Of a stretch of 64,000 bases of DNA, positions 1 through 64,000 are shown piece after piece. Position 1 is the first letter of the stretch. Every line of letters begins with the position of its first letter. The DNA comes from Duganella zoogloeoides. GTDB lineage: Bacteria; Pseudomonadota; Gammaproteobacteria; Burkholderiales; Burkholderiaceae_D. Both the position numbers and the translations under genes were made by a program. A model generated the notes under the pieces. The model ran no database searches and was not told where the DNA came from. It saw only the letters and a list, made by a program, of their open reading frames with translations. Location of the stretch: positions 1,240,001 to 1,304,000 of the forward strand of contig NZ_CP140152.1 in the NCBI RefSeq assembly GCF_034479515.1, in the 5' to 3' direction.

Positions 1-150
1 AGCAAGGACCACTATGGCATCCACGGCACGCCCGAGCCGGCCAATATCGGCAAGACCCAGTCGCACGGATGCATCCGCCTGACCAACTGGGACGTGATGA
101 AAGTGGTGAAGGCGATCACGCGCGGCGCGACGGTGTTGTTGCAGGCTTGA
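1..150 (+). CDS. L,D-transpeptidase (YkuD domain), C-terminal fragment
   Basis: Only the last 49 codons lie in the window; the gene begins before base 1. The fragment contains the YkuD active-site signature: HGTPEP, then a short spacer, then SHGCIRLTNWD, with the catalytic cysteine in SHGC. Enzymes of this family form 3-3 cross-links in peptidoglycan or attach proteins to it, acting in the periplasm. The stop is the TGA at 148-150. The N-terminal part, including any signal peptide, cannot be judged. The family assignment is firm from the motif; the exact role is not. Confidence 0.9.
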   Translation, partial: SKDHYGIHGTPEPANIGKTQSHGCIRLTNWDVMKVVKAITRGATVLLQA

Positions 151-188
151 CCGGGTTACACTGGCGTTTTCCATGACGAGGATGCCGT

Positions 189-815
189 ATGACCGATACC
201 GCGCTGGACCTGATTTTTGATGACGCCGCGCTCGACAGCCGCCTGCAATGGCACTGCGAACCGGCCAACTGGCGCATTGACCCCGCCGCCCGCTGCCTGC
301 GCATCGCGCCCGATGCCAATACCGACTTCTGGCAGCGTACGCACTACGGTTTCCAGGTCGATAACGGCCACTTCCTCCATCTGCCAGCGTACGGCGATTT
401 CGTGCTCACCACCCGGGTCACGTCGAAGCCCGTGCATCAGTACGACCAGGCCGGCCTGATGGTGCGGTTGTCCGATGGCTGCTGGCTCAAGACGTCGGTG
501 GAGTTCGAGCCGGACGGCGATAACCGTTTGGGCGCCGTGGTCACCAACGGCCATTACTCGGACTGGTCCACCCAGCCGCTGCCCCGGCACATCGACACCG
601 TGTGGTTCCGCATCCGCGCCGAGGCCGAGGACTGCATCGTCGAGTCGTCGTTCGATGGCGAAACCTGGACCCAGATCCGCATCGCCCACCTGGCCGAACG
701 CGGCGCTGCCGCCAGCGTGGCCTGCGGCCTGTACGCGTGCAGCCCGAAGGCGGCCGGCTACCAGGCCGAATTCGCGTTCCTGTCGTTTGTTCCCGGCCGT
801 CTTCAACTTTACTGA
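189..815 (+). CDS. DUF1349 (concanavalin-A-like) domain protein
   Basis: A 208-residue protein with no signal peptide. The whole length fits the DUF1349 family, a beta-sandwich related to concanavalin-A-like lectins/glucanases and loosely annotated as 'regulation of enolase protein 1'. Visible features are the aromatic-rich opening (LQWHCEPANWRI), the DFWQRTHYGF segment and the DQAGLMVR stretch typical of the family. The biochemical role is unknown. It is followed after only 8 bases by the gamma-carbonic-anhydrase-like gene and may be co-transcribed with it. The family call rests on recognising these segments. Confidence 0.8.
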   Translation: MTDTALDLIFDDAALDSRLQWHCEPANWRIDPAARCLRIAPDANTDFWQRTHYGFQVDNGHFLHLPAYGDFVLTTRVTSKPVHQYDQAGLMVRLSDGCWLKTSVEFEPDGDNRLGAVVTNGHYSDWSTQPLPRHIDTVWFRIRAEAEDCIVESSFDGETWTQIRIAHLAERGAAASVACGLYACSPKAAGYQAEFAFLSFVPGRLQLY

Positions 816-823
816 AAGCCCTT

Positions 824-1354
824 ATGCCATTTACTTCCTACCTCGGTACCAGCCCCGTGCTCGGTGAAGACATCTACGTCCACGAATCGGCACAGGTGAT
901 CGGCGACGTGCAGATCGGCCGCGACAGCTCGGTATGGTGCAACACCGTGCTGCGCGGCGACGTCAACCGCATCGTCATCGGCGAGTGCAGCAATGTGCAG
1001 GATTTTGCCATGGGCCATGTCTCGCACAAGAGCGCATCGAAACCCGATGGCTCGCCGCTGACCATCGGTAACTACGTCACCATCGGCCATTCGGTGATCC
1101 TGCACGGCTGCACCATCGGTAACGAATGCCTGATCGGCATGGGCTCGATCATCATGGACGACGTGGTGGTGCAAGACCAGGTGATGGTCGGCGCCGGCAG
1201 CCTGGTCTCGCCCGGCAAGGTGCTGGAAAGCGGCCACCTGTACATCGGCCGCCCGGCCGTAAAGGCGCGGGCGCTGAGCGCGGAGGAGATCGCCTACCTC
1301 AAGTATTCGGCCGAGCATTATGTGCGGGTGAAGAACAACTATCTGGCCGGATAG
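824..1354 (+). CDS. gamma carbonic anhydrase family protein (left-handed beta-helix)
   Basis: A 176-residue protein made of hexapeptide repeats (for example VIGDVQIGRDSSVW, VTIGHSVILHGCTIG, CLIGMGSIIMDD) that form a left-handed beta-helix. The family includes YrdA/PaaY and gamma-type carbonic anhydrases. The likely zinc-ligand histidines are in MGHVSH and in the IGHSVILHG repeat. The start chosen is the ATG at 824, which gives the usual family N-terminus (a short strand, then the first repeat); reading further upstream only extends into the previous gene. Zinc binding is expected, but carbonic anhydrase activity is unproven for most members. Confidence 0.9.
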   Translation: MPFTSYLGTSPVLGEDIYVHESAQVIGDVQIGRDSSVWCNTVLRGDVNRIVIGECSNVQDFAMGHVSHKSASKPDGSPLTIGNYVTIGHSVILHGCTIGNECLIGMGSIIMDDVVVQDQVMVGAGSLVSPGKVLESGHLYIGRPAVKARALSAEEIAYLKYSAEHYVRVKNNYLAG

Positions 1355-1429
1355 CAGACCGCGCCACACCACGCTGCAGGAGAGTTGTAGAAAAACAATA
1401 GTGATCAACAGGCACCAACTATTGCTTGT

Positions 1430-1448
1430 AAATGAGAATCATTATTGT
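1430..1448 (+). promoter_or_regulatory. Fur box upstream of haem receptor
   Basis: AAATGAGAATCATTATTGT is close to the Fur consensus (TGATAATNATTATCA core), with most core positions kept. It lies about 70 bases before the receptor start at 1520, so the receptor and the HemS-like gene behind it are probably repressed by Fur with iron. Confidence 0.8.
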
Positions 1449-1519
1449 TAGTATGACTTTTTGCCAGCAATCGTAAGCGTCCGAGAGCCAGCCGTTCACA
1501 TACTCTCTCTGGATACTTT

Positions 1520-3874
1520 ATGGCTGCTACTCCTGCCCGGCACTGCGCCGCTGCTGTTCAATTCCCGCGTCCGCGCCTGATGCGCGTGGCTGTGCAATCT
1601 GCTTTGTTGACCTTGCTGGGCGCGGCGCTGCTGCCGGCGCACGCGCAGGAGGCGCAAGTCGCTGCTGCGGCCGCTGCGGCAGGCGCACCGGCGCTGGGCG
1701 AAATCGTGGTCCAGGCCAAGCGCGACGATCCGGCCTCCACCCGCAAGGGCACCACCACCGTGATCGGCGCCGAGCAGATCGAGCGCAACAACGCGGTGGA
1801 CATGGCCAATATCGCCCGCTATTCGCCACTGATCAGCGTGCCTGGCGCGGCCAGCGGCAGCGGCAACGTGTGGGACGGCGCCGGCAATACCGGCTTCAAT
1901 ATTCGTGGCGTGGAGGGCAACCGCGTGAGCATGGAGCTCGACGGCATCTCCTTGCCTGACGCCGCGCCCAAGCCGGACGGCAACACCATGAATGCCTTCG
2001 GCATCGGCCGCGACTACTTCGATCCCGAGACGTTTCACTACGTGAGCATCGGTTCGGGCGCCAGCCCGGCCGGCAGCGGCACGCCGGGCCTGGGCGGCTC
2101 GGTGTCGTTCGTGACCAAGTCGCCGGAGCAGTATCTTGATGGCACGCGCAAGGTGTACGGCGAATACAAGTTCGGCTACTCGGGTGAGCAGAACGCGCGC
2201 ATGCATGCATTCACGGCCGCTACCGAGATCAGCCCCAGCCTCAAGGCGCTGGTCGTGGGCGTGCACCGCCAGGGCGATGAACTCGATAGCAAGAGCAGCG
2301 TGCCGGTCAATCCCGATGACTGGGAAAGCAATGCCATCCTTGCCAAGCTGAACTGGCAAGTGGCGCCTGGCCACAAGCTCGGCTTTACCATCGACAGCTA
2401 CAAGGCCGACCATCACCGCGTCTACAACAACAAGACGGGCGCCCTGTATCCGCAAGGCGCGATCCAGGATTCGACCACCAAGCGCAACCGCTACAGTATC
2501 GAGCACAACTGGACCGACGCCGGCCTGGCGCTGTTCGACAGCCTGAAAACCCACGTGTACAAGCAGGATGCGTCGGTGGTGGACCAGACCAACGCCGCCT
2601 ACGTGAGCGGCGGCCAGCCGTACCTGCGCTTTATCGAGACCGGCTACTACAACGACAGCCGTGGACTGGTAATCGAGGCCAGCAAGAAACTGGGCACGGC
2701 AGCGTCGCTGTTCTATGGCGCCAACTATGAAACCCAGGAGTCGCGCCGCCCATGGTATGAAGACCGCACCGTGGTGCGCACCGGTGCGCACCAGATCACC
2801 CGCAAGAACCGCATGGCCGACATGGATACCGACAAGGTCGCCGCTTATGTGCGTGGCGAGTTCGGCTTCCCGCTGGCCGGCCACCAGGCCACCTTGACGC
2901 CGGGCCTGCGCGGCGAGCATCGCAAGCTGACGCCGAAGAATTTGCAGAACTACGCGATCGCCATTCCCAATGCCGCCAGCGAAGTCAAGGAGGAAAGCGA
3001 CTCGTACTTCACGCCGAGCCTGAACCTGTCGGTGGAACTGACGCCTACCCTGACCACCTACGCCCAGTATTCGCGCGGCACCCGCTTGCCCAATTCGGCC
3101 GAGCGCACCGGTACCTACGATTCGTTCAGTTACACCGGCGCTGGTGTCGGTTACGCAGTGCTGGGCAACGCCAACCTGCAAAAGGAAACCAGCAACGCCT
3201 TCGAGCTGGGCCTGAAAGGCACGGCCACGCCGGGCGTGGAGTTCAGCGCGTCGATGTTTTACACCCGTTATAACAACTTCATCGAGTACGCCACGCAGCC
3301 GGCCGATCCGGTCAATTTCCCGACCATCACCTTCGGATTGTTCCGTCCCGAGAACATCGGCAAGGCGCGCATCTGGGGCGGCGAATTCTCCAGCAACTTC
3401 CAGTTGGGCCAATGGCTGCAAGGCATGCAGGGCTATAGCGTCAACCTGGCTGCCGGCCTGTCGCGTGGCAATGCGGAGAACCAGTTGACGGGACAGAAGG
3501 GCGGCCTGGTATCGGTGCAGCCGTACAAGGCCAACGCGACCTTTGCCTGGGACGACCCGACCAAGCGCGGCGGCGCGGCGTTCACCATCAGTGGCGTGCG
3601 CAGCCAGCGCGCCGGCAACGACGTGATCGGTGGCGTGACTGCCGAACGGTTCCTGACGCCCGGCTACGGCGTGATGGACCTCACTGCTTACTGGAACATC
3701 AGCAAGCACGTCGAACTGAGCGCCGGCGCCTACAACCTCGGCGACAAGAAGTACTGGGACTTCGCCTCCTCGCGCGGCATGCCCACCGGCACCACGGTGG
3801 CCACGCGCGACGATATCGAACGCATGGCGCGTCCCGGACGCAATTACGCATTCACCCTGAAGGTCATCTACTAA
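1520..3874 (+). CDS. TonB-dependent receptor, haem/haemoglobin type
   Basis: A 784-residue outer-membrane receptor expected to import haem or a haem-protein ligand using TonB energy. A signal peptide is visible; the ATG at 1580 (residue 21) would give a more typical one starting MRVAVQSALLTLLG and ending AHA-QEAQ, so the start may be there. The TonB-box-like EIVVQAK is followed by the plug (FNIRGVEGNRVSMELDGISLP), as in the haemoglobin/transferrin/lactoferrin receptor family. The barrel holds GNANLQKE, which resembles the NPNL motif of haem receptors; TRLPNSAE sits where FRAP is usual, so that motif is not canonical. It ends in an aromatic residue (VIY). Fur box and HemS-like neighbour support the haem assignment. 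No haem ABC transporter is adjacent. Confidence 0.85.
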   Translation: MAATPARHCAAAVQFPRPRLMRVAVQSALLTLLGAALLPAHAQEAQVAAAAAAAGAPALGEIVVQAKRDDPASTRKGTTTVIGAEQIERNNAVDMANIARYSPLISVPGAASGSGNVWDGAGNTGFNIRGVEGNRVSMELDGISLPDAAPKPDGNTMNAFGIGRDYFDPETFHYVSIGSGASPAGSGTPGLGGSVSFVTKSPEQYLDGTRKVYGEYKFGYSGEQNARMHAFTAATEISPSLKALVVGVHRQGDELDSKSSVPVNPDDWESNAILAKLNWQVAPGHKLGFTIDSYKADHHRVYNNKTGALYPQGAIQDSTTKRNRYSIEHNWTDAGLALFDSLKTHVYKQDASVVDQTNAAYVSGGQPYLRFIETGYYNDSRGLVIEASKKLGTAASLFYGANYETQESRRPWYEDRTVVRTGAHQITRKNRMADMDTDKVAAYVRGEFGFPLAGHQATLTPGLRGEHRKLTPKNLQNYAIAIPNAASEVKEESDSYFTPSLNLSVELTPTLTTYAQYSRGTRLPNSAERTGTYDSFSYTGAGVGYAVLGNANLQKETSNAFELGLKGTATPGVEFSASMFYTRYNNFIEYATQPADPVNFPTITFGLFRPENIGKARIWGGEFSSNFQLGQWLQGMQGYSVNLAAGLSRGNAENQLTGQKGGLVSVQPYKANATFAWDDPTKRGGAAFTISGVRSQRAGNDVIGGVTAERFLTPGYGVMDLTAYWNISKHVELSAGAYNLGDKKYWDFASSRGMPTGTTVATRDDIERMARPGRNYAFTLKVIY

Positions 3875-3894
3875 TCTTTTTAACGGAGCCACCC

Positions 3895-5073
3895 ATGAAA
3901 CACCATCATCGATATGCACTGGCGCTGGCCAGCGCCTTGCTGCTGACCTCGGTAACCGGCAGCGCCGCCAACCTCGTCGAACAGTGGGACAAGCTGCGCG
4001 CCGAACAGCCGCGCCTGCCCGCGCGCGACGCCGCCAGGCAGCTCGGCGTGTCAGAAGCGGACTTGCTCGCCACCGGCCTGGGCAAGACCGTCACCCGCTT
4101 GCAGGACGACGGCACGGCGCCGCGCGAAATCATGCGCCGCGCGCTCGACCTGGGCAAGGTCATGGCACTGACGCGCAATGAAAACGGCGTGATCGAACGC
4201 ACCGGCGTTGCCACCCGCCTGAAACCGGACGAGGACGTGCAGACCCTGGACGAAGACAAGGAAAAAGAGCGCGAAGTACGCATGCGGAATATCGCCGGCG
4301 GCTACCTGGGCGGCGAGATCGACCTGCGCTTCTGGTTCGACAAATGGAAGTACGCGTTTGCCGTCGCCCAGCCGGGCAAGGATGGCGTGGTGGCGCGCAG
4401 CCTGCAGTTTTTTGACGCCAGCGGCAATGCCGTGCACAAGCTCTACGTGCGCAGCGACGCCGGCGCACCGGTGTTCGATAAACTGGTGGCCGACTTCCGC
4501 AACGCCAACCAGGGCCCGGACCTGAAAGTGGCAGCCGCACCGGTCAAGGCCAAGGAGAAGCCGGACAGCGAGATCGACGTCAAGGAATTCCAGCTGGCGT
4601 GGAACGAGATCAACGACGTCCACCAGTTCAACCGTTTGCTGACCGAATTTGGCGTTTCGCGCGAACAGGCGATGCGCCTGGCGCCACCGGGCGCGGCCGA
4701 GCGCATCACGCCGCAAGCGGTGCGCACGCTGCTCGAAGGCGTGGCCAGGAACCAGATCAAGTTCATGACCTTCCTCGGTAACGGCGCCACCATCCAGATC
4801 TACAGCGGCACCGTGAACAAGGTGGCGGAAGCGGGCGGTTACTTCAACGTGCTCGATCCCGAATTCAACCTGCACCTGCGCGACAGCGCGTTTGCCAGCG
4901 GCTGGGTGGTCAAGCGGGCAGGGGTGACGTCGGTGGAATTCTTCGATCAAAACAGCGAGCAGGTGGTGAGCTTCTTTGCCGTGCGCGAGCGCAACAAGCC
5001 AGCGCCGCAGCCATGGATCGACCTGGCCGCAGCACTGCCACGCGCCGACACCGCGCGCCAGGCCAGCCGTTAA
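3895..5073 (+). CDS. HemS/ChuS-like haem-degrading protein with an N-terminal signal peptide
   Basis: A 392-residue protein of the HemS/ChuS/HmuS family, normally cytoplasmic proteins of about 350 residues that bind and degrade haem. Two structural repeats are seen: residues about 27-205 (LRAEQPRLPARDAARQLGVSEADL, RSLQFFDASGNAVHKLYVR) and about 225-375 (DVHQFNRLLTEFGVSREQA, GNGATIQIYSGTV). His243 in DVHQF may be the axial haem ligand known in the family. Unusually, residues 1-25 look like a signal peptide: basic MKHHHR, hydrophobic core, then GSAAN. The start is supported by ACGGAG 8 bases upstream, and the next methionine is far inside the domain. Residues about 110-130 form an acidic insertion. 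It is co-transcribed with the receptor, 20 bases downstream of it. Confidence 0.85.
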   Translation: MKHHHRYALALASALLLTSVTGSAANLVEQWDKLRAEQPRLPARDAARQLGVSEADLLATGLGKTVTRLQDDGTAPREIMRRALDLGKVMALTRNENGVIERTGVATRLKPDEDVQTLDEDKEKEREVRMRNIAGGYLGGEIDLRFWFDKWKYAFAVAQPGKDGVVARSLQFFDASGNAVHKLYVRSDAGAPVFDKLVADFRNANQGPDLKVAAAPVKAKEKPDSEIDVKEFQLAWNEINDVHQFNRLLTEFGVSREQAMRLAPPGAAERITPQAVRTLLEGVARNQIKFMTFLGNGATIQIYSGTVNKVAEAGGYFNVLDPEFNLHLRDSAFASGWVVKRAGVTSVEFFDQNSEQVVSFFAVRERNKPAPQPWIDLAAALPRADTARQASR

Positions 5074-5132
5074 GAGTTCAGCGCAGGCAGCAGAGCACCA
5101 GCAGCACGGCGCGGATGAATTGGGTGAGACTT

Positions 5133-5160
5133 TGACATCCGCGCCACCAGTGCTATTATT
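5133..5160 (+). promoter_or_regulatory. sigma-70-type promoter of the antitoxin gene
   Basis: TTGACA (5133-5138) and TATTAT (5155-5160) are separated by 16 bases. The antitoxin ATG starts at 5167, only seven bases past the -10 box, so the transcript would begin at or next to the start codon (leaderless mRNA). No Shine-Dalgarno sequence is visible before the ATG, which agrees with this. Confidence 0.6.
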
Positions 5161-5166
5161 TTTGAC

Positions 5167-5385
5167 ATGAAGTTCATTACCGGAAAAATCGTGGCTGGCC
5201 AGGTAATCGTCGACGGTGCGCCGTTCGACGAAGGGACCGTCGTGTCGGTATTCACGCATGAAGCCGATGAACCGTTCGAGCTGAGCGACGGAGAAGAAGC
5301 TGCCTTGATGCTTTCGATCCAGGAAGCCGAGCGCGGTGAAGTGATTTCTGGCGCTGAACTGATTGCCAGTTTGCGTGGACCTTGA
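5167..5385 (+). CDS. putative antitoxin of a ParE-type toxin-antitoxin pair
   Basis: A 72-residue acidic protein with an N-terminal beta-strand pair (KFITGKIVAGQVIV) and a C-terminal helical stretch rich in Glu (EEAALMLSIQEAERGEVISGAELIASL). I cannot assign it to a named antitoxin family from sequence alone. The reasons for the call are its size and charge, the toxin-like gene that begins at a TTG overlapping its stop codon (TTGA), and the strong promoter just upstream. Antitoxins of this layout neutralise the toxin and often repress the operon. Confidence 0.6.
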   Translation: MKFITGKIVAGQVIVDGAPFDEGTVVSVFTHEADEPFELSDGEEAALMLSIQEAERGEVISGAELIASLRGP

Positions 5386-5688
5386 TTGCCCTATACGCCA
5401 TCAGCGTCACCCATCGTGCGGCTGCCGAGATACGGCAGCTAGCCGCTTGGTGGCAGCAGCACCGCCTTGCCCGCACCGGATGCCGTTCAGCTCGAACTGG
5501 AACGCGCATTCACACTCCTGTCCATGCTGCCAAAGGTTGGCGCTATCGCGAAGAACGCCAGACTGGCAAATGTCCGGCGCGTCCATCTTGCTAAAATCCA
5601 CCATCATCTGTACTACCGAATCACAGGTAATCGCGTCGAGATCCTGGCGCGGTGGCACACCAGTCGCCACAGCAAACCAGGCTTCTGA
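5382..5688 (+). pseudogene. ParE/RelE-superfamily toxin, frameshifted
   Basis: Two reading frames together make one ParE-like toxin of about 101 residues. The first, from the TTG at 5382, encodes IALYAISVTHRAAAEIRQLAAWWQQHR; the second, from about 5467, encodes LPAPDAVQLELERAF and continues to ARWHTSRHSKPGF at 5688. Removing one base between about 5463 and 5474 (in CGCCTTGCCCGC) joins them into a sequence that aligns without gaps to the family pattern WW-x4-APDA-x3-ELERAF, followed by VRRVHLAKIHHHLYYR. As read, the toxin is broken, unless this is a sequencing error in the C-run. The antitoxin remains intact. Confidence 0.75.
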
Positions 5689-5696
5689 AACAACGG

Positions 5697-6908
5697 TCAG
5701 CCCGCCAGCGCAGCGCGGCCGAGGGCGGGGTCGTCGGTGAAGAAGCCGTCGATGCCGGTGGCGATGTAGCGTTTCATTTCGGCGATCGAGCCGGCTTCGT
5801 TGCGGGCGGTGTCGGCGCCCTTGCGGAAGTCGGCGGCCAGGAAGCGGTTTTCCGGGCGGAAGGTCCACGGCTCGATACGCAGGCCGGCCTGGTGGGCGTC
5901 TTCCACCAGCGACGACGGTGCCGCCAAGCTGCCGTCTTGTTTCAACGGGATGATCGCGCGGGTCGGGGGCGCTACCACGTCGGCGTACCGGGCGATGTCG
6001 CGCAGGCCGGCCGGGGTGCACATCTGCTTGAAGGTCAGCTTGCCGCCGGCCGCTGCCACGTCCATCGGCCGCACATCCTCGCCGATCACCAGCTGCATCA
6101 GGCGCAGGTTGGCGCGCGTGGCCAGTTTGCTGCGCAGGTATTTCAGGTTGGCTACTTCGAACGACTGGATTTGCACCGGGTTGCGCCGCGTGTAATCGTG
6201 CGCGGCGATAATGGACAGGAAGCGGTCTTCCAGCGGCAAGCCGACGCTGGCGAAATAGGTCGAGTGCTTGAGTTCTGGCACGATGCCGATGATGCGCCCG
6301 TGCGCGGCTGCTTCGGCCGCGACGAAGTCGATGATTTCCTCGAACGTCACCACCTGGAACATGCCGTTGTACTCGGCGCTGCCGGGACGGAACTGCGGAA
6401 TGCGCTCGACCGCGCGCAGGGTTTTGAGTTCCGCCAGCGTGAAGTCGTCAACGAACCAGCCGTCGTGCGCTTCGCCGTCGATGGTCTTGCGCGTCTTGCG
6501 GCTGGCGAATTGCTTGTGGCTGGCCACATCGGTGGTCTCGCTCAGGTAGGCTTCGTGGCGCGCGACCAGCACGCCATCCTTGGTGCTGCACAGGTCCGGC
6601 TCCACGTAATCGGCGCCATCGACGATGGCCCTGGCGTACGCGGCCAGCGTGTGTTCGGGACGCAGCGCGCTGGCGCCGCGATGGCCGAATACCAGTGGAC
6701 GTTTGCCACCGGCGACGCCGCCAGCGCCCAGCGGCGCAATCCCCGGCATGCCGGACTGGTCAATACCAGCAGCCGGCGTTGCTGCCAGCACCGAAGCTGG
6801 CAGCAATAGCGAAGCGCCAGTGACCGTAGCAACTGCGGCGGCTGTCTGAATAAAACCGCGCCGTGACAAGCTGCCCGGCAACGGCGATGCAAAAGTTGAT
6901 TGGGTCAT
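5697..6908 (-). CDS. glpQ: glycerophosphodiester phosphodiesterase, Tat-exported
   Basis: A 403-residue periplasmic enzyme that cleaves glycerophosphodiesters to glycerol-3-phosphate and an alcohol. The N-terminus has a twin-arginine signal (SRRGFIQTAAA, residues 15-25, then a hydrophobic stretch and a likely cut after VLA). The GDPD catalytic set is visible: GHRGAS (His76, Arg77), PEHTLAAY, VEPDL (Glu103, Asp105) and ARHE (His118). It resembles periplasmic GlpQ more than cytosolic UgpQ. It lies 60 bases downstream of the TonB receptor on the same strand and is probably transcribed from the receptor's Pho-box promoter. The pairing suggests the product phosphate or glycerol-3-phosphate is used during phosphate limitation. 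Confidence 0.92.
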   Translation of the reverse strand: MTQSTFASPLPGSLSRRGFIQTAAAVATVTGASLLLPASVLAATPAAGIDQSGMPGIAPLGAGGVAGGKRPLVFGHRGASALRPEHTLAAYARAIVDGADYVEPDLCSTKDGVLVARHEAYLSETTDVASHKQFASRKTRKTIDGEAHDGWFVDDFTLAELKTLRAVERIPQFRPGSAEYNGMFQVVTFEEIIDFVAAEAAAHGRIIGIVPELKHSTYFASVGLPLEDRFLSIIAAHDYTRRNPVQIQSFEVANLKYLRSKLATRANLRLMQLVIGEDVRPMDVAAAGGKLTFKQMCTPAGLRDIARYADVVAPPTRAIIPLKQDGSLAAPSSLVEDAHQAGLRIEPWTFRPENRFLAADFRKGADTARNEAGSIAEMKRYIATGIDGFFTDDPALGRAALAG

Positions 6909-6968
6909 CGGAGTCTGTCTCGATAAACCGCGCCGGGTCTAGCCTCCCGGCAGCGGCATGGTAAAAAA

Positions 6969-9380
6969 TCAGAAGTCTGCCATCAACGTCAGGAAGCCCT
7001 GGCGTGGTGCGATCGGAAAGGTATTGTACGTGCCGCTGGCCGCACCCACTACAACGTTGAGGTCGCCCTTTTTGTCGGCCAGGTTGCTGATGTTGACACG
7101 GTAGCGCGCGTTCTTGATCCAGTTGCTGTTCAGGAAGGGCAGCTTGCCCGACACGCCCAGGCTCATCAGGAAATAGCTCTTCACCGCCAGGTCGTTGGTG
7201 TAGGTGGCGTAGCGCTTGCCCACGTAGTCGCCGATCAGCTGGAACTCGGCGTCGGCCACGTTGGCGGTGGCAACGAACTTGTTCATCCACTCCGGGCTGC
7301 CGGGAATGGTCTTGCCGGCGGTTGGCACGATGGCGCTGCCGTTGCTGTAGTTGTCCTGGTACTCGGCGCGGTTGTATGACAGCGCGTTGTAGAACGAGAA
7401 GCCACGGCCGAAGTGCAGCGTGCCCGACAGGTCGATGCCATCGGTCTTGACGCTGCCGACGTTGGCCAGCACCGGGTTGCCGCCGATGATGGACGAGATC
7501 ACCGGCGTCGGGCTGATGGTCAGCAGGCGGTCCTTGAAGTTGACGTGGTAGAGGTTGACCTGGCCGTCGAAGGCCGAGATTGTGCCCCAGTTCAACTGGC
7601 GGCTGGTACGCAGGCCCGCTTCATACGTGACCGAGGTTTCCGGCTTGGCCGTGTCGCGGAACAGGTCGAACGCGGACTGGCTGGCCAAACTCCACGGCGA
7701 TGCACCGCCGCCGCCGTAGGTGACGAACTGGCGCATGTTTTTCTGCACGTTGAAGAACGCCTGGTCGTGCGGCGTGATGTCCCAGCGCGCGCCCAGTTGC
7801 GGCAAGAACCATTTCTTGGTGTCGATCTTGCCGACCGGCAGGGCGGTGGAACCGTTGGCAATCGCGCCCACTTTGGGCTGTACCGGGAACTGGCCATCGG
7901 CAAACTGCAAGCTCGATTTGAAGCCGGCCTGCAGCGCGATATCGTCGCGCACTCGCCATTCGTCCTGCAGGTGCAACTGCACAACCTTGTTGTCGATCTC
8001 GCTGCCGTACTGGGTGATCAAGGGATTGCTCGGGCGGTCATATGGCGAGCTCGGGTTGTTGATGTCGAGTGCATACCAGCGGCGGTACGCTTCCGAGCGG
8101 TTGCGCTCGAACCAGATGCCCGCTTGCAGCTTGTGGTTGCCGATCTCGCTGCGCACGGTGGACAGCCAGCCGGCGCGGTTGATTTTATATTCGGTGGTAC
8201 GGGTGGCGTAACCGGAGTTGCCGAACACCTGTTTCAGATTCTGGCCCGGGAAATACACCGAGAACAGGCCCGGCAAACCGGCCACGCCGATCGGACCGGC
8301 CACCACGCCCACGCCGTCGTCGTTGTGGTAGTACACCTGGTTCGACCAGGTGGTGTTGTCGCTGACGTTCATGTCGAACTTGGCGTAAGTCAGGTAGTCG
8401 GTGCGCTGCGCATCACTGTAGTAGTTGCGATAGTTGTTGCCTTCGGCCGTCGGCGTGGCGCCGGTGGGGGAAAGGTAATTGACCGCTTCCTGGAAATTCG
8501 GGTAGATGAACGGGCGCGTGTACGGTTGGTATTTCTCGGTTGCCGAGCGCACGGTGCTGTCTTCGTTCGGTTCGATCTTGTCCGAGTAGTTGAGGAACAG
8601 GGTCAGCTTGCCCAGGCCGCTCTGGTTCACGTACTTGGCATTGAACTGGTCGCCGCCCTGGCGCGCATCGAAGTCCCACGCCTTCTGTTCGTGGTGCAGG
8701 GCCGAGATGTAGGCGCTGCTGCCGTCGCCAAACGCGCCGGTATCGTAACGGACGAACGTGCGCGAGGTGGTGTGGCTGCCCACGGTTTGCTGCACGGCCA
8801 GGTTGCGGGTTTGCGTGGGATCGCTCGAGAAGGTCTCGATGGTGCCGCCGAGGTTGCTGGTGGACGCGGTGGCCAGGTCGCCGGCGCCCGACGACAGGAT
8901 CACGCTGCCGACATTTTCGCTGATCACGGCGCGCTGTGGCGACAGGCCGTTGTAGTTGCCGTATTGCTGGTCACCGAGCGGCACGCCGTCCATGGTGTAG
9001 CCGAGTTGCTGGCCGGAGAAGCCGTGGATGAACAGCGACAGGTTTTGTTCGTTGTTGCCCCACGGGTCGGCGGTCTGGAAGCTCACGCCGGGCAGGGTCT
9101 GCAGGGCTTTCAGCGGGTTGATGCCTGGCAGGATTTTCTGCATGTCGCTCTTGCTCATCTCGACCGAGGAGCGGGTCTTGCGGGTGGAGATCTCCACGGT
9201 GGCGATCGGCGCGCCAGCGGCGCCGACGGTTGCTGCGTCAGCCGCTGCGGCAGCTTCCACTGCGGCAGGGGCCTCGGCCATCTCGGCAACGGCGGCGGCA
9301 ACATTGGCAGCCATGGCCAGCATCGGGAGACTCAAAGCGATCAAGCATGCCGAGCGCATTACGGATAATTTCTTGTTCAT
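6969..9380 (-). CDS. TonB-dependent receptor, predicted Pho-regulated
   Basis: An 803-residue outer-membrane receptor. A signal peptide is visible (MNKKLSVMRS, hydrophobic core, AMAANVAAA), then an Ala/Glu-rich linker, a TonB-box-like ATVEIST, a plug domain (ILPGINPLKALQTLPGVSF, LFIHGFSGQQLGYTMDGVPLG) and a 22-strand-type barrel ending in Phe (LMADF). The ligand is not evident from sequence: there is no siderophore or cobalamin neighbour and no Fur box upstream. What is upstream is an array of Pho-box-like heptamers and a well placed -10 box; what is downstream is a glycerophosphodiesterase. I infer uptake of a phosphorus compound, perhaps a phosphodiester. AAGG lies just upstream of the start. 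Confidence 0.85.
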   Translation of the reverse strand: MNKKLSVMRSACLIALSLPMLAMAANVAAAVAEMAEAPAAVEAAAAADAATVGAAGAPIATVEISTRKTRSSVEMSKSDMQKILPGINPLKALQTLPGVSFQTADPWGNNEQNLSLFIHGFSGQQLGYTMDGVPLGDQQYGNYNGLSPQRAVISENVGSVILSSGAGDLATASTSNLGGTIETFSSDPTQTRNLAVQQTVGSHTTSRTFVRYDTGAFGDGSSAYISALHHEQKAWDFDARQGGDQFNAKYVNQSGLGKLTLFLNYSDKIEPNEDSTVRSATEKYQPYTRPFIYPNFQEAVNYLSPTGATPTAEGNNYRNYYSDAQRTDYLTYAKFDMNVSDNTTWSNQVYYHNDDGVGVVAGPIGVAGLPGLFSVYFPGQNLKQVFGNSGYATRTTEYKINRAGWLSTVRSEIGNHKLQAGIWFERNRSEAYRRWYALDINNPSSPYDRPSNPLITQYGSEIDNKVVQLHLQDEWRVRDDIALQAGFKSSLQFADGQFPVQPKVGAIANGSTALPVGKIDTKKWFLPQLGARWDITPHDQAFFNVQKNMRQFVTYGGGGASPWSLASQSAFDLFRDTAKPETSVTYEAGLRTSRQLNWGTISAFDGQVNLYHVNFKDRLLTISPTPVISSIIGGNPVLANVGSVKTDGIDLSGTLHFGRGFSFYNALSYNRAEYQDNYSNGSAIVPTAGKTIPGSPEWMNKFVATANVADAEFQLIGDYVGKRYATYTNDLAVKSYFLMSLGVSGKLPFLNSNWIKNARYRVNISNLADKKGDLNVVVGAASGTYNTFPIAPRQGFLTLMADF

Positions 9381-9421
9381 GTTTACCTTGTAGCCAGATT
9401 AAGTGAATCGCAACGTGGCGC

Positions 9422-9427
9422 ATGATA
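9422..9427 (-). promoter_or_regulatory. -10 box of the Pho-type promoter
   Basis: On the minus strand this reads TATCAT. It begins 10 bases after the last Pho-box-like heptamer (9438-9444), the spacing expected where PhoB replaces the -35 contact. The receptor start codon lies about 40 bases further downstream. Confidence 0.55.
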
Positions 9428-9437
9428 GGTTTCGCAT

Positions 9438-9521
9438 GTGACCGCGTGATGACCGCTCAGTGACCGCTCAGTGACCGCTCAGTGACCGCCCAGTGACTGC
9501 TCAATGATGGCGGCATGACCG
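9438..9521 (-). promoter_or_regulatory. array of eight Pho-box-like half-sites at 11-bp period
   Basis: Read on the minus strand, heptamers occupy 9515-9521 (CGGTCAT), 9504-9510 (CCATCAT), 9493-9499 (CAGTCAC), 9482-9488, 9471-9477 and 9460-9466 (each CGGTCAC), 9449-9455 (CGGTCAT) and 9438-9444 (CGGTCAC). The period is exactly 11 bp throughout. The PhoB half-site consensus is CTGTCAT with 4-bp spacers; these match at 5 or 6 of 7 positions. One step before and after the array the match is lost. Known Pho promoters usually have two to six half-sites. The target is the receptor-glpQ operon on the minus strand; the divergent lipoprotein gene may also be affected. Confidence 0.75.
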
Positions 9522-9576
9522 CAAAAATCCCGGGGCTGGTACACTGTGCCCGATGGAAATAACCAGGAATCACATC

Positions 9577-9897
9577 ATGCGCATCCCTGTCATCCTTGTT
9601 TCTCTGGCGCTGTCGCTTGCCTTGGGTGGCTGCTACACCGTCAACCAGGGCAAGCTCGGCAACTTCGTTACGTCCACGATCCAGCCGGGCATGACGCTGG
9701 ACGAAGCGCTGGTGCGCATGCGTGCCGAACAGTTCGACTGCCAGAGCAGCAGCGCCGGCACCTTGACGGTGTGCACCCGCACCCAGCACAGCCTCGTGCG
9801 CGGCGAGTGCCAGGAGCGGGTGGACCTGGTGCGCAGCGCCGCGTCGGTCCGCATGCTGGGCGGCATCGATATCCTTGCAATCAAATGTTCTAGATAG
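9577..9897 (+). CDS. small outer-membrane-type lipoprotein
   Basis: A 106-residue predicted lipoprotein. The start at 9577 is preferred over the in-frame ATG at 9553 because it has AGGAAT upstream and places a clean signal peptide (MRIPVILVSLALSLALGGC) with lipobox LGGC and Cys19 as the lipidated residue. The mature part contains QPGMTLDEALVRMRAEQFDC, which recalls SmpA/OmlA-like small lipoproteins, and three further cysteines (two in QFDC and GEC contexts). I do not recognise a named family. It is divergent from the Pho-box array, which ends 55 bases upstream of its start, and 8 bases before the transporter gene. Confidence 0.65.
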   Translation: MRIPVILVSLALSLALGGCYTVNQGKLGNFVTSTIQPGMTLDEALVRMRAEQFDCQSSSAGTLTVCTRTQHSLVRGECQERVDLVRSAASVRMLGGIDILAIKCSR

Positions 9898-9905
9898 TTC
9901 ACTCA

Positions 9906-10895
9906 ATGGCACGACCGAAATACCTCCCCGATAACTTCACGCTGGCCATGATCGTCACGGTCGCCGCCGCCAGCCTCTTTCCCTGCACCGGCCAGGCCGC
10001 CGTGGTCTTTGACAATGTCACCCACGCCGCCGTGTGCCTGCTGTTCTTCCTGCACGGCGCCAAGCTCTCGCGCGAGGCGGTGATCGCCGGCATCACGCAC
10101 TGGCGCCTGCACCTGCTGGTGCTGCTGTGCACGTTTGCCTTGTTCCCGCTGCTGGGCCTTGGTTTGCGCCCGCTGCTCGAACCGCTGGTCACACCCGACC
10201 TCTACCTGGGGATCTTGTTCCTGTGCATGTTGCCGTCCACCGTGCAATCGTCGATCGCGTTCACGGCGGCTGCGCGCGGCAATGTGCCCGCCGCCATTTG
10301 CAGCGCGTCGGCCTCGAATCTGTTGGGGATTTTCATTACGCCGCTGCTGGTCGGCCTGTTGACCAGTGCGCAAATGCAGGGCGGTTCGTCGCTCGAATCA
10401 TTCGTCCAGATCGCCACCCAGCTGCTGCTGCCGTTCATTGCCGGCCAGGTGGCGCGGCGCTGGATCGGCGCCTGGGTCGAGCGCAACAAGGCGATGACCC
10501 GGCTGGTGGACCAGGGTTCGATCCTGCTGGTGGTGTACACGGCATTCAGCGAGGCGGTGGGGCAGGGCTTGTGGCACCAGGTGTCGGGCCGTTCGCTGGC
10601 CGGGTTGCTGCTGATCGACGTGATATTGCTGGCGCTGGTGATGTTCACCGCGGCCAGGGTGAGCCGCAAGCTCGGCTTCAGCCGCGAAGACCGGATCGCC
10701 ATCGTGTTCTGTGGTTCGAAGAAGAGTCTGGCCAGCGGCGTGCCGATGGCCAAGGTGCTGTTCGCCGGGGGCACGCTGGGGGCGGTGGTGCTGCCCTTGA
10801 TGCTGTTCCACCAGTTGCAGTTGATGGTGTGCGCGGTGCTGGCGCAACGTTATGCCAGCTCGGCCGAGAAAGAAAGGCAGGCCGAGCTGACTTGA
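9906..10895 (+). CDS. SBF-like family transporter (YfeH type, bile acid:sodium symporter fold)
   Basis: A 329-residue polytopic inner-membrane protein with about ten hydrophobic segments. Family features include LLFFLHGAKLSREAVIAGI after the second segment, LCMLPSTVQSSIAFTAAARGN in the middle and FCGSKKSLASGVPMAKVLF near the end, all characteristic of the SBF-like group (YfeH, plant/yeast homologues). The substrate is not known for this subgroup. The gene follows the lipoprotein by 8 bases; no strong Shine-Dalgarno sequence is seen. Confidence 0.88.
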   Translation: MARPKYLPDNFTLAMIVTVAAASLFPCTGQAAVVFDNVTHAAVCLLFFLHGAKLSREAVIAGITHWRLHLLVLLCTFALFPLLGLGLRPLLEPLVTPDLYLGILFLCMLPSTVQSSIAFTAAARGNVPAAICSASASNLLGIFITPLLVGLLTSAQMQGGSSLESFVQIATQLLLPFIAGQVARRWIGAWVERNKAMTRLVDQGSILLVVYTAFSEAVGQGLWHQVSGRSLAGLLLIDVILLALVMFTAARVSRKLGFSREDRIAIVFCGSKKSLASGVPMAKVLFAGGTLGAVVLPLMLFHQLQLMVCAVLAQRYASSAEKERQAELT

Positions 10896-10924
10896 TGCTG
10901 AGTGCTAGTGCTGAGTACTTCGGC

Positions 10925-11878
10925 TTAGTGCTTGGCTTGGCCCGGTGGCAGCAGCGCTTCCACCGGCGCATCGGTGGCAAACAGCTGGGCCACGTCCACC
11001 TTGTCGTAGTCGTAGTGCTGGCCGCAGAAGTCGCAGTTGACGCCCACGTGGCCTTGCTCGGCCACCACGCTGTCGATTTCCTCCTGGCCCAGCATCTTGA
11101 GCATATTGCCCACTTTTTCACGGGTGCAATTGCAGTGGAATGATGGCGTGAGTGGCTCGAACACGCGGATCGTCTCTTCCCAGAACAGGCGCTGCATCAG
11201 CACGTCCACCGTGGTTTCCAGCATTTCCTGTTCCTTCAGCGTGCCGCCGAGCATCACCGCGCGGTTCCAGGTTTCCAGCGCTTCGTCGGCCGACAGCGGC
11301 GCGACGCCAGTCTTGCCGCCGTGGTCCGGCAGCTTTTGCAGCAGCAGGCCGCGCGAGGTGGTGTCATCGGTGGCCAGCCACAGCCTGGTGTCGAGCTGTT
11401 CCGAGCGCAACATGTAGTTTTCGATGATGGTCGCCACGTCTTCGCCGTCGAGCGGCACGATGCCCTGGTACGGCTGCTGGCCCGGCACCTTGTCGGCCGG
11501 ATCGAGCGTGATGATGAAGCGGCCGTTGCCGGTGGCATTGAGCAGCGACGCCAGCGACGCGTCGTCGGCGATCACCGCGTCGGGCGCCAGCTTGGCGGTG
11601 GCGCGCAGGCGCAGGTCGGAGTCGCACTCGACCACCAACAGGCGCACCGGACCGTCACCGTGGATTTGCATGATGATCGAACCGTTGAATTTGAGGTTGG
11701 CGGACAGCAGCGCCGCCGCGCTCACCATCTGGCCCAGCAGCTTTTTGACCGGCGTCGGGTAGGCGTGGCGCGCCAGTACCTCGCGCCACGTGGCCGAGAT
11801 GTCGATGAACTGGCCGCGCACGGCGGCGTTGTCGAAAATGAATTTCTGCAGGGTGTCCTGGGACAGGGTAGTGCTCAT
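10925..11878 (-). CDS. hslO: Hsp33 redox-regulated chaperone
   Basis: A 317-residue cytosolic holdase chaperone activated by oxidative unfolding. The four zinc-binding cysteines are at 249, 251, 282 and 285 (CNC and CDFC), the Hsp33 pattern CxC...CxxC. The N-terminal domain has the family's QKFIFDNAAVRGQ and LLSANLKFNGSIIMQIHGDGPVR. The start at 11878 (MSTTLSQD) is chosen over an upstream in-frame ATG because it matches the usual family N-terminus. It is transcribed away from the alpha/beta hydrolase gene. Confidence 0.95.
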   Translation of the reverse strand: MSTTLSQDTLQKFIFDNAAVRGQFIDISATWREVLARHAYPTPVKKLLGQMVSAAALLSANLKFNGSIIMQIHGDGPVRLLVVECDSDLRLRATAKLAPDAVIADDASLASLLNATGNGRFIITLDPADKVPGQQPYQGIVPLDGEDVATIIENYMLRSEQLDTRLWLATDDTTSRGLLLQKLPDHGGKTGVAPLSADEALETWNRAVMLGGTLKEQEMLETTVDVLMQRLFWEETIRVFEPLTPSFHCNCTREKVGNMLKMLGQEEIDSVVAEQGHVGVNCDFCGQHYDYDKVDVAQLFATDAPVEALLPPGQAKH

Positions 11879-12046
11879 ATTAGTATCCAATCTGTTTTGG
11901 CGGCGTGAAAGCGTGGCCACGATAACCCGCTATTTTACGCGTACACGGGGCAACGAACGGTCGTGCTATTATTTTGGTTCAAACAATGTCTGCGGCCAGC
12001 AATCATCCGATATTGCGCCGGGGCCGCTAATTTCAAGGCACACATC

Positions 12047-12931
12047 ATGACCCTCACGCCATCGCGCGCCGAATTTCTGACCATACGCGGCCTGCGCTGC
12101 CACGTGCGCCACTGGGGCAACGAGGGCGCGCCAAAAATCTTCATGATGCATGGCTGGATGGACGTGGGCGCTTCGTTCCAGTTTGTCGTGGACGCGCTCA
12201 AGGGCGACTGGCACGTGATCGCTCCGGACTGGCGCGGCTTCGGCTTGTCCGAGCGCAGCGGCGCCGACACCTACTGGTTCCCCGACTACCTGGCCGACCT
12301 CGACGCCATCCTGCGCCATTATGCGCCCGGCCAGGCGGTCAACCTGCTCGGTCACAGCATGGGCGGCAACGTGGTGGGCCTGTACGCGGGCGCCCGTCCC
12401 GAGCGCATCCGCAAGCTGATCAACCTGGAAGGGGCGGGCTTGCGCGCGCCGCGCCCCGAGCAAACCCCGGGCCGCTACGCCCAATGGCTCGACGGTTTGC
12501 TGGAAAAACCGGCGCTGCGCAGCTATCCCACCCAGTCTGCCGTGGCAGCACGCCTGCAAAAGACCAATCCGCGCCTGTCGGACGAGCGCGCCGCCTTCCT
12601 GGCGCAGCACTGGTCGGCGCAAAACGACGTGGGCCAGTGGGAAATCCTCGGCGACCCGGTCCACAAGCAGGCTGGTCCCTTGCCTTACCACGTGGAAGAC
12701 ATCCTGGCGTGCTGGGACGCGATTACCGCGCCGGTGCTGTGGGTGGAGGCCGACCAGACCAATATGTGGGACTGGCTCGGCTCGCAGCCGAAAGGACGCG
12801 TGGAGCTCGACCGCCGCTTAAGTCATTTGCGCAAGCTGCGCCGCGAAACCATCGTCGGCGCCGGCCACATGTTGCACCATGACCAGCCGGTGGCGCTGGC
12901 GCGCCTGATCGAGGATTTCCTCAAGGATTGA
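12047..12931 (+). CDS. alpha/beta hydrolase
   Basis: A 294-residue alpha/beta-hydrolase fold protein. Motifs in order are MHGWMD (oxyanion loop, about residue 34), APDWRGFGLSE (59-69), the nucleophile elbow GHSMGG with Ser104, and the catalytic His in GAGHMLHHDQP near the C-terminus. There is no signal peptide, so it is cytosolic. The substrate cannot be predicted; similar proteins are esterases or lactonases. The ATG at 12047 is chosen because it sits directly before the conserved fold; an upstream in-frame start would add a leader unlike the family. It ends just before the RNase AM-like gene. Confidence 0.88.
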   Translation: MTLTPSRAEFLTIRGLRCHVRHWGNEGAPKIFMMHGWMDVGASFQFVVDALKGDWHVIAPDWRGFGLSERSGADTYWFPDYLADLDAILRHYAPGQAVNLLGHSMGGNVVGLYAGARPERIRKLINLEGAGLRAPRPEQTPGRYAQWLDGLLEKPALRSYPTQSAVAARLQKTNPRLSDERAAFLAQHWSAQNDVGQWEILGDPVHKQAGPLPYHVEDILACWDAITAPVLWVEADQTNMWDWLGSQPKGRVELDRRLSHLRKLRRETIVGAGHMLHHDQPVALARLIEDFLKD

Positions 12932-13002
12932 CCAGCACGCCAGCTTGCGTGGAAAAGCCGCAGGCAGCGTACAATGAAGGCTTCTCCGCCGCCCAAAACA
13001 TC

Positions 13003-13836
13003 ATGCTCAAAGTCGATCTGCACTGCCACTCCAACGTTTCCGACGGCGTCATGACGCCGCAGGCCGTGGCTGCGTACGCGCGCCAGGCCGGCGTGGACGT
13101 TTGGGCGCTGACCGACCACGACGAAGTGGGCGGCATTGCCGCCGCGCGCGTGGCGGCAGAAGAGCAGGGCATGCGGTTCATCACCGGCGTGGAAATCTCG
13201 ATCACCTGGGCCAAGGAAACCGTGCACATCGTCGGCCTGAACATCGACGAGCACCATCCGGAACTCACCGCCGGCCTGGCGCGCACCCGCGCCGGACGCG
13301 ACAACCGGGCCCGCGAAATCTCGCGCCAGCTCGAACTGGCCGGCATCGACGGCGCCTACGAAGGCGCCTTGAAATTCGTCGGCAACCCGGACCTGATGTC
13401 GCGCACCCATTTCGCCCGCTACCTGGTCGAGATTGGCGCCTGCGCCAACATTCCCGAAGTATTCCGCAAGTATTTGTCGGAAGGCCGGCCCGGCTATGTG
13501 CCGCATTCTTGGGGCACACTGGCCGACACCGTCGGCTGGATCCGCGCTGCCGGTGGCGTGGCCGTGATCGCCCACCCGGGCCGCTACCGCTTCAGCCAGC
13601 TGGCCCAGGGCCAGTTGTTCGACGAGTTCAAGCAGCTCGGTGGCGCCGCCATCGAGGTGGTGACGGGCAGCCATACGCCGGACCAGTATCCCGAGTATGC
13701 GCAGCTTGCCAATTATTATGGCTTCCTGGCCTCGCGCGGGTCGGATTTTCATGCGCCGGGCGAGTCGCGCGTCGATTTCGCCGCGCTGCCGCCGTTGCCG
13801 GGCAATGTCACCCCCGTCTGGCACGACTGGTTCTGA
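13003..13836 (+). CDS. rnm: PHP-family phosphoesterase, RNase AM / 3',5'-nucleoside bisphosphate phosphatase type
   Basis: A 277-residue metal-dependent phosphoesterase of the PHP family, equivalent to E. coli YciV/TrpH (RNase AM), which trims 5' ends of rRNAs and hydrolyses 3',5'-nucleotide bisphosphates. Visible metal-ligand motifs are DLHCHSN (residues 5-11), LTDHDE (about 36), ITGVEIS, IAHPGRY and GSDFHAPGE. The start at 13003 places DLHCHSN at the usual distance from the N-terminus; the upstream TTG at 12928 overlaps the previous gene and adds a non-family leader. The neighbourhood with the YciO-like gene is typical of this enzyme. Confidence 0.88.
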   Translation: MLKVDLHCHSNVSDGVMTPQAVAAYARQAGVDVWALTDHDEVGGIAAARVAAEEQGMRFITGVEISITWAKETVHIVGLNIDEHHPELTAGLARTRAGRDNRAREISRQLELAGIDGAYEGALKFVGNPDLMSRTHFARYLVEIGACANIPEVFRKYLSEGRPGYVPHSWGTLADTVGWIRAAGGVAVIAHPGRYRFSQLAQGQLFDEFKQLGGAAIEVVTGSHTPDQYPEYAQLANYYGFLASRGSDFHAPGESRVDFAALPPLPGNVTPVWHDWF

Positions 13837-13936
13837 CAGGGCGGCTTCGGCCGCGATTCAGCTCGCCTCTTGATTTTGCGATACCCCGGTCATACCTTAT
13901 GATCTGGGCAATCTTGTCCGCACGGAGAAATACCTT

Positions 13937-14815
13937 ATGAAACGCATCGTCCTCTTTATCGCCACCAACCTCGCCGTGATGCTGGTGCTGTCCATCGTCC
14001 TGTCGCTGCTGGGCATCGGCCGTCCCGGCGCCGGCAATACGCTGGAACTGGGCAGCCTGCTGGCGTTTTCGCTGGTGGTGGGCTTTACCGGCGCGATCTT
14101 TTCGCTGTTGATCAGCAAACCGATGGCCAAGTGGTCCACCGGCGCGCGCGTGATCGACAATCCGTCCAACTCCACCGAGCTGTGGCTGGTCAACACCGTG
14201 CGCCAGCTGTCCGAGCGCGCCGGCATCGGCATGCCGGAAGTGGCCGTGTACCAGGGCGAACCGAACGCATTTGCCACCGGCGCGTTTAAAAATTCGGCGC
14301 TCGTTGCCGTCTCCACCGGCCTGCTCGAGAGCATGAACCAGCAGGAAGTGGAAGCCGTGCTCGGTCACGAAGTAGCCCACATCGCCAATGGCGACATGGT
14401 CACCATGACCCTGATCCAGGGCGTGGTCAACACCTTCGTGGTGTTTCTGGCGCGCATCGTCGGCTTCTTTGTCGATAAGGTGCTGCTGAAAAACACCGAC
14501 CGCCAGGGGGTGGGCATCGGCTACATGGCCACCGTGTTCGTCTGCGAACTGATTTTTGGCCTGGCCGCTTCGCTGATCGTGGCGTGGTTCTCGCGCCAGC
14601 GCGAGTTCCGCGCCGACGCCGGCTCGGCCAAGCTGCTGGGCAGCACCATGCCGATGCAGCACGCACTGGCGCGCCTGAACGGCGTGCCGCCCGGCGCGCT
14701 GCCGCAATCGATCGCAGCGGCCGGCATTACCAGTGGCCGTGGCTGGAGCGCGCTGTTCTCCACCCATCCGCCCTTCGAACAACGCATTGCCGCGCTGCAA
14801 AACCTGCGCGCCTGA
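13937..14815 (+). CDS. htpX: membrane zinc metalloprotease HtpX
   Basis: A 292-residue M48B protease of the inner membrane involved in quality control of misfolded membrane proteins. Two N-terminal membrane segments (about 5-25 and 38-60) precede the catalytic domain. The zinc site is HEVAH (144-148), with the third ligand expected in the [11 protein letters not shown] region. Two further hydrophobic segments follow the catalytic motif. Length and order agree with HtpX. It sits between the RNase AM-like and YciO-like genes, which are often directly adjacent in related genomes. Confidence 0.95.
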
Positions 14816-14838
14816 GCAAGAAGGAATAAGCCGACGTC

Positions 14839-15462
14839 ATGAGCCAATTTTTCCAGATTCATCCCGACAATCCGCAGATCCGCCTGATCAAGCAGGCCGC
14901 GCAAATCATCCACGGCGGCGGCATCGTTGCCGTGCCGACCGATTCCTGCTATGCGCTGGTATGCCACCTGGACGACAAGGGCGCGGTCGAGCGGCTGCGC
15001 CGCCTGCGCGGCATCGACGAGAAGCATCACCTGACCCTGCTGTGCCGCGATTTGAGCGAGCTGGGCGTGTACGCCCGCGTCGATAATCGCCAGTTTCGCC
15101 TGCTCAAGGCGGCAACGCCGGGACCATTCACTTTTATTCTTGAAGCGACAAAAGTGGTGCCGCGCCGCTTGAGCCATCCGTCGCGCAAGACCATCGGCCT
15201 GCGCGTGCCGGAGGACGCCATCATCAACGCCTTGCTGGCCGAGCTGGGCCAGCCGCTGTTGGGCACCACCCTGATCATGCCGGGCGAAACCGAGGCGCTC
15301 AATGATGCCGACGCCATTTGCGAACGCCTTGGCAAGCAACTGGAACTGGTGATCGATGGCGGCGCCTGCAGCATGGAGCCGACCACGGTGATCGATCTGA
15401 CCGGCGCCGAAGCCGAGCTGGTGCGCCAGGGCCGGGGCGATGCTTCCGTGTTCGGCATCTGA
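14839..15462 (+). CDS. YciO-like Sua5/YrdC-domain protein
   Basis: A 207-residue cytosolic protein of the Sua5/YciO/YrdC fold. Features include IIHGGGIVAVPTDSCYAL (nucleotide-binding strand-loop), KHHLTLLCRDLSEL, LKAATPGPFTFILEATKVVP and KTIGLRVPE. It matches the YciO branch rather than the TsaC threonylcarbamoyl-AMP synthases: LLCRDLSEL and the C-terminus match YciO. Its activity in the cell is uncertain, though general databases label such proteins threonylcarbamoyladenylate synthase. It lies 23 bases after htpX. Confidence 0.85.
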   Translation: MSQFFQIHPDNPQIRLIKQAAQIIHGGGIVAVPTDSCYALVCHLDDKGAVERLRRLRGIDEKHHLTLLCRDLSELGVYARVDNRQFRLLKAATPGPFTFILEATKVVPRRLSHPSRKTIGLRVPEDAIINALLAELGQPLLGTTLIMPGETEALNDADAICERLGKQLELVIDGGACSMEPTTVIDLTGAEAELVRQGRGDASVFGI

Positions 15463-15511
15463 ACCCGCCGCCGAATGGCGCAGTCCGCCGCTCTGGTAGA
15501 ATTGTGTCCAT

Positions 15512-16189
15512 ATGGACATAAATAGCTTCATGCAGACGGCGTCGGCGTACGCGCTGCCCGTCTTGTTTGCCATAACGCTGCACGAGGCGGCCCACGCCTA
15601 TTCCGCCAACCACTTTGGCGATCCCACGGCTGCGGACGAGGGGCACCTGAGCCTTAATCCGCTCAATCACATCTCGTTGTTTGGCACCATCTTGCTGCCG
15701 CTGATCATGGTCATGATGTCGCTGCCGCCGCTCGGTTACGCCAAGCCGGTCCCGGTCGAGATCGACAAGCTGCGCGATCCCAAATTGCATTCGGCCTGTG
15801 TCGCCGCCGCCGGTCCTGCCGCCAACCTGCTCATGGGCGTGGGGTGGATGGTGGTGTGGGTGGTCTTGAGGCATGCGCTGGGCATGGATGGCCACGATTT
15901 CTTCGTGAAGATGGCGGAAGCGGGTGTGGCCATCAATTCCGTTATGATAGTGGTGAACCTGATTCCGATCCCGCCGCTCGACGGCGGTGGTATCTTGATG
16001 GGGATATTGCCGGACATCATATCCCGCAAGCTCGAGTGGTTCGACCGGCACCCGTTGGTGATCATCATTCCTCTGCTGGCGCTGGTGAACTACCCGCCGG
16101 TATTGCAGTTCCTGATCGAGTGCACGTACGCGGTGCAGCGGGTGTTTCACATGGCAGTGCAGCCGCTGCTGGCGCTATTGCTCCCATGA
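15512..16189 (+). CDS. M50 site-2-protease family membrane protein
   Basis: A 225-residue polytopic intramembrane metalloprotease of the FtsH-independent M50 'site-2 protease' group. HEAAH (24-28) is the zinc motif inside the first membrane segment. The second catalytic region is NLIPIPPLDGGGI, with the conserved Asp. GPAANLLMGV lies in the central segment. There are about six hydrophobic segments. The substrate is unknown. In related genomes this gene usually sits between yciO and trpS; trpS is not found here. Confidence 0.88.
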   Translation: MDINSFMQTASAYALPVLFAITLHEAAHAYSANHFGDPTAADEGHLSLNPLNHISLFGTILLPLIMVMMSLPPLGYAKPVPVEIDKLRDPKLHSACVAAAGPAANLLMGVGWMVVWVVLRHALGMDGHDFFVKMAEAGVAINSVMIVVNLIPIPPLDGGGILMGILPDIISRKLEWFDRHPLVIIIPLLALVNYPPVLQFLIECTYAVQRVFHMAVQPLLALLLP

Positions 16190-16222
16190 GCAATTGATTT
16201 GAAGTAACTACCTTAAACCACC

Positions 16223-16771
16223 ATGACCGATACCATCTCTTCCTGGGTACAACGTTACGCACCGCTGGTTCCCGGCGGCGAAGTGCTGGACCTCGCTTGC
16301 GGCAAGGGCCGCCATTCGCGCCACATGGTCAGCCTGGGCCATGCCGTGCTGGCGCTGGACGGCAATCCCGAGGCGCTGGTCGAGGCCGCCGGTCCCGGCA
16401 TCACCACCACGCCGATCGACCTGGAAGAAGCTGGCGCGGTCTGGCCGTTCGGCCCGGACCGATTTGCCGGCATCGTGGTCACCAACTACCTGCACCGTCC
16501 GCTGCTGGCGGACATGCTGGGCAGCCTGGCGCCGAACGGCGTGCTGATCTACGAAACCTTTGCCGACGGCAATGCCCAGTTCGGCAAGCCGTCGAATCCC
16601 GATTTCCTGCTGCAAGCGGGCGAATTGCTGGCGCTGGCAGCCGAACACGGCCTGCGCGTGGTCGCTTTCGAGGATGGCGTCACGCAGTTGCCCAAGCAGG
16701 CCATGGTGCAGCGCATCTGCGCCGTCAAGCCCGAGTTTCCGCGGTCTGCGGCGCTATTGCCGCCGCTCTGA
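16223..16771 (+). CDS. class I SAM-dependent methyltransferase
   Basis: A 182-residue cytosolic methyltransferase, small and TehB-like. Motif I is VLDLACGKGRHSRHM (about residues 21-35), the acidic end of beta-2 is ALDGNPEAL, and IVVTNYLHRPLL corresponds to motif IV. The substrate is not predictable. It sits between the M50 protease and dapA and is probably part of the same run of genes. Confidence 0.88.
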   Translation: MTDTISSWVQRYAPLVPGGEVLDLACGKGRHSRHMVSLGHAVLALDGNPEALVEAAGPGITTTPIDLEEAGAVWPFGPDRFAGIVVTNYLHRPLLADMLGSLAPNGVLIYETFADGNAQFGKPSNPDFLLQAGELLALAAEHGLRVVAFEDGVTQLPKQAMVQRICAVKPEFPRSAALLPPL

Positions 16772-16889
16772 GCGTCAAAACCACCCTGAAGATTGACTCG
16801 AATTTATGTTTGTAATCGCCGTGAAAAGCACCATAGTTCCGAGTCATCGTCTACAATCGTTGTTTTAATACTTTATGCAGTTATTTCCT

Positions 16890-17765
16890 ATGATCAAGGG
16901 CAGCATAGTAGCAATCGTCACCCCGATGCACGCAGACGGTAGTCTGGACTTCGAGGGTTTGAACAAGCTGATCGACTGGCACATTGCCGAAGGTACGAAC
17001 AGCATCGTCATCGCCGGCACCACCGGCGAATCGGCCACCGTCAGCGTGGAAGAACACTGCGCGCTGATCAAGGCGACGGTTGCGCATGCCAAGGGCCGCA
17101 TCCCGATCATCGCCGGCGCGGGTGGCAACTCCACCGCCGAAGCGATCAAGCTCTCGCGCTTTGCCAAGGAAGCCGGCGCCGACGCCACCCTGCAAGTGGT
17201 CCCTTACTACAACCGTCCTACGCAAGAGGGTATGTACCAGCACTTCAAGGCGATTGCCGAAGCGGTGGACTTGCCGGTGATTCTGTACAACGTGCCGGGC
17301 CGTACCGTGGCCGACATGAGCAACGACACCATCCTGCGCCTGGCCAAGATCCCCAACATCGTGGGCGTCAAGGATGCCACCGGCAATATCGCGCGCGGTT
17401 TCGACCTGCTGCGCCTGGCGCCAGGCGACTTCGCGGTCTATTCCGGTGACGACCCCACCGCCATGGCGCTGATGCTTGCCGGCGGCGCCGGCAATATCTC
17501 GGTTACCGCCAACGTCATGCCAAAAGCCATGGCCGAAATGTGCGCCGCCGCCATTGCCGGCGACGTTGCCAAGGCCGTGCCACTGAACAACCTGATGTTC
17601 CCGCTGCACCAGAAGCTGTTCATCGAACCGAATCCGGTGCCGGTCAAGTGGGCCCTGGCCGAGATGGGCAAGATGCCAGCCGGTATCCGCCTGCCGCTGG
17701 TGCCGCTGGCCGACGATTGCCACGCCGCTGTCCGCGCGGCCCTGGTTGAGGCCGGCGTCCTGTAA
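16890..17765 (+). CDS. dapA: 4-hydroxy-tetrahydrodipicolinate synthase
   Basis: A 291-residue enzyme of lysine/diaminopimelate synthesis that condenses pyruvate with aspartate semialdehyde. With the start at 16890 ([13 protein letters not shown]), the catalytic residues fall at the same numbers as in E. coli DapA: Thr44 and Thr45 (AGTTGES), Tyr107 (PYYNRP), Tyr133 (YNVPGRT) and the Schiff-base Lys161 (GVKDATGN). This decides against the in-frame ATG at 16875, five codons upstream. No strong Shine-Dalgarno sequence is visible before either start. bamC follows. Confidence 0.97.
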
Positions 17766-17832
17766 TTACCCTGGTTCAAAAAAAGCATCCCGTCCCGAAT
17801 CGCTGGGATTAACTTTTGCTGCATATAAATAC

Positions 17833-19023
17833 ATGACTATTCGCAAGACAGCTTTTATTACTTCGCAGCGTGCCCTGGTGACGGGTGCCTTGATGGCCAG
17901 CCTCACCGGTTGCGGCATGATCAATTCGGTCATCGGCAACGACAAGGTCGATTACAAGGGCGCCAAGAAGGCCGTACCGCTCGACGTGCCGCCGGATCTG
18001 ACGCAACTGCAAAAAGACAGCCGCTACGCCCAGCCCGATTCCACCAACGGCGTGGCCACCGCTTCTGGCTACAACGCCGCGCGCTCGGCCGCTGCGGTGG
18101 CCGATGGCACTGCCGTGGTGCCTGGTCAGCCGGCGGTTGGCACCGTGGTGCCCACCTCGATCAACGATATCAAGGTCGAACGCGATGGTAATCAGCGCTG
18201 GCTGGTGATCAAGCAGACGCCCGAGCAACTGTGGCCGCAACTGACCCAGTTCTGGGAAGATGCAGGCTTCAAGCTGTCGCAGGAAGTTCCGGCGGCCGGC
18301 ATCATGGAAACCGACTGGACCGAAAACCGCGCCAAGATTCCGCAAGATTTTATTCGTAACACCATCGGCAAGGTCTTCGATTCGGTCTATTCGACCGGCG
18401 AGCGCGACAAATTCCGTACCCGCATCGAACGCCGCGCCGACGGCGCCAGCGAAATCTACATCAGCCACCGTGGCGTGCAGGAAGTGCTGCAAGGCGCGCA
18501 AAAGGAAACCGCGATCTGGACCTCACGTCCGAACGATCCGGGCCTGGAAGCGGAATTCCTGGCCAAGCTGATGACCCGCCTGGGCAATGCCGACGAGAAG
18601 AAGGATGCGCCTGGCGTCAAGAACGCCGTCGATTCGGCCGTGGTACAGCCACAGCACGCATCGCTGGTCGGCACCGGCGCCGACCGCTACGTGCAGGTTG
18701 ATGAAGGCTTCGACCGTGCCTGGCGCCGCGTGGGCCTGGCGCTGGACCGTGCCGGCTTCACCGTGGAAGACCGCGACCGCACCACCGGCACCTATTTCGT
18801 GCGCTATATCGACGATACGGTCGAGAGCAAGGGTTTCTTCAGCAAGCTGTTCAGCTGGGGCTCGTCGTCGGAAGCGGACAAGGAAGCCCAGCGCTACCGC
18901 ATCCAGGTCAAGGCCGGCGAAGCCAATACCAGCGCCGTTACCGTGCTCACCAATGCCGGCGCGCCGGTGGCGACCCCGGTCGGCGACAAGATCATGGGCG
19001 TGCTGTACGACCAGCTCAAATAA
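17833..19023 (+). CDS. bamC: outer membrane assembly lipoprotein BamC
   Basis: A 396-residue lipoprotein of the BAM complex, which inserts beta-barrel proteins into the outer membrane. The signal peptide ends in the lipobox SLTGC with Cys27. The flexible N-terminal segment after it includes VPLDVPPDLTQLQKDSRY, the conserved BamC stretch that contacts BamD. Two helix-grip domains follow (about 135-240 and 275-396). The start at 17833 gives the proper signal peptide; earlier in-frame codons would bury it. A strong rho-independent terminator follows the stop. The dapA-bamC order is common in proteobacteria. Confidence 0.95.
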   Translation: MTIRKTAFITSQRALVTGALMASLTGCGMINSVIGNDKVDYKGAKKAVPLDVPPDLTQLQKDSRYAQPDSTNGVATASGYNAARSAAAVADGTAVVPGQPAVGTVVPTSINDIKVERDGNQRWLVIKQTPEQLWPQLTQFWEDAGFKLSQEVPAAGIMETDWTENRAKIPQDFIRNTIGKVFDSVYSTGERDKFRTRIERRADGASEIYISHRGVQEVLQGAQKETAIWTSRPNDPGLEAEFLAKLMTRLGNADEKKDAPGVKNAVDSAVVQPQHASLVGTGADRYVQVDEGFDRAWRRVGLALDRAGFTVEDRDRTTGTYFVRYIDDTVESKGFFSKLFSWGSSSEADKEAQRYRIQVKAGEANTSAVTVLTNAGAPVATPVGDKIMGVLYDQLK

Positions 19024-19037
19024 TCGTTATCAAGCAT

Positions 19038-19057
19038 GCAGCGCGATGTTGCGCTGC
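19038..19057. other. hairpin between bamC stop and terminator
   Basis: GCAGCGC and GCGCTGC form a perfect 7-bp stem with a six-base loop. No T-tract follows directly; the true terminator is the next hairpin. It may stabilise the 3' end of the bamC transcript. Confidence 0.4.
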
Positions 19058-19063
19058 AAAAAG

Positions 19064-19088
19064 AAACCGGCCTGGCGCCGGTTTTTTT
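19064..19088 (+). terminator. rho-independent terminator after bamC
   Basis: Stem AACCGGC/GCCGGTT (19065-19071 and 19077-19083) with loop CTGGC and a run of seven T (19082-19088) on the plus strand. Confidence 0.9.
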
Positions 19089-19121
19089 ACGTCTTATATA
19101 ATCGCGCCGCTATTAAAATGC

Positions 19122-19155
19122 AGGCGAAAAAAAACCGGCCCGCAGGCCGGTTTTT
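19122..19155 (-). terminator. terminator of the Ala-rich lipoprotein gene (bidirectional)
   Basis: Stem CCGGCC/GGCCGG with the four-base loop CGCA. An A-run before the stem gives a long T-tract on the minus strand, and five T follow on the plus strand, so it can act in both directions. It lies 15 bases past the lipoprotein stop. Confidence 0.85.
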
Positions 19156-19169
19156 AGAATGCTGTCGAA

Positions 19170-19427
19170 TTACTTCGAAGCAGCAGCCGAAGCGGCGGTC
19201 GAAGCAGCAGCAGCTGCGTCAGCAGCGGCCGAAGCAGCTTGCGAAGCGGCAGCAGCAGCGTCAGCAGCAGCTGGAGCGGCAGCAGCGTCAGCTGGAGCTG
19301 GGGTCACAACTGGAGCGGCTTCTGGAGCAGCTACTGGAGCTGGAGCAACAGGAGCTTCTTCTTTTTTCGAGCAAGCGGTCAGAGCAGCTACGGCCAGCAG
19401 GGAAGCGATCAGCAGGGATTTTTTCAT
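19170..19427 (-). CDS. Ala-rich small lipoprotein
   Basis: An 85-residue predicted lipoprotein: signal MKKSLLIASLLAVAALTACS with lipobox LTAC and Cys19, then a short charged KKEEA stretch and a mature part that is almost entirely Ala with Pro, Asp and Ser. The C-terminal half has an alternating A4-5/S/D pattern and could form one long helix. AAGGAAA lies 7 bases before the ATG, and a terminator follows the stop, so this is a real single-gene unit. No enzymatic domain; a structural or spacer role at the outer membrane is possible but not shown. Confidence 0.8.
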   Translation of the reverse strand: MKKSLLIASLLAVAALTACSKKEEAPVAPAPVAAPEAAPVVTPAPADAAAAPAAADAAAAASQAASAAADAAAAASTAASAAASK

Positions 19428-19809
19428 TTGTTTTCCTTAGTTAATTCAAATTTAAACACAGTGTTGCGATGAATAATTACCGGTAATTATCGCTCATTAG
19501 GTCGTCTTCGAAGGCTTTTCGTACCTGAAATGGTGCCTGCCAGACAACGGAAACTTCCTAACCGAATATTATAGCGATTTTTAGTGCGTCGCAATAGGAC
19601 AACATCCCTATCAGGGAACTATTTTGCGATATCGCAACATTTCGTTTTCGATCCACAAAACGCCCGGATCGTGACGTTACCAGCTTTCGCTCGAACATGC
19701 GCATTTTACCCGGAACCGGACCAAAATCGGGCCCGGTTCCTTATCAATTTGCTCGTTATACCAGGACAAATTGTAATAATTCGTAGCCAACACACATAGG
19801 CAGGTCTTG
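19428..19809. other. AT-rich intergenic region with two perfect palindromes
   Basis: A gap of 382 bases, clearly more AT-rich than the surrounding genes. It holds the promoter region of the lipoprotein (minus strand). Two perfect palindromes stand out: ATAATTACCGGTAATTAT at 19473-19490 and TTGCGATATCGCAA at 19624-19637. TTGCGAT also occurs at 19464-19470, and its partial complement occurs in GTCGCAAT near 19590. I see no RNA gene or conserved coding frame here. Confidence 0.6.
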
Positions 19810-20793
19810 TTAGCCAGGTTGCATCACATCGACGACCGCCTGGTACACCCAGATCGGCTCTTCGGCAATGCGGTTGAGCACATATAAAAAGTGCTCGGCG
19901 CCGAATACCGCGTATTCGCGGGTGGGGTAGCCGCGTGCGTTCAAACCGTCGATTTGCTCGGTGCCGAGGCCGATCAGCGATTCGAATTCGTACCAGCGCG
20001 GATCGATGCGTTCCTGCTGGATCAGCGCCACCAGTTCGGCTTGAATGGTGCGGTCATGGGTGGCGATAGAGCACTTGTGGCCGCTAGCCAGCAACTCGCG
20101 CGCAAAGCCCCGGTACACGGCTGCCAGCTCCGCGCTGTTACGCTGCCAGGACTGCTCGTCGGGGTCCAGGTAGGCGCCCTTGACCAGCCGGATGCGGCCC
20201 GGCAGCTTCATCATCGCGGGCAGGTCGGCAGCCGTGCGGTGGCGCCGTGCCGGCACCGTGATGCCGACGTTGTGCAAGCCGTCTTGCTGGTGCAGGCGCG
20301 TGTACACGGCATAGATGTCGTCGGCGCGGTCCACGCCTTCCATCGAGATCATCACCTCGCGGTTGATCTCGGCGGCGGCCAGCGCAATGCGGCGCAGGTT
20401 GCGGTAGCCGAGTTCCACGTCCACCAGCGAGCCCACGTGCGAGAGGTCGAGCGAGATCGAGCAGTTGAGGTTGTTCTGGCCGATGCCGGCAACCAGGTCC
20501 ATGAAGACCTCGGTTTCGGCCATGGCGAACGCCTCGTCGCGCACGCTCTCGCCCATGTACTCGGCCGAGGCCGCATGGCCGCGGGCGATGATGGACTCCA
20601 CCCGCGCCAGCGCCTGGGCCACGGTCTGGCCCGCCACGTAGCGCTGCGACACCTTGTGCATCAATGGCTGCAACAGCGGGTCATTGCAGAATTTTTCCTT
20701 GGCGTGCTCGTCGAGGGCCAGCGCCCGCAGCGCGCTGGCGGCCTGGTCCACCAACGGCTGCCATTGGGCGGGGAACGCTGGTGGCGCCGACAT
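19810..20793 (-). CDS. proline dehydrogenase family protein
   Basis: A 327-residue protein of the proline dehydrogenase (PRODH) TIM-barrel family, which oxidises proline to pyrroline-5-carboxylate with FAD. Visible blocks are SLDLSHVGSLVD, EVMISMEGVDRADDI, LHNVGITVPARRHRTAADL, RIRLVKGAYLDP, CSIATHDRTIQAEL, WYEFESLIG and the C-terminal REYAVFGAEHFLYVLNRIAE. It is stand-alone, without the aldehyde dehydrogenase half of PutA. The start at 20793 overlaps the stop of the RoxA-like gene as TGATG, so translation is probably coupled. A longer in-frame start at 20826 is less likely. Confidence 0.85.
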   Translation of the reverse strand: MSAPPAFPAQWQPLVDQAASALRALALDEHAKEKFCNDPLLQPLMHKVSQRYVAGQTVAQALARVESIIARGHAASAEYMGESVRDEAFAMAETEVFMDLVAGIGQNNLNCSISLDLSHVGSLVDVELGYRNLRRIALAAAEINREVMISMEGVDRADDIYAVYTRLHQQDGLHNVGITVPARRHRTAADLPAMMKLPGRIRLVKGAYLDPDEQSWQRNSAELAAVYRGFARELLASGHKCSIATHDRTIQAELVALIQQERIDPRWYEFESLIGLGTEQIDGLNARGYPTREYAVFGAEHFLYVLNRIAEEPIWVYQAVVDVMQPG

Positions 20794-21914
20794 CAACCGA
20801 GCTCCACCCAGCCGTCCTGGTACCACGTGTACAGCGCTTCGAGCACGTCGTCGGACGCGCCGGCGAACTGTTCACCGGTCAGGGCGCGCTGGTTGGCCAG
20901 CAGCTCCAGGGTGGTTTTGTCGGCGCGGCCCACGCCAAACGATTCGCCGTTGATGAAGACGTTTTTGCCGCGATACAGCATCTGCGTCTTGCGCGACAGG
21001 ACCAGGCCTTTTTTCGCCACCGCGTCGCCGAACTTGCCGAACGTGAGCGGTTTCGCCGGACCGGTGAAGAACACATTGTGCTTCGGCTCCGACATGTACT
21101 CGCCGAGGAAAATGGTGATGTCGTCCTCGGTGAAGCGCACCTTGTTCATCTCTTCGATGATGGTCTCCAACATATCGCGTGGAATCTCGGCCGGCTTGTT
21201 GGTCGCTTGCAGTTCCGGATCGCCGTAGCGGCCCGGCAGGTCGATCGAGTCGGCCATGAATTGCAGGAAGCCTTCGCCCAGCTCCTGGTACGACGGCGAA
21301 CGGAAGCCGATGGAATAGGTCTGGCAGTCGCCGATGGCCACGCCGTCATGGGCGTAGTGGGGCGGCAGGTACAGCATGTCGCCCGGTTCAAGCACGAATT
21401 CTTCGTCGGGCGTGAAATTCGCCAGTATCTTCAAAGGCAGGCCCTCGATCAGGCTCAGGTCTTTTTGCGGGCCGATGCGCCAGCGGCGCTGGCCTTGCGC
21501 CTGCAGCAGGAACACGTCGTACGAATCGAAGTGAGGACCGACGCCGCCGCCATCGGTGGCAAAGCTGACCATCAGGTCGTCCAGGCGTGCGTCGGGCAGG
21601 AAGCGGAACTGGCGCAGCAGGGCGTCGGCCTTGGCGTCGAACAGGTTCACGCCCTGGACCAGCATGGTCCATTCGCGCTCGGTGCGGGCGGGCAGGGTTT
21701 CGATCGGACCGTGCTGCATGTCCCACTGGCCGTCGACGGCCGTGATCAGGCGCGATTCGGCATGGTTGGTGGAGGCAAGCTTGGCCAGTGCGTCCAGCGT
21801 CAGCAGCGGCTTGAAGCCGGGGATGGCGTCACGGATCAGCAGGGGCTTTTTATGCCAGTAGTCGCGCAGGAACTGCGCCGGCGTGATATCGCCGAGGAGA
21901 GGTAATTTTTGCAT
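20793..21914 (-). CDS. roxA: RoxA/YcfD-type ribosomal oxygenase (JmjC-like cupin)
   Basis: A 373-residue 2-oxoglutarate/Fe(II)-dependent oxygenase of the YcfD group, which hydroxylates an arginine of ribosomal protein L16. The facial triad is visible as HFD (His128, Asp130) in GPHFDSYDVFLLQ and a later His in PPHYAHDG (His186 or His189). The N-terminus (LGDITPAQFLRDYWHKKPLLIRDA) and the C-terminal winged region match YcfD homologues in length and order. The gene is translationally coupled to the proline dehydrogenase downstream. Confidence 0.88.
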   Translation of the reverse strand: MQKLPLLGDITPAQFLRDYWHKKPLLIRDAIPGFKPLLTLDALAKLASTNHAESRLITAVDGQWDMQHGPIETLPARTEREWTMLVQGVNLFDAKADALLRQFRFLPDARLDDLMVSFATDGGGVGPHFDSYDVFLLQAQGQRRWRIGPQKDLSLIEGLPLKILANFTPDEEFVLEPGDMLYLPPHYAHDGVAIGDCQTYSIGFRSPSYQELGEGFLQFMADSIDLPGRYGDPELQATNKPAEIPRDMLETIIEEMNKVRFTEDDITIFLGEYMSEPKHNVFFTGPAKPLTFGKFGDAVAKKGLVLSRKTQMLYRGKNVFINGESFGVGRADKTTLELLANQRALTGEQFAGASDDVLEALYTWYQDGWVELG

Positions 21915-21967
21915 ACGCCATTATAACCAGCCCGGGGCCTGAACTTCACCCCGGGCCGGCCGATGGC

Positions 21968-22735
21968 TTACCTGGTATGCAGCCAGCGCGCGTGCGCCCA
22001 GCGCGCCAGCCAGTCCAGCGCAAAGCCCAGCAGGCCGATCAGCACGATCGCCGCCATCAGCTCGTTGTACGCGAGGCGGTCGCGCGCATCGAGGATGAAG
22101 TAGCCGAGGCCCGCCGACACGCCCAGCATTTCGGCCGGCACCAGCACGATCCAGATGATGCCGATCGCCAGCCGCACGCCGGTCAGGATGTCGGCCGTGA
22201 TGCCCGGCAGGACCACGCGCAGCACGGTTTCCGTCGGCGTGGCCGACAGGCTGCGCGCCAGCAGCAGCCAGTTGGGATCGAGCCGCGCCACGCCGGTGGC
22301 AGTGTTGAGCAGGATCGGCCACACGGCCGCAAACGCCAGCAGGAAGTACACGGGCGCATCACCCACGCCCAGCGTCATCACCGCCAGCGGCATCCACGAC
22401 AGCGGCGACACCATGCGCAGCAGCTGGAACAGTGGCATCAGCGCGGCCGCCACCCGGCGCGAACTGCCCACCAGCACGCCCAGCGGCACGCCGATGGCCA
22501 CCGCTGCCGCCAGTCCGTAGGCGACGCGCCGCAAACTGAGGCCGATGTCGCGCCAGATGTAGTCGCCCTGCAGCAGCTGGAATAATGCGCGGAACGCTTC
22601 GAGCGGCGCGAACGACGCCGCGATTGGCGTCTCCTGTTCCAGCGACGTCACGCCCAGCTGCCACAGCGCCAGCGCCGCGCCGAAACCGGCCAGCGCCAGG
22701 GCCGCGCGCGCGGGACGGTTCAACGGTTTTGCCAT
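21968..22735 (-). CDS. ABC transporter permease, SsuC/TauC/NrtB type
   Basis: A 255-residue inner-membrane permease with about six membrane segments. The BPD inner-membrane domain is seen from FRALFQLLQGDYIWRDIGLSLRRV, with the family's EAA-like loop in the ARSLSATPTETVLRVVLPGITADILTGVRLAIG stretch. This subgroup carries sulfonates, taurine, nitrate, cyanate or pyrimidine precursors; the sequence alone does not tell which. It is the last gene of the operon and starts 2 bases after the binding-protein gene stops. Confidence 0.9.
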   Translation of the reverse strand: MAKPLNRPARAALALAGFGAALALWQLGVTSLEQETPIAASFAPLEAFRALFQLLQGDYIWRDIGLSLRRVAYGLAAAVAIGVPLGVLVGSSRRVAAALMPLFQLLRMVSPLSWMPLAVMTLGVGDAPVYFLLAFAAVWPILLNTATGVARLDPNWLLLARSLSATPTETVLRVVLPGITADILTGVRLAIGIIWIVLVPAEMLGVSAGLGYFILDARDRLAYNELMAAIVLIGLLGFALDWLARWAHARWLHTR

Positions 22736-22737
22736 CC

Positions 22738-23976
22738 TCAGACCGCCAGCGTTTCGGTGCGCAGCAGGTTGGCCGGCAGGCCGAACGCGCCCGGGCCGCC
22801 GACGGCGGTAATAGCCTTGCGCACGAAGCGGTCATCCACCAGGTCGCGCGCGACAAAGGCGGGATCGAGCTTGTCGAGGAAGCCGGTGTCGCCTTCGAGG
22901 CGCGTGGTTTTCAATGCGCGCACCATCTGCTCGGTGTACGACGCGAACGGGTACGGCTGGAAGTCGATGCGGCGCTGGTTCCAGTTCTTGTGGACGATGA
23001 TGCCGCGTTTTTCGTAGTCGGCGTAATCGGTCACGGTGAGCACCTTGGACAGCACTTGCAGCGCGTGCGGCGTGTAGCGGTGCGAGTCGGTGTTCGACAG
23101 CAGGCGCGCGGTATCGAGCTGGTTGGTGCGGGTCCACAGCTGGGCCTTGACGATGGCATTGGTCACGCGCTGCGCCCACTCCGGACGGGTGTTGATGTCG
23201 CGCTCGGACAGGAACGTCACGCAGCACGCATGGTTCTTCCAGACGTCGCCCGAGAAACGCAGGATCTTGCCCACGCCGTTGGTCTCGGCCAGCGCGTTGA
23301 ACGGCTCGGCCACGATGAAGCCGGCGATCGATTTGCTGGCCAGCGCGGACACCATCTCTGCCGGCGGCAACACCACCAAATTGACTTCTCGCGCGCCAAT
23401 GGTGCCTTCACGGCCCTTGGTCACCACCGACAGCCCGGACTTGGCGAGGATTTGCTGCAGCAGGATGTTGTGGATCGAGTACCAGAACGGAATCGCCACC
23501 GTTTTGCCACCGAGATCAGTGACCTGGTTGATCTCCTTGGCCACCGTGAGGGCGGAGCCGTTCACGTGGTTCCACGCCACCACCTTGGCCGGGAACCTGG
23601 CGCCGTAGCGCACCGACATGGTGGCCGGCGACAGCAGGTGGATCACGTTGACCTGGCCCGACACGAACGCTTCGACGATCTGTGCCCAACTGCGGAACAG
23701 GCGCGGCGCCTCGGCCTGCAAGCCTTCCGCCTCGAACAGCTTGCGGCCATGGGCGACCAGCAGCGGCGTGGCGTCGGTAATCGGCAGGTAGCCGATCTTG
23801 ACCGGCTGGTCGTCGCCCTTGGGCGCCTGGCGGGCCATGGCGTCGCCGGCAAACAGCAGCGGCGCGGCGCCGGCGGCGGTACTGAGCGCCGACATGCGCA
23901 GGAAGTCGCGGCGGGTCATGCCGCAGTCGCAATCGGACGAAGCGCAGAGGTGGAGCGGGTTGCTGGTATCGGTCAT
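22738..23976 (-). CDS. ABC transporter substrate-binding protein, CmpA/NrtA/SsuA-like, Tat-exported
   Basis: A 412-residue periplasmic binding protein. The N-terminus is unusual: residues 11-19 (CASSDCDCG) carry three cysteines just before a twin-arginine signal (MTRRDFLRMSALSTAAGA, from residue 20). The mature part has the NMT1/CmpA-like pattern: VKIGYLPITDATPLLVAHGRKLFEAEGL, DLGGKTVAIPFWYSIHNILLQ, FIVAEPFNALAE. Such Tat-dependent members can bind anions such as bicarbonate or nitrate, or carry a cofactor. The ligand here is unknown. It is encoded between the ATPase and permease genes. Confidence 0.88.
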   Translation of the reverse strand: MTDTSNPLHLCASSDCDCGMTRRDFLRMSALSTAAGAAPLLFAGDAMARQAPKGDDQPVKIGYLPITDATPLLVAHGRKLFEAEGLQAEAPRLFRSWAQIVEAFVSGQVNVIHLLSPATMSVRYGARFPAKVVAWNHVNGSALTVAKEINQVTDLGGKTVAIPFWYSIHNILLQQILAKSGLSVVTKGREGTIGAREVNLVVLPPAEMVSALASKSIAGFIVAEPFNALAETNGVGKILRFSGDVWKNHACCVTFLSERDINTRPEWAQRVTNAIVKAQLWTRTNQLDTARLLSNTDSHRYTPHALQVLSKVLTVTDYADYEKRGIIVHKNWNQRRIDFQPYPFASYTEQMVRALKTTRLEGDTGFLDKLDPAFVARDLVDDRFVRKAITAVGGPGAFGLPANLLRTETLAV

Positions 23977-24004
23977 GGAAGACTTTCGAAAAGGGTTGAA
24001 TGTA

Positions 24005-24799
24005 TTATGCGGCGGCGCGCACGCCGTGCAGCGCCGCCAGGATCTCGAGCCGCAGCGCGCTGATCGCCTGCGTATCGGCCAGCCGCGGACGCGGCAGATC
24101 GACCTGCCATTCGTGCATGATGCGCCCCGGCTGGCCGCCCATCAGGACGATGCGGTCGGCCACCAGGATCGCTTCGTCGATATCGTGCGTGACCAGCAGC
24201 ACGGCGCTGTGCCAGCGGTGCACCACGTCGACCAGCAGCGTCTGCATCTCGGCGCGGGTAATCGCGTCGAGCGCGGAAAACGGTTCGTCGGCAAACAGCA
24301 GCGCCGGCTGGCGCGCCAGTGCGCGGGCCAGCGCCACGCGCTGCGCCATGCCGCCCGACAGCGCGGCGGGATACCGGCGCTCGCTGCCGGCCAGGCCCAC
24401 GGCTTCGATGGCGGCCTGCACGCGCTGGTCATGTTCGGCGCGCGCGATCTTTGGCTGTCGCGAAAAATCGAGGCCGAAGCCCACGTTGGCGGTGACGTTC
24501 AGCCACGGCAGCAGGCTCGCTTGCTGGAACACCAGCGCACTGCGCGGGCTCGGTGCGGTCAATGGTGCATCGAGGAAGGTCAGGGTGCCGCTGGACGGCG
24601 CCTGCAAGCCGGCCAGCACCCGCAGCAGCGTCGATTTGCCGCAGCCGCTGCCGCCCAGCAGGGCGACGATTTCGCGCGTGCGCACGCCAATGTCGATGTG
24701 CTCGAACGTGGGCGCGGCGCCGGCATAGGCAAAGCCCAGGCCCTGACCTTGCAAGGCCCAGCCATCGGCCACGTCCACCCTGGCGTTGAGGATGCTCAT
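24005..24799 (-). CDS. ABC transporter ATP-binding protein, SsuB/TauB/NrtD type
   Basis: A 264-residue cytosolic ATPase. Walker A is GGSGCGKST (49-57), the signature is LSGGMAQRVALARAL, Walker B is ALLFADEPFSALD, and the H-loop is VTHDIDEA. It energises uptake with the permease and binding protein that follow. Its start overlaps the stop of the acyl-CoA-dehydrogenase-like gene by 4 bases (ATGA), so the two are translationally coupled, linking the enzyme to the transported compound. Confidence 0.93.
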   Translation of the reverse strand: MSILNARVDVADGWALQGQGLGFAYAGAAPTFEHIDIGVRTREIVALLGGSGCGKSTLLRVLAGLQAPSSGTLTFLDAPLTAPSPRSALVFQQASLLPWLNVTANVGFGLDFSRQPKIARAEHDQRVQAAIEAVGLAGSERRYPAALSGGMAQRVALARALARQPALLFADEPFSALDAITRAEMQTLLVDVVHRWHSAVLLVTHDIDEAILVADRIVLMGGQPGRIMHEWQVDLPRPRLADTQAISALRLEILAALHGVRAAA

Positions 24800-25863
24800 C
24801 GATTGCCGCCCGCGTGCTTGGCCAGCGCCGCCTGCAACTGCGTAATGCTCGGCGTGATCACGGGGATAAAGGCCGATTCGCGCAGGCGCCGGGCAAAGCC
24901 GTCCTGCTGCGCTTCCAGGTAGGCATGGCCGCCCTTGGCGTGCAGCTCCAGCGTGACGGCGTCGCGCACGATGCCGGCGATGCCGATGCGCAGCTTGAAC
25001 ATGGCTGGCGCCTCGGCCACGAAGCGGCCGCTGGCCACGCCGTCAAGCAGTTGCGCCGTGTGCTGCGCCAGCGCCTCGCGCGCGGCGCCGATGTCGTCGG
25101 CCAGCTGGCCGCGCCCGGTGGCGGCGCCTGCAGCCTTGGCTGCTGCGTCCAGGCTGGCCTGCGCCAGCCCGATCGACATCCCGCACTGCATGCCCAGAAA
25201 AGCAGGCCGCACGCGTGGCAGCCAGCTGGGTGCGTCGGCGCTGATGATGTTCGCAGGCGGCACCGCCACCTGTTCGATGCGCACGGCGGCAGTGTGGCTG
25301 CCGCGCAGGGCGATCAGTTGCAGGTTGTCGCTGCGGTGCACGCCGGCCGCGCTGCTCTCGAACATGACGATTGCCGGCGGCGCAGCGGTGACCGGGGCGA
25401 CGGCCGCCGCGGCGACGAAGCGCTGCGGGCGCAGGTTGGTGATCCAGGCCAGCTTGCCGTCGAGGTTCCAGCCGTCGCCGTCGGGCACGGCGTTGATTTG
25501 CAGCGGCTCCATCCCGGACAGGAATTTCATCGCGTTCGACAGGCCGGTGGCGCCGGCCAGCGTGCCATCGAGCAGGTCGGGCAGCAGCCGCTCGCGCAGC
25601 GCCGCATTGGGGCTTTGCAGCAGGTATTCGATGAAGCTGCGCTGGCCCCAATATACAAAGGCCGCCGTCAGCGAATGGCGGGCGATGTCGGCGATGCCGA
25701 GGATGGCGTCGCGCACGTCGCCGCCGGCGCCGTTCATTGCCACCGGCACGCCGGCCCTGAAGCAGCCATGCGCGGCCAGCGCCGGCATCACTTCATCGGC
25801 CAGCGATTCGGATTGGTCGAGCGTGTCCGCGTAACGCGCCAGCCAGTCGTGGAGCGCTGCCAT
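24796..25863 (-). CDS. acyl-CoA dehydrogenase family flavoprotein
   Basis: A 355-residue protein of the acyl-CoA dehydrogenase fold, shorter than the usual 380-400. Family features include ATGLSNAMKF (flavin-side loop), DGWNLDGKLAWITNLRPQRFVAAAAV (beta-domain) and the C-terminal helical KGGHAYLEAQQDGFARRLRE segment. It may be a flavin-dependent monooxygenase-like member (SfnB/DszC-like groups occur next to sulfur transporters) rather than a beta-oxidation enzyme, since it sits with an SsuABC-type transporter. The start at 25863 (MAALHDWL) lies 2 bases after the AhpD-like gene and is preferred to an in-frame upstream ATG inside that gene. Confidence 0.8.
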   Translation of the reverse strand: MAALHDWLARYADTLDQSESLADEVMPALAAHGCFRAGVPVAMNGAGGDVRDAILGIADIARHSLTAAFVYWGQRSFIEYLLQSPNAALRERLLPDLLDGTLAGATGLSNAMKFLSGMEPLQINAVPDGDGWNLDGKLAWITNLRPQRFVAAAAVAPVTAAPPAIVMFESSAAGVHRSDNLQLIALRGSHTAAVRIEQVAVPPANIISADAPSWLPRVRPAFLGMQCGMSIGLAQASLDAAAKAAGAATGRGQLADDIGAAREALAQHTAQLLDGVASGRFVAEAPAMFKLRIGIAGIVRDAVTLELHAKGGHAYLEAQQDGFARRLRESAFIPVITPSITQLQAALAKHAGGNR

Positions 25864-25865
25864 GC

Positions 25866-26420
25866 TTAAACCGCGCCGGGCAGATAGGGTTGCAGCTGCG
25901 GATTGACCGGCGTGCCGGCCAGGCTGTTGGCGAAGTTGCACAGCGTGGCCAGGCTCACGCCCAGCACCACTTCCAGCGCCTGCTGCTGGTTGTAGCCGGC
26001 GTCGATGAAGGCTTGCAGATCGGCGTCGTCCACGGCGCCACGGCGGGCGATGACTGCGGTGGCGAAGCGCTGCACGGCGTCGAGTTTGGCCACGCCGGTC
26101 GGGACATTGGTTTGCAGGGCGCGCACCACTTCCGGCGCCAGGTTGGCTTTCTTGAGGGCGATGGCCGAGTGGCCGGCGGTGCAGAAGTCGCAGCCGTGGA
26201 TGTTGGCGGCCGTCAGTTGCACGACTTCGCGCTCGTCGAGCGTGAGGCTGGTGCGGGCGTTGATGCCCGAAACAGTCAGGTAGGTTTCCAGCGCCTGCGG
26301 CGCATTGGCCAGAACGCCGATCAGGTTGGGCAGGTAGCCATTGTTGGCGATGGCTTTTTCAACGAAGGGGCGGCTGTCGGCTGGCGCGCTGTCGAGGGTG
26401 TGCAGGATAAGACGGGACAT
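25866..26420 (-). CDS. AhpD-like carboxymuconolactone decarboxylase family protein
   Basis: A 184-residue protein with the AhpD-type active site HGCDFCTAGHS (Cys77, Cys80, His84), as in alkylhydroperoxidase-like proteins of the CMD family. It could act as a peroxidase or thiol oxidoreductase. It is the first structural gene of the operon; the acyl-CoA-dehydrogenase-like gene follows within 2 bases. GGAAAGG lies upstream of the ATG. The AraC-type regulator gene ends 75 bases upstream on the same strand. Confidence 0.85.
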   Translation of the reverse strand: MSRLILHTLDSAPADSRPFVEKAIANNGYLPNLIGVLANAPQALETYLTVSGINARTSLTLDEREVVQLTAANIHGCDFCTAGHSAIALKKANLAPEVVRALQTNVPTGVAKLDAVQRFATAVIARRGAVDDADLQAFIDAGYNQQQALEVVLGVSLATLCNFANSLAGTPVNPQLQPYLPGAV

Positions 26421-26495
26421 GATGACCTTTCCGTGAGGATGAAGCCATATTATCAGCCGGTACGCGCGCGCGCACCATATCCAAACGGCTGGTTT

Positions 26496-27440
26496 TTATG
26501 CTCGAACGTCTCGACCGTGCCGGCGGTAAGCGCCCGGCTGCTCGCCCACCACGCGCTTGAAGGCGCGCGTGAACGCCGCATACGACTGGTAGCCCACGTG
26601 GCCGGCCGCCTGCTCGACCGAGTCGCCGGCGCCGAGGCGCTGGCTGGCCAGCCGCATGCGCAGGCGCAGCAGGAATTGCGCTGGCGGGATGCCGCCAGCC
26701 TCGGTGAAGTGCTTGCAAAAAGCCGCGCGCGACATGTTTGCTGCCTGCGCCATGCGCGCGATGCTCCAGTCGTCGCCGGGGCTGGCCAGCATGCGGTCGA
26801 GCAGGGCCATGAATTCGCCACGCTGGGCCAGGGCCAGGATGCCGGCCCCCAGCGTTTCCTGGCGTGCGGCGTGGCGGATCAGGTAAAAGAACAGCAGTTC
26901 CACCAGGCGCGCGATCAGCGGGGAAGGGCGTTCCGGATCGCCCGCTTCGGCCAGGATCAGGTCGAACAGCGCAGCCGTATGCGCCAGCGACGGCTCGTCG
27001 CTGCGGCACACCAGGACATCGGGGAACGAACCGATCACCAGCGGTCCGAGCGCGCCGCTGAAACTGAAAAAGCCGCACGCGAGGCCGGCATTGGCGGTGT
27101 CTGTCGGTGCGGCCGGCACCGACAGCGTTTGCATCGGCTGGCGCGCGAGCGGGGCGGCAGGATCTGGCGATGGACTGAGGAAGTGCGATACATCGCGCGT
27201 GAGAAACACGCCGTCGCGCGCGCGCAGGTGGATGGGCGCCTCGCCGGCAATGTGCAGGTAGCAGTCGCCCGCCAGCACCAGGTGGAAGCTGGCCAGTGCA
27301 CGGCCGGCAGTGGACGCGCGCCACGGACCGCAATACCGGCCCACGTGCAGGGCGGCGGCATCGAGTTCGATGCTGTTCAACAGCCACTGGGCCAGCTTAT
27401 CGGAGAAGGCAACGGAGGAGGCGGGGGTCATGCCCGCCAT
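26496..27440 (-). CDS. AraC-family regulator with N-terminal cupin
   Basis: A 314-residue transcription factor. The N-terminal half resembles the cupin domain of AraC regulators (WRASTAGRALASFHLVLAGDCYL, LRARDGVFLTRDVSHFL). The C-terminal half has two helix-turn-helix units: DDWSIARMAQAANMSRAAFCKHFTEAGG and SVEQAAGHVGYQSYAAFTRAFKRVVGEQPGAYRR. It lies directly upstream of and co-directional with the AhpD/dehydrogenase/ABC operon and is the probable local regulator. An alternative start is the methionine at residue 4. Confidence 0.88.
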   Translation of the reverse strand: MAGMTPASSVAFSDKLAQWLLNSIELDAAALHVGRYCGPWRASTAGRALASFHLVLAGDCYLHIAGEAPIHLRARDGVFLTRDVSHFLSPSPDPAAPLARQPMQTLSVPAAPTDTANAGLACGFFSFSGALGPLVIGSFPDVLVCRSDEPSLAHTAALFDLILAEAGDPERPSPLIARLVELLFFYLIRHAARQETLGAGILALAQRGEFMALLDRMLASPGDDWSIARMAQAANMSRAAFCKHFTEAGGIPPAQFLLRLRMRLASQRLGAGDSVEQAAGHVGYQSYAAFTRAFKRVVGEQPGAYRRHGRDVRA

Positions 27441-27563
27441 TGTAGGGCGTGCGGCGCGCCGGGGTTGGAATGATTCGTTATATGGTTATGCGGCGCGCGC
27501 ATTGTCCACGTCCAACGGTTGTCGCCTCCCGATGGCGTAGCCCGGGCGGCTGGCGAGACAGGG

Positions 27564-27569
27564 TATAAT
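27564..27569 (+). promoter_or_regulatory. -10 box for slyD
   Basis: TATAAT matches the sigma-70 -10 consensus exactly, 30 bases before the slyD start. No convincing -35 hexamer is seen at the right distance. Confidence 0.45.
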
Positions 27570-27599
27570 TTGGGGGCTAATAACTGAAAGGAATTCCAA

Positions 27600-28142
27600 A
27601 TGAAGATTGCCAAGAACACGGTCGTGACTGTGAATTACAAACTGTCCGATGCCCAGGACAATCTGATCGAAGACGGCCGCCAGCCGATGGTTTACCTGCA
27701 CGGCGGTTACGAGAACACGCTGCCTAAAATCGAGGAAGAACTCGACGGCAAGGAAGTCGGCTACTCCTCCATCATCCAGATCGAACCGGAAGACGCGTTC
27801 GGCGAGTACGACGCCGCCCTGGTCAAGGTCGAGCCACGCAATCGCCTGCCGGAGCCACTGGAAGTCGGCATGCAATTCGAAGGCACGCCCGATAGCGACA
27901 GCGACGACGAAGCACTGATCTTCACCGTCACCGACATCGCCGACGACAAGGTCGTCCTGGACGGCAACCACCCGCTGGCCGGCATGGCCCTGCGCTTCTC
28001 GCTGGAAGTGGCGGAAGTGCGCGAAGCGACCGAAGAAGAAATCGCCCACGGCCACGTGCACGGCGCCCATGGCCATCACCACGGTCATGACGATGATGAA
28101 GGCGAAGAAGGCGATCACGTTGCGATCCACCCGATTCACTAA
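27600..28142 (+). CDS. slyD: FKBP-type peptidyl-prolyl isomerase SlyD
   Basis: A 180-residue cytosolic isomerase/chaperone. The FKBP part (MKIAKNTVVTVNYKL at the start; GMALRFSLEVAEVREATEEEI at its end) encloses the insert-in-flap domain (IIQIEPEDAFGEYD...NRLPEPLEVG). The C-terminal tail is rich in His and acidic residues (HGHVHGAHGHHHGHDDDEGEEGDH split over residues about 150-173), as in SlyD proteins that bind nickel and help hydrogenase maturation. AAAGGAA lies upstream of the ATG. Confidence 0.95.
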   Translation: MKIAKNTVVTVNYKLSDAQDNLIEDGRQPMVYLHGGYENTLPKIEEELDGKEVGYSSIIQIEPEDAFGEYDAALVKVEPRNRLPEPLEVGMQFEGTPDSDSDDEALIFTVTDIADDKVVLDGNHPLAGMALRFSLEVAEVREATEEEIAHGHVHGAHGHHHGHDDDEGEEGDHVAIHPIH

Positions 28143-28193
28143 CGGGCACTGGTTAAACCTACTGCGCGTCCCGCTATCGCCTCTGCGTTGCTC

Positions 28194-28211
28194 AGCGTAC
28201 CTCGGTACGCT
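28194..28211. repeat. REP-like palindromic intergenic hairpin
   Basis: AGCGTACCTCGGTACGCT forms a perfect 8-bp stem with a two-base loop, inside a GC-rich stretch (about 28160-28250) that codes for nothing recognisable. It resembles dispersed palindromic elements common in Burkholderiales genomes, but this window has only one full copy, so dispersal is not shown here. It may also end slyD or the convergent gene's transcript. Confidence 0.5.
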
Positions 28212-28268
28212 TGCGCTACTCGAGACGATATCGGGCCGCTCGCTACGGTTTTCCGAGCACCCGAATGA

Positions 28269-29297
28269 TTAGGGTGTCGCTTCTGCGGCGCCCTTGATCA
28301 TGAACAGCGTGGCGCTTGCGGGCGCCACGCGTACCTCGGTCCAGTCGGCGGCCAGGTTCAGATGTCCCACGTTGTCCTGCCAGTGGATCGACGGCTCCTT
28401 CTCTGCCGCCTGCACCACCTGGGTATCGACCAGCAGCACCTTCCCCTTGAACTTTGAAGCCAGCGTCTTGATCTGCTTGCGCGGCTCGGCAAAGCCATCG
28501 CGTTTCGACTCGAAGCGTGCCAGCAGCGAAAAGCCCGGTTCTGCTTCCAGTCCCACGTCGCCATCCGAAAACAGCACCAATCCTTCCATTTGCTGCCGCA
28601 CGGCCAGGTTGAACAGCCGGTGCAGCCAGGCGCGGTTGGCTACCAGCCGGTCTTCGTATTCGCTGTTGCGTCCCGCTTCGGCGCGGTAGTGGTTGTTATT
28701 GGCGGGGAGGTTGATGGTGGCGAACAGCACCTTGCCCACCTGCCAGTGGGCGTTTTCCGCGTAGCTGCGGAACTTGGCGCTGCTCGACAGCCGCGTGACG
28801 GGCAGCCGCTTGGCGCCCAGCGTTTCGCTGTCGCGGTAGAACAGTTCGCGCAGGCGGTTGAGGCGGTCGATGGCGTTCGAGCGGCCGGCGGAATTGAGGC
28901 ACCCGCTCCAGTCGCTGCCGGCCAGCGACACCACCATCGGCACGCTCGAGGCATTTAGCAGGGCGTGGCGCCCGGCATACAGCTTGTCGCTGCAAGGCTC
29001 TGAACCAGCTTTGACACCGGTGGCCACCACGAACGCCGGATTGCCTTGCGTGGCGCCGGCAATCGCCCGCTTGAGCACCGTTTCGTCGGCGCCGGTCTTG
29101 AACGAGTGGCCGATCACGCCGAACTGGAAGCCGCCTGCCCTGGATCCGGCCTTTGATTCGATCTTCGACTCGGCCTTGCTTTCGGCATGGACGGGCGCCA
29201 GCCACAAGGCGCAGGCAGCGAACGACAGCGCCAGTCCGGTGCGCGCAAGACGGACCCGGGCCACCATTCGCACCGCTGCGCGCGCGGCGTGCGTCAT
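28269..29297 (-). CDS. secreted protein of unknown function coupled to mutS
   Basis: A 342-residue protein with a signal peptide (ending about PVHAE at residue 39) and then a short [18 protein letters not shown] repeat. The body begins [10 protein letters not shown], which recalls the first strand of calcineurin-like phosphoesterases, and later has FSDGDVGLE, but the metal-binding motifs (DxH, GD, GNHD) are not intact. So it may be a degenerate member, or unrelated. Its ATG overlaps the mutS stop by 4 bases (ATGA), so translation is coupled. I know no functional link to mismatch repair. Confidence 0.7.
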
Positions 29298-31972
29298 GCC
29301 TGCGCCGTCTCCGTCAGGCGCTTGAGCTGGTACAACTGATCGAGCGCTTCGCGCGGGGTCAGCGCATCGGGATCGAGATCGTCGAGCGCATCGAGCAGCT
29401 CGCGCAGCGCCGGCGATTCCGCACCAGCGGCAGGCGCTTCCACCGCATCGTCGTTGGCGTCGATGGTGGGGGCGGCAAACAGGTCCAGTTGCGGCGTGGC
29501 GTCGAGCGCCTGGGCTTCCAGGCGCGCCAGGTGCTTGCGCGCGGCCTTGATCACGGGCTGTGGCACGCCGGCCAGCTGCGCGACCTGCAAGCCATAGCTT
29601 TGCGAGGCCGGGCCGTCCTGCACCGCGTGCAGGAACACGATGCTGTCCTTGTGCTCCACGGCCGACAGGTGGACGTTGGCGGCGGTAGGGTGGTTGTCGG
29701 GCAGCTGCGTCAGCTCGAAATAGTGGGTGGCGAACAGCGTGAAGCTGCGGCTGGTGTCGATCAGGTGGCGGGCGATGGCCCACGCCAGCGCCAGGCCGTC
29801 GAAGGTGGACGTACCACGGCCGATTTCATCCATCAGCACCAGCGAATTGGCGGTGGCGCCGTTGAGGATCGCCGCCGCTTCGGTCATCTCGACCATGAAG
29901 GTGGACCGGCCGCCGGCCAGGTCGTCGGTGGCGCCGATGCGGGTGAAGATGCGGTCGATCGGGCCGATGGCCGCGCTGGCTGCCGGTACATAGCTGCCCA
30001 CGTAGGCCAGCAGCACGATCAGCGCCACCTGGCGCATGAAGGTCGATTTACCACCCATGTTCGGACCCGTGATCAACAGCAGGCGGCGCTCATCCACGAA
30101 GCGGCAATCGTTGGCGATGAAGCGTTCGATCTGGTTTTCCACCACCGGGTGGCGGCCTTCGACGATGTTCACGCAGCTGGTGTCCACCAGCTGCGGCGCG
30201 CACCAGTTATGGCGCAAGGCGTGATCGGTGAGCGACACCAGTACGTCCAGCTGCGCCAGCGCCCTGGCAATTGTTTGCAGCTCGCCGATGAAAGGCGCCA
30301 GGTCGCCCAGCAGCACGTCGTACAGCATCTTCTCGCGCGCCAGCGCGCGGTCTTGCGCGGACAGCGCCTTGTCTTCGAAGGCCTTGAGTTCCGGCGTGAT
30401 GTAGCGTTCGCAGTTTTTCAGGGTCTGGCGGCGGCGGTAATCGTCGGGCACCTTGGTGGCCTGGCCGTTGGTCACTTCGATATAGAAGCCGTGGACCTTG
30501 TTGTACTCCACGCGCAGGTTGGCGATGCCGGTGCGGGCGCGCTCGCGCGTCTCCAGGTCCACCAGGAACTGGCCGGCGTTTTCCGACAGCGCGCGCAGTT
30601 CATCGAGTTCGGCGTCGAAGCCGCGCGCGAATACGCCGCCGTCGCGCACCATGGCCGCCGGTTCCAGCGCCACGGCGCGGTGCAGCAGGTCGAGGCAGGC
30701 TTCGGGCGTGGCGGTGTCGCGGTGGATCGCGGCCAGCAGGCCGCCGTCGGTCAAGGCGCGCTGCATCGCATGGCGCAGCGCAGGTAATTGTTTGAGGCCG
30801 TCGCGCAGGCTGGCCAGGTCGCGCGGACGCGCGGACAGCAGCGCGATGCGCGTGGTGATGCGTTCGATGTCGGGCACCTGCGCCAGCGTGTGCGACAGCG
30901 CACCCGTCACATCGGACTGGCCCAGCGCGGCGATTGCGGCATGGCGCGAACGGGCGATGCCCTGGTCGCGGCGCGCGTGGTGCAGCCAGTGGCGCAGCAG
31001 GCGCGAGCCCATCGACGTGCGGCAGTGATCGAGCAGCGAGAACAGGGTAGGGGATTCCTGGCCGCGGATGGTCTCGGTCAGCTCCAGGTTGCGGCGAGTG
31101 GCGGCGTCCAGCCCGATGAATTCATTTTCGGTCTCGGTAGTGAGCGTGCGCACGTGCTGCAGACCGCGGCCTTGCGTCGATTGCGCGTAGCGCAACAGCG
31201 CGCCGGCGGCGCCGAAGGCCGCGCCAAGATTGTCGGCGCCGAAACCGGTGAGGGTGGCTACGCTCAATTGGTCGAGCAGCGACTTGTGGCCGCTCACCAC
31301 GTCGAAATGCCAGTCCGGCACGCGATTGACGTGACACGTCAGCGCCTCCTCGAACAGGTCGGCGTTATCGCCGCGCAGCACCTCGGCCGGCGCGATGCGC
31401 TCGAGCTCTTGCAGCATGCGCGTGTTGACGGTAGCGACATCGCCCGAGAACTCCATCAGCCGCAGTGCGCCGCTGGCCAGCGACAGCCACGCCAGGCCGG
31501 CCGTGGCTACCTTGCGCTGGGTGATGATGCACATCGCCAGCAACGGCCGCTCGGCCTTTTCCGGCAGCAGGTCGGCGTCGGTCAAGGTGCCCGGCGTGAC
31601 CACGCGCATCACCTTGCGCTCGACCGGTCCCTTGCTGGTGGCCGGATCGCCGATCTGCTCGCAGATCGCGCACGACTCGCCTATCTTGACCAGCTTGGCC
31701 AGGTAGCCTTCGAGCGAATGGAACGGCACGCCGCACATCTTGATCGGTTGTCCACCCGACGAGCCGCGCGCCGTCAGCGTAATGCCCAAGATGCGCGCCG
31801 CCTTTTCCGCATCCTCGTGGAACAGCTCGTAGAAATCGCCCATGCGATAGAACACCAGCATGTCGGGATGCTGTTCCTTGATGCCCATGTATTGGGCCAT
31901 CATCGGCGTGATTTTCTCGGCAGGACTTTTCTTGGCGGCGGCAGCGTTGATTTCGGTGGGGACGGTGGTCAT
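29294..31972 (-). CDS. mutS: DNA mismatch repair protein MutS
   Basis: An 892-residue mismatch-recognition ATPase. The mismatch-binding motif is [11 protein letters not shown] (with the conserved Phe and Glu) near residue 40. The connector and core domains follow. Walker A is [13 protein letters not shown], Walker B is [22 protein letters not shown], and ATHYFELT lies after it. A C-terminal dimerisation tail follows. The start at 31972 (MTTVPTEIN) is chosen because it is about 20 residues before the conserved domain I start ([18 protein letters not shown]); an upstream in-frame ATG would add an unrelated leader. Confidence 0.97.
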
Positions 31973-32087
31973 TGTTTCGTTTTCGGTGGTACGGTGGGGC
32001 GGATGTGCTGGTTTTGCGAAGGGGAGTGTCTCTCGCGTATGACTTGGCATTCTACCGCGTTCTGCGGGTGCTCCCAAGTTGCCGCAC

Positions 32088-32160
32088 TTAAACGATGAGC
32101 GTCTGGCCGGATACCTCCCAAATGGCGGTTCCCGGCTGGCGCGTGCGGTACATCGTTTAA
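32088..32160. repeat. inverted repeat TTAAACGATG ... CATCGTTTAA
   Basis: TTAAACGATG (32088-32097) and its exact complement CATCGTTTAA (32151-32160) are separated by 53 bases, between the mutS start and the terminator of the next gene. CCGCAC/GTGCGG occurs as a second, crossed pair just beside the arms. It could be an operator pair or a remnant of a mobile element end. Confidence 0.4.
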
Positions 32161-32165
32161 AAAGA

Positions 32166-32191
32166 AAAAGCCCGCAGCTATGCGGGCTTTT
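32166..32191 (-). terminator. terminator of the LTA-synthase-like operon
   Basis: AAAAGCCCGCA/TGCGGGCTTTT with loop GCTA; on the minus strand it is followed by TTTTTCTTTTT. It ends the transcript of the gene whose stop is at 32211. Confidence 0.85.
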
Positions 32192-32210
32192 GGTTAGCGG
32201 TACTGGCGTG

Positions 32211-34202
32211 TTACTTCGCCAACTTATAGCGCTGCTCCCGATACAAGATCGACGGCAAAATCACGTGCGACATGGCCTGGTCCACCTTGGCCGGGTCCGG
32301 CGCCTTGGTTTGCGGCGTCATCACGCCGGTGCCGAAGTCGTAGGCGCCCAGCAAGGGTTCCTGGCCCGGGCGCAGGATGGTGGCGGAGGTGTCGTCGAGC
32401 CAGGCGAAGTAATTGTCGAACTGGATCAGGGCGCGGCCCGGGGTGTCGCTGTCGCGGGCCAGGTCGCGGCCGATCATCGGGTGTTCGCTCGAGACGCCGA
32501 TCAGCGACAACAGCGTGGGCGCCAGGTCCACCTGGCTGGCGATGGTCTTGATGCGCTTCGGTTGCACATCGGCGCCCAGGATCAGGCCGGGGATGTGGAA
32601 CTTCTTGATCGGCACCAGGCTGTCGCCGTACACGCGGTTGTCGTGGTCGGCCACGATCAGGAACACGGTGTCCTTCCAGTACGCCTCTTTTTTCGCCTGC
32701 GCGATGAAGCGGCCCAGCGCGTAGTCGGCGTACATCACCGCGTTGTTGACGGTCTGCTTTTCCGGATCATGCAGCTTGATACGGCCGTCGGGGAACTCGA
32801 AGGGCTCATGGTTCGACGAGGTAAAGATCAGGCTGAAGAACGGCTTGCCGTCGGCGTGCAGGGTCTTCAGGCGTTCGAGCGACTTGTCGAACAGGTCTTC
32901 GTCGGACGCACCCCAGCTGCCTTCGAACACCGGTTTCATTGACTTGCGATCGACCACGCTCTGGAAACCGTTACCGGTGAAGAAGCCGCGCATATTGTCG
33001 AAGTGCGCCTCGCCGCCGTAAACGAATTCGGTGTGGTAGCCCTGCTGACCCAGGCCCAGCGCCAGGGTGTAGAAGTTTTGCTGCGCCAGCGACAGCTTGA
33101 CCACGCTGCGCGCCGGCGTTGGCGCATAACCGGCCACCACGGCCTCGATGCCGCGCACCGAGCGGGTGCCGGTGGCGTACAGCTGCTCGAACCACCAGCC
33201 CTCAGTCTTGAGCTTTTCCAGCTCCGGGGTCACCGGCAGGCCGCCCAGCGATTGCACGAACGTCGCGCCCAGGCTTTCCTCGAGCACGATCACCAGGTTC
33301 AGCGGGCGCTCGCGCTGGACAAACGCGGTCTGCTGGTGCAGCGTGGGCAGCTCGGGATTGGTGAACTGCAGGTCGCGCAGCCACGGCGCGCTTTTCACGG
33401 TGGTGAAGACTTTTTCACGCGGATACTCGCCGTAGATCTCCGACGAATTGGCTTCCTTGCTCATCGAATAGATGGCGTCGAGCACCGACCACGGCGAATT
33501 GATGATGATGGAATTGACCATCGAGTCGCCGGTCAGCGCAAACAGCGCCGGGTTGGCGGGGCGGTGGGCAGTGGTCGAGCGGATCTGCACGAACACCAGC
33601 ACGACCAGCACCGGCCACACGGCCAGCATCTTCCAGGCGCGCCAGGTGGTGACGTTGATCGAGGCCGCCTGGAGCAGCTTGTAGATGCCGATGGTGAAAG
33701 CGATGGTGGCCAGTACGCCCAGCACCAGCGCGATGCGGAAGCCGTTCCACAGCGTGGCGATGACTTCGCTCGGGTACGACAGGTATTCGACGAAGAGCCG
33801 GTTCGGGCGCACATCGAACTGCATGATGAACTGCGGCGTGGACACTTCCATGAAGACGATGAAGATCAGGGCGAAGGTCACCCAGGTCACCGAGACCGCT
33901 TTCCAGATGCGCAGCGTTTTTTGATAGGCCAGCAACGGCGCCAGCAACAGCGGCAGCGCGATGAAATAACCGAGCAAAATCAGGTCGGCGCGCACGCCCT
34001 GCACCAGGATGCGGCCGACGATGCCGGTGGCCGCCACGCGGTCCCACTGCCAGGCGATCAGGCCAAGGCGCGAGAGCGTGAGCAGCGCGGCGCCGAGCAG
34101 CAGCAACTGCACCAGTGCGGCGTAGGGGCCGGCCCAGCGGGTCAGGCGCTCGAGCCGGGCGCCGCTGCGCTGCAGGAAAGTGTCTTCATGCCTTGGCATC
34201 AT
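32211..34202 (-). CDS. LTA-synthase-family phosphoglycerol transferase
   Basis: A 663-residue inner-membrane protein with about five N-terminal membrane segments (residues 27-215) and a C-terminal periplasmic sulfatase-fold domain. Glu309 in VLEES and the catalytic Thr346 in ATGTRS match the metal ligand and nucleophile of LtaS-type enzymes. Further metal residues are expected in VADHD and SSNHEPF. Family members add glycerol phosphate to teichoic acids, or in Gram-negative bacteria to periplasmic glucans or surface glycans (OpgB-like). It overlaps the preceding membrane-protein gene by 4 bases. Confidence 0.9.
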
Positions 34203-35038
34203 TCGGCTCCGAAGCCGGGGTGGGTGGCGATGTAGCTGCCGGCGCCGGCGCCAGCCGACAGCATCCAGCCGGTCATGAGCAGGAACACTAGCAGCATGCA
34301 GAACAGGGTGGAGACGCGGCGCGCATCGGGCGCATCCTGGAACACCGCCGGACGGCCGTAGTTGGCGCCCAGGTAGTAGGCGGCAAACACCGTCACCAGG
34401 TAGTGCACGGCGCCGAACATCTCACCCAGCTCACCCTTGCGCGGATGGTCGATCACCAGGTGCGAAATCGCCACCAGGACGATGTAGATCACCGATGGCC
34501 ACAGCGGCGGCAGGTACAGGCCCAGACTCTCCACCCAGCGCTGCACGCCGGGACGCTTGAGCGCCACGATCGGCAGGATGATGTTGTGGGTCAGGCCGAC
34601 GATGGCGATGATTTTCAGGAGCAGCACCTTGTGCAGGCTGCCGCTGCCCATGGCCAGGTTGTGGATGTTGGTCTCGGCCTGCTTGTTATTTTCCAGGAAG
34701 AACTCGGGCGAGGCGATGTTGAGGATGCGCTGGAACCAGCTGATTTCCTCCAGCGCAGCCAGTCCCACCAGCGCGCACAGGAAGACGGATGCCAGCAGTG
34801 GCAGGCTGATTTTCGGGTTGCGCTGCCATTGTTCCACCGCCAGGAAGCCCAGCAGGCCGGAGAGCAGCGCGAAGCACAGGAACTGCATCCACTCGACGAT
34901 GCCGTCTTCCACCACCAGGCGCCACAGCGCCGGCGGGTCGTTGCGCCAGACGATCGCCAGGATCATCACGAACACGTTGATCAGGATGCCCACCGCGATC
35001 ACCGGGTGACCGTACCACTTGTTATTTGCCATACCCAC
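34199..35038 (-). CDS. polytopic membrane protein with EEISW motif
   Basis: A 279-residue protein with about seven hydrophobic segments, starting MGMANNKWYGHPVIAVGILINVFV. A recognisable motif, ALEEISWFQRIL, lies after the third segment; the EEISW block recurs in uncharacterised membrane proteins encoded near glycan genes. I do not know its function. It is translationally coupled (ATGA) to the LTA-synthase-like gene, so a role in supplying or placing the same surface modification is likely. CAAGGAGTGGGT precedes the ATG and gives a good Shine-Dalgarno site. Confidence 0.7.
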   Translation of the reverse strand: MGMANNKWYGHPVIAVGILINVFVMILAIVWRNDPPALWRLVVEDGIVEWMQFLCFALLSGLLGFLAVEQWQRNPKISLPLLASVFLCALVGLAALEEISWFQRILNIASPEFFLENNKQAETNIHNLAMGSGSLHKVLLLKIIAIVGLTHNIILPIVALKRPGVQRWVESLGLYLPPLWPSVIYIVLVAISHLVIDHPRKGELGEMFGAVHYLVTVFAAYYLGANYGRPAVFQDAPDARRVSTLFCMLLVFLLMTGWMLSAGAGAGSYIATHPGFGAE

Positions 35039-35046
35039 TCCTTGAT

Positions 35047-35082
35047 TCAGTTATTTACTCAGTTATTTATTCAGTAATTTAT
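35047..35082. repeat. three tandem 12-bp AT-rich repeats
   Basis: TCAGTTATTTAC, TCAGTTATTTAT and TCAGTAATTTAT follow each other without gaps, 9 bases upstream of the EEISW membrane-protein start (minus strand). The 76-base gap between the two membrane-protein genes is otherwise unremarkable. The repeats may help promoter or regulator binding, or be a simple slippage product. Confidence 0.7.
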
Positions 35083-35114
35083 ATTGTTTATACCGTATTG
35101 CTTGAAGCGCCGCG

Positions 35115-35789
35115 TCATTCTGCCCTGACAGCCCGCGCTGCCACCAGGTCCGGGCCGGCCTGCGCCGGTTGCCGGTGCAAGGCGCGGCGCCCTGCCAGAC
35201 GGCGGCGGGCGGCCACGATGGTCGAGCCCAGCGCCCAGGACCACAGCAGCGGATCGAGCAGCGCATCCCACAGGTTGCCGGTCGGCAGACGCAGCACCGA
35301 GAACAGCAGCAGTGCCATCAGCATCGCGGCCGACGGCGCGGCAGCGTGGCCGCGCCATGCATTGACCGCGAAGCCGACGGCGGCCGCGCAGGCCAGCAGC
35401 GGCGCGGCTACCGGGCTGAACCCGCCATAGTACAGTCCCAGCGCCAGGACGCCGAAGGTATCGAGGTACAGCAGCAGGCCGATCGCCGCCAGGCCCAGCG
35501 CCAGGCCGGGACGCATGGCGAAACGGGGCTGCCTGCCATGCCAGCGCGCGCGCAGCGCCATCACGGCAAAGCCGAGCAGCAGGCCGCTCGGGTACTGTAA
35601 TGCCAGCGTGAGCCAGTAGGCAGGCGAGGCCGGGCCGGGCAGGGCCATCAGCGCCACGGTGGCGGCCACGATCAGCACCTTGGTGCGGCGGGCGGTGACA
35701 GGCAGCAGCGCCAGCAGTAGGGCGGCGGCGACCAGCGCCCAGGCCAGGCGACCATAGACGATCTGCAGCATGAGATCGGGCAGGTTCAC
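35115..35789 (-). CDS. polytopic membrane protein of unknown function
   Basis: A 224-residue hydrophobic protein with about six membrane segments (for example LAWALVAAALLLALLPVTA, AAIGLLLYLDTFGVLALGLYYGG). The start is the GTG at 35789, whose last bases overlap the sialidase-like stop (GTGA); the following MNLPDLMLQ-type sequence fits. A longer frame upstream is a shadow of the sialidase gene. No family recognised. Coupling implies it works with the sialidase-like protein. Confidence 0.65.
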   Translation of the reverse strand: MNLPDLMLQIVYGRLAWALVAAALLLALLPVTARRTKVLIVAATVALMALPGPASPAYWLTLALQYPSGLLLGFAVMALRARWHGRQPRFAMRPGLALGLAAIGLLLYLDTFGVLALGLYYGGFSPVAAPLLACAAAVGFAVNAWRGHAAAPSAAMLMALLLFSVLRLPTGNLWDALLDPLLWSWALGSTIVAARRRLAGRRALHRQPAQAGPDLVAARAVRAE

Positions 35790-37012
35790 TTGGTCTCCTC
35801 CTGCAGGTTGATTTTGAATTGATGGTGGGCGATGGCGCGCCGCTGGTAGGTGTAGCTGATGTGCAGTTCGTCGCCGACCTGGCTCATGGCGGGGTACGAG
35901 AATTCGTCGCCGGCGCCGCCGTCGACGATGTCGAGCAGCGGGCGCCAGGTGCGCGCATCGGTGGACAGCGACAGCGTCAGTGCGCTGCGGGCGCTGCCGT
36001 CGATGTCTTCGCGGTTGTGCAGCATCAGGAGGCTGCCATTGGACAGGCGCAGCACCGCCAGGGCCGTGCTGTCGTTGAACAGGGCGGTCGCTTCGACGTC
36101 GTTCCAGGTCTGGCCGCCATCGCGGCTCACGGCCTGCTGCACGCGGCGCGATTTGCCGTCGTCGCGCATCCAGGCCCGCACCTCGGTGGGCGACATCGAT
36201 ACCAGGCTCGGTTGCAGCGACTGGGTACGGGTGCCGATGCGGGTAACCCGCTGTGGTTCGCCCTGGGAGTTGAACGAGATCAGCATCGGATACTTGTAGC
36301 CGATCTCGAAATACGCCGGCAGCCACCAGCTGCCGTCGGCCAGTGCCAGCGGCGCCGAGCGCACCAGCGTGCTGGTGTTGAACAGCGGCGACATCGGCAG
36401 CACGCGCTTGACGGTAAACGTGGCGCCCTGGTCGTGCGACTGCATTTGCACCAGGCGCGCGGCGGCCCAGCCTCCGAGGCCGGTGGCCACCACGTACAAG
36501 TGCAGCGAACCATCGAGTGCGGTCCACGCCACCGGGTTGCCGATGCGGCGCACGCCGTAGCCGAGCGCCTTGCCCAGCGAGTCGCGGCTGGCCACTTCCC
36601 AGTAGCGGCTCCACTTGCCATCGGCCCAGCGCGAGGCATAGACCTTGACGTCGGGACCGCTCTCGCGGCTGCCGGCCCACCAGAACGCGACCAGGCCGCC
36701 TCCGGGCAGGGTGGCGAGCGAACTGGCGTGCGCGGACGGCACGCCTGCGGGCATCGGAAGAATACTGTGCGACAGCTCGGTGACGCCGGTGATCGGCGCC
36801 CCGGTGTGGACTGGCAAGGTGGGACGTTCGCGGTGCAACGCGCTGCGCGACCAGCGCCAGGTTTCAGCGCCCGTGGCCACCAGGGCGGCAGCGATGCACA
36901 ACAATGCCAGCAGGCGGGTGTGGCGCGGCTGGCGCACCGGAAGTTCCTGCTGGGCAGCACTGTTCAATGGTAGGGGCAAAGCTCCCATTCCGTCTCCAAG
37001 AGAGCGGGACAC
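35786..37012 (-). CDS. sialidase/BNR-repeat family protein, membrane-anchored
   Basis: A 408-residue protein with an N-terminal hydrophobic segment (residues about 33-48, LLALLCIAAALVATGA) that could be a signal anchor. The rest is a six-bladed propeller of the sialidase superfamily, with Asp-box-like repeats: SHDQGATF, SRDGGQTW, STDARTW. LPGGGLVAFWWAGSRE resembles the opening of the exo-alpha-sialidase-like (BNR_2) group. True sialidase activity is not certain, because I cannot place the three arginines and the Tyr/Glu pair with confidence. It is the first gene of a run that ends with the LTA-synthase-like gene. Confidence 0.78.
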   Translation of the reverse strand: MSRSLGDGMGALPLPLNSAAQQELPVRQPRHTRLLALLCIAAALVATGAETWRWSRSALHRERPTLPVHTGAPITGVTELSHSILPMPAGVPSAHASSLATLPGGGLVAFWWAGSRESGPDVKVYASRWADGKWSRYWEVASRDSLGKALGYGVRRIGNPVAWTALDGSLHLYVVATGLGGWAAARLVQMQSHDQGATFTVKRVLPMSPLFNTSTLVRSAPLALADGSWWLPAYFEIGYKYPMLISFNSQGEPQRVTRIGTRTQSLQPSLVSMSPTEVRAWMRDDGKSRRVQQAVSRDGGQTWNDVEATALFNDSTALAVLRLSNGSLLMLHNREDIDGSARSALTLSLSTDARTWRPLLDIVDGGAGDEFSYPAMSQVGDELHISYTYQRRAIAHHQFKINLQEETK

Positions 37013-37242
37013 GAAGGAAGCAGATGCCTTGATCCTCTTGCCCTAAATATACGATTTCCGCAGCACCTCGTGGATGGCGAAAACAACCATGCATCCGACC
37101 TTAATTGACGGATGAGTCAGGTATCGTACAGCAAAAGTTAGAGAAAATGTTAGGTGGGAGAATTTAAAATTGCAGCCGCAGGGGAGGGGGCGGTGGATGC
37201 GAACCCGCCGGGCGACGGGCTCGTGTAACTCTCAGGTAACTT

Positions 37243-37728
37243 TTACTCTTCCAGCAGGCTGCGCAGCATCCACGCGGTTTTTTCGTGCACATCGAGGCGC
37301 TGGGTGAGCAGGTCGGCAGTCGGCTGGTCGTCGGCCTCTCCCACCAGTGGCAGCAGCTTGCGCGCGGTACGGGCGGTGGCTTCCTGGGCATTTACCAGGT
37401 GACGCACCATGTCCATGGCTTTCGGCACGCCTTCCACTTCCTTGATGGTGGCCAGTTGCACGAACTGGGCGTAGGTGCCCGGCGCCGGGTAGCCCAGCGC
37501 GCGGATCCGTTCGGCGATCAGGTCGAGCGCGCCCCACTGCTCGGTGTACTGGGTCATGAACATCTGGTGCAGCGAGTTGAACATGGGACCCTTGACGTTC
37601 CAGTGGAAGTTATGGGTCATCAGGTACAGGGTGTAGCTGTCGGCCAGCAGGCCGGACAGGCCAGCGGCGATCTCGGAACGGCTTTTCTCGGACAGGCCGA
37701 TATCGATCTTGACGGTGTTATCGCTCAT
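37243..37728 (-). CDS. dps: Dps-family ferritin-like protein
   Basis: A 161-residue protein that forms a 12-mer, oxidises and stores iron and protects DNA from oxidative damage. The ferroxidase ligands are seen in [10 protein letters not shown] (His42), SLHQMF (His54) and LDLIAERI (Asp69, Glu73). AGGAGATTTACCC precedes the ATG as a clear ribosome-binding site. It is a single gene with its own spacer on both sides. Confidence 0.93.
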
Positions 37729-37806
37729 GGGTAAATCTCCTTATCGGTTGGCGGACTAGTGACGACTATTGTAGCCGCCCGGCGCAAAACGTGTCGTCTG
37801 GGCGAA

Positions 37807-39795
37807 TCACTGCGTGATGACGGCAACCGCGCCGCCCGACGGCGCCAATTTCAAGGTCAGGCTCTGGCCCGCAGTCACCTGGCGCGTGCTGCTGCGCAGG
37901 TGGCTGGCGTCCTTGCCGTCTTCGAGCACCTGCGCGGTGAAGCTTCCCCTGCCGAGGAACGCCAGCGGCACCTTGACGGTGCGCGCAGCTTCGTTGGTCA
38001 TCGCGCCCAGGTACCAGGTGTTGCCCTTGCGCCGGGCCGAGACGATGTACTGGCCGATGTCGCCAGCCAGGATGCGGGTTTCGTCCCAGGTCGTCGGTAC
38101 CTGCTGGATGAATTGCGCGCCATCGGCCCAGGTGCCGTCGGCGTTCTTGTATGCAGCCGGGGCGTCGGACACCATTTGCAGCGGGCTGTCATAGACCACG
38201 TACATGGCCACGGCCTGGCCGCGCGTGGTCAGCACCATCGGTTCGTGGTTGCGGGCGACAAAGCTGGCCGGCGCGGCGTTGCGGAAGCCGCCGGGCGTGT
38301 AGTCCATCGGCCCCAGGATCATGCGCGTAAACGGTAATGTGACGTTGTGGGTGGCAGTGATGCGGGCGCTCCACTTGTTGTTCTCCGCGCCCAGCACGCC
38401 CTCCTGGGTGATGTAGTTGGGCCAGGTGCGGTTGAGGCCATCGGGCGGGTAGGCGCCGTGCAGGTTGACCATCAGCTTGTACTCGGCGGCCTTGGCCAGC
38501 ACCTTGTGGTACCAGTCCACCATTTCCTGGTCGTTGCGGTTCATGAAGTCCACCTTGACGCCCTTGACGCCCCAGGCGGCGTACTGTTTGAAGGCGGCAT
38601 CCATCTGGCGGTCGAGCTGGTGCCACTGCACCCACAGCCACACGCCCACGTTGCGCGCGCGCGCATATTGCATCAGCGCCGGCATGTCCATTTCCGGCCT
38701 GGCGCGGGTGACGTCGGCCTGCGGATTGGGTTCGATGTCGCTGCCCACCGACCAGCCTTCGTCGATCAGGATATCGTCGAGTTTCATCTCCTTCGAAAAA
38801 TCGACAAAGGCGCGGTAGGTCGCGGTATTGACGCCGGCATTGGGAATGTTGACGGCCCAGTCGTTCCACCAGTCCCACGAGGTCTTGCCCGGCCTGATCC
38901 AGCTGGTGTCGGCAATGCGCGATGGCGCCGCCAGCGAGGGGATCAGCGCGGAAGCGGCGAGGTCGCCGGGCGCGTCGCCCAGCATTACCACGCGCCACGG
39001 CGTTCTAAAACCGTCGCCCTTGAACTGCACGCTGGCCGACACCGACTTGCGCGAGCGGAAGTCGCGGTCGTTGTCGAAGCGCGGCGGCAGCGTCACGCCC
39101 ACGCCCAGGCCGGCGTCGCCTCGGCCGGACAGGAAGAAGCCCGGGTAATCCTTGACGTCCGATTCGGCAATCGCAAACGTGGTGTTGCCAGCGCCGGTCT
39201 TGCACACCAGCGGCGCGATGACGTTGTGGAAGTTGCGGATTTTCGACGCCTTCACCTGGTCGTACTCGGCTTCGAAGCTGGTGTCGAAGCGGCCCATGTT
39301 GGCGCCCCAGCAATCGTAGTCGCGCGCGAAGTTGAACTGGGTGTCTTCCGCCTTGACGTTCAGCGCCTTTACGCCCGGCTGTTCCGGCACCACGTAGCGC
39401 AGCGCCACGCCGTTGTCGTAGGCGCGCACCAGTAACTGGAACTTTAATGCGGCGCTGGCGTCAAACGTCAGTGCCAGCTGGCGGTAGTGGTCGGGCGCGC
39501 TGCGCGCCTTGCCCAGCACGATTTCATAAGTGTCGTTCACCGTGGTTTGCTGCTGCCCGACCAGGCGCGCGCCGCGGCCGATGGTGCCGATATCGAGTTT
39601 CAGGCCTAATGGCGACGGTTCGATGATGCGCTTGCCGTCGCGCGCGAGCGACCAGGTCAGCTGGGCACTGTCGATGGTGACGGCATTGCGGCCGTCGGGC
39701 GAGGTGACGGTGACGGTTTCTGCTGCGGCGGAGACCGCCAACAGCGAGAAAAACATGAAACCGACGGGCGTGAGGGGGCGGACAGGGGCTGGCAT
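37807..39795 (-). CDS. glycoside hydrolase family 97 protein, secreted
   Basis: A 662-residue enzyme with a signal peptide (MPAPVRPLTPVGFMFFSLLAV...AAAE). The N-terminal beta-sandwich (TVTSPDGRNAVTIDSAQLTW) precedes the GH97 barrel (KTSWDWWNDWAVNIPNAG, LIDEGWSVG, VGVWLWVQWHQLD, GVKGVKVDFMNR, GAYPPDGLNRTWPN). GH97 enzymes are alpha-glucosidases or alpha-galactosidases. The Asp in KVDFMNR stands where the retaining branch has its nucleophile, so this is more likely retaining than SusB-like inverting. The start at 39795 gives the signal peptide. It lies alone, with no sugar transporter adjacent. Confidence 0.88.
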   Translation of the reverse strand: MPAPVRPLTPVGFMFFSLLAVSAAAETVTVTSPDGRNAVTIDSAQLTWSLARDGKRIIEPSPLGLKLDIGTIGRGARLVGQQQTTVNDTYEIVLGKARSAPDHYRQLALTFDASAALKFQLLVRAYDNGVALRYVVPEQPGVKALNVKAEDTQFNFARDYDCWGANMGRFDTSFEAEYDQVKASKIRNFHNVIAPLVCKTGAGNTTFAIAESDVKDYPGFFLSGRGDAGLGVGVTLPPRFDNDRDFRSRKSVSASVQFKGDGFRTPWRVVMLGDAPGDLAASALIPSLAAPSRIADTSWIRPGKTSWDWWNDWAVNIPNAGVNTATYRAFVDFSKEMKLDDILIDEGWSVGSDIEPNPQADVTRARPEMDMPALMQYARARNVGVWLWVQWHQLDRQMDAAFKQYAAWGVKGVKVDFMNRNDQEMVDWYHKVLAKAAEYKLMVNLHGAYPPDGLNRTWPNYITQEGVLGAENNKWSARITATHNVTLPFTRMILGPMDYTPGGFRNAAPASFVARNHEPMVLTTRGQAVAMYVVYDSPLQMVSDAPAAYKNADGTWADGAQFIQQVPTTWDETRILAGDIGQYIVSARRKGNTWYLGAMTNEAARTVKVPLAFLGRGSFTAQVLEDGKDASHLRSSTRQVTAGQSLTLKLAPSGGAVAVITQ

Positions 39796-40080
39796 GAAGT
39801 CTCCGGTGGATGCGCGCCTGCTTGGTCGGCGCGCTTGATGGGGAGTTTGGCATTCTGCATTGCCTGATGCGCAGTGATCAATTGCGAAATTGACCAAGCC
39901 GGCGCATGTTTTTTGGCGGGGTTGCCTCTGCGATATAGCCCGATCCTGCCGTCATTTTGCGTCGGAGTGCTCCTACTTACTCCCAAGCCGGCAGCCGATA
40001 TTCGACCCGGCAGCGGCTGCGCATCATGGTAACCCGCTCGCGGCCGATAGGCGGACGCGACGAATCTCAGGAGACTTATC
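39796..40080. other. divergent promoter region between GH97 and KGG genes
   Basis: The 285 bases between two divergent starts. The KGG gene's ribosome-binding site (CTCAGGAGAC) lies at its right end. I see no terminator, RNA gene or long repeat in it. Confidence 0.5.
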
Positions 40081-40560
40081 ATGGCAAACTCGAATCAAGG
40101 AAACAAGGGTAGTCAGCAGTCGGGCAACCAGGGTGGTAGTCAAGGCGGCGGCCGCGGCTTCGCCTCGATGGATCCCGAACGTCAACGCGAGATCGCTGCC
40201 GAAGGCGGACGTGCCGCGCACGCCTCCGGCAACGCCCACGAGTTCGACTCGGAAGAGGCGCGCCAGGCCGGCAGCCAAAGCCACAAGAATACCAACCAGC
40301 AAAGCGCCTCGGCATCGTCGGGCAGCGGTTCGTCAGGTGGTGGCGGCGGTTCGTCCGGCGGCACCCGTGGCGGCACGCCTGAGCAACACGCCGCTGCCGG
40401 CCGCCAGAGCCACAAGAACGACGGCAACGAGCAAAGCGGTTCCGGTTCGGGCAGCCGCAGCAGCTCCGGTTCAGGTTCGGGTTCAGGTGCGGGCAGCACC
40501 CGTGGCGGCACGCCCGAGCAGCACGCCGAAGCCGGCCGCCAAAGCCACAAGAACCGCTGA
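40081..40560 (+). CDS. KGG-motif stress protein (YciG/GsiB-like)
   Basis: A 159-residue, very hydrophilic, disordered-looking protein rich in Gly, Ser, Gln and His. It has KGG-type units: GFASMDPERQREIAAEGGRAAHASG, then DSEEARQAGSQSHKN, RGGTPEQHAAAGRQSHKN and RGGTPEQHAEAGRQSHKN, separated by Ser/Gly linkers. Such proteins resemble E. coli YciG and Bacillus GsiB and are induced by stationary phase, heat or drying. The gene order with DUF892 and Mn catalase nearby recalls the yciGFE stress group. AGGAG precedes the ATG. Confidence 0.88.
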   Translation: MANSNQGNKGSQQSGNQGGSQGGGRGFASMDPERQREIAAEGGRAAHASGNAHEFDSEEARQAGSQSHKNTNQQSASASSGSGSSGGGGGSSGGTRGGTPEQHAAAGRQSHKNDGNEQSGSGSGSRSSSGSGSGSGAGSTRGGTPEQHAEAGRQSHKNR

Positions 40561-40629
40561 CGCGGCATTGCCGCGTATCGCCTGCAGCTCTGCCGCGTGC
40601 CACCTGCAGCCAAGCTGCAGCGCCAGCCT

Positions 40630-40665
40630 GCAGCGGTGTCCGGCCCCCGGGCCTGGCACCGCTGC
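40630..40665 (+). terminator. GC-rich hairpin after the KGG gene
   Basis: GCAGCGGTG/CACCGCTGC make a perfect 9-bp stem with a further partly paired GC-rich core. No T-run follows, so it is a weak terminator candidate. Four CTGCAG sites cluster in the 60 bases before and within it. Confidence 0.4.
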
Positions 40666-40724
40666 GGGCGGTTCTGACCGATTCAGTTTCCTCTTATCTC
40701 GTTCGTATTTCGCATTCCACGATC

Positions 40725-41078
40725 ATGCACAATTGTCCCGGATCCCGCGTCATGACCCCAGCGCCGGCCGGCAGGCAGGCAGCCGCCGACGCGCGCGAGA
40801 GCCTGTTTGGCACGATAGCCGATCTCGAACACGCGGTGGCAGCATGGCTCACCACGCCCGCAGCGTGGGATCAGCGCACCCATCCCTCCATCAGGCAGTT
40901 CCTGGTCGACATCCGCGAATATGCCGCCGCACTCGAGCGCGGCGGCAAGGTGTCGCCCAACATCATCGTTGCCGCCGCCGACCGCCTGGCGGGCAAGGTC
41001 CACCATCCTGCGGTCGATCGCTGCGTGGGCGCGGTGCGCGCCGCGCTCGACGACTACGTGCGGGCACTGCACGGCTGA
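40725..41078 (+). CDS. hypothetical helical protein
   Basis: A 117-residue protein with no membrane segment or signal, mostly helical by composition (ARESLFGTIADLEHAVAAWLT, IRQFLVDIREYAAALERGGK, RCVGAVRAALDDYVRALHG). I recognise no domain. An alternative start is the ATG at 40752. It lies between stress genes on both sides, so a stress role is possible but unsupported by its own sequence. Confidence 0.55.
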   Translation: MHNCPGSRVMTPAPAGRQAAADARESLFGTIADLEHAVAAWLTTPAAWDQRTHPSIRQFLVDIREYAAALERGGKVSPNIIVAAADRLAGKVHHPAVDRCVGAVRAALDDYVRALHG

Positions 41079-41119
41079 CCCTTGCAGCCGTGCAGCAGGC
41101 GCCTGGCCGGCGCCGGGCG

Positions 41120-41632
41120 TTAATGCCGGGCAGCGACGCCCGGGGTGGCCGAGCGCGACAGGAAGGCCGCGGTGGTCTCGGGCAGGTGGTCGAGCAGCCA
41201 GGCTGCCATCGCGTGTTCCTGCGCCAGGATCTGGCGACAGGCATCGAGCGTCAGTTCGTCGCCAGCCGCTTCGGCCGCCACGATCAGCGCCGTATAGCTG
41301 GCAATCTCCAGGTGCTCGAACACGTAGCCGGCCATGGCACCCTTGACCACTTCATCGCTGGCCAGCATGCCGCCCACACCCTGGCCAAACGCCACCAGTT
41401 TGCCGGCCAGGTCCTTGAGCATGGACGGGCTGGCGCCGTGGCGTTCCAGACAGGTTTCCAGCTGGGCGCGCTGCCAGCGGGTTTCGTCGATGTGCTGGCG
41501 GATGCGCTCGCGCAGCTGCGGGTAATGGTCGAGTCGTTCGGCCTGGGCTTCGAGCATGGCTTCTGCTTGCTGTTCCATGGCGTGGGCGTCGCGCAGCCAG
41601 TCGACCAGGTGATCGCGTGGGGTGGTGGTCAT
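41120..41632 (-). CDS. DUF892 ferritin-like protein (YciE/YciF type)
   Basis: A 170-residue four-helix ferritin-like protein of the DUF892 family. Metal-type residues are expected in LRDAHAMEQQAEAML, HIDETRWQRAQLETCL, VFEHLEIASYTALI and ILAQEHAMAAWLLDHLP, each holding Glu/His. The E. coli homologues YciE and YciF are induced by osmotic and stationary-phase stress. It follows the Mn-catalase gene on the same strand (11-base gap), probably in one operon. AGGAGAT precedes the ATG. Confidence 0.88.
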   Translation of the reverse strand: MTTTPRDHLVDWLRDAHAMEQQAEAMLEAQAERLDHYPQLRERIRQHIDETRWQRAQLETCLERHGASPSMLKDLAGKLVAFGQGVGGMLASDEVVKGAMAGYVFEHLEIASYTALIVAAEAAGDELTLDACRQILAQEHAMAAWLLDHLPETTAAFLSRSATPGVAARH

Positions 41633-41643
41633 GGCGATCTCCT

Positions 41644-42546
41644 TCAGGCCAGCGGGGCTTGGGCCGCGCCGCCGGCGGGCGCCATGCCGAGGTCGGCCCC
41701 GGTGACCGGATCGACGCGCGGATCGGACCGGGTACGCGCAGCCAGGTTGTCAAGCTGTTCGGCATCGTCCTGGCCCACTTGCACGCTGGCGCTGCCATCG
41801 CCGCCATCGACCGCCACCTGGGCGTCGCGCGCATCGACGCGTTGCCATTCGGGGCCGTCGTTCCACGGGCCCAGCTTCTCGGCGCCGCCCTGCGACATAT
41901 TGAAGTACACGCTGGTAAAGCGCGGGTCGCCCGGCATTTTTCCCGGTGGGAAGTTCGGTGCGATCGTGTACAGCGCTTTTTCAAACGATTTCTGGTGGGC
42001 GATCTCGCGCGTCATCAGGAAGCCCAGCGCTTCTTTCACGCCGGCATCGTCGGTGACGTTGATCAGCCGTTCGTAGACGATCTTGGCGCGCGCTTCGGCG
42101 GCGATATTGGAGCGCAGGTCGGCGGTCGGCTCGCCGATGGTGTCGATGTAGGCGGCGGTCCACGGCACGCCGGCCGAATTGGTCAGCGGGGCGCCAGCGC
42201 CGTATAGCACCTGCGTGATGTGGCTATCGTTGCCAGCGCCGGTGATGGTCCGATACAGGTCGCCCTCCTGGTCCACGCCTTCGGCCAGCCGGCCCTTGGC
42301 GCCCTTGTTGAGCATGACCACGATATTGCCGATCACTTCCAGGTGGCTCAGTTCTTCGGTGGCAATGTCGAACAACATGTCCTTGCGGCCCGGATCGTCC
42401 TCGGCCAGCGCCTGGGTGAAGTAGCGGCAGGCGGCTGCCAGCTCGCCCTGGGGGCCGCCAAACTGTTCCAGCATCAGGTTGGCCAGCCCGGGATTGGGTT
42501 GATCGACACGCACGGTGTATTGCAAACGCTTGGTGTGGGCAAACAT
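41644..42546 (-). CDS. manganese catalase
   Basis: A 300-residue non-haem di-manganese catalase that breaks down hydrogen peroxide in the cytosol. The metal-binding helices are recognisable: LAAACRYFTQALAE, FDIATEELSHLEVIGNIV (Glu/Glu/His) and FLMTREIAHQKSFEKAL (Glu/His), with RSNIAAEARAKIVYERLI between them. The C-terminal part has the typical long loop (YFNMSQGG). AAGGAGTACCC precedes the ATG. It is the first gene of a stress operon with DUF892. Confidence 0.93.
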   Translation of the reverse strand: MFAHTKRLQYTVRVDQPNPGLANLMLEQFGGPQGELAAACRYFTQALAEDDPGRKDMLFDIATEELSHLEVIGNIVVMLNKGAKGRLAEGVDQEGDLYRTITGAGNDSHITQVLYGAGAPLTNSAGVPWTAAYIDTIGEPTADLRSNIAAEARAKIVYERLINVTDDAGVKEALGFLMTREIAHQKSFEKALYTIAPNFPPGKMPGDPRFTSVYFNMSQGGAEKLGPWNDGPEWQRVDARDAQVAVDGGDGSASVQVGQDDAEQLDNLAARTRSDPRVDPVTGADLGMAPAGGAAQAPLA

Positions 42547-42664
42547 GGGTACTCCTTGTCAAAAATGGCGGCGAAGTCGGCAGAGGATGCCGGGCGAAAA
42601 CCCATGATGCGGGTGACCGTTGCCGCGACGTGTAGGAACAGGTTGGCGCGGCATGTAGGAGCTT

Positions 42665-42943
42665 TTGCGCCAGCGACAACTGATCGCCATTGCGGACCGT
42701 TTGTCCGCAATTGGCCCGCTATCAGGCGCCGCCGCCGTGTCGCGCGCAGCGGTCGCGCTGGGCATCAGCCCATATCACCCCGCCGATTTTTTTGGCCCCC
42801 GCGTCACCAACGAGATCATGCGCGCTGCGCGCATGCAGGAGGGGCTTGTGCGCCACATCGGCCTGAGCAACGTCACCGCAGCGCAGGTGGCGCGGGAAGG
42901 GTGGCGCTGCTTAGTTGGCGAGTTGGTGGTGAATCGGCGGTAG
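42665..42943 (+). pseudogene. aldo/keto reductase remnant with internal deletion
   Basis: A 92-codon frame from a TTG. Two parts of an aldo/keto reductase are recognisable and are fused: AAVALGISPYHPADFFGPRVTNEIMRAA matches the segment that normally reads ..D-T-A/S-x-F/Y-YGP-VTN.., and GLVRHIGLSNVTAAQVA matches a block normally about 90-100 residues further on. The catalytic Tyr/Lys region between them is absent, and the rest of the C-terminus is missing. It is therefore a decayed copy. It lies convergent to the cytochrome c gene. Confidence 0.7.
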
Positions 42944-44206
42944 CTAGTCCGCTTTCACCATCTTGCGCACCTTGGCCACCTCGCGCTCGGTCACCGGCGC
43001 GCCGGTATTGCTCCACCCCTGGCGCACGAACGAGGCCAGCGCCGCCACTTCCTGGTCGTCGAGGCGCTTGCCGAAGCCCGGCATGACCAGGATCGATGGC
43101 GCCTTGTCGGTGGACGGCGTGCGGGCGCCCTGCATGATCACGTGGATCAGACCGGCCGGGCTCTCGGCGTTGGCGACGGTGGCGCCGTCGAGCACCGGGA
43201 ACACGCGGCTGGCGCCCTTGCCGTTGACGAAGTGGCAGGCCGCGCAGTTGTCGAGGTACAGGCGCTCGCCCAGGGTCAGGTTGGTGGCGGCCGTCAGTTT
43301 TTTCGCGGTCGCTTCCACGCCCTGGGCCTTGACGGTGGCCGTGCGCGGCGTTGCTGGCGACAGGGTTTTCAGGTAGGCGGCGATCGATTGCAGATCGGCG
43401 TCGTCCAGGTGCGCCGTGCTGTGCGCGACCACGGCCGTCATTTCACCGGCCACGGCCGACGTGGCGTTGCGTCCCGTTTGCAGGTAGTCGACGATGGCGG
43501 CCTCGCTCCAGCGCGGCAGGCCGCGCAGCGACGGTACCGGCCAGCCATTCAAGTCACCGCCGGCGAGGAATTTCGCCTGCGAGCTGTCGCCGGCTTTTTC
43601 GTTCATGGCAAAGCCGCGCGGCGTGTGGCAGCTGCTGCAATGGCCCAGGCCTTCGACCAGGTAGGCGCCGTTGCGCACTTGTGCGCTCCAGCCCGGCTGC
43701 GCCTTGAACGGCTGGTCGGGCGCGAACATGTAGTTCCACACCGCCATGCCCCAGCGCAGATTGAACGGGAAGTCCATGCGGGTGGCCGGCGGCGCGTAAG
43801 CCGACGGTTTGACGCCGGCCTGGAAGTAGGCGTACAGGGCCTTGATGTCGGCGTCGGTCACCTTGGCATAGCTGGTGTACGGCATGGCCGGGTACAGGTG
43901 GGTGCCGTCCGGTTTCACACCCTTGCGCACGGCGTCGGCAAACTGCTGCTCGGTGTACGCGCCGATGCCGCGCTGCTTGTCGGGCGTGATGTTGGTCGAG
44001 TAGATGATGCCGTGGCCGCTGTCGATGGCCAGGCCGCCGGCAAACGCCGGCTTGCCGGGCGCGCTGTGGCAGGCGATGCAGTCGCCGGCGCGGGCCAGGT
44101 AGGCGCCGCGCTGGACCAGGGTGTCGGCCGGGGCGGCGAACGCCGTGGTCGCTGCCAGTGCGGCCGCCAGCGTCAGGAAGTGGGCGAATTGTTTGATCAT
44201 CATCAT
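42944..44206 (-). CDS. triheme cytochrome c subunit of gluconate-2-dehydrogenase type
   Basis: A 420-residue protein with a signal peptide (MMMIKQFAHFLTLAAALAATTAFAA) and three haem c motifs: CIACH (near residue 45), CSSCH (about 190) and CAACH (about 330). This is the membrane-associated electron-transfer subunit that passes electrons from the flavoprotein to ubiquinone. Its ATG overlaps the stop of the flavoprotein gene by 4 bases (ATGA). Length and spacing fit the family (alcohol/gluconate dehydrogenase cytochrome c). Confidence 0.92.
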   Translation of the reverse strand: MMMIKQFAHFLTLAAALAATTAFAAPADTLVQRGAYLARAGDCIACHSAPGKPAFAGGLAIDSGHGIIYSTNITPDKQRGIGAYTEQQFADAVRKGVKPDGTHLYPAMPYTSYAKVTDADIKALYAYFQAGVKPSAYAPPATRMDFPFNLRWGMAVWNYMFAPDQPFKAQPGWSAQVRNGAYLVEGLGHCSSCHTPRGFAMNEKAGDSSQAKFLAGGDLNGWPVPSLRGLPRWSEAAIVDYLQTGRNATSAVAGEMTAVVAHSTAHLDDADLQSIAAYLKTLSPATPRTATVKAQGVEATAKKLTAATNLTLGERLYLDNCAACHFVNGKGASRVFPVLDGATVANAESPAGLIHVIMQGARTPSTDKAPSILVMPGFGKRLDDQEVAALASFVRQGWSNTGAPVTEREVAKVRKMVKAD

Positions 44207-45975
44207 GCTTGCACCAGCGGGCCAGGGCTTTTCAGATAGTGGTTCTTGATCGCCTCGGCCGCGAACAGCGTGATGGCGCCGATGGTGGCGGTCGGGTTGG
44301 CCTGGAAGTTCTGCGGGAAGGCATTGCCGCCCGGTACGAACACATTGTGCACATCCCACGATTGCAGGTAGCGGTTCAGCGCCGAGTCGCGCGGCGAATC
44401 GCCCATGATGGCGCCGCCCACGTTGTGGGTGGACACGTACTTGGTGATGTCCCAGTGCGAATCGAGGCCGAGGAAACTTTCCGACATGAAGTCCGGCTTC
44501 ATTTCCTTGGCGATCTTGCCGACGATCTCGCGCAGGTAGCGCTGCAATTTGAGTTCGTTCTGGCGCCAGTCGAACGTCATGCGCAACAGCGGCTGGCCCC
44601 ACGGGTCCTTGTAGGTCGGGTCGAGGTCGAGGAAGTGGCCGCGGTACGACTGGCAGGTGGTGGTGATGCCGATCTTCATCGAGCGGTCGTACCAGTCCAC
44701 CATGCCTTCTTTCCAGCCCTGGCCCCAGCTGGGCGTGCCCGGCGGCAGCGCGGTGCCGATCGGCGCGCCGGTCGACTGCGAGCTGTGGATCTTGGCGCCG
44801 CCGAGGAAGCCGAGCCGGATGCCGTCGTCGAAGTTGCCGGGCGAAATGTCGTTGAACATCTCGCCGGTGGCGCCAGCAGTGGCAAACGAATTAAAGTGCT
44901 TGTCCTTGAAGAACAGGGTCGCCGCGCCGTTCGACAGGAAGGCGTAGTTGCGGCCGATGGTGCCGGTTTCGGTGATTGGATCGTACGGCTTGCCGATGCC
45001 GGAGAGCAGCATCAGGCGCACGTTGGCGAACTGGAAGCTCGACAGGATGACGATTTTTGCCGGCTGGAACACTTCGCGCTGCTGCTCGTCGATATAGGTC
45101 ACGCCCCTGGCGGTCTGTTTATCGGCGTGCAGATCGACGCGGATCACCATCGCGTTGGCCTTGTAGTCGAAATTGGGCATGCGCTTGACCACGTCGAGGA
45201 TGGCGGTTTGCGGCGATGCCTTCGAATAATTCAGGCACGGGTACTTGCTGCAATAGCCGCAGTAATTGCACGGCGCCAGTTGCGAGCCGTAAGGGTTGGT
45301 CCAGGCGGACGAGACATTGGCGGACGGATTGGGAAACGGGTGGTAGCCCATGCTTTTCGCGGTGGCCGCAAACAGCGAGCTGTTGTAGGTATCGTGCAGC
45401 GCCGGCAGCGGGTACGGGTTCGAGCGCGGCCCTTCGAACGGATCGCCACCGGGCTGGATCTGGCCGTTCAGGTTGCCGGTGTTGCCGGACAGGCCGCAAA
45501 TCTTGTCGAACTTGTCGAAGTGCGGTTCGATCTCGTCCCAGGTGAACGGGAAGTCCTTCACGCGCATGTCGGGGTCGAGCGTGCCGCGCTTGTACGCCTT
45601 GTCGGCATAGGTCTTGAGCTTGAGGTCGGTGGGAGTAGGGCGGATCAGCACGCCCGTCCAGTGCAGGCCGGAGCCGCCGACGCCGGTGCCGGGCGCAAAC
45701 GCGCCCCATTTGCGCGTGGGCAGGGCGGTTTCGCCGGTGTTGTAGCGCACGGTCAGGGCGGCGTCGCGCGGGGTGGCGAAGACCTTGTTGCGGATCGCGT
45801 AGGCGTACTGGTCGGCCGGCTTCGGGTAGGCGAAGTCTTCCGGGGGGCGGTCCGGGCCGCGTTCGAGCGCGCGTACCTTGAGGCCGGCCTGCGCCAGTTC
45901 GATGGCCATGATGGAGCCGGCCCAGCCAAGTCCGACGATGACGACATCGACGTCGTCGTTAGTAATTTTTTGCAT
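44203..45975 (-). CDS. GMC oxidoreductase, gluconate-2-dehydrogenase flavoprotein subunit
   Basis: A 590-residue FAD enzyme. The dinucleotide fold is at the N-terminus: VVIVGLGWAGSIMAIELAQAGLKV (about 11-34), then LERG. GVGGSGLHWTG and the C-terminal STHNVGGAIMG and NPTATIGAITLFAAEAI blocks are of the GMC fold. CNYCGYCSKYPC is the cysteine-rich insert seen in gluconate-type dehydrogenases. It oxidises sugars or sugar acids in the periplasm and gives electrons to the cytochrome subunit. The exact substrate (gluconate, 2-ketogluconate or another) is not settled by sequence. Confidence 0.92.
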   Translation of the reverse strand: MQKITNDDVDVVIVGLGWAGSIMAIELAQAGLKVRALERGPDRPPEDFAYPKPADQYAYAIRNKVFATPRDAALTVRYNTGETALPTRKWGAFAPGTGVGGSGLHWTGVLIRPTPTDLKLKTYADKAYKRGTLDPDMRVKDFPFTWDEIEPHFDKFDKICGLSGNTGNLNGQIQPGGDPFEGPRSNPYPLPALHDTYNSSLFAATAKSMGYHPFPNPSANVSSAWTNPYGSQLAPCNYCGYCSKYPCLNYSKASPQTAILDVVKRMPNFDYKANAMVIRVDLHADKQTARGVTYIDEQQREVFQPAKIVILSSFQFANVRLMLLSGIGKPYDPITETGTIGRNYAFLSNGAATLFFKDKHFNSFATAGATGEMFNDISPGNFDDGIRLGFLGGAKIHSSQSTGAPIGTALPPGTPSWGQGWKEGMVDWYDRSMKIGITTTCQSYRGHFLDLDPTYKDPWGQPLLRMTFDWRQNELKLQRYLREIVGKIAKEMKPDFMSESFLGLDSHWDITKYVSTHNVGGAIMGDSPRDSALNRYLQSWDVHNVFVPGGNAFPQNFQANPTATIGAITLFAAEAIKNHYLKSPGPLVQA

Positions 45976-45984
45976 GGTAGTTCC

Positions 45985-46698
45985 TTAAGCGCGCTTGCCG
46001 GAGAGGCTCACTGGCCCGAGCGGATATTTGACATTGTGGGTATCGACCCATTCGGTGAAGGCGGCGCGGGCGCCGGGGAAGCCGATCGCTACCCAGGCCT
46101 TCATGTCCTTGTTGCCGCCGTAGGCGGGGTCGGCCAGGTAGCCGTTCTTGGCGTCGCCGAGCATCTGGCCGAAAAACTGCGAAGCTTTCAATGACCGGTC
46201 GCCCAGGGCGGCAAAGTCGATGTCGTTTTTTTGCAGCCTGGTGAGCAGCGCATCCTTGTCGGCGGGCGACAGTTGCTGGAACTGCTTGCCGTGCGCGGCC
46301 ACGCTGGCCTGTTGCGCCAGCTTGATGCCGATCCGGTACATCTCCTGCGGACTATGGGTTTGCTGGAACCCCATGGTGGCTGGCGCATCGGCCTGGTGCG
46401 GGCCCTGCATATAGACATCGTCGCCGAGGCCGTTTTTCAGTTGCTGGTCGATAAACACCGGCACATTGGTTTCCAGCGCGCCGGGACCACGGCCTTCGGC
46501 CGGGATCAGGCGGTCGCAGGCGGCCAGCAGGAATTGCCACTCGGGCGCGGTGAAAAACACCGGCTGATAGCGTTGCAGGTCGGTGCCTTCCAGGCCCTCG
46601 GCCTGTGCCTTGTAGAGGGGCGCGGTCACCAGGGGAACGGCTGCCGCAGTCGCCATCAGGATGGTGCGGCGTGACAGATTGACGTTATCTTTGGACAT
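45985..46698 (-). CDS. gluconate 2-dehydrogenase subunit 3 family protein, Tat-exported
   Basis: A 237-residue small subunit. LSRRTILMATAAAVPLVTA (residues 8-26) is a twin-arginine signal; the flavoprotein, which lacks a signal, is probably co-exported with it. The body contains WQFLLAACDRLIPAEGRGPGALETNVPVFIDQQL, typical of the family. The start at 46698 is placed directly before the twin-arginine motif; an upstream in-frame start would disturb it. It is the first gene of the dehydrogenase operon; the divergent receptor starts 230 bases away. Confidence 0.9.
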   Translation of the reverse strand: MSKDNVNLSRRTILMATAAAVPLVTAPLYKAQAEGLEGTDLQRYQPVFFTAPEWQFLLAACDRLIPAEGRGPGALETNVPVFIDQQLKNGLGDDVYMQGPHQADAPATMGFQQTHSPQEMYRIGIKLAQQASVAAHGKQFQQLSPADKDALLTRLQKNDIDFAALGDRSLKASQFFGQMLGDAKNGYLADPAYGGNKDMKAWVAIGFPGARAAFTEWVDTHNVKYPLGPVSLSGKRA

Positions 46699-46928
46699 GA
46701 TGGGGGGGCAACACCGCGTTGTACGATGTGTGATGAGTTTCCAAAGGGGTAAGGATACGCGCGGATGCTGCACTGCGATACTTACCGATTGGATAGGAAA
46801 GATTGCCCCCACCTCCATGCAACTACTTTTTTTATAAAAGCTTATGCCTAATCGTTCGTTCCTTTATACAAGTGCAAGCCTTATATTGTTTTCACATAAA
46901 AACAACCCGCTACGATGATTGGTCATAT

Positions 46929-49448
46929 ATGAATAAATTTTCAGTTCAGCCACAACTGCAACGCCGCCTGCTCAGCGTTGCCATCGGCACACTGTTCGCC
47001 ACCGCCGGTACCGCCCATGCGCAGTCTGCTGACGCGCCGACTGCCGCGCCGGAAGCCACGGTAGTGGTCACCGGCACCCGCGTCTCGAACCGCTCCGTGC
47101 TCGATACCGCCTCGGCCGTCGATGTGATTTCCGCCAAGACCCTGAGCAACAACGGCGTGACCGAAGTGAGCGAGTCGCTGTCGAAAGTGCTGCCAGCGCT
47201 GAACTTTCCACGCCCGGGTCTGACCGACGGCACCGACACCGTGCGCCCTGTCACCCTGCGCGGCCTGGCGCCCGACCAGGTGCTGGTGCTGGTGAACTCC
47301 AAACGCCGCCATGCGTCCTCGCTGGTCAACGTGAACGGCACCATCGGCCGTGGTTCGGCCTCGACCGACATCAATACCCTGCCGTCCGGCATTATCAATA
47401 CCGTGGAAGTGCTGCGTGACGGCGCTGCCGCCCAGTACGGTTCCGATGCGATTGCCGGCGTGATCAACTTCCGCCTGCGTGAAAACCGCAGCGGCGGCGC
47501 CCTGAGCGCCACCGGCGGCGTGCGCAAGACCGAATACAGCTTCAACCCGGTGGCGCAGCCGACCGGCCTGGGTCTCTCGGTGCCCACCGAACGCAAGCGC
47601 ACCGACGGCCAGACCTACACCGTGGGCGGCTGGAAAGGTTTTGAATTGGGCGACAACGGCTTCCTGACCGTCGCAGCCGAACTGAAGCAGCAACAGCACA
47701 GCGAGCGCAGCGCTTACGACACGCGCCAGTTTTACCCGCGCGTGGGCAATGCCACCACCGGCGCCTTCGATCCGCGCGAACTGACCGCCAACCGCTACGA
47801 CACCTGGTCGGGCGACCCCAACCTCAAGCAGGCGACCCTGTTTGCCAATGCGGGCCAAACTCTGGCCAGCGGCCAGAAAATTTACGGCTGGGCCAGCTAT
47901 CAGCGCCGCGAGTCGGAATCGGCAGCGTTCTTCCGCCGTCCATTGCAGGATGAAAACGTGGCGGCAATCTACCCGGACGGTTTCCTGCCCGTGATCGAAC
48001 CGACCGTGACCGACTTCAGCGCGGCGCTGGGCACCACCTGGAGCGGCCAGGGCTGGGACTACGACACCTCGCTAACCTACGGCAAGAACAAGATGGCGTT
48101 CGACGTCACCAACACGCTCAACCGCTCGCTCGGCGCAGCCAGCAAGACCGACTTCGATGCCGGCGGCTTCGCCTACGAACAACTGTCGGCCAACTTCTCG
48201 GCCGTGCGTCCGTTGGACGTGGCCTTCCTGTCCAAGCCGCTCAACGTGGCCGTGGGCGCCGAGGCGCGCTGGGAAAATTACGAATTGTGGGCCGGCGAGC
48301 CCGATTCCTACCGCTACGGCGGCGTCTTGCTGGCCAACGGCACGCCATCGGCAGCCGGCGCCCAGGGCTTCCCGGGCTACCGCCCGGAAAATGCGGTGGA
48401 CAAGGGCCGCCATTCCACCGGCGCCTTCATCGACCTGGAAACTAACCTGACCGACAAATTGCTGACCTCGCTGGCAGCGCGCGCCGAGCATTACTCGGAC
48501 TTCGGCAGCAACGTCACCGGCAAGCTGGCCGCCCGCTACGACTTCGTGCCGGAATTCGCCCTGCGCGGTTCGATCCAGAACGGCTTCCGTGCACCGTCGC
48601 CGCAGCAGCAGCTCTACACGTCCACGTCGACCAATTTCATCGGCAGCTTGCCATTCGATATCGTCACCCTGCGGCCGACCGACGCCGCTGCCGTGGCGCT
48701 GGGCGCCAAGCCGCTCGACGCCGAGAAATCGGTTAACTTTTCGCTGGGTGCTGTCATGCGCTTCGGTGCGCTGAGCATTACTGCGGATGCTTACCGTATC
48801 AATATCAACAACCGGATTGTGTTGTCTGAAAACATGATTGGAGATAATGTTCAGTTGTACCTGCAATCGCAGGGCTTTAGTGGCATTAGAGGCGCCCGCT
48901 TCTTCATCAACGGCGTCGATACCCGTACCGACGGCATCGACATCGTGGCCAACTACCCATGGCGTTCGGCCGCTTACGGCAAGTTCGACTTCACCCTGGC
49001 TGGCAACTACAACAAGACCGAAGTGAAACGCGTGCCGCAAACGGCCGAACTCGCTGCGTTGAACCCGGCGCCGGTACTGTTCGGCCGCGCCAACGTGATC
49101 AGCCTGGAAAAAGGCCAGCCGAAAAACAAGATCACGGCATCGGTCAACTGGGAGCAGGCAGCGTGGGGCGTGAGCGCCAGCGCCACCCGCTACGGCGAAA
49201 TCATTTCGGCCGGTACCACGGCCGCGACGGACGTGACCGTTTCGGCCAAGACCATCGTCAACGCCGAGGGCCGCTACGCCATCACCAATCAAACCCAGCT
49301 GGCGCTGGGCGCCGACAACCTGTTCGATATCTACCCGGACTCGCTGCCGTCGTCGCTGACCTCGAATGCGGCGGCGCCGTTCTCCAACCGGGCGCCGTTC
49401 GGCCGCGGCGGACGCTTCGTGTACGCCCGTGTGAACTACACGTTCTGA
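46929..49448 (+). CDS. TonB-dependent receptor beside the sugar-acid dehydrogenase
   Basis: An 839-residue outer-membrane receptor. A signal peptide (MNKFSVQPQLQRRLLSVAIG...AHAQ) is followed by the TonB-box-like ATVVVTGTRV, a plug (LSKVLPALNFPRPGL, VTLRGLAPDQVLVLVNSKRRH, VEVLRDGAAAQYGSDAIAGVINFRL) and a barrel ending in Phe (VNYTF). The class is a broad one often encoded next to catabolic genes. No Fur box is seen upstream, and it is divergent from the dehydrogenase operon, so import of the dehydrogenase substrate is a possible role, unproven. Confidence 0.85.
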   Translation: MNKFSVQPQLQRRLLSVAIGTLFATAGTAHAQSADAPTAAPEATVVVTGTRVSNRSVLDTASAVDVISAKTLSNNGVTEVSESLSKVLPALNFPRPGLTDGTDTVRPVTLRGLAPDQVLVLVNSKRRHASSLVNVNGTIGRGSASTDINTLPSGIINTVEVLRDGAAAQYGSDAIAGVINFRLRENRSGGALSATGGVRKTEYSFNPVAQPTGLGLSVPTERKRTDGQTYTVGGWKGFELGDNGFLTVAAELKQQQHSERSAYDTRQFYPRVGNATTGAFDPRELTANRYDTWSGDPNLKQATLFANAGQTLASGQKIYGWASYQRRESESAAFFRRPLQDENVAAIYPDGFLPVIEPTVTDFSAALGTTWSGQGWDYDTSLTYGKNKMAFDVTNTLNRSLGAASKTDFDAGGFAYEQLSANFSAVRPLDVAFLSKPLNVAVGAEARWENYELWAGEPDSYRYGGVLLANGTPSAAGAQGFPGYRPENAVDKGRHSTGAFIDLETNLTDKLLTSLAARAEHYSDFGSNVTGKLAARYDFVPEFALRGSIQNGFRAPSPQQQLYTSTSTNFIGSLPFDIVTLRPTDAAAVALGAKPLDAEKSVNFSLGAVMRFGALSITADAYRININNRIVLSENMIGDNVQLYLQSQGFSGIRGARFFINGVDTRTDGIDIVANYPWRSAAYGKFDFTLAGNYNKTEVKRVPQTAELAALNPAPVLFGRANVISLEKGQPKNKITASVNWEQAAWGVSASATRYGEIISAGTTAATDVTVSAKTIVNAEGRYAITNQTQLALGADNLFDIYPDSLPSSLTSNAAAPFSNRAPFGRGGRFVYARVNYTF

Positions 49449-49462
49449 TTTTTTGAATGGCG

Positions 49463-49487
49463 AACCGGACCTGTCAAAGGTCCGGTT
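49463..49487 (+). terminator. hairpin after the TonB receptor gene
   Basis: AACCGGACCT/AGGTCCGGTT give a perfect 10-bp stem with loop GTCAA, 14 bases after the stop. The following bases (GATTGTCTC) are not a T-run, so termination may be partial. Confidence 0.6.
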
Positions 49488-49575
49488 GATTGTCTCGAAA
49501 ACGCAAAAAACGCGTCGATTTCAGTCGTGCCGCAGGCGGTGGGCGTAAAGTGGATGGCTCGAAAAGGAGATCATC

Positions 49576-50067
49576 ATGACGACTTCCGCCCAGCCCGACG
49601 CGGCACAGCCCATCCCTGCGGCCATGCACACCATCACGCCCCACCTCGTTTGCGAGGGCGCGGCAGCAGCGATGGCCTATTACCAACAAGCATTCAATGC
49701 CGTGGAAACCATGCGCCTGCCCGGCCCCGACGGCAAGATCATGCATGCCAGCATGCGCATCGGCGACTCCACCATCATGCTGGTGGACGACTTTCCCGAG
49801 CATGGCAGCATGGGCCCCAAGGCGCTCAAGGGCAGTCCGGTCACGCTGCACCTGTACGTGGCCGATGTCGATGCGGTTTATGCCCAGGCCATCGCGGCGG
49901 GCGGCGAGGCCAAAATGCCGCCGCAGGACATGTTCTGGGGCGACCGCTATGGCATGCTGGTCGATCCGTTCGGCCATTGCTGGGCCATCGCCACCCACCA
50001 GCGCGATGTGAGCACCGAGGAAATCATGCGTGCCATGGCGCAGCAGGGACCCGGTGGCTGCGGCTGA
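49576..50067 (+). CDS. VOC-superfamily protein (PhnB-like)
   Basis: A 163-residue protein of the vicinal oxygen chelate fold. ITPHLVCEGAAAAMAYYQQAFNAVE starts the first beta-alpha-beta-beta-beta module, and FWGDRYGMLVDPFGHCWAIATH closes the second. It resembles PhnB/glyoxalase-like proteins of unknown function. GGAGAT precedes the ATG. It stands alone and upstream of the phased repeat array and the YCII gene. Confidence 0.88.
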   Translation: MTTSAQPDAAQPIPAAMHTITPHLVCEGAAAAMAYYQQAFNAVETMRLPGPDGKIMHASMRIGDSTIMLVDDFPEHGSMGPKALKGSPVTLHLYVADVDAVYAQAIAAGGEAKMPPQDMFWGDRYGMLVDPFGHCWAIATHQRDVSTEEIMRAMAQQGPGGCG

Positions 50068-50070
50068 CCG

Positions 50071-50153
50071 GCCTGCTTCTGGCCCGAAGTCCGCCTGAAT
50101 CCTGCCTGAACTGAGCCGCAATGCAACTGGAATCGCGCTAGAATCCGCCTGAA
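50071..50153. repeat. eight heptamers at about 11-bp period
   Basis: GCCTGCT (50071), GCCCGAA (50082), GCCTGAA (50093 and 50104), GCCGCAA (50115), ACTGGAA (50126), GCTAGAA (50137) and GCCTGAA (50147) are spaced 11 bp (the last step 10). The pattern resembles direct-repeat sites of OmpR/PhoB-family regulators, but the heptamer is not the PhoB consensus. A worn minisatellite is also possible. Confidence 0.45.
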
Positions 50154-50240
50154 GCACGCCCATGAGCCCTTGCTCGTACCGGCGCAACAACGGTATACCG
50201 GCCTCGCGCCTGCCGATAGCCCTGGTTGGCCTACCAAAGC

Positions 50241-50270
50241 TTGCCGAGGCGTGCTGTCACTTGGGATAAT
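50241..50270 (+). promoter_or_regulatory. promoter candidate of the YCII gene
   Basis: TTGCCG (50241-50246) and GATAAT (50265-50270) with an 18-base spacer, 30 bases before the start of the YCII-domain gene. Confidence 0.4.
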
Positions 50271-50299
50271 GCCTTTAAGAAATTATCCAGGAGTGATGC

Positions 50300-51103
50300 A
50301 TGGAATTCGTGGTACTGCGCCGCGCCAACCAGAGTACCGAGCGCGGCGACCAGCCGCCGGCGCTGGAACCGGGCGTCTTCATGCGCCCCAGCGACAGCGC
50401 GCTGCGCCTGGTACGCCGCGATGGCGTGTGGAGCCGTGACACCGGGCCATACCCGCCGCGCGAGATCGTGGCCGGTTTTACGCTGGTGCGGTCGCCGTCT
50501 CGCGCCGACGTGATCGAACAGGTGCGCTGGTGGCCGTTGTTCGACGCCGGCGCCGTTTATGAAATCCGCGACCAGATCCCGTCCGCAGACGGCAGGGCAC
50601 ATGGCCCCGCGCCCGACAGCGTGCCGGAACGCAATCCGGACTGGACCCGGTACGTGGTGTTCCTGCGGTCGGACTTCGAGGCCGAGTTCGGCATTGCCCC
50701 ACCGGTCGAAGCGCTGGCGCGCATGCGCGCCCACGAGGAACGCAGCGCGCGCGCCGGCGTGCTGCTGGCCGGCAGCGCCCTGGGCACCACGCGCACGGCC
50801 ACGCGGGTGCATTTTGCCAACGCCAATACGTCGCTGGTGGCGGGACCGTTTGGCGATGCGCGGGAACTGGTTGCGGGCTACTGGATCATCCAGGCCGCTA
50901 CCCTGGACCTGGCGATTGCCTGGGCCGGCGGTTGCCCGTATCCGCAAGCGGGCGACGTCACCGTCGAAATCCGCGAGGTGTGCGAGCGCCGCGAGCAGCG
51001 TGAATTCACACCGGAGATGCGCGCCGCCGAAGAACGGCTGCGCGCCGAATTGCTGGAAGGATTGTTGCGCGAGGCGACGGAGCAGCGCAAGCGCGGCTTT
51101 TAA
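50300..51103 (+). CDS. tandem YCII-domain protein
   Basis: A 267-residue protein that seems to hold two YCII-related units. The first (about 1-95) has EIVAGFTLVRSPSRADVIEQVRWWPLFDAG. The second (about 115-235) has RYVVFLRSDFEAEFG, ARAGVLLAGSALGTT, LVAGPFGDARELVAGYWIIQAATLDLAIAWAGGCPY, the hallmark of the group. A charged helical tail follows. The YCII fold is ferredoxin-like with a conserved His/Asp pair; functions are mostly unknown. AGGAG precedes the start at a good distance. Confidence 0.82.
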   Translation: MEFVVLRRANQSTERGDQPPALEPGVFMRPSDSALRLVRRDGVWSRDTGPYPPREIVAGFTLVRSPSRADVIEQVRWWPLFDAGAVYEIRDQIPSADGRAHGPAPDSVPERNPDWTRYVVFLRSDFEAEFGIAPPVEALARMRAHEERSARAGVLLAGSALGTTRTATRVHFANANTSLVAGPFGDARELVAGYWIIQAATLDLAIAWAGGCPYPQAGDVTVEIREVCERREQREFTPEMRAAEERLRAELLEGLLREATEQRKRGF

Positions 51104-51152
51104 CCCGTTTGAGGCGAGCAAGCAGCCCCTCAGCCGCTACCGGGAACGATGA

Positions 51153-51659
51153 TTAGGCCAGGGTTTTTTCCAGGATACCCACCAGTGCTTCGATGCCGTC
51201 GGCATCATCCTGGTCGAAGCGGTTCGGCAGCGGGCTGTCGAGGTCGAACACGCCCATGATTTCGCCGTTGGGACGGCGGACCGGTACCACCAGTTCCGAC
51301 CGCGAATTGACGTCGCAGGCGATATGGCCCGGGAACGCGTGCACGTCCGGTACGACTATCGATTTTCCTTCCACCACCGTGGTGCCGCACACGCCACGGC
51401 CCTTCTTGATGCGGATGCAGGCCGGCTTGCCCTGGAACGGTCCCAGCACCAGCTCGTCACCCTGCAGGAAATAGAAGCCGGCCCAGTTCAGGCCGGGCAT
51501 GGCGTTGAATACCAGCGAGCTGAAGTTTGCGGAGTTGGCGATCAGGTCGGTCTCACCGTGTACCAGGCCGGTCAGTTGCGAACGCAGGTCGTCGAACATG
51601 GCGTGCTTGGCCGCTGGCGTGTCGGTGCCGTAGGCGGTGTCGTTGAGGGTAAAAGTCAT
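51153..51659 (-). CDS. msrC: free methionine-(R)-sulfoxide reductase (GAF domain)
   Basis: A 168-residue GAF-domain enzyme that reduces free methionine-(R)-sulfoxide with thioredoxin. The three family cysteines are present: Cys81 (GKPACIRI), Cys91 (GRGVCGTT) and Cys115 (GHIACDVNSRSELVVPV). WAGFYFLQGDELVLGPFQG is the substrate-side strand. The start at 51659 fits the family length; an upstream in-frame start adds a non-conserved leader. Confidence 0.92.
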   Translation of the reverse strand: MTFTLNDTAYGTDTPAAKHAMFDDLRSQLTGLVHGETDLIANSANFSSLVFNAMPGLNWAGFYFLQGDELVLGPFQGKPACIRIKKGRGVCGTTVVEGKSIVVPDVHAFPGHIACDVNSRSELVVPVRRPNGEIMGVFDLDSPLPNRFDQDDADGIEALVGILEKTLA

Positions 51660-51820
51660 AATGGTCGGCTCGGAAACTGGAGAAAACGCATATGTTAGCG
51701 CAAGCAAGCGTTTGCCGTCAGTTCCTCCTACAGCATACTAGGCAGTGTCCGATGGCGCCCCGCAATCGTGCGCGATACTCTGGATTCCATCCGCCGCACC
51801 GGCGTTTTTGAGGAACTCCC

Positions 51821-52039
51821 ATGGCCACCAGCAAACGCAGCGCCAGCCTGTCCCGCACGGGCAAGCCCACCTTCCCCGCCACCGCTCCCGGTGGCGATTC
51901 CGCAGTCCCGCCATCCGCGCCGCCGGCTGGCGCGATTTCTCTCGCCACGTTGCTGATGGTCGGCGCCGACCGCGTGATCATCGACGCTGCGGAAGACGAC
52001 GACCCGCACTTCATGGCCGAGTACATCGATCCTGCCTGA
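51821..52039 (+). CDS. small hypothetical protein
   Basis: A 72-residue protein with a basic, Ser/Pro-rich N-terminus, a short hydrophobic stretch (ISLATLLMVGADRVIID) and an acidic end (AAEDDDPHFMAEYIDPA). GAGGA lies 8 bases before the ATG. No family recognised. It is followed by the ligase-associated operon after about 100 bases. Confidence 0.5.
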   Translation: MATSKRSASLSRTGKPTFPATAPGGDSAVPPSAPPAGAISLATLLMVGADRVIIDAAEDDDPHFMAEYIDPA

Positions 52040-52141
52040 GTTGGCGGAAGGCGCTCCCGGCCACGGGGCTGGGTGCGGTGCCTGACAGACGGCGCCGGCG
52101 GGCGGCGACAGAATGGCAGCATCCTGTTCTGAAAGCCGCGT

Positions 52142-53272
52142 ATGTGTGCAATGACGTCCGACATGGTGGTGGTGCGCAAGGAAGGACTGTATTGCGTGCC
52201 GGGCCAGTTCTATATCGACCCCTGGCGGCCGGTGGAGCGCGCCGTGATCACGCACGCCCATGGCGACCATGCGCGCGGCGGCCACCGCCACTACCTGGCT
52301 GCCACCCCGGGTGTCGGTGTGCTGAAGTCCCGCCTCGGCGATATCCACATCGACGGCCTGGGCTATGGCGAAACGGTGGTGCACAACGGCGTCACCATCT
52401 CGCTGCATCCGGCCGGCCACGTGCTCGGCTCGGCGCAGGTGCGCATGGCGTACCGCGGCGAAGTGTGGGTGGCGTCCGGCGACTACAAGGTGGAGGCCGA
52501 TAGTACTTGCACCCCGTTCGAGCCGGTGCGCTGCGATACCTTCATCACCGAATCGACGTTCGGGCTGCCGATCTACCGTTGGCAGCCGCAACAGGAGGTG
52601 TACGACGACATCAACGACTGGTGGCGCGCCAACGCCGCGCAGGGACGCGCCAGCGTGATGCAGTGCTACAGCTTCGGCAAGGCGCAGCGCATCCTGAGCG
52701 GCCTGGAAGCGGACATCGGTCCCATCGTCTGCCATGGCGCCGTGCAAACCCTCAATACGGTTTATCGCGACAGCGGCGTGTGGCTGCCGCCCACGGTGAT
52801 GGTGGGCGACGTCGACAAGGACGACCTCAAGCGCGCGCTGGTGATCGCGCCACCGGCGGCGGCCGGCTCACCGTGGGTCAAGCGCTTTGGCGATTTTTCC
52901 GACGCGTTTGCCAGCGGCTGGATGCAGTTGCGCGGCGCGCGCCGCCGCCGTGGCGTCGATCGCGGCTTCGTGCTGTCCGACCACGCCGACTGGCCGGGGC
53001 TGATGCAGGCGATTACTGCCACCGGCGCCGAACGGGTGATCGTCACCCACGGTTCGATCGCTGTATTGGTGCGCTGGTTGCAGCAGCAGGGCCTGCAGGC
53101 CAGCGGTTTTGATACCGAGTACGGCGACGATGAGGCCGACGATGCTGCTGCCGGTGCGGCCACTGATCCTGCAACCGATGCCGCAACCGATACCGATGCT
53201 GCAACCACCGAGGCTGCGTCTGCCGAAGCCGTATCCACCGACGCTGCACCAGTGGGAGCACGCCATGCGTGA
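52142..53272 (+). CDS. ligase-associated DNA exonuclease (metallo-beta-lactamase fold)
   Basis: A 376-residue nuclease of the MBL/beta-CASP-like fold found with an ATP-dependent ligase and an Lhr-like helicase. Metal motifs are THAHGDHARGG (HxHxDH), HPAGHVLGSAQ, SGDYK and SDHADW near residue 280. The body starts YCVPGQFYIDPWRPVERAVI, as in the family; ATGs at 52151 and 52163 are alternative starts. The last 45 residues are an Ala/Thr/Asp repeat tail (DPATDAATDTDAATTEAA) that the family normally lacks. Overlaps the ligase gene by 8 bases. Confidence 0.88.
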   Translation: MCAMTSDMVVVRKEGLYCVPGQFYIDPWRPVERAVITHAHGDHARGGHRHYLAATPGVGVLKSRLGDIHIDGLGYGETVVHNGVTISLHPAGHVLGSAQVRMAYRGEVWVASGDYKVEADSTCTPFEPVRCDTFITESTFGLPIYRWQPQQEVYDDINDWWRANAAQGRASVMQCYSFGKAQRILSGLEADIGPIVCHGAVQTLNTVYRDSGVWLPPTVMVGDVDKDDLKRALVIAPPAAAGSPWVKRFGDFSDAFASGWMQLRGARRRRGVDRGFVLSDHADWPGLMQAITATGAERVIVTHGSIAVLVRWLQQQGLQASGFDTEYGDDEADDAAAGAATDPATDAATDTDAATTEAASAEAVSTDAAPVGARHA

Positions 53273-54911
53273 CTTCGCCCTGCTGTACGCCGAGCTCGAC
53301 GAAACCACGTCCACCACGCGCAAGCTCAATGCGCTGCAACAGTATTTTCGTACTGCTGCACCGGCCGACGCGGCCTGGGCCGTGTACTTCCTGGCTGGCG
53401 GCAAGCCGCGCCAGGCCGTACCGACCAAGCTGCTGCGCCAGTTCGCCATCGAATACTCGGGCCTGGACGACTGGCTGTTCGACGAGTGCTACCACGCCGT
53501 CGGCGACCTGGCCGAAACCATCGCCCACATCCTGCCGCCACCGAACCAGCCCAGCGAAATCGGCCTGGCCGACTGGATCGAACTCGGCATCGCGCCATTG
53601 CGCGGCGCCGACCCCGGCACCGTGCGCAGCGCGCTGCTGCTGTACTGGGACCAGCTCGATACGCGCGAGCGCTTCCTGCTGACCAAGCTGATCGGCGGCG
53701 GCTTCCGGGTGGGGGTGTCGCGCCTGCTGGTCACGCGCGCGCTCAGCGCCATCGCCGGCCTCGACAGCAAGCTGATCGCCCAGCGCCTGATGGGCTGGAC
53801 CGACGGCAGCGTCAAGCCCACTGCTGCCGGCTTCCAGCAGCTGATCGCCGAGCATACCGAGGAGGAACACGCGCAGCGCGGCGGCCAGCCGTACCCGTTC
53901 TTCCTGGCTCATCAACTCGACCGCGAACCGGAAGCGCTCGGCGAATTGTCGCGGTGGCAGGTGGAATGGAAATACGACGGCATGCGCGCCCAACTGGTCA
54001 GCCGCGAAGGCCAGAACTGGCTGTGGTCGCGCGGCGAAGACCTGATTACCGAGCGCTTCCCGGAGCTGGCCGTGCTGCGCCTGCCCGACGGCGTAGTGAT
54101 CGACGGCGAAATCCTGGTCTGGCACGGCGGCGACGCCCCGGCGCCGTTTGCCGACCTGCAAAAGCGCATGGGCCGCAAGCAGGTCTCGGCGCGGCTGCTC
54201 GGCGAATTGCCCGCCGTGATGGTCGCGTACGACCTGCTCGAATACGAAGGCCGTGACCTGCGCACCTTGCCGCAAGCGCAGCGCCGCGCCATGCTCGAGC
54301 AGCTGGTGGCCACGCTGCAAGTACAGCAGGGCGCACCGCAACTGCGGCTGGCGCCTGTGATCCGCGCCGACAGCTGGGAGCAACTGGCCGCGATCCGCGC
54401 CGAATCGCGCCAGCGCGGGGTGGAAGGCATGATGCTCAAGGCTGCCGATGCACAATACGGCGTGGGCCGCACCAAGAACGTCGGTACGTGGTGGAAATGG
54501 AAGATCGACCCGTACAGCATCGACGCCGTGCTGATCTACGCCCAGGCCGGCCACGGCCGCCGCGCCTCGCTGTACACCGACTACACTTTTGCCGTCTGGG
54601 ACGAAACGGGGGAAGGCGAGGGCGGCCGCAAGCTGGTGCCGTTCGCCAAGGCCTATTCGGGCCTGACCGATGCCGAGATCGCCAAGGTGGACCATGCAAT
54701 CCGCCGCACCACCATCGAAAAATTCGGCCCAGTGCGCAGCGTGACACCGAGCATGGTGTTCGAGATCGGCTTCGAAGGCATCGCCAGCTCGCCGCGCCAC
54801 AAGTCCGGCATCGCGGTGCGCTTCCCGCGCATCCTGCGCCAGCGCCAGGACAAGACCGTGGACCAGGCCGATACGCTCGACGCCCTGAAAAGCCTGCTGG
54901 TCGCGCCATGA
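53265..54911 (+). CDS. ATP-dependent DNA ligase (ligase-associated repair cluster)
   Basis: A 548-residue ligase. The N-terminal domain (about 1-205) is the DNA-binding part; the nucleotidyl-transferase domain has the adenylation Lys236 in [11 protein letters not shown], then DGEILVW, EGMMLK and TWWKWKIDP; the OB-fold follows ([38 protein letters not shown]). This is the form that pairs with the MBL exonuclease, Lhr-like helicase and PdeM. The start at 53265 lies inside the exonuclease end; the longer frame upstream is a shadow. Confidence 0.93.
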
Positions 54912-57754
54912 CGGCGCGCCCCCGCACCAGCTTGCGCGCCCAGCTGGCCAGGCCGCGTCCTGCGCCAGCCAGTGCAACGGTCGAAAGCCGCGCCAATAAG
55001 CTTGTTTCCATGCCTGCCAACAAGTCCGTCGTCACCGCAGCCAGCGAGATGAACGATCCGCTGACCGATTCCGCTTCTGCACCAGCCATCGATCCGGCCG
55101 GCAACCCGGTCGCGGGAGCGCAAGCCGGACCGGAAGCCAACCCGCCAATCAACCCGGCCGCCGAAACCGATGTCAGCTCGTCAGCCAAGGTTCCCGCCGG
55201 GTCGGTCGCCAACGCCTCGGTCAAGTCTTCCGCCAGGTCAGCCACCAACCTGTCGGCCCAAGTCCCTGCCAGGCGGGGCGCCAACCCGGTCGCCAAATCC
55301 ACCGGCCCCTCATCGACGCAAGCCAAAGCCTGGTTCGCCGCGCGCGGCTGGAAGGTATTTCCATTCCAGCGCGATGTCTGGCAAGCCGCGATGGCCGGCC
55401 AGTCGGGCCTGCTGCACGCGAGCACCGGCGCCGGTAAAACTTACGCGGTGTGGTTTGCCGCCTTGCAGCGCGCAGCCCTGCACAAGCGCCCGCGCGTGGG
55501 CCTGAAAGTACTGTGGCTGACGCCTATGCGGGCGCTGGCGGCCGACACCCTGCGCGCCTTGCAGGAATCGGCCACCGACCTGCTGCCGGCGTGGCAGATC
55601 GAGGCGCGCACCGGCGACACCGGTTCGGCCCAGCGCGCGCGCCAGAACAAACGCCTGCCCGACACCCTGGTCACCACGCCCGAAAGCCTGACCCTGATGC
55701 TGAGCAAGGCCGATGCGGTTGCCCAGTTCGCCCAGCTGGACATGGTGATCATCGACGAATGGCACGAGCTGATGGGCAACAAGCGCGGCGTGCAGACCCA
55801 GCTGGCGCTGGCGCGCCTGCGCCACTGGAATCCGGGCCTGGTGGTGTGGGGCCTGTCGGCGACGCTGGGCAACCTGGTGCAAGCGCGCGAGGCGTTGATG
55901 CCCGACGGCGTGGCAGTGGAAGGCCATGTCGCCAAGGACATCGTGGTCGATACCCTGATCCCCGACCATCCGTCGCGCTTTCCGTGGGGCGGCCACCTGG
56001 GCCTGCAAATGCTGCCGCGCGTGGTCGAGGAAATCGAACGCCACGCCACCACGCTGGTGTTTACCAATACCCGTTCGCAGGCCGAGCTGTGGTACCAGAA
56101 CATGCTCGATGCCCGTCCCGACTGGGCCGGGTTGATCGCGCTGCACCACGGTTCGCTCGACAAGCAGGTGCGCGACTGGGTGGAGCTGGGCCTTAAAAAC
56201 GGGCAACTGAAAGCCGTGATTTGCACCTCGAGCCTGGACCTGGGCGTCGATTTCCTGCCGGTGCAACGGGTGCTGCAAATCGGCAGCGCCAAGGGCATCG
56301 CCCGCTTGCTGCAACGGGCCGGGCGCAGCGGCCACGCACCGGGCCGCGTTTCGCGCCTGACACTCGTGCCCACCCAAAGCATGGAACTGCTGGAAGCGGC
56401 CGGCGCCCGGCAAGCGGTGGCCGCGCGCGATATCGAGGCGCGGCCGGTGCCGTATAAACCGCTCGACGTGCTGGTGCAGCACATGGTGACCATTGCGCTG
56501 GGCGGCGGCTTCCGTTCGGCGGAATTGCTGGCCGAAGTGCGCACCGCGTGGTCGTACCGCGACCTCACCGAAGAAGAGTGGCAATGGGCGCTCGATTTTA
56601 TCGCCCGTGGTGGCCAGACCCTGGCCGTGTATCCCGAATACCGGCGCGTGCTGCCCGATGACGAGGGCGTCTATCGCGTGCCGGACGCCGCCATCGGACG
56701 CCGTCACCGGATGGGCATCGGCACCATCGTCTCCGATTCCAGCCTGCAAGTGAAATACGTGAGCGGCGGGCGGCTGGGCAGCGTGGAGGAATCGTTCATC
56801 TCGCGACTGAAACAGGGCGACCATTTCCTGTTTGCCGGCCGCATCCTGGAATTCGTGCGCCTGCACGAAATGACCGCCTACGTGCGCCGCGCCACCGGCA
56901 CCCGTGGCGCCGTGCCGCGCTGGCAGGGCGGCAGGATGCCGATGTCGTCCGAGCTGGCCCATGCCGCGCTCGAGCAGCTGCGCCTGGCCACCATTGACGG
57001 CGCCGAATCGCTGGGCCCGGAAATGCAGGCGATTGCGCCACTCTTGGCCACGCAGCAAAAATGGTCGGCGCTGCCCACGCCCGACACCACCGTGATCGAA
57101 ACCATGCACAGCCGCGAAGGACGCCACCTGTTCATGTTTCCATTTGCAGGCCGCTCGGTCCACGTCGGCCTGGCGTCGCTGATTGCCTGGCGCGTGGCGC
57201 GGGTAACGCCGGTGACGTTTTCAATCGCTGTCAACGATTACGGCTTCGAGCTGCTGGCCGCGCAAGAACTCGATTGGACGGCGCTGCTGGACGTGGGGCA
57301 TGGCGCCAAAGCCGGTCTGTTCGGCACCGACAATTTACTGGAAGACGTGCTGGCCAGCCTGAACGCCACCGAACTGTCGCAGCGGCGCTTTCGCGAAATT
57401 GCCCGCATTGCCGGCCTGATCTTCCAGGGCTTTCCCGGCCAACCCAAGAGTGCGCGCCAGTTGCAGGCCTCGTCGGCGCTGTTCTTTTCCGTGTTCCGCC
57501 AGCACGATGCCGGCAACCTGCTGCTGACGCAAGCCCAGCGCGAGGTGCTGGAGCAGGAACTGGAGCTGACCCGCCTGCGCGCCACGCTGGAAGAGTTGCA
57601 GGCGCGCCACATCAGCTTTCACCAGACCAAGCGCGCCACGCCGTTCGGCTTTGCGCTGATGGTCGAACGCTTCCGCGAAAAACTCAGCACCGAGAAACTG
57701 TCGGACCGGGTGGCGCGCATGGTGCGCGAGCTGGAAAAGGCGGCGGGACCATGA
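54908..57754 (+). CDS. ligase-associated Lhr-like DEXH helicase with long N-terminal extension
   Basis: A 948-residue superfamily-2 helicase. Walker A is ASTGAGKT (171-178); motif II is [14 protein letters not shown] is motif [50 protein letters not shown] are motifs IV-VI. The winged-helix and Lhr-type C-terminal domains follow. Residues 1-140 are an unusual Ala/Pro/Ser/Asn-rich stretch (for example [34 protein letters not shown]) before [14 protein letters not shown]; family members mostly begin about 20 residues before that. The ATG overlaps the ligase stop (ATGA), supporting the first start. Confidence 0.9.
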
Positions 57755-58446
57755 GCGCGCTGCCCGATCACCACGGCGCACTGGCGCTGGAACTGGCAGG
57801 CGAGCTGGTCTGGCTGCTGCCCGAGAAAGCCTTGTATTGGCCACGCGAGCGGATGCTGGTGATTGCCGACATCCACTTCGGCAAGGCAGCGTCGTTCCGC
57901 GCGCTGGGCGTGCCGGTGCCGGCCGGTACCACGTCCGCCAACCTGGCGGCGCTCGACCGCCTGGTGGCGCGCCATGGTGCGCGCCAGGTGCTATTCCTTG
58001 GCGATTTTTTGCACGCCAAGGCCGCGCACGCGGAATCGACCATGGCAGCCATGCAGCGCTGGCGCGCCCTCAATCCCGCGCTGGCGCTCACGCTGGTGCG
58101 TGGCAACCACGACCTGCACGCGGGCGATCCGCCGCTGTGGTTGTCGATCGCCATGGCGGATGAGCCGATGCACCTGGGGCCGTTTGCCTTCTGCCACCAC
58201 CCGGACTTGCTGGCGACGGGCTACCTGATGGCCGGCCACGTGCATCCGGTCTATCGCTTGCGGTCGGGCTGGGAGTCGGTGCTGCTGCCATGCTTCATGG
58301 CCAATGGCCAGCGCATCGTGCTGCCGGCGTTCGGCGCGTTTACCGGCGGCCACGCGGTAGTGCCCGAAGCCGACGAGCGGCTATTTGTCACCAGCGGCGA
58401 CGCCGTGGTGGAAGTACCGGCCTCGCCGCGCCGCGATGGGCGCTAG
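57751..58446 (+). CDS. pdeM: ligase-associated DNA damage response endonuclease PdeM
   Basis: A 231-residue calcineurin-like phosphoesterase. Motifs are ADIHFGK (about 37), [19 protein letters not shown] and [10 protein letters not shown], giving the two-metal site. It is the fourth gene of the ligase-associated group. Its ATG overlaps the helicase stop (ATGA), so all four genes are tightly coupled. Confidence 0.9.
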
Positions 58447-58462
58447 CGAGGTCAAAGATTCG

Positions 58463-58960
58463 TTACAGGCAAATCGTGGTTGAGCGGCCCATGTGGATTG
58501 CCGAGCGGCCGGTGAGGGCGGTCTTGGCGAACTGCACCAGTTGCTTCATTTTGCTCGAGCCCGCATCCCAGTATTCTGCCGACTGGATACGCACCCGGAT
58601 CAGGGTCAGGTGCGGGTCTTCCACGCCCTTGGGGAACCAGCTGCGCGCCGCCGGGGTCCACAGTTCGCGCGCTTTGGCCTGGTCCTTGACCAGGAACGCC
58701 TGTCCGGAGATCGACAGGTAGAGCTGGCGCTCGGGGTCGGAAAAACTGATATTGATGTCGGGATGCGTGGGCAAGTCGAGCGTGAACGCGGCCTCGTCGC
58801 TGGTGAAGAACCAGAGGTTGCCTTCGTTGTCGATCTGCTGGGTGGTCAGTGGCCGGCTGGTGAGCATCTGGTCGGCGTCACAGGTGGTAAACATGCCAAA
58901 CCGCACGTCCTTGATCTTGTCGGCGATGGTCTGGATCTGGTCTTGCGAGTACAGCGGCAT
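58463..58960 (-). CDS. pyridoxamine 5'-phosphate oxidase-like stress protein (general stress protein 26 type)
   Basis: A 165-residue flavin-binding split-barrel protein. It has KIKDVRFGMFTTCDADQMLTSRPL, LWFFTSDEAAFTLDL, PDINISFSDPERQLYLSISGQA and LIRVRIQSAEYWDAGSSKM, the pattern of general-stress FMN/F420-binding proteins. GGAGG precedes the ATG at 58960; an upstream in-frame ATG at 59038 is less likely. It is convergent to the PdeM gene and divergent from the iron-regulated operon. Confidence 0.88.
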   Translation of the reverse strand: MPLYSQDQIQTIADKIKDVRFGMFTTCDADQMLTSRPLTTQQIDNEGNLWFFTSDEAAFTLDLPTHPDINISFSDPERQLYLSISGQAFLVKDQAKARELWTPAARSWFPKGVEDPHLTLIRVRIQSAEYWDAGSSKMKQLVQFAKTALTGRSAIHMGRSTTICL

Positions 58961-59079
58961 GATGCGCCTCCACGGAAAATATAGGGTGTATGCCTCAGCG
59001 TAGGCCGTATCGGCGGGCATGTCCGTTAGCGTACACACCTAACTTTACATAGCAGTTACATCGGGTTGATTGACATCCT

Positions 59080-59100
59080 AAATGATAATTATTATCATTT
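59080..59100 (+). promoter_or_regulatory. near-perfect Fur box of the PepSY/DUF2271 operon
   Basis: The 21-base palindrome has ten-base arms around a central T; its core TGATAATTATTATCA fits the 7-1-7 Fur consensus without mismatch. It lies 47 bases before the TTG start at 59147, inside a longer possible reading frame that is therefore not coding. Confidence 0.92.
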
Positions 59101-59146
59101 CTGTTTGTGTGTATCTTGGCACGTTAAATTTCCTGAAGGATTACCC

Positions 59147-59830
59147 TTGAGTGCACCACCCGCCAGCCCTGCCAACAGCGTCACCAGCGCTACCAGTGCC
59201 ACGAGTGCCGCCCAAGCCAGTCGCGCGGTCTGGCTCAAGCACCTGCACCAGTGGCACTGGATCAGTTCGGCACTGTGCCTGCTGGGCATGTTCCTGTTTT
59301 CCATCACCGGCATCACGCTCAACCACGCATCGCAAATCGAGGCCAAGCCCACCATCACCCGGCTCGAGGCCACGGCGCCGGCCGCGCTGGTAGCGCAATT
59401 GCGCACCTATGCCGAGGAGCACGATGGCGCCAAGGAACCGCTGCCGCAAGCCGCCGAGCAATGGCTGAAGGACACCTGGAAAGTGCAGGCGGGCGGGCGT
59501 GTGGCCGAATGGTCGGCCGACGAGATTTATCTTGCCATGCCGCGTGCCGGCGGCGACGCCTGGGTGCGCATCGAGCTCGAGGGTGGAGCCGCCGAGTTCG
59601 AGAAAACCGACCGTGGCTGGATTTCCTGGCTCAATGATGTCCACAAGGGCCGCAACACGGGCACGGCCTGGAACTGGTTCATCGACATCTTTGCCGTCAT
59701 GTGCCTGGTGTTTTGCATGACCGGTTTGCTGATTTTGAAGTTCCACGCGGCCAAGCGGCCGTTCACCTGGCCGATGGTGGGCCTCGGTGTTTTGATTCCT
59801 GTTGTTATTGCTTTGCTGTTTATCCACTAA
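59147..59830 (+). CDS. PepSY-associated transmembrane protein
   Basis: A 227-residue inner-membrane protein. The N-terminal 20 residues are Ala/Ser/Thr-rich; the first membrane segment is WHWISSALCLLGMFLFSITGITLNH (with preceding HLHQWH), then a periplasmic domain with the PepSY-like region, and two more segments (FIDIFAVMCLVFCMTGLLIL, WPMVGLGVLIPVVIALLF). Conserved His residues (HLHQWHW, NH, NDVHKG) could bind haem and carry electrons across the membrane. The start TTG at 59147 has GAAGGA upstream; earlier codons overlap the Fur box. First gene of the operon. Confidence 0.82.
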   Translation: MSAPPASPANSVTSATSATSAAQASRAVWLKHLHQWHWISSALCLLGMFLFSITGITLNHASQIEAKPTITRLEATAPAALVAQLRTYAEEHDGAKEPLPQAAEQWLKDTWKVQAGGRVAEWSADEIYLAMPRAGGDAWVRIELEGGAAEFEKTDRGWISWLNDVHKGRNTGTAWNWFIDIFAVMCLVFCMTGLLILKFHAAKRPFTWPMVGLGVLIPVVIALLFIH

Positions 59831-59857
59831 CTGTATCTACAACCCCCCAGGACTTCC

Positions 59858-60373
59858 ATGAAATTACGTTATTCCATCGCCCTGAGTCTGCCACTGGCCA
59901 GTGCTTCGGCCATGGGCGCCGAGCTGGCCCTGAAAATCGATGTGCCACAACTGAACGTCGCCGAATACCACCGCCCGTACATCGCCGCCTGGCTGGAAAA
60001 CGCCGACCAGAAAGTGGTCACCAACCTGGCCGTCCTGTACGACACGGGCAAGAAGGATAACGCCGGCACCAAGTGGCTCAAGGACATGCGCCAATGGTGG
60101 CGCAAGACCGGCCGCGACCTGGCCATGCCGCTCGACGGCGTCAGCGGCGCGACCAAGGCGCCCGGCGAAATTTCGCTGACGTTCCCGGCCGCCAAGGCTG
60201 GCCTGGACAAGCTGCCAGCCGGCCAGTACACCTTGTTCGTGGAAGCCTCGCGCGAAGCGGGCGGCCGCGAAGTGGTCAAAGTGCCGCTGCAATGGCCGCC
60301 GAAGTCGGCGCAGAAGGCCACCGGCCAGGGCAAGGAAGAACTGGGCGCGGTCGTGGTCCAACTGAAACCATAA
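59858..60373 (+). CDS. DUF2271 protein with ApbE flavinylation motif, secreted
   Basis: A 171-residue protein with a signal peptide (MKLRYSIALSLPLASASAMGAE). The DUF2271 body contains KIDVPQLNVAEYHRPYIAAWLENAD and DMRQWWRKTGRDL. DGVSGAT at residues 93-99 fits the motif D-G/A-x-S/T-G-A-S/T to which ApbE attaches FMN, by phosphoester to the final Thr (Thr99). The ApbE gene is two genes downstream. It would thus be a periplasmic flavin carrier or reductase domain. It lies 27 bases after the PepSY gene. Confidence 0.85.
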   Translation: MKLRYSIALSLPLASASAMGAELALKIDVPQLNVAEYHRPYIAAWLENADQKVVTNLAVLYDTGKKDNAGTKWLKDMRQWWRKTGRDLAMPLDGVSGATKAPGEISLTFPAAKAGLDKLPAGQYTLFVEASREAGGREVVKVPLQWPPKSAQKATGQGKEELGAVVVQLKP

Positions 60374-60395
60374 ACGGATAACCGCGGAAAATCCC

Positions 60396-61220
60396 ATGAA
60401 CAAATTCAACAAGACCCTGATTGCGCTGGCCCTGGCCGGCGCAACGATGACCGCACACGCCCACAAGCCGTGGCTGCTGCCCACGTCCACCATCGTCGAG
60501 AGCCGCGACAACTGGGTCACCATCGACGCCGCCGTGTCCGAAGGCCTGTTCGATGTCGATCACGTGCCGCTCAAGCTCGACGGCATCACCATCACCGGCC
60601 CGGACGGCGGCAAGGTGGAAATGCAAAACGTTGCCAACGGCAAGCTGCGCAACAGTTTCGACCTCAAGCTGCCAAAACCTGGCACCTACAAGGTTGCCCT
60701 GGTCTCGCAAAACGTGTTCGCCAGCTACAAGGACAAGGCCGGCGAAATGAAACGTTTCCGGGGCAACGAAGAGACCTTCGCCAAGGACGTGCCGGCCGAT
60801 GCCGCCGAGCTGAAAGTGTCGCGTACCCAGAGCCGCCTGGAAACCTTCGTCACCACCGGCGAACCCGACCTGGCTGTGTTCAAGCCAACCGGCGTGGGCC
60901 TGGAACTGGTGCCGGTCACCCACCCGAACGACCTGCGCGCGGGCGAAAAAGCCACCTGGCGCTTCCTGCTCGACGGCAAACCGGCCGCCAACCAGGGCGT
61001 GAGCCTGATCCCGGGCGGCGTGCGCTATCGCGGCACGCTGGGCGAAATCCGCAAGAACACCGATGCCAACGGCGAGCTGACGTTCGAACTGCCGGCCGCC
61101 GGAATGTACATGGTCAGCAGCAGCTGGCCGGCCGCCACGCCGTCCAAGCCGGGCCAGCCGCCGCAGATGCCTGCACGCCGCGCCAGCTACGCCGCCACCA
61201 TCGAAATCCTGCCGGAATAA
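60396..61220 (+). CDS. DUF4198 protein, secreted
   Basis: A 274-residue protein with a signal peptide (MNKFNKTLIALALAGATMTAHAH). The mature start HKPWLLPTST is typical of DUF4198 proteins, which have Ig-like/carboxypeptidase-like folds with His residues near the N-terminus that might bind metal. NVFASYKDKAGEMKRFRG and RKNTDANGELTFELPAAGMYMVSSSW are further family blocks. Function unknown; it is found next to DUF2271 and ApbE genes and is probably periplasmic. Its start lies 22 bases after the DUF2271 stop. Confidence 0.85.
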   Translation: MNKFNKTLIALALAGATMTAHAHKPWLLPTSTIVESRDNWVTIDAAVSEGLFDVDHVPLKLDGITITGPDGGKVEMQNVANGKLRNSFDLKLPKPGTYKVALVSQNVFASYKDKAGEMKRFRGNEETFAKDVPADAAELKVSRTQSRLETFVTTGEPDLAVFKPTGVGLELVPVTHPNDLRAGEKATWRFLLDGKPAANQGVSLIPGGVRYRGTLGEIRKNTDANGELTFELPAAGMYMVSSSWPAATPSKPGQPPQMPARRASYAATIEILPE

Positions 61221-61225
61221 GGGTG

Positions 61226-62263
61226 ATGCGCCGGGTTATTCTGCCTCATCATATTTCGGACGACCCGGCGCCCGCAGGCGGTGTGCTCCGCGATTTCGCG
61301 GGGCGCAGCATGGGCACCAGCTGGTCGGTGCGGCTGGTGGCTGCACCGACTGTCACGGTGTCCCATTTGCAACAGGGGCTGCAACAGCAGCTCGATTCCG
61401 TGGTGGCTGAAATGAGCCACTGGGAAAGCGATTCCAATCTCGGGCGTTTCAACCGCGCCCCGGCGGGCAGCTGGCATGACTTGCCGCCCGCCTTTTTCGA
61501 TGTGCTGTCGTTCGCACTGGACGTGGCGCGCGCCAGTGGCGGCGCCTGCGACCCGTGCGCCGGCACGCTGGTCAACCTGTGGGGTTTCGGCCCGCACGGC
61601 AGGTTCGATCACCCCGATTTTATTGCCCCCACGCTTGACGCCATCGCCTCTGCGCGCGCGCAACTGGCCGCCGCGCGCAAGGACATGCAGTTGGTGCCGG
61701 CGCCGGCGCGGCGCGCCTTCCAGCCCGGCGGTATCGAACTGGACCTGTCGGCCGTGGCCAAGGGCTATGGCGTTGATCGCCTGGCCTATTACCTGAAAAG
61801 CCAGGGCATTGACCACTTCGTGGTGGAAGTGGGCGGCGAGTTGCGCGGCGCCGGCGTCAAGCCGGACGGCCAGCCATTGTGGGTGGCGCTGGAGCAAGTG
61901 GAGCAGGGGCAGCAGGGTAGCAACGACGAGCTGGTGCTGGCGCTGCACGGCCTGGCCGTGGCCACCTCGGGCGACTATCGCCGCTACTTCGAGCGTGACG
62001 GCAAGCGCTACGCCCATACCATCGACCCGCGCAGCGGCCTGCCGATCTCGAACGGCCTGGCCTCGGTGACGGTGGTCCATGCGCAATGCATGGCGGCCGA
62101 TGCCTGGTCCACCGCCTTGACCGTGCTGGGCCGCGTGGACGGCCTGGCGCTGGCCGAACGGCAAGGGCTGGCAGCGCGCTTCGTCGAACGCACCATCGAC
62201 CACGGCCATGTCACCTACCACGAATACCTGAGCACCCATTTACGCAGCATGCTGGACGAATGA
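61226..62263 (+). CDS. apbE: FAD:protein FMN transferase ApbE
   Basis: A 345-residue flavin transferase. Family blocks are RSMGTSWSVRL, HWESDSNLGRFNR, ACDPCAGTLVNLWGFG, GIELDLSAVAKGYGVDRLAYYLKSQGI, VVEVGGELRGAG, VATSGDYRRYFERDGKRYAHTIDPRSGLP and the Mg2+-site Asp region ADAWSTALTVLG. It moves FMN from FAD to a Thr/Ser in exported proteins; the DUF2271 protein is the likely target. No classic signal peptide or lipobox is seen at the N-terminus, which is uncommon for the family; export may use another route or the true start may differ. Confidence 0.92.
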   Translation: MRRVILPHHISDDPAPAGGVLRDFAGRSMGTSWSVRLVAAPTVTVSHLQQGLQQQLDSVVAEMSHWESDSNLGRFNRAPAGSWHDLPPAFFDVLSFALDVARASGGACDPCAGTLVNLWGFGPHGRFDHPDFIAPTLDAIASARAQLAAARKDMQLVPAPARRAFQPGGIELDLSAVAKGYGVDRLAYYLKSQGIDHFVVEVGGELRGAGVKPDGQPLWVALEQVEQGQQGSNDELVLALHGLAVATSGDYRRYFERDGKRYAHTIDPRSGLPISNGLASVTVVHAQCMAADAWSTALTVLGRVDGLALAERQGLAARFVERTIDHGHVTYHEYLSTHLRSMLDE

Positions 62264-63624
62264 TCTGGACCAACGACCCCAACCGATTGATGCTGGTGGC
62301 CGCCTCGGCCGCCGCCTATGGCCTGGTATGCCTGATACCGTATTTGCGCGAGCGCGGCAGGCGCCTGGCCGCCGCCCGCGCCAAGGCCAAGGCGGCCGCC
62401 GCGCCGGGGTGGATCGTCGCCTACGCCAGCCAGACCGGCAACGCCGAAGCACTGGCGGGCCAGACCGTGGCCACGCTGCGCCTGGCCGGCATTCCGGCGC
62501 AACTGAGCGAATTGTCCGACCTGCAAGCCGAGGACCTGCTACGCGCCGAGCGCGTGCTGTTCCTGGTCAGCACCTATGGCGAGGGTGACGCCCCCGACGG
62601 CGCGGCCGCGTTTGCCGGGCGCCTGATGACGACCCGGCTGCCGCTGCCGCAACTGCATTACGCGGTACTGGCGCTGGGCGACAGCGCTTACCACCAGTTT
62701 TGCGGCTTCGGCCGCGCGCTTGACGGCTGGCTGCAAGCGCAGGGGGCGCAAAGCCTGTTTCCGCGCATCGAGGTCGATCGCAGCGCCGATGCCACCATCG
62801 GCCTGTGGCGCCAGCATTTGAGCCACCTGGCCGGTACCAGCGACGCACCGGACTGGAGCGCGCCGTCGTACCAGTCGTGGACCTTGTCCGAGCGCCGGCT
62901 GCTCAACCCGTGCAGCGCCGGCGCCCCCGTCTATCACCTCGAACTGAGCCAGCCGGGCGCGTTGAATGCGGCCGATTGGCAGTCGGGCGACCTGGTGCAG
63001 ATATCGGCCCCGGCCGAGCCCGACCGTCCGCGCGAATATTCGATCGCCTCGATTCCGGCCGACGGCCGCGCGCACCTGCTGGTGCGGCTGCACAGCCATG
63101 CCGATGGCAGCCATGGCGTGGCCTCCGGCTGGCTGACGCAACAGGCGCAGGTGGGCGAGGCCGTGTCGCTGCGGCTGCGTGCGCACCGCCGCTTCCGCCT
63201 GGAGGGCAACGCCGGCCGCCGCCTGATCCTGATCGGCAACGGCAGCGGCATTGCCGGCTTGCGCGGCCACCTGCGCGCGCGTGCCCAGGCCGGGCAGAGC
63301 GGCAACTGGCTGCTGTTCGGCGAGCGCAACAGCGCCCACGATTTCCATTATCACGAAGAACTGGAGGCGCTGCGCCAGGCCGGCCTGCTTGAGTTCGACC
63401 TGGCGTGGTCGCGCGACGGCGGCGCCGAGCGTTACGTGCAAGACCTGTTGCCGGCCCGTGCCGACAAGTTGCGCGCGTGGGTGGCCGATGGCGCGGCAAT
63501 CTACGTGTGCGGCAGCCTCGATGGCATGGCTGCCGGCGTCGATGCCGCGCTGGCCGAAGCTTTGGGCCGGGAAGCGCTCGATGCGCTGGCAGCGGCGGGC
63601 CGCTACCGGCGCGACGTGTACTAG
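62260..63624 (+). CDS. membrane-anchored flavodoxin/FNR reductase (sulfite reductase flavoprotein-like)
   Basis: A 454-residue protein. One N-terminal membrane segment (LMLVAASAAAYGLVCLIPYL, about 10-29) precedes a flavodoxin domain (ASQTGNAEA at 56-64, VSTYGEGDAPDG, LALGDSAYHQFCGFG) and an FAD/NAD(P)H domain (REYSIAS, GNGSGIAGLRG, YVCGSLDGMA). It resembles the sulfite reductase/P450 reductase alpha class. It can take electrons from NADPH in the cytosol and pass them through flavins, probably to the PepSY membrane protein. Its ATG overlaps the apbE stop (ATGA). Confidence 0.9.
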   Translation: MIWTNDPNRLMLVAASAAAYGLVCLIPYLRERGRRLAAARAKAKAAAAPGWIVAYASQTGNAEALAGQTVATLRLAGIPAQLSELSDLQAEDLLRAERVLFLVSTYGEGDAPDGAAAFAGRLMTTRLPLPQLHYAVLALGDSAYHQFCGFGRALDGWLQAQGAQSLFPRIEVDRSADATIGLWRQHLSHLAGTSDAPDWSAPSYQSWTLSERRLLNPCSAGAPVYHLELSQPGALNAADWQSGDLVQISAPAEPDRPREYSIASIPADGRAHLLVRLHSHADGSHGVASGWLTQQAQVGEAVSLRLRAHRRFRLEGNAGRRLILIGNGSGIAGLRGHLRARAQAGQSGNWLLFGERNSAHDFHYHEELEALRQAGLLEFDLAWSRDGGAERYVQDLLPARADKLRAWVADGAAIYVCGSLDGMAAGVDAALAEALGREALDALAAAGRYRRDVY

Positions 63625-63632
63625 GAACTGAT

Positions 63633-63674
63633 AAAAAAAAGCCACCGGTGTGATTGCCGGTGGCTTGTTTTTTG
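63633..63674. terminator. bidirectional terminator
   Basis: GCCACCGG/CCGGTGGC, an 8-bp stem with loop TGTGATTG, flanked by an A-run (63633-63640) and TTGTTTTTT (63665-63673). It ends the Fur-box operon and the convergent DUF2325 gene. Confidence 0.9.
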
Positions 63675-63687
63675 TCGTGCGCCAGGA

Positions 63688-64000
63688 TCAGTCCGCGCTG
63701 GCCTGTTCCAGTCCGCGCGCCAGGCTCGAGATGCTGGGGTTGTCGATAAACACGCAGCGCTTGCCGTTGCGCTTGCAGTAGTCCTTGACCCGCCAGTAGG
63801 CGCTGTGGCTGATGCAGCCGGTCTGGCAGATCACCAGGTCGGCGGCGGCCAGGCTGGCGTCGAGGCGGTTGGCGTTGTCTTCCAGGCCGCCGTCGTGGTG
63901 CGAGAACTGTGCGCCTTCGCGCTCGATCAGCTCGCGGTAGGTGGCGACGTTGCCGCTGCGTCCGCCCACGCACAGCACGGCGCGCTCGCTCAGGCGCAGC
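63688..64000 (-). CDS. DUF2325 protein, C-terminal part
   Basis: The gene runs in from beyond base 64000 on the minus strand. The visible 103 codons read LRLSERAVLCVGGRSGNVATY and continue to GLEQASAD; CVGGRS, LVICQTGCISHSAYW and RNGKRCVFIDNPS are DUF2325 features. The function is unknown; members are often encoded near iron-metabolism genes. The N-terminal part is outside the window. Confidence 0.85.
   Translation of the reverse strand, partial: LRLSERAVLCVGGRSGNVATYRELIEREGAQFSHHDGGLEDNANRLDASLAAADLVICQTGCISHSAYWRVKDYCKRNGKRCVFIDNPSISSLARGLEQASAD

Follow-up and report, generated by a model that had tools for sequence, protein, structure and literature searches.

Phosphorylated PhoB (PhoB-P) binds its operators head-to-tail, and RNA polymerase is recruited by the promoter-proximal pair of sites, which stands in for a −35 element. 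The tandem Pho boxes of cyanobacteria, which are bound by a relative of PhoB, consist of 8-bp repeats separated by gaps of 3 bp, most often three in number. The E. coli-type Pho box is built from 7-bp half-sites and 4-bp spacers, so that its head-to-tail units are 11 bp long and have a TGTCA-like core (PMC4415409, PMC6194859), and E. coli ugp has "multiple PHO boxes", for which the passage on it gives no number (PMC4415409). The complex PHO operators of Streptomyces PhoP are composed of 11-nt direct repeat units, divided into core and ancillary ones; pitH2 has six units (four core and two weaker) and glpQ2 has five (PMC7866108), while box number seemed to have no effect in one Streptomyces (PMC6283541). 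Pseudomonas glpQ and phoBR mutants did not grow on glycerophosphocholine, and the text of that report does not mention TonB (PMC5438359). We found no PhoB promoter with eight half-sites in the accessible parts of the open-licence literature, and no description of a TonB receptor–glycerophosphodiesterase pair in open-licence titles and abstract openings.

Here, we analyzed a 64,000-nucleotide stretch (the window) of the 6.32-Mb single-contig genome of Duganella zoogloeoides. Reading of its minus strand at 9438–9521 confirmed the initial annotation of eight heptamers that follow one another at an unbroken 11-bp period, each agreeing with CTGTCAT at 5 or 6 of 7 positions, and of a TATCAT −10 box (9427–9422) 10 bp beyond the last one. 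From the outermost to the promoter-proximal half-site, the intervening spacers are GCCG, TGAG, TGGG, TGAG, TGAG, TGAG, and CACG; the last half-site is followed by ATGCGAAACC and then by TATCAT, the end of which is 41 bp from the receptor ATG (9380). The features are as follows, with half-site scores in bits from the PhoB matrix described below.

5697–6908, minus: glycerophosphodiester phosphodiesterase (GDPD) family protein, 403 aa (Pfam PF03009, 9.9e-41)
6969–9380, minus: TonB-dependent receptor, 803 aa (Pfam PF00593, 1.1e-27; PF07715, 2.8e-08)
9422–9427, minus: putative −10 element TATCAT, 10 bp past half-site 8
9438–9444, minus: half-site 8, promoter-proximal, CGGTCAC, 6.9 bits; 10 bp to TATCAT, the same box distance as in orthologues
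9449–9455, minus: half-site 7, CGGTCAT, 9.2 bits; similar pair in L011, L086, and L033
9460–9466, minus: half-site 6, CGGTCAC, duplicated unit, 6.9 bits; one of three identical CGGTCACTGAG units
9471–9477, minus: half-site 5, CGGTCAC, duplicated unit, 6.9 bits; one of the three CGGTCACTGAG units
9482–9488, minus: half-site 4, CGGTCAC, duplicated unit, 6.9 bits; one of the three CGGTCACTGAG units
9493–9499, minus: half-site 3, CAGTCAC, 5.9 bits, bottom 1% of training half-sites
9504–9510, minus: half-site 2, degenerate, CCATCAT, 2.0 bits, under every training half-site
9515–9521, minus: half-site 1, outermost, CGGTCAT, 9.2 bits
9577–9897 (alternative start 9553), plus: divergent small lipoprotein-like gene, lipobox LGGC by eye

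The array resembles the E. coli-type Pho box in its 11-bp head-to-tail units, its TGTCA-like core, the −10 element close behind, and the PhoB encoded in the genome, but differs in having eight half-sites instead of two per box, in its spacers, which are GC-rich (TGAG), in the weakness of its CGGTCAC units, and in being restricted to one lineage. It shares several unequal-strength units in 11-nt phase with the complex operators of Streptomyces. However, Streptomyces PhoP belongs to another phylum and has the consensus GTTCACC, whereas the units here are CGGTCAY and near forms, three of them identical through the spacer; units of the GTTCACC type, by which the Streptomyces operators are recognized, were absent from the array. 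The cyanobacterial boxes are likewise tandem repeats, but with 8-bp repeats and 3-bp gaps. The array is most likely an unusually long but otherwise ordinary phosphate switch, the usual length being two to four half-sites.

The position of the receptor gene and its Pfam matches bore out the earlier statement that a TonB receptor lies downstream of the box. The receptor had no NCBIfam match, and a search of solved structures at 0.001 gave no sequence relative; its closest counterparts among named genomes were found in Duganella phyllosphaerae (93%) and Duganella sp. Leaf126 (89%). The GDPD protein reached NCBIfam below the cut-off only (156 of 254 bits), and its start, SRRGFIQ, looks twin-arginine-like by eye. 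The two genes presumably form one operon. Among the best 80 of 429 homologous stretches, which were used as the orthologue set (81 promoters including the window), the GDPD gene came directly after the receptor gene in 76; two of the four exceptions, L025 and L072, stop roughly 0.1 kb past the receptor. In L068 (Collimonas humicola), the receptor and a two-site box are kept and no GDPD relative was detected in the 3.5 kb downstream (tblastn, 1e-5). The divergent lipoprotein-like gene, present in 31 of the 80 loci, had no Pfam or NCBIfam match. The outermost half-site lies approximately at the −35 position of this gene, for which TACACT at 9540–9545 could serve as −10 by eye, so PhoB binding might affect the divergent gene too.

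Under the rule of at least 5 of 7 matches to CTGTCAT, both strands of the window contained one run of eight, six runs of two, and none in between. In 100 dinucleotide shuffles of the window the longest run was two (84 shuffles) or three (16 shuffles). Four mismatch-free GTCA cores in 11-bp phase occurred at two places only in the whole genome, namely in this array and upstream of a paralogous TonB receptor at 701,922. A chance origin of the array was ruled out by the window shuffles together with the shuffled orthologue promoters, in which at least two half-sites were found in 0 of 800.

We then scored the array with a PhoB matrix of the genus, constructed from 134 half-sites of 67 of 69 pstS, phoA, and 5′-nucleotidase promoters with no receptor promoter included; its source was conserved promoters of the genus, not footprints and not all Burkholderiales. 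The training loci were 20 of 30 for pstS (same genus only), 19 of 30 for phoA (one divergent locus and ten second copies were dropped), and 30 of 30 for 5′-nucleotidase. The best pair was located exactly N10 before TAnnnT in 68 of these 69 promoters, and G at position 3, T at position 4, and A at position 6 were invariant. The initial annotation had taken all eight heptamers as Pho-box-like half-sites. Seven of them exceeded the lowest training site (4.1 bits), most being weak, whereas CCATCAT failed, lacking the G found in 134 of 134 training half-sites, and only the two CGGTCAT half-sites passed the 5th percentile of the matrix (7.1 bits). CGGTCAC falls in the bottom 4% of training half-sites. 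Since most half-sites are below 7.1 bits, the array is not called a run at the 5th-percentile cut-off, and since CCATCAT is not a PhoB half-site by the matrix, six contiguous half-sites and one outer half-site remain. The last pair (half-sites 7 and 8), the counterpart of the two-site box in other Duganella, summed to 16.1 bits, compared with 20.0–25.5 bits for the pstS, phoA, and 5′-nucleotidase boxes of the same genome and 13.3 bits for the typical, weaker two-site Duganella receptor box. Judged from its sequence, the array is very probably a PhoB box.

For the orthologous promoters, we counted half-sites in runs ending N10 before TAnnnT. The cut-off was lowered from 3 to 2.4 bits because CGGTAAC, present in several orthologues, scores 2.5. 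Among the best 80 stretches, run lengths were zero (1 promoter), one (3), two (42), three (5), four (28), and five (1), so that 76 had at least two half-sites; at 3 bits with a looser −10 rule they were one (7), two (34), three (4), four (27), five (1), and none (7). The same scan gave six contiguous half-sites for the window, or eight when the degenerate and outer ones are counted, making this array the longest of the 81 orthologous promoters. Most Janthinobacterium loci had four half-sites and most Duganella loci two. On the opposite strand, at least two half-sites were detected in only 1 of 80 orthologues; a PhoB box facing the divergent gene was rejected on this count. The initial annotation had named loss of the repeat in relatives keeping the operon as evidence against its reading; in these relatives the eight-fold length was lost and the box was kept. 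Its claim of a PhoB-type box before a TonB receptor is supported, at the sequence level, by the matrix, by the N10 spacing from the −10 element, by conservation in orthologues, and by the GDPD neighbour.

A receptor tree (FastTree, with local support values) was constructed from 47 of the 81 receptors. The window, L009, and L010 formed one clade with a local support of 100, with eight half-sites in the window, five in L009, and four plus a degenerate fifth in L010. The surrounding Duganella clade comprises 25 further rows, of which 24 had two half-sites and one had three. Among close Duganella, the long box is confined to this three-species clade (four, five, and eight). Four half-sites also occurred outside the clade, in Janthinobacterium, two Rugamonas, Pseudoduganella lurida, and several Massilia; hence, those of L010 could have been retained rather than regained. 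The 47-receptor tree is compatible with gain as well as with loss of half-sites.

The PhoB gene of the genome, located 3.7 kb behind pstS, scored 296.8 bits, just over the family cut-off of 296.2, and its PhoU and PhoR neighbours were identified by eye. E. coli PhoB was the closest solved structure to its DNA-binding domain (1e-25); the full-length protein at 1e-40 returned BaeR and RegX3, with PhoB absent. We examined 22 places in the genome matching the pattern: 20 CTGTCAT-pair places with up to 2 mismatches (those with 3 mismatches were left out, except inside the array) and two further places from the GTCA-core scan. Five of the 22 precede phosphate-type genes. The two best CTGTCAT pairs (1 mismatch) are before pstS and before alkaline phosphatase, and the other three places are before a 5′-nucleotidase-type gene (with a 5′-nucleotidase C-terminal domain), the paralogous TonB receptor, which is 37% identical to the window receptor, and an exonuclease/phosphatase-family gene. 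Three of the other 17 precede genes for an outer-membrane beta-barrel protein (TonB-receptor match), an FdhD/NarQ protein, and a DUF6272 protein, and the remaining 14 are inside open frames or upstream of genes without assigned identity. A second PhoB-like response regulator was observed at G000:C1:4424399-4425103 (L178:6382-7158, minus), scoring 264 bits against TIGR02154, which is under the cut-off. It is near the exonuclease/phosphatase-family gene, which bears its own CTGTCATGATGTCGTCAT pair, and no kinase adjoining it was recognized by eye among the listed open reading frames.

In the same scan, exactly two half-sites were found in all pstS (20/20), phoA (19/19), and 5′-nucleotidase (30/30) promoters. 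Among the promoters of paralogous receptors (38 of 58 lower-scoring receptor rows), 31 had four half-sites, two had two, and five had none; these five and one of those with two were among the lowest-scoring rows (<345 bits). Half-site number thus looks gene-specific in these sequences, which share descent within each promoter set, so that the counts are not independent. We tentatively raise a further idea, which we regard as rather less probable than its negation: half-site number would be a gene-specific setting, mostly in steps of two (two at pstS, phoA, and 5′-nucleotidase; four at the paralogous TonB receptor), moved by phase-neutral 11-bp tandem duplication, and the eight-, five-, and four-site species would represent a tuning series under way.

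Arrays of six GTCA(Y) units with up to 2 mismatches were identified in 5 of 74 genomes of the genus, 8 of 392 of the family, and 4 of 399 of the order, each count including the window's own array. A mirrored-pattern control gave 5, 9, and 1 genomes, respectively; long GTCA(Y) arrays per se are hardly commoner than the mirrored pattern. The surroundings of 14 other arrays were read, and promoter geometry before phosphorus-related genes was recognized in two. L325 has about seven units before a GDPD-family gene, the last of which is 10 bp before TTTACT, and L303 has about six before an acetyltransferase gene, the last 10 bp before TAGTTT (all by eye); we take this acetyltransferase to be of the ornithine-lipid type. 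Compared with the window array, their units have diverged, some having ATCA or TTCA cores, and they belong to other genera and other genes. By their sequence these two arrays are possible independent long Pho boxes in other Burkholderiales. The other 12 appeared by eye to be plain repeats, for example L189, L194, and L300, in which no promoter geometry was seen by eye. L300 (G174:C30:51802-51938) has twelve near-perfect tandem copies of CTGTCATYACC, i.e. the Pho consensus in an 11-bp period, about 200 bp before grpE, with no N10/−10 geometry by eye; the genome belongs to the same family and measures 2.2 Mb. In the window itself, an AT-rich unit of 12 bp, ATTCAGTTATTT, was noticed in about three copies at 35045–35082, where the surrounding window has 65% G+C; they are just upstream of an apparent minus-strand start codon (by eye).

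The array itself retains signs of how it may have lengthened. Its three consecutive CGGTCACTGAG units are identical, spacer included, and two of them stand side by side in L009; this identity through the spacer points to tandem duplication. The last pair, CGGTCAT and CGGTCAC separated by CACG, resembles the two-site box of L011, L033, and L086, and ATTTTTG precedes the outermost half-site both here and in L009. Tandem Repeats Finder also called the array (period 11, 9438–9507) and fitted a 33-bp period as well, corresponding to three units, which is how many more the window has than L009. The order of duplications that we infer is as follows: the two-site box of most Duganella would have been extended by head-to-tail duplication of the 11-bp unit in one lineage, the three species of which now have four, five, and eight half-sites. 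Duplication by 11 bp would preserve helical phase without any additional cause, and the outer units look decayed.

Taking these results together, we consider it probable that the array is the PhoB-activated promoter of a phosphate-starvation unit, consisting of the TonB receptor and the GDPD protein, and that it was lengthened by 11-bp duplication. The array would be bound by PhoB and respond to phosphate, with the Pho box substituting for a −35 element and the last half-site placed 10 bp before the −10 element. Because of the enzyme family, the receptor and the phosphodiesterase are predicted to harvest glycerophosphodiesters jointly. As their likeliest role, the added copies may raise the PhoB-P occupancy of the weak proximal pair via neighbour contacts, with diminishing returns. 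We examined this proposal with a nearest-neighbour lattice model at two arbitrary cooperativity values (10 and 100), each with two energy scales, i.e. four settings. Going from the last two to the last four sites lowered the half-activation level 1.4- to 2.8-fold, and going from four to eight lowered it by up to about 1.4-fold without added steepness. That the added copies compensate for weak proximal half-sites has roughly an even chance of being correct. Compensation would not be obligatory, since the two-site box kept by most Duganella is just as weak or weaker still.

The main rival to compensation is that the outer units are neutral: the Pho box would be real, but half-sites 1–6 would be products of slippage or unequal exchange, and only the last two to four would matter. 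We judge this a serious possibility, somewhat short of an even chance. The three units identical through the spacer, the divergence of precisely the outer ones (CCATCAT and CAGTCAC), the uniqueness of the length among 81 promoters, the similar frequency of mirrored arrays in the genus and family, and the almost absent effect in the model past four to six sites are all consistent with neutrality. On the other hand, the long version is common to three species, with copies that differ, and the GTCA cores were changed less than the other positions when the six upstream units were compared with CGGTCACTGAG by hand (1/24 versus 8/42), although not significantly (p = 0.09). Furthermore, 31 of 38 promoters of paralogous receptors have four half-sites, which indicates that extra half-sites can be retained.

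The initial annotation had favoured a long, strongly cooperative platform, or one tuned to fire at low PhoB-P. In the comparison of 11 site sets, the summed score of the array (53.9 bits) was the highest, and its length is unmatched among the orthologous promoters, both of which suit such a platform. However, the single sites are mostly weak and one fails the matrix, the full length occurs in one lineage only, and it looks like a product of tandem duplication. In the model, pstS fired earlier than the receptor promoter in all four settings, eight sites were no steeper than four, and the shift past four to six sites was small. Neither strong cooperativity nor tuning to low PhoB-P was upheld, and we regard an eight-site platform of this kind as unlikely; the small gain past four to six sites in the model favours compensation over it.

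Less likely still, the true ligand would be a different member of the OmpR family, such as the second PhoB-like protein (G000:C1:4424399). Its 264-bit score to the PhoB model, its location about 4 kb from the CTGTCAT pair before the exonuclease/phosphatase-family gene, and the approximately two dozen near-full-length relatives in the genome make such a candidate conceivable, but the matrix and the N10 geometry derive from pstS, phoA, and 5′-nucleotidase promoters, and having a phosphodiesterase gene as neighbour speaks for the Pho regulon. A non-regulatory chance tandem repeat or iteron-like array, for which the 11-bp-phase GTCA arrays without promoter geometry by eye (L189, L194, and L300) could speak, is highly improbable, and an iteron or plain repeat is refuted as a full account by the shorter box that 76 of 80 orthologues have at the corresponding position and in matching orientation, with 0 of 800 in shuffles.

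With a PhoB-activated promoter as the preferred reading, the locus would assign a conserved TonB receptor–glycerophosphodiesterase pair to the predicted Pho regulon of Oxalobacteraceae. It would also offer a natural allelic series, with two, four, five, and eight half-sites at one orthologous promoter, for the question of how operator length sets a two-component response. Finally, it suggests that Pho boxes may grow by plain 11-bp tandem duplication.
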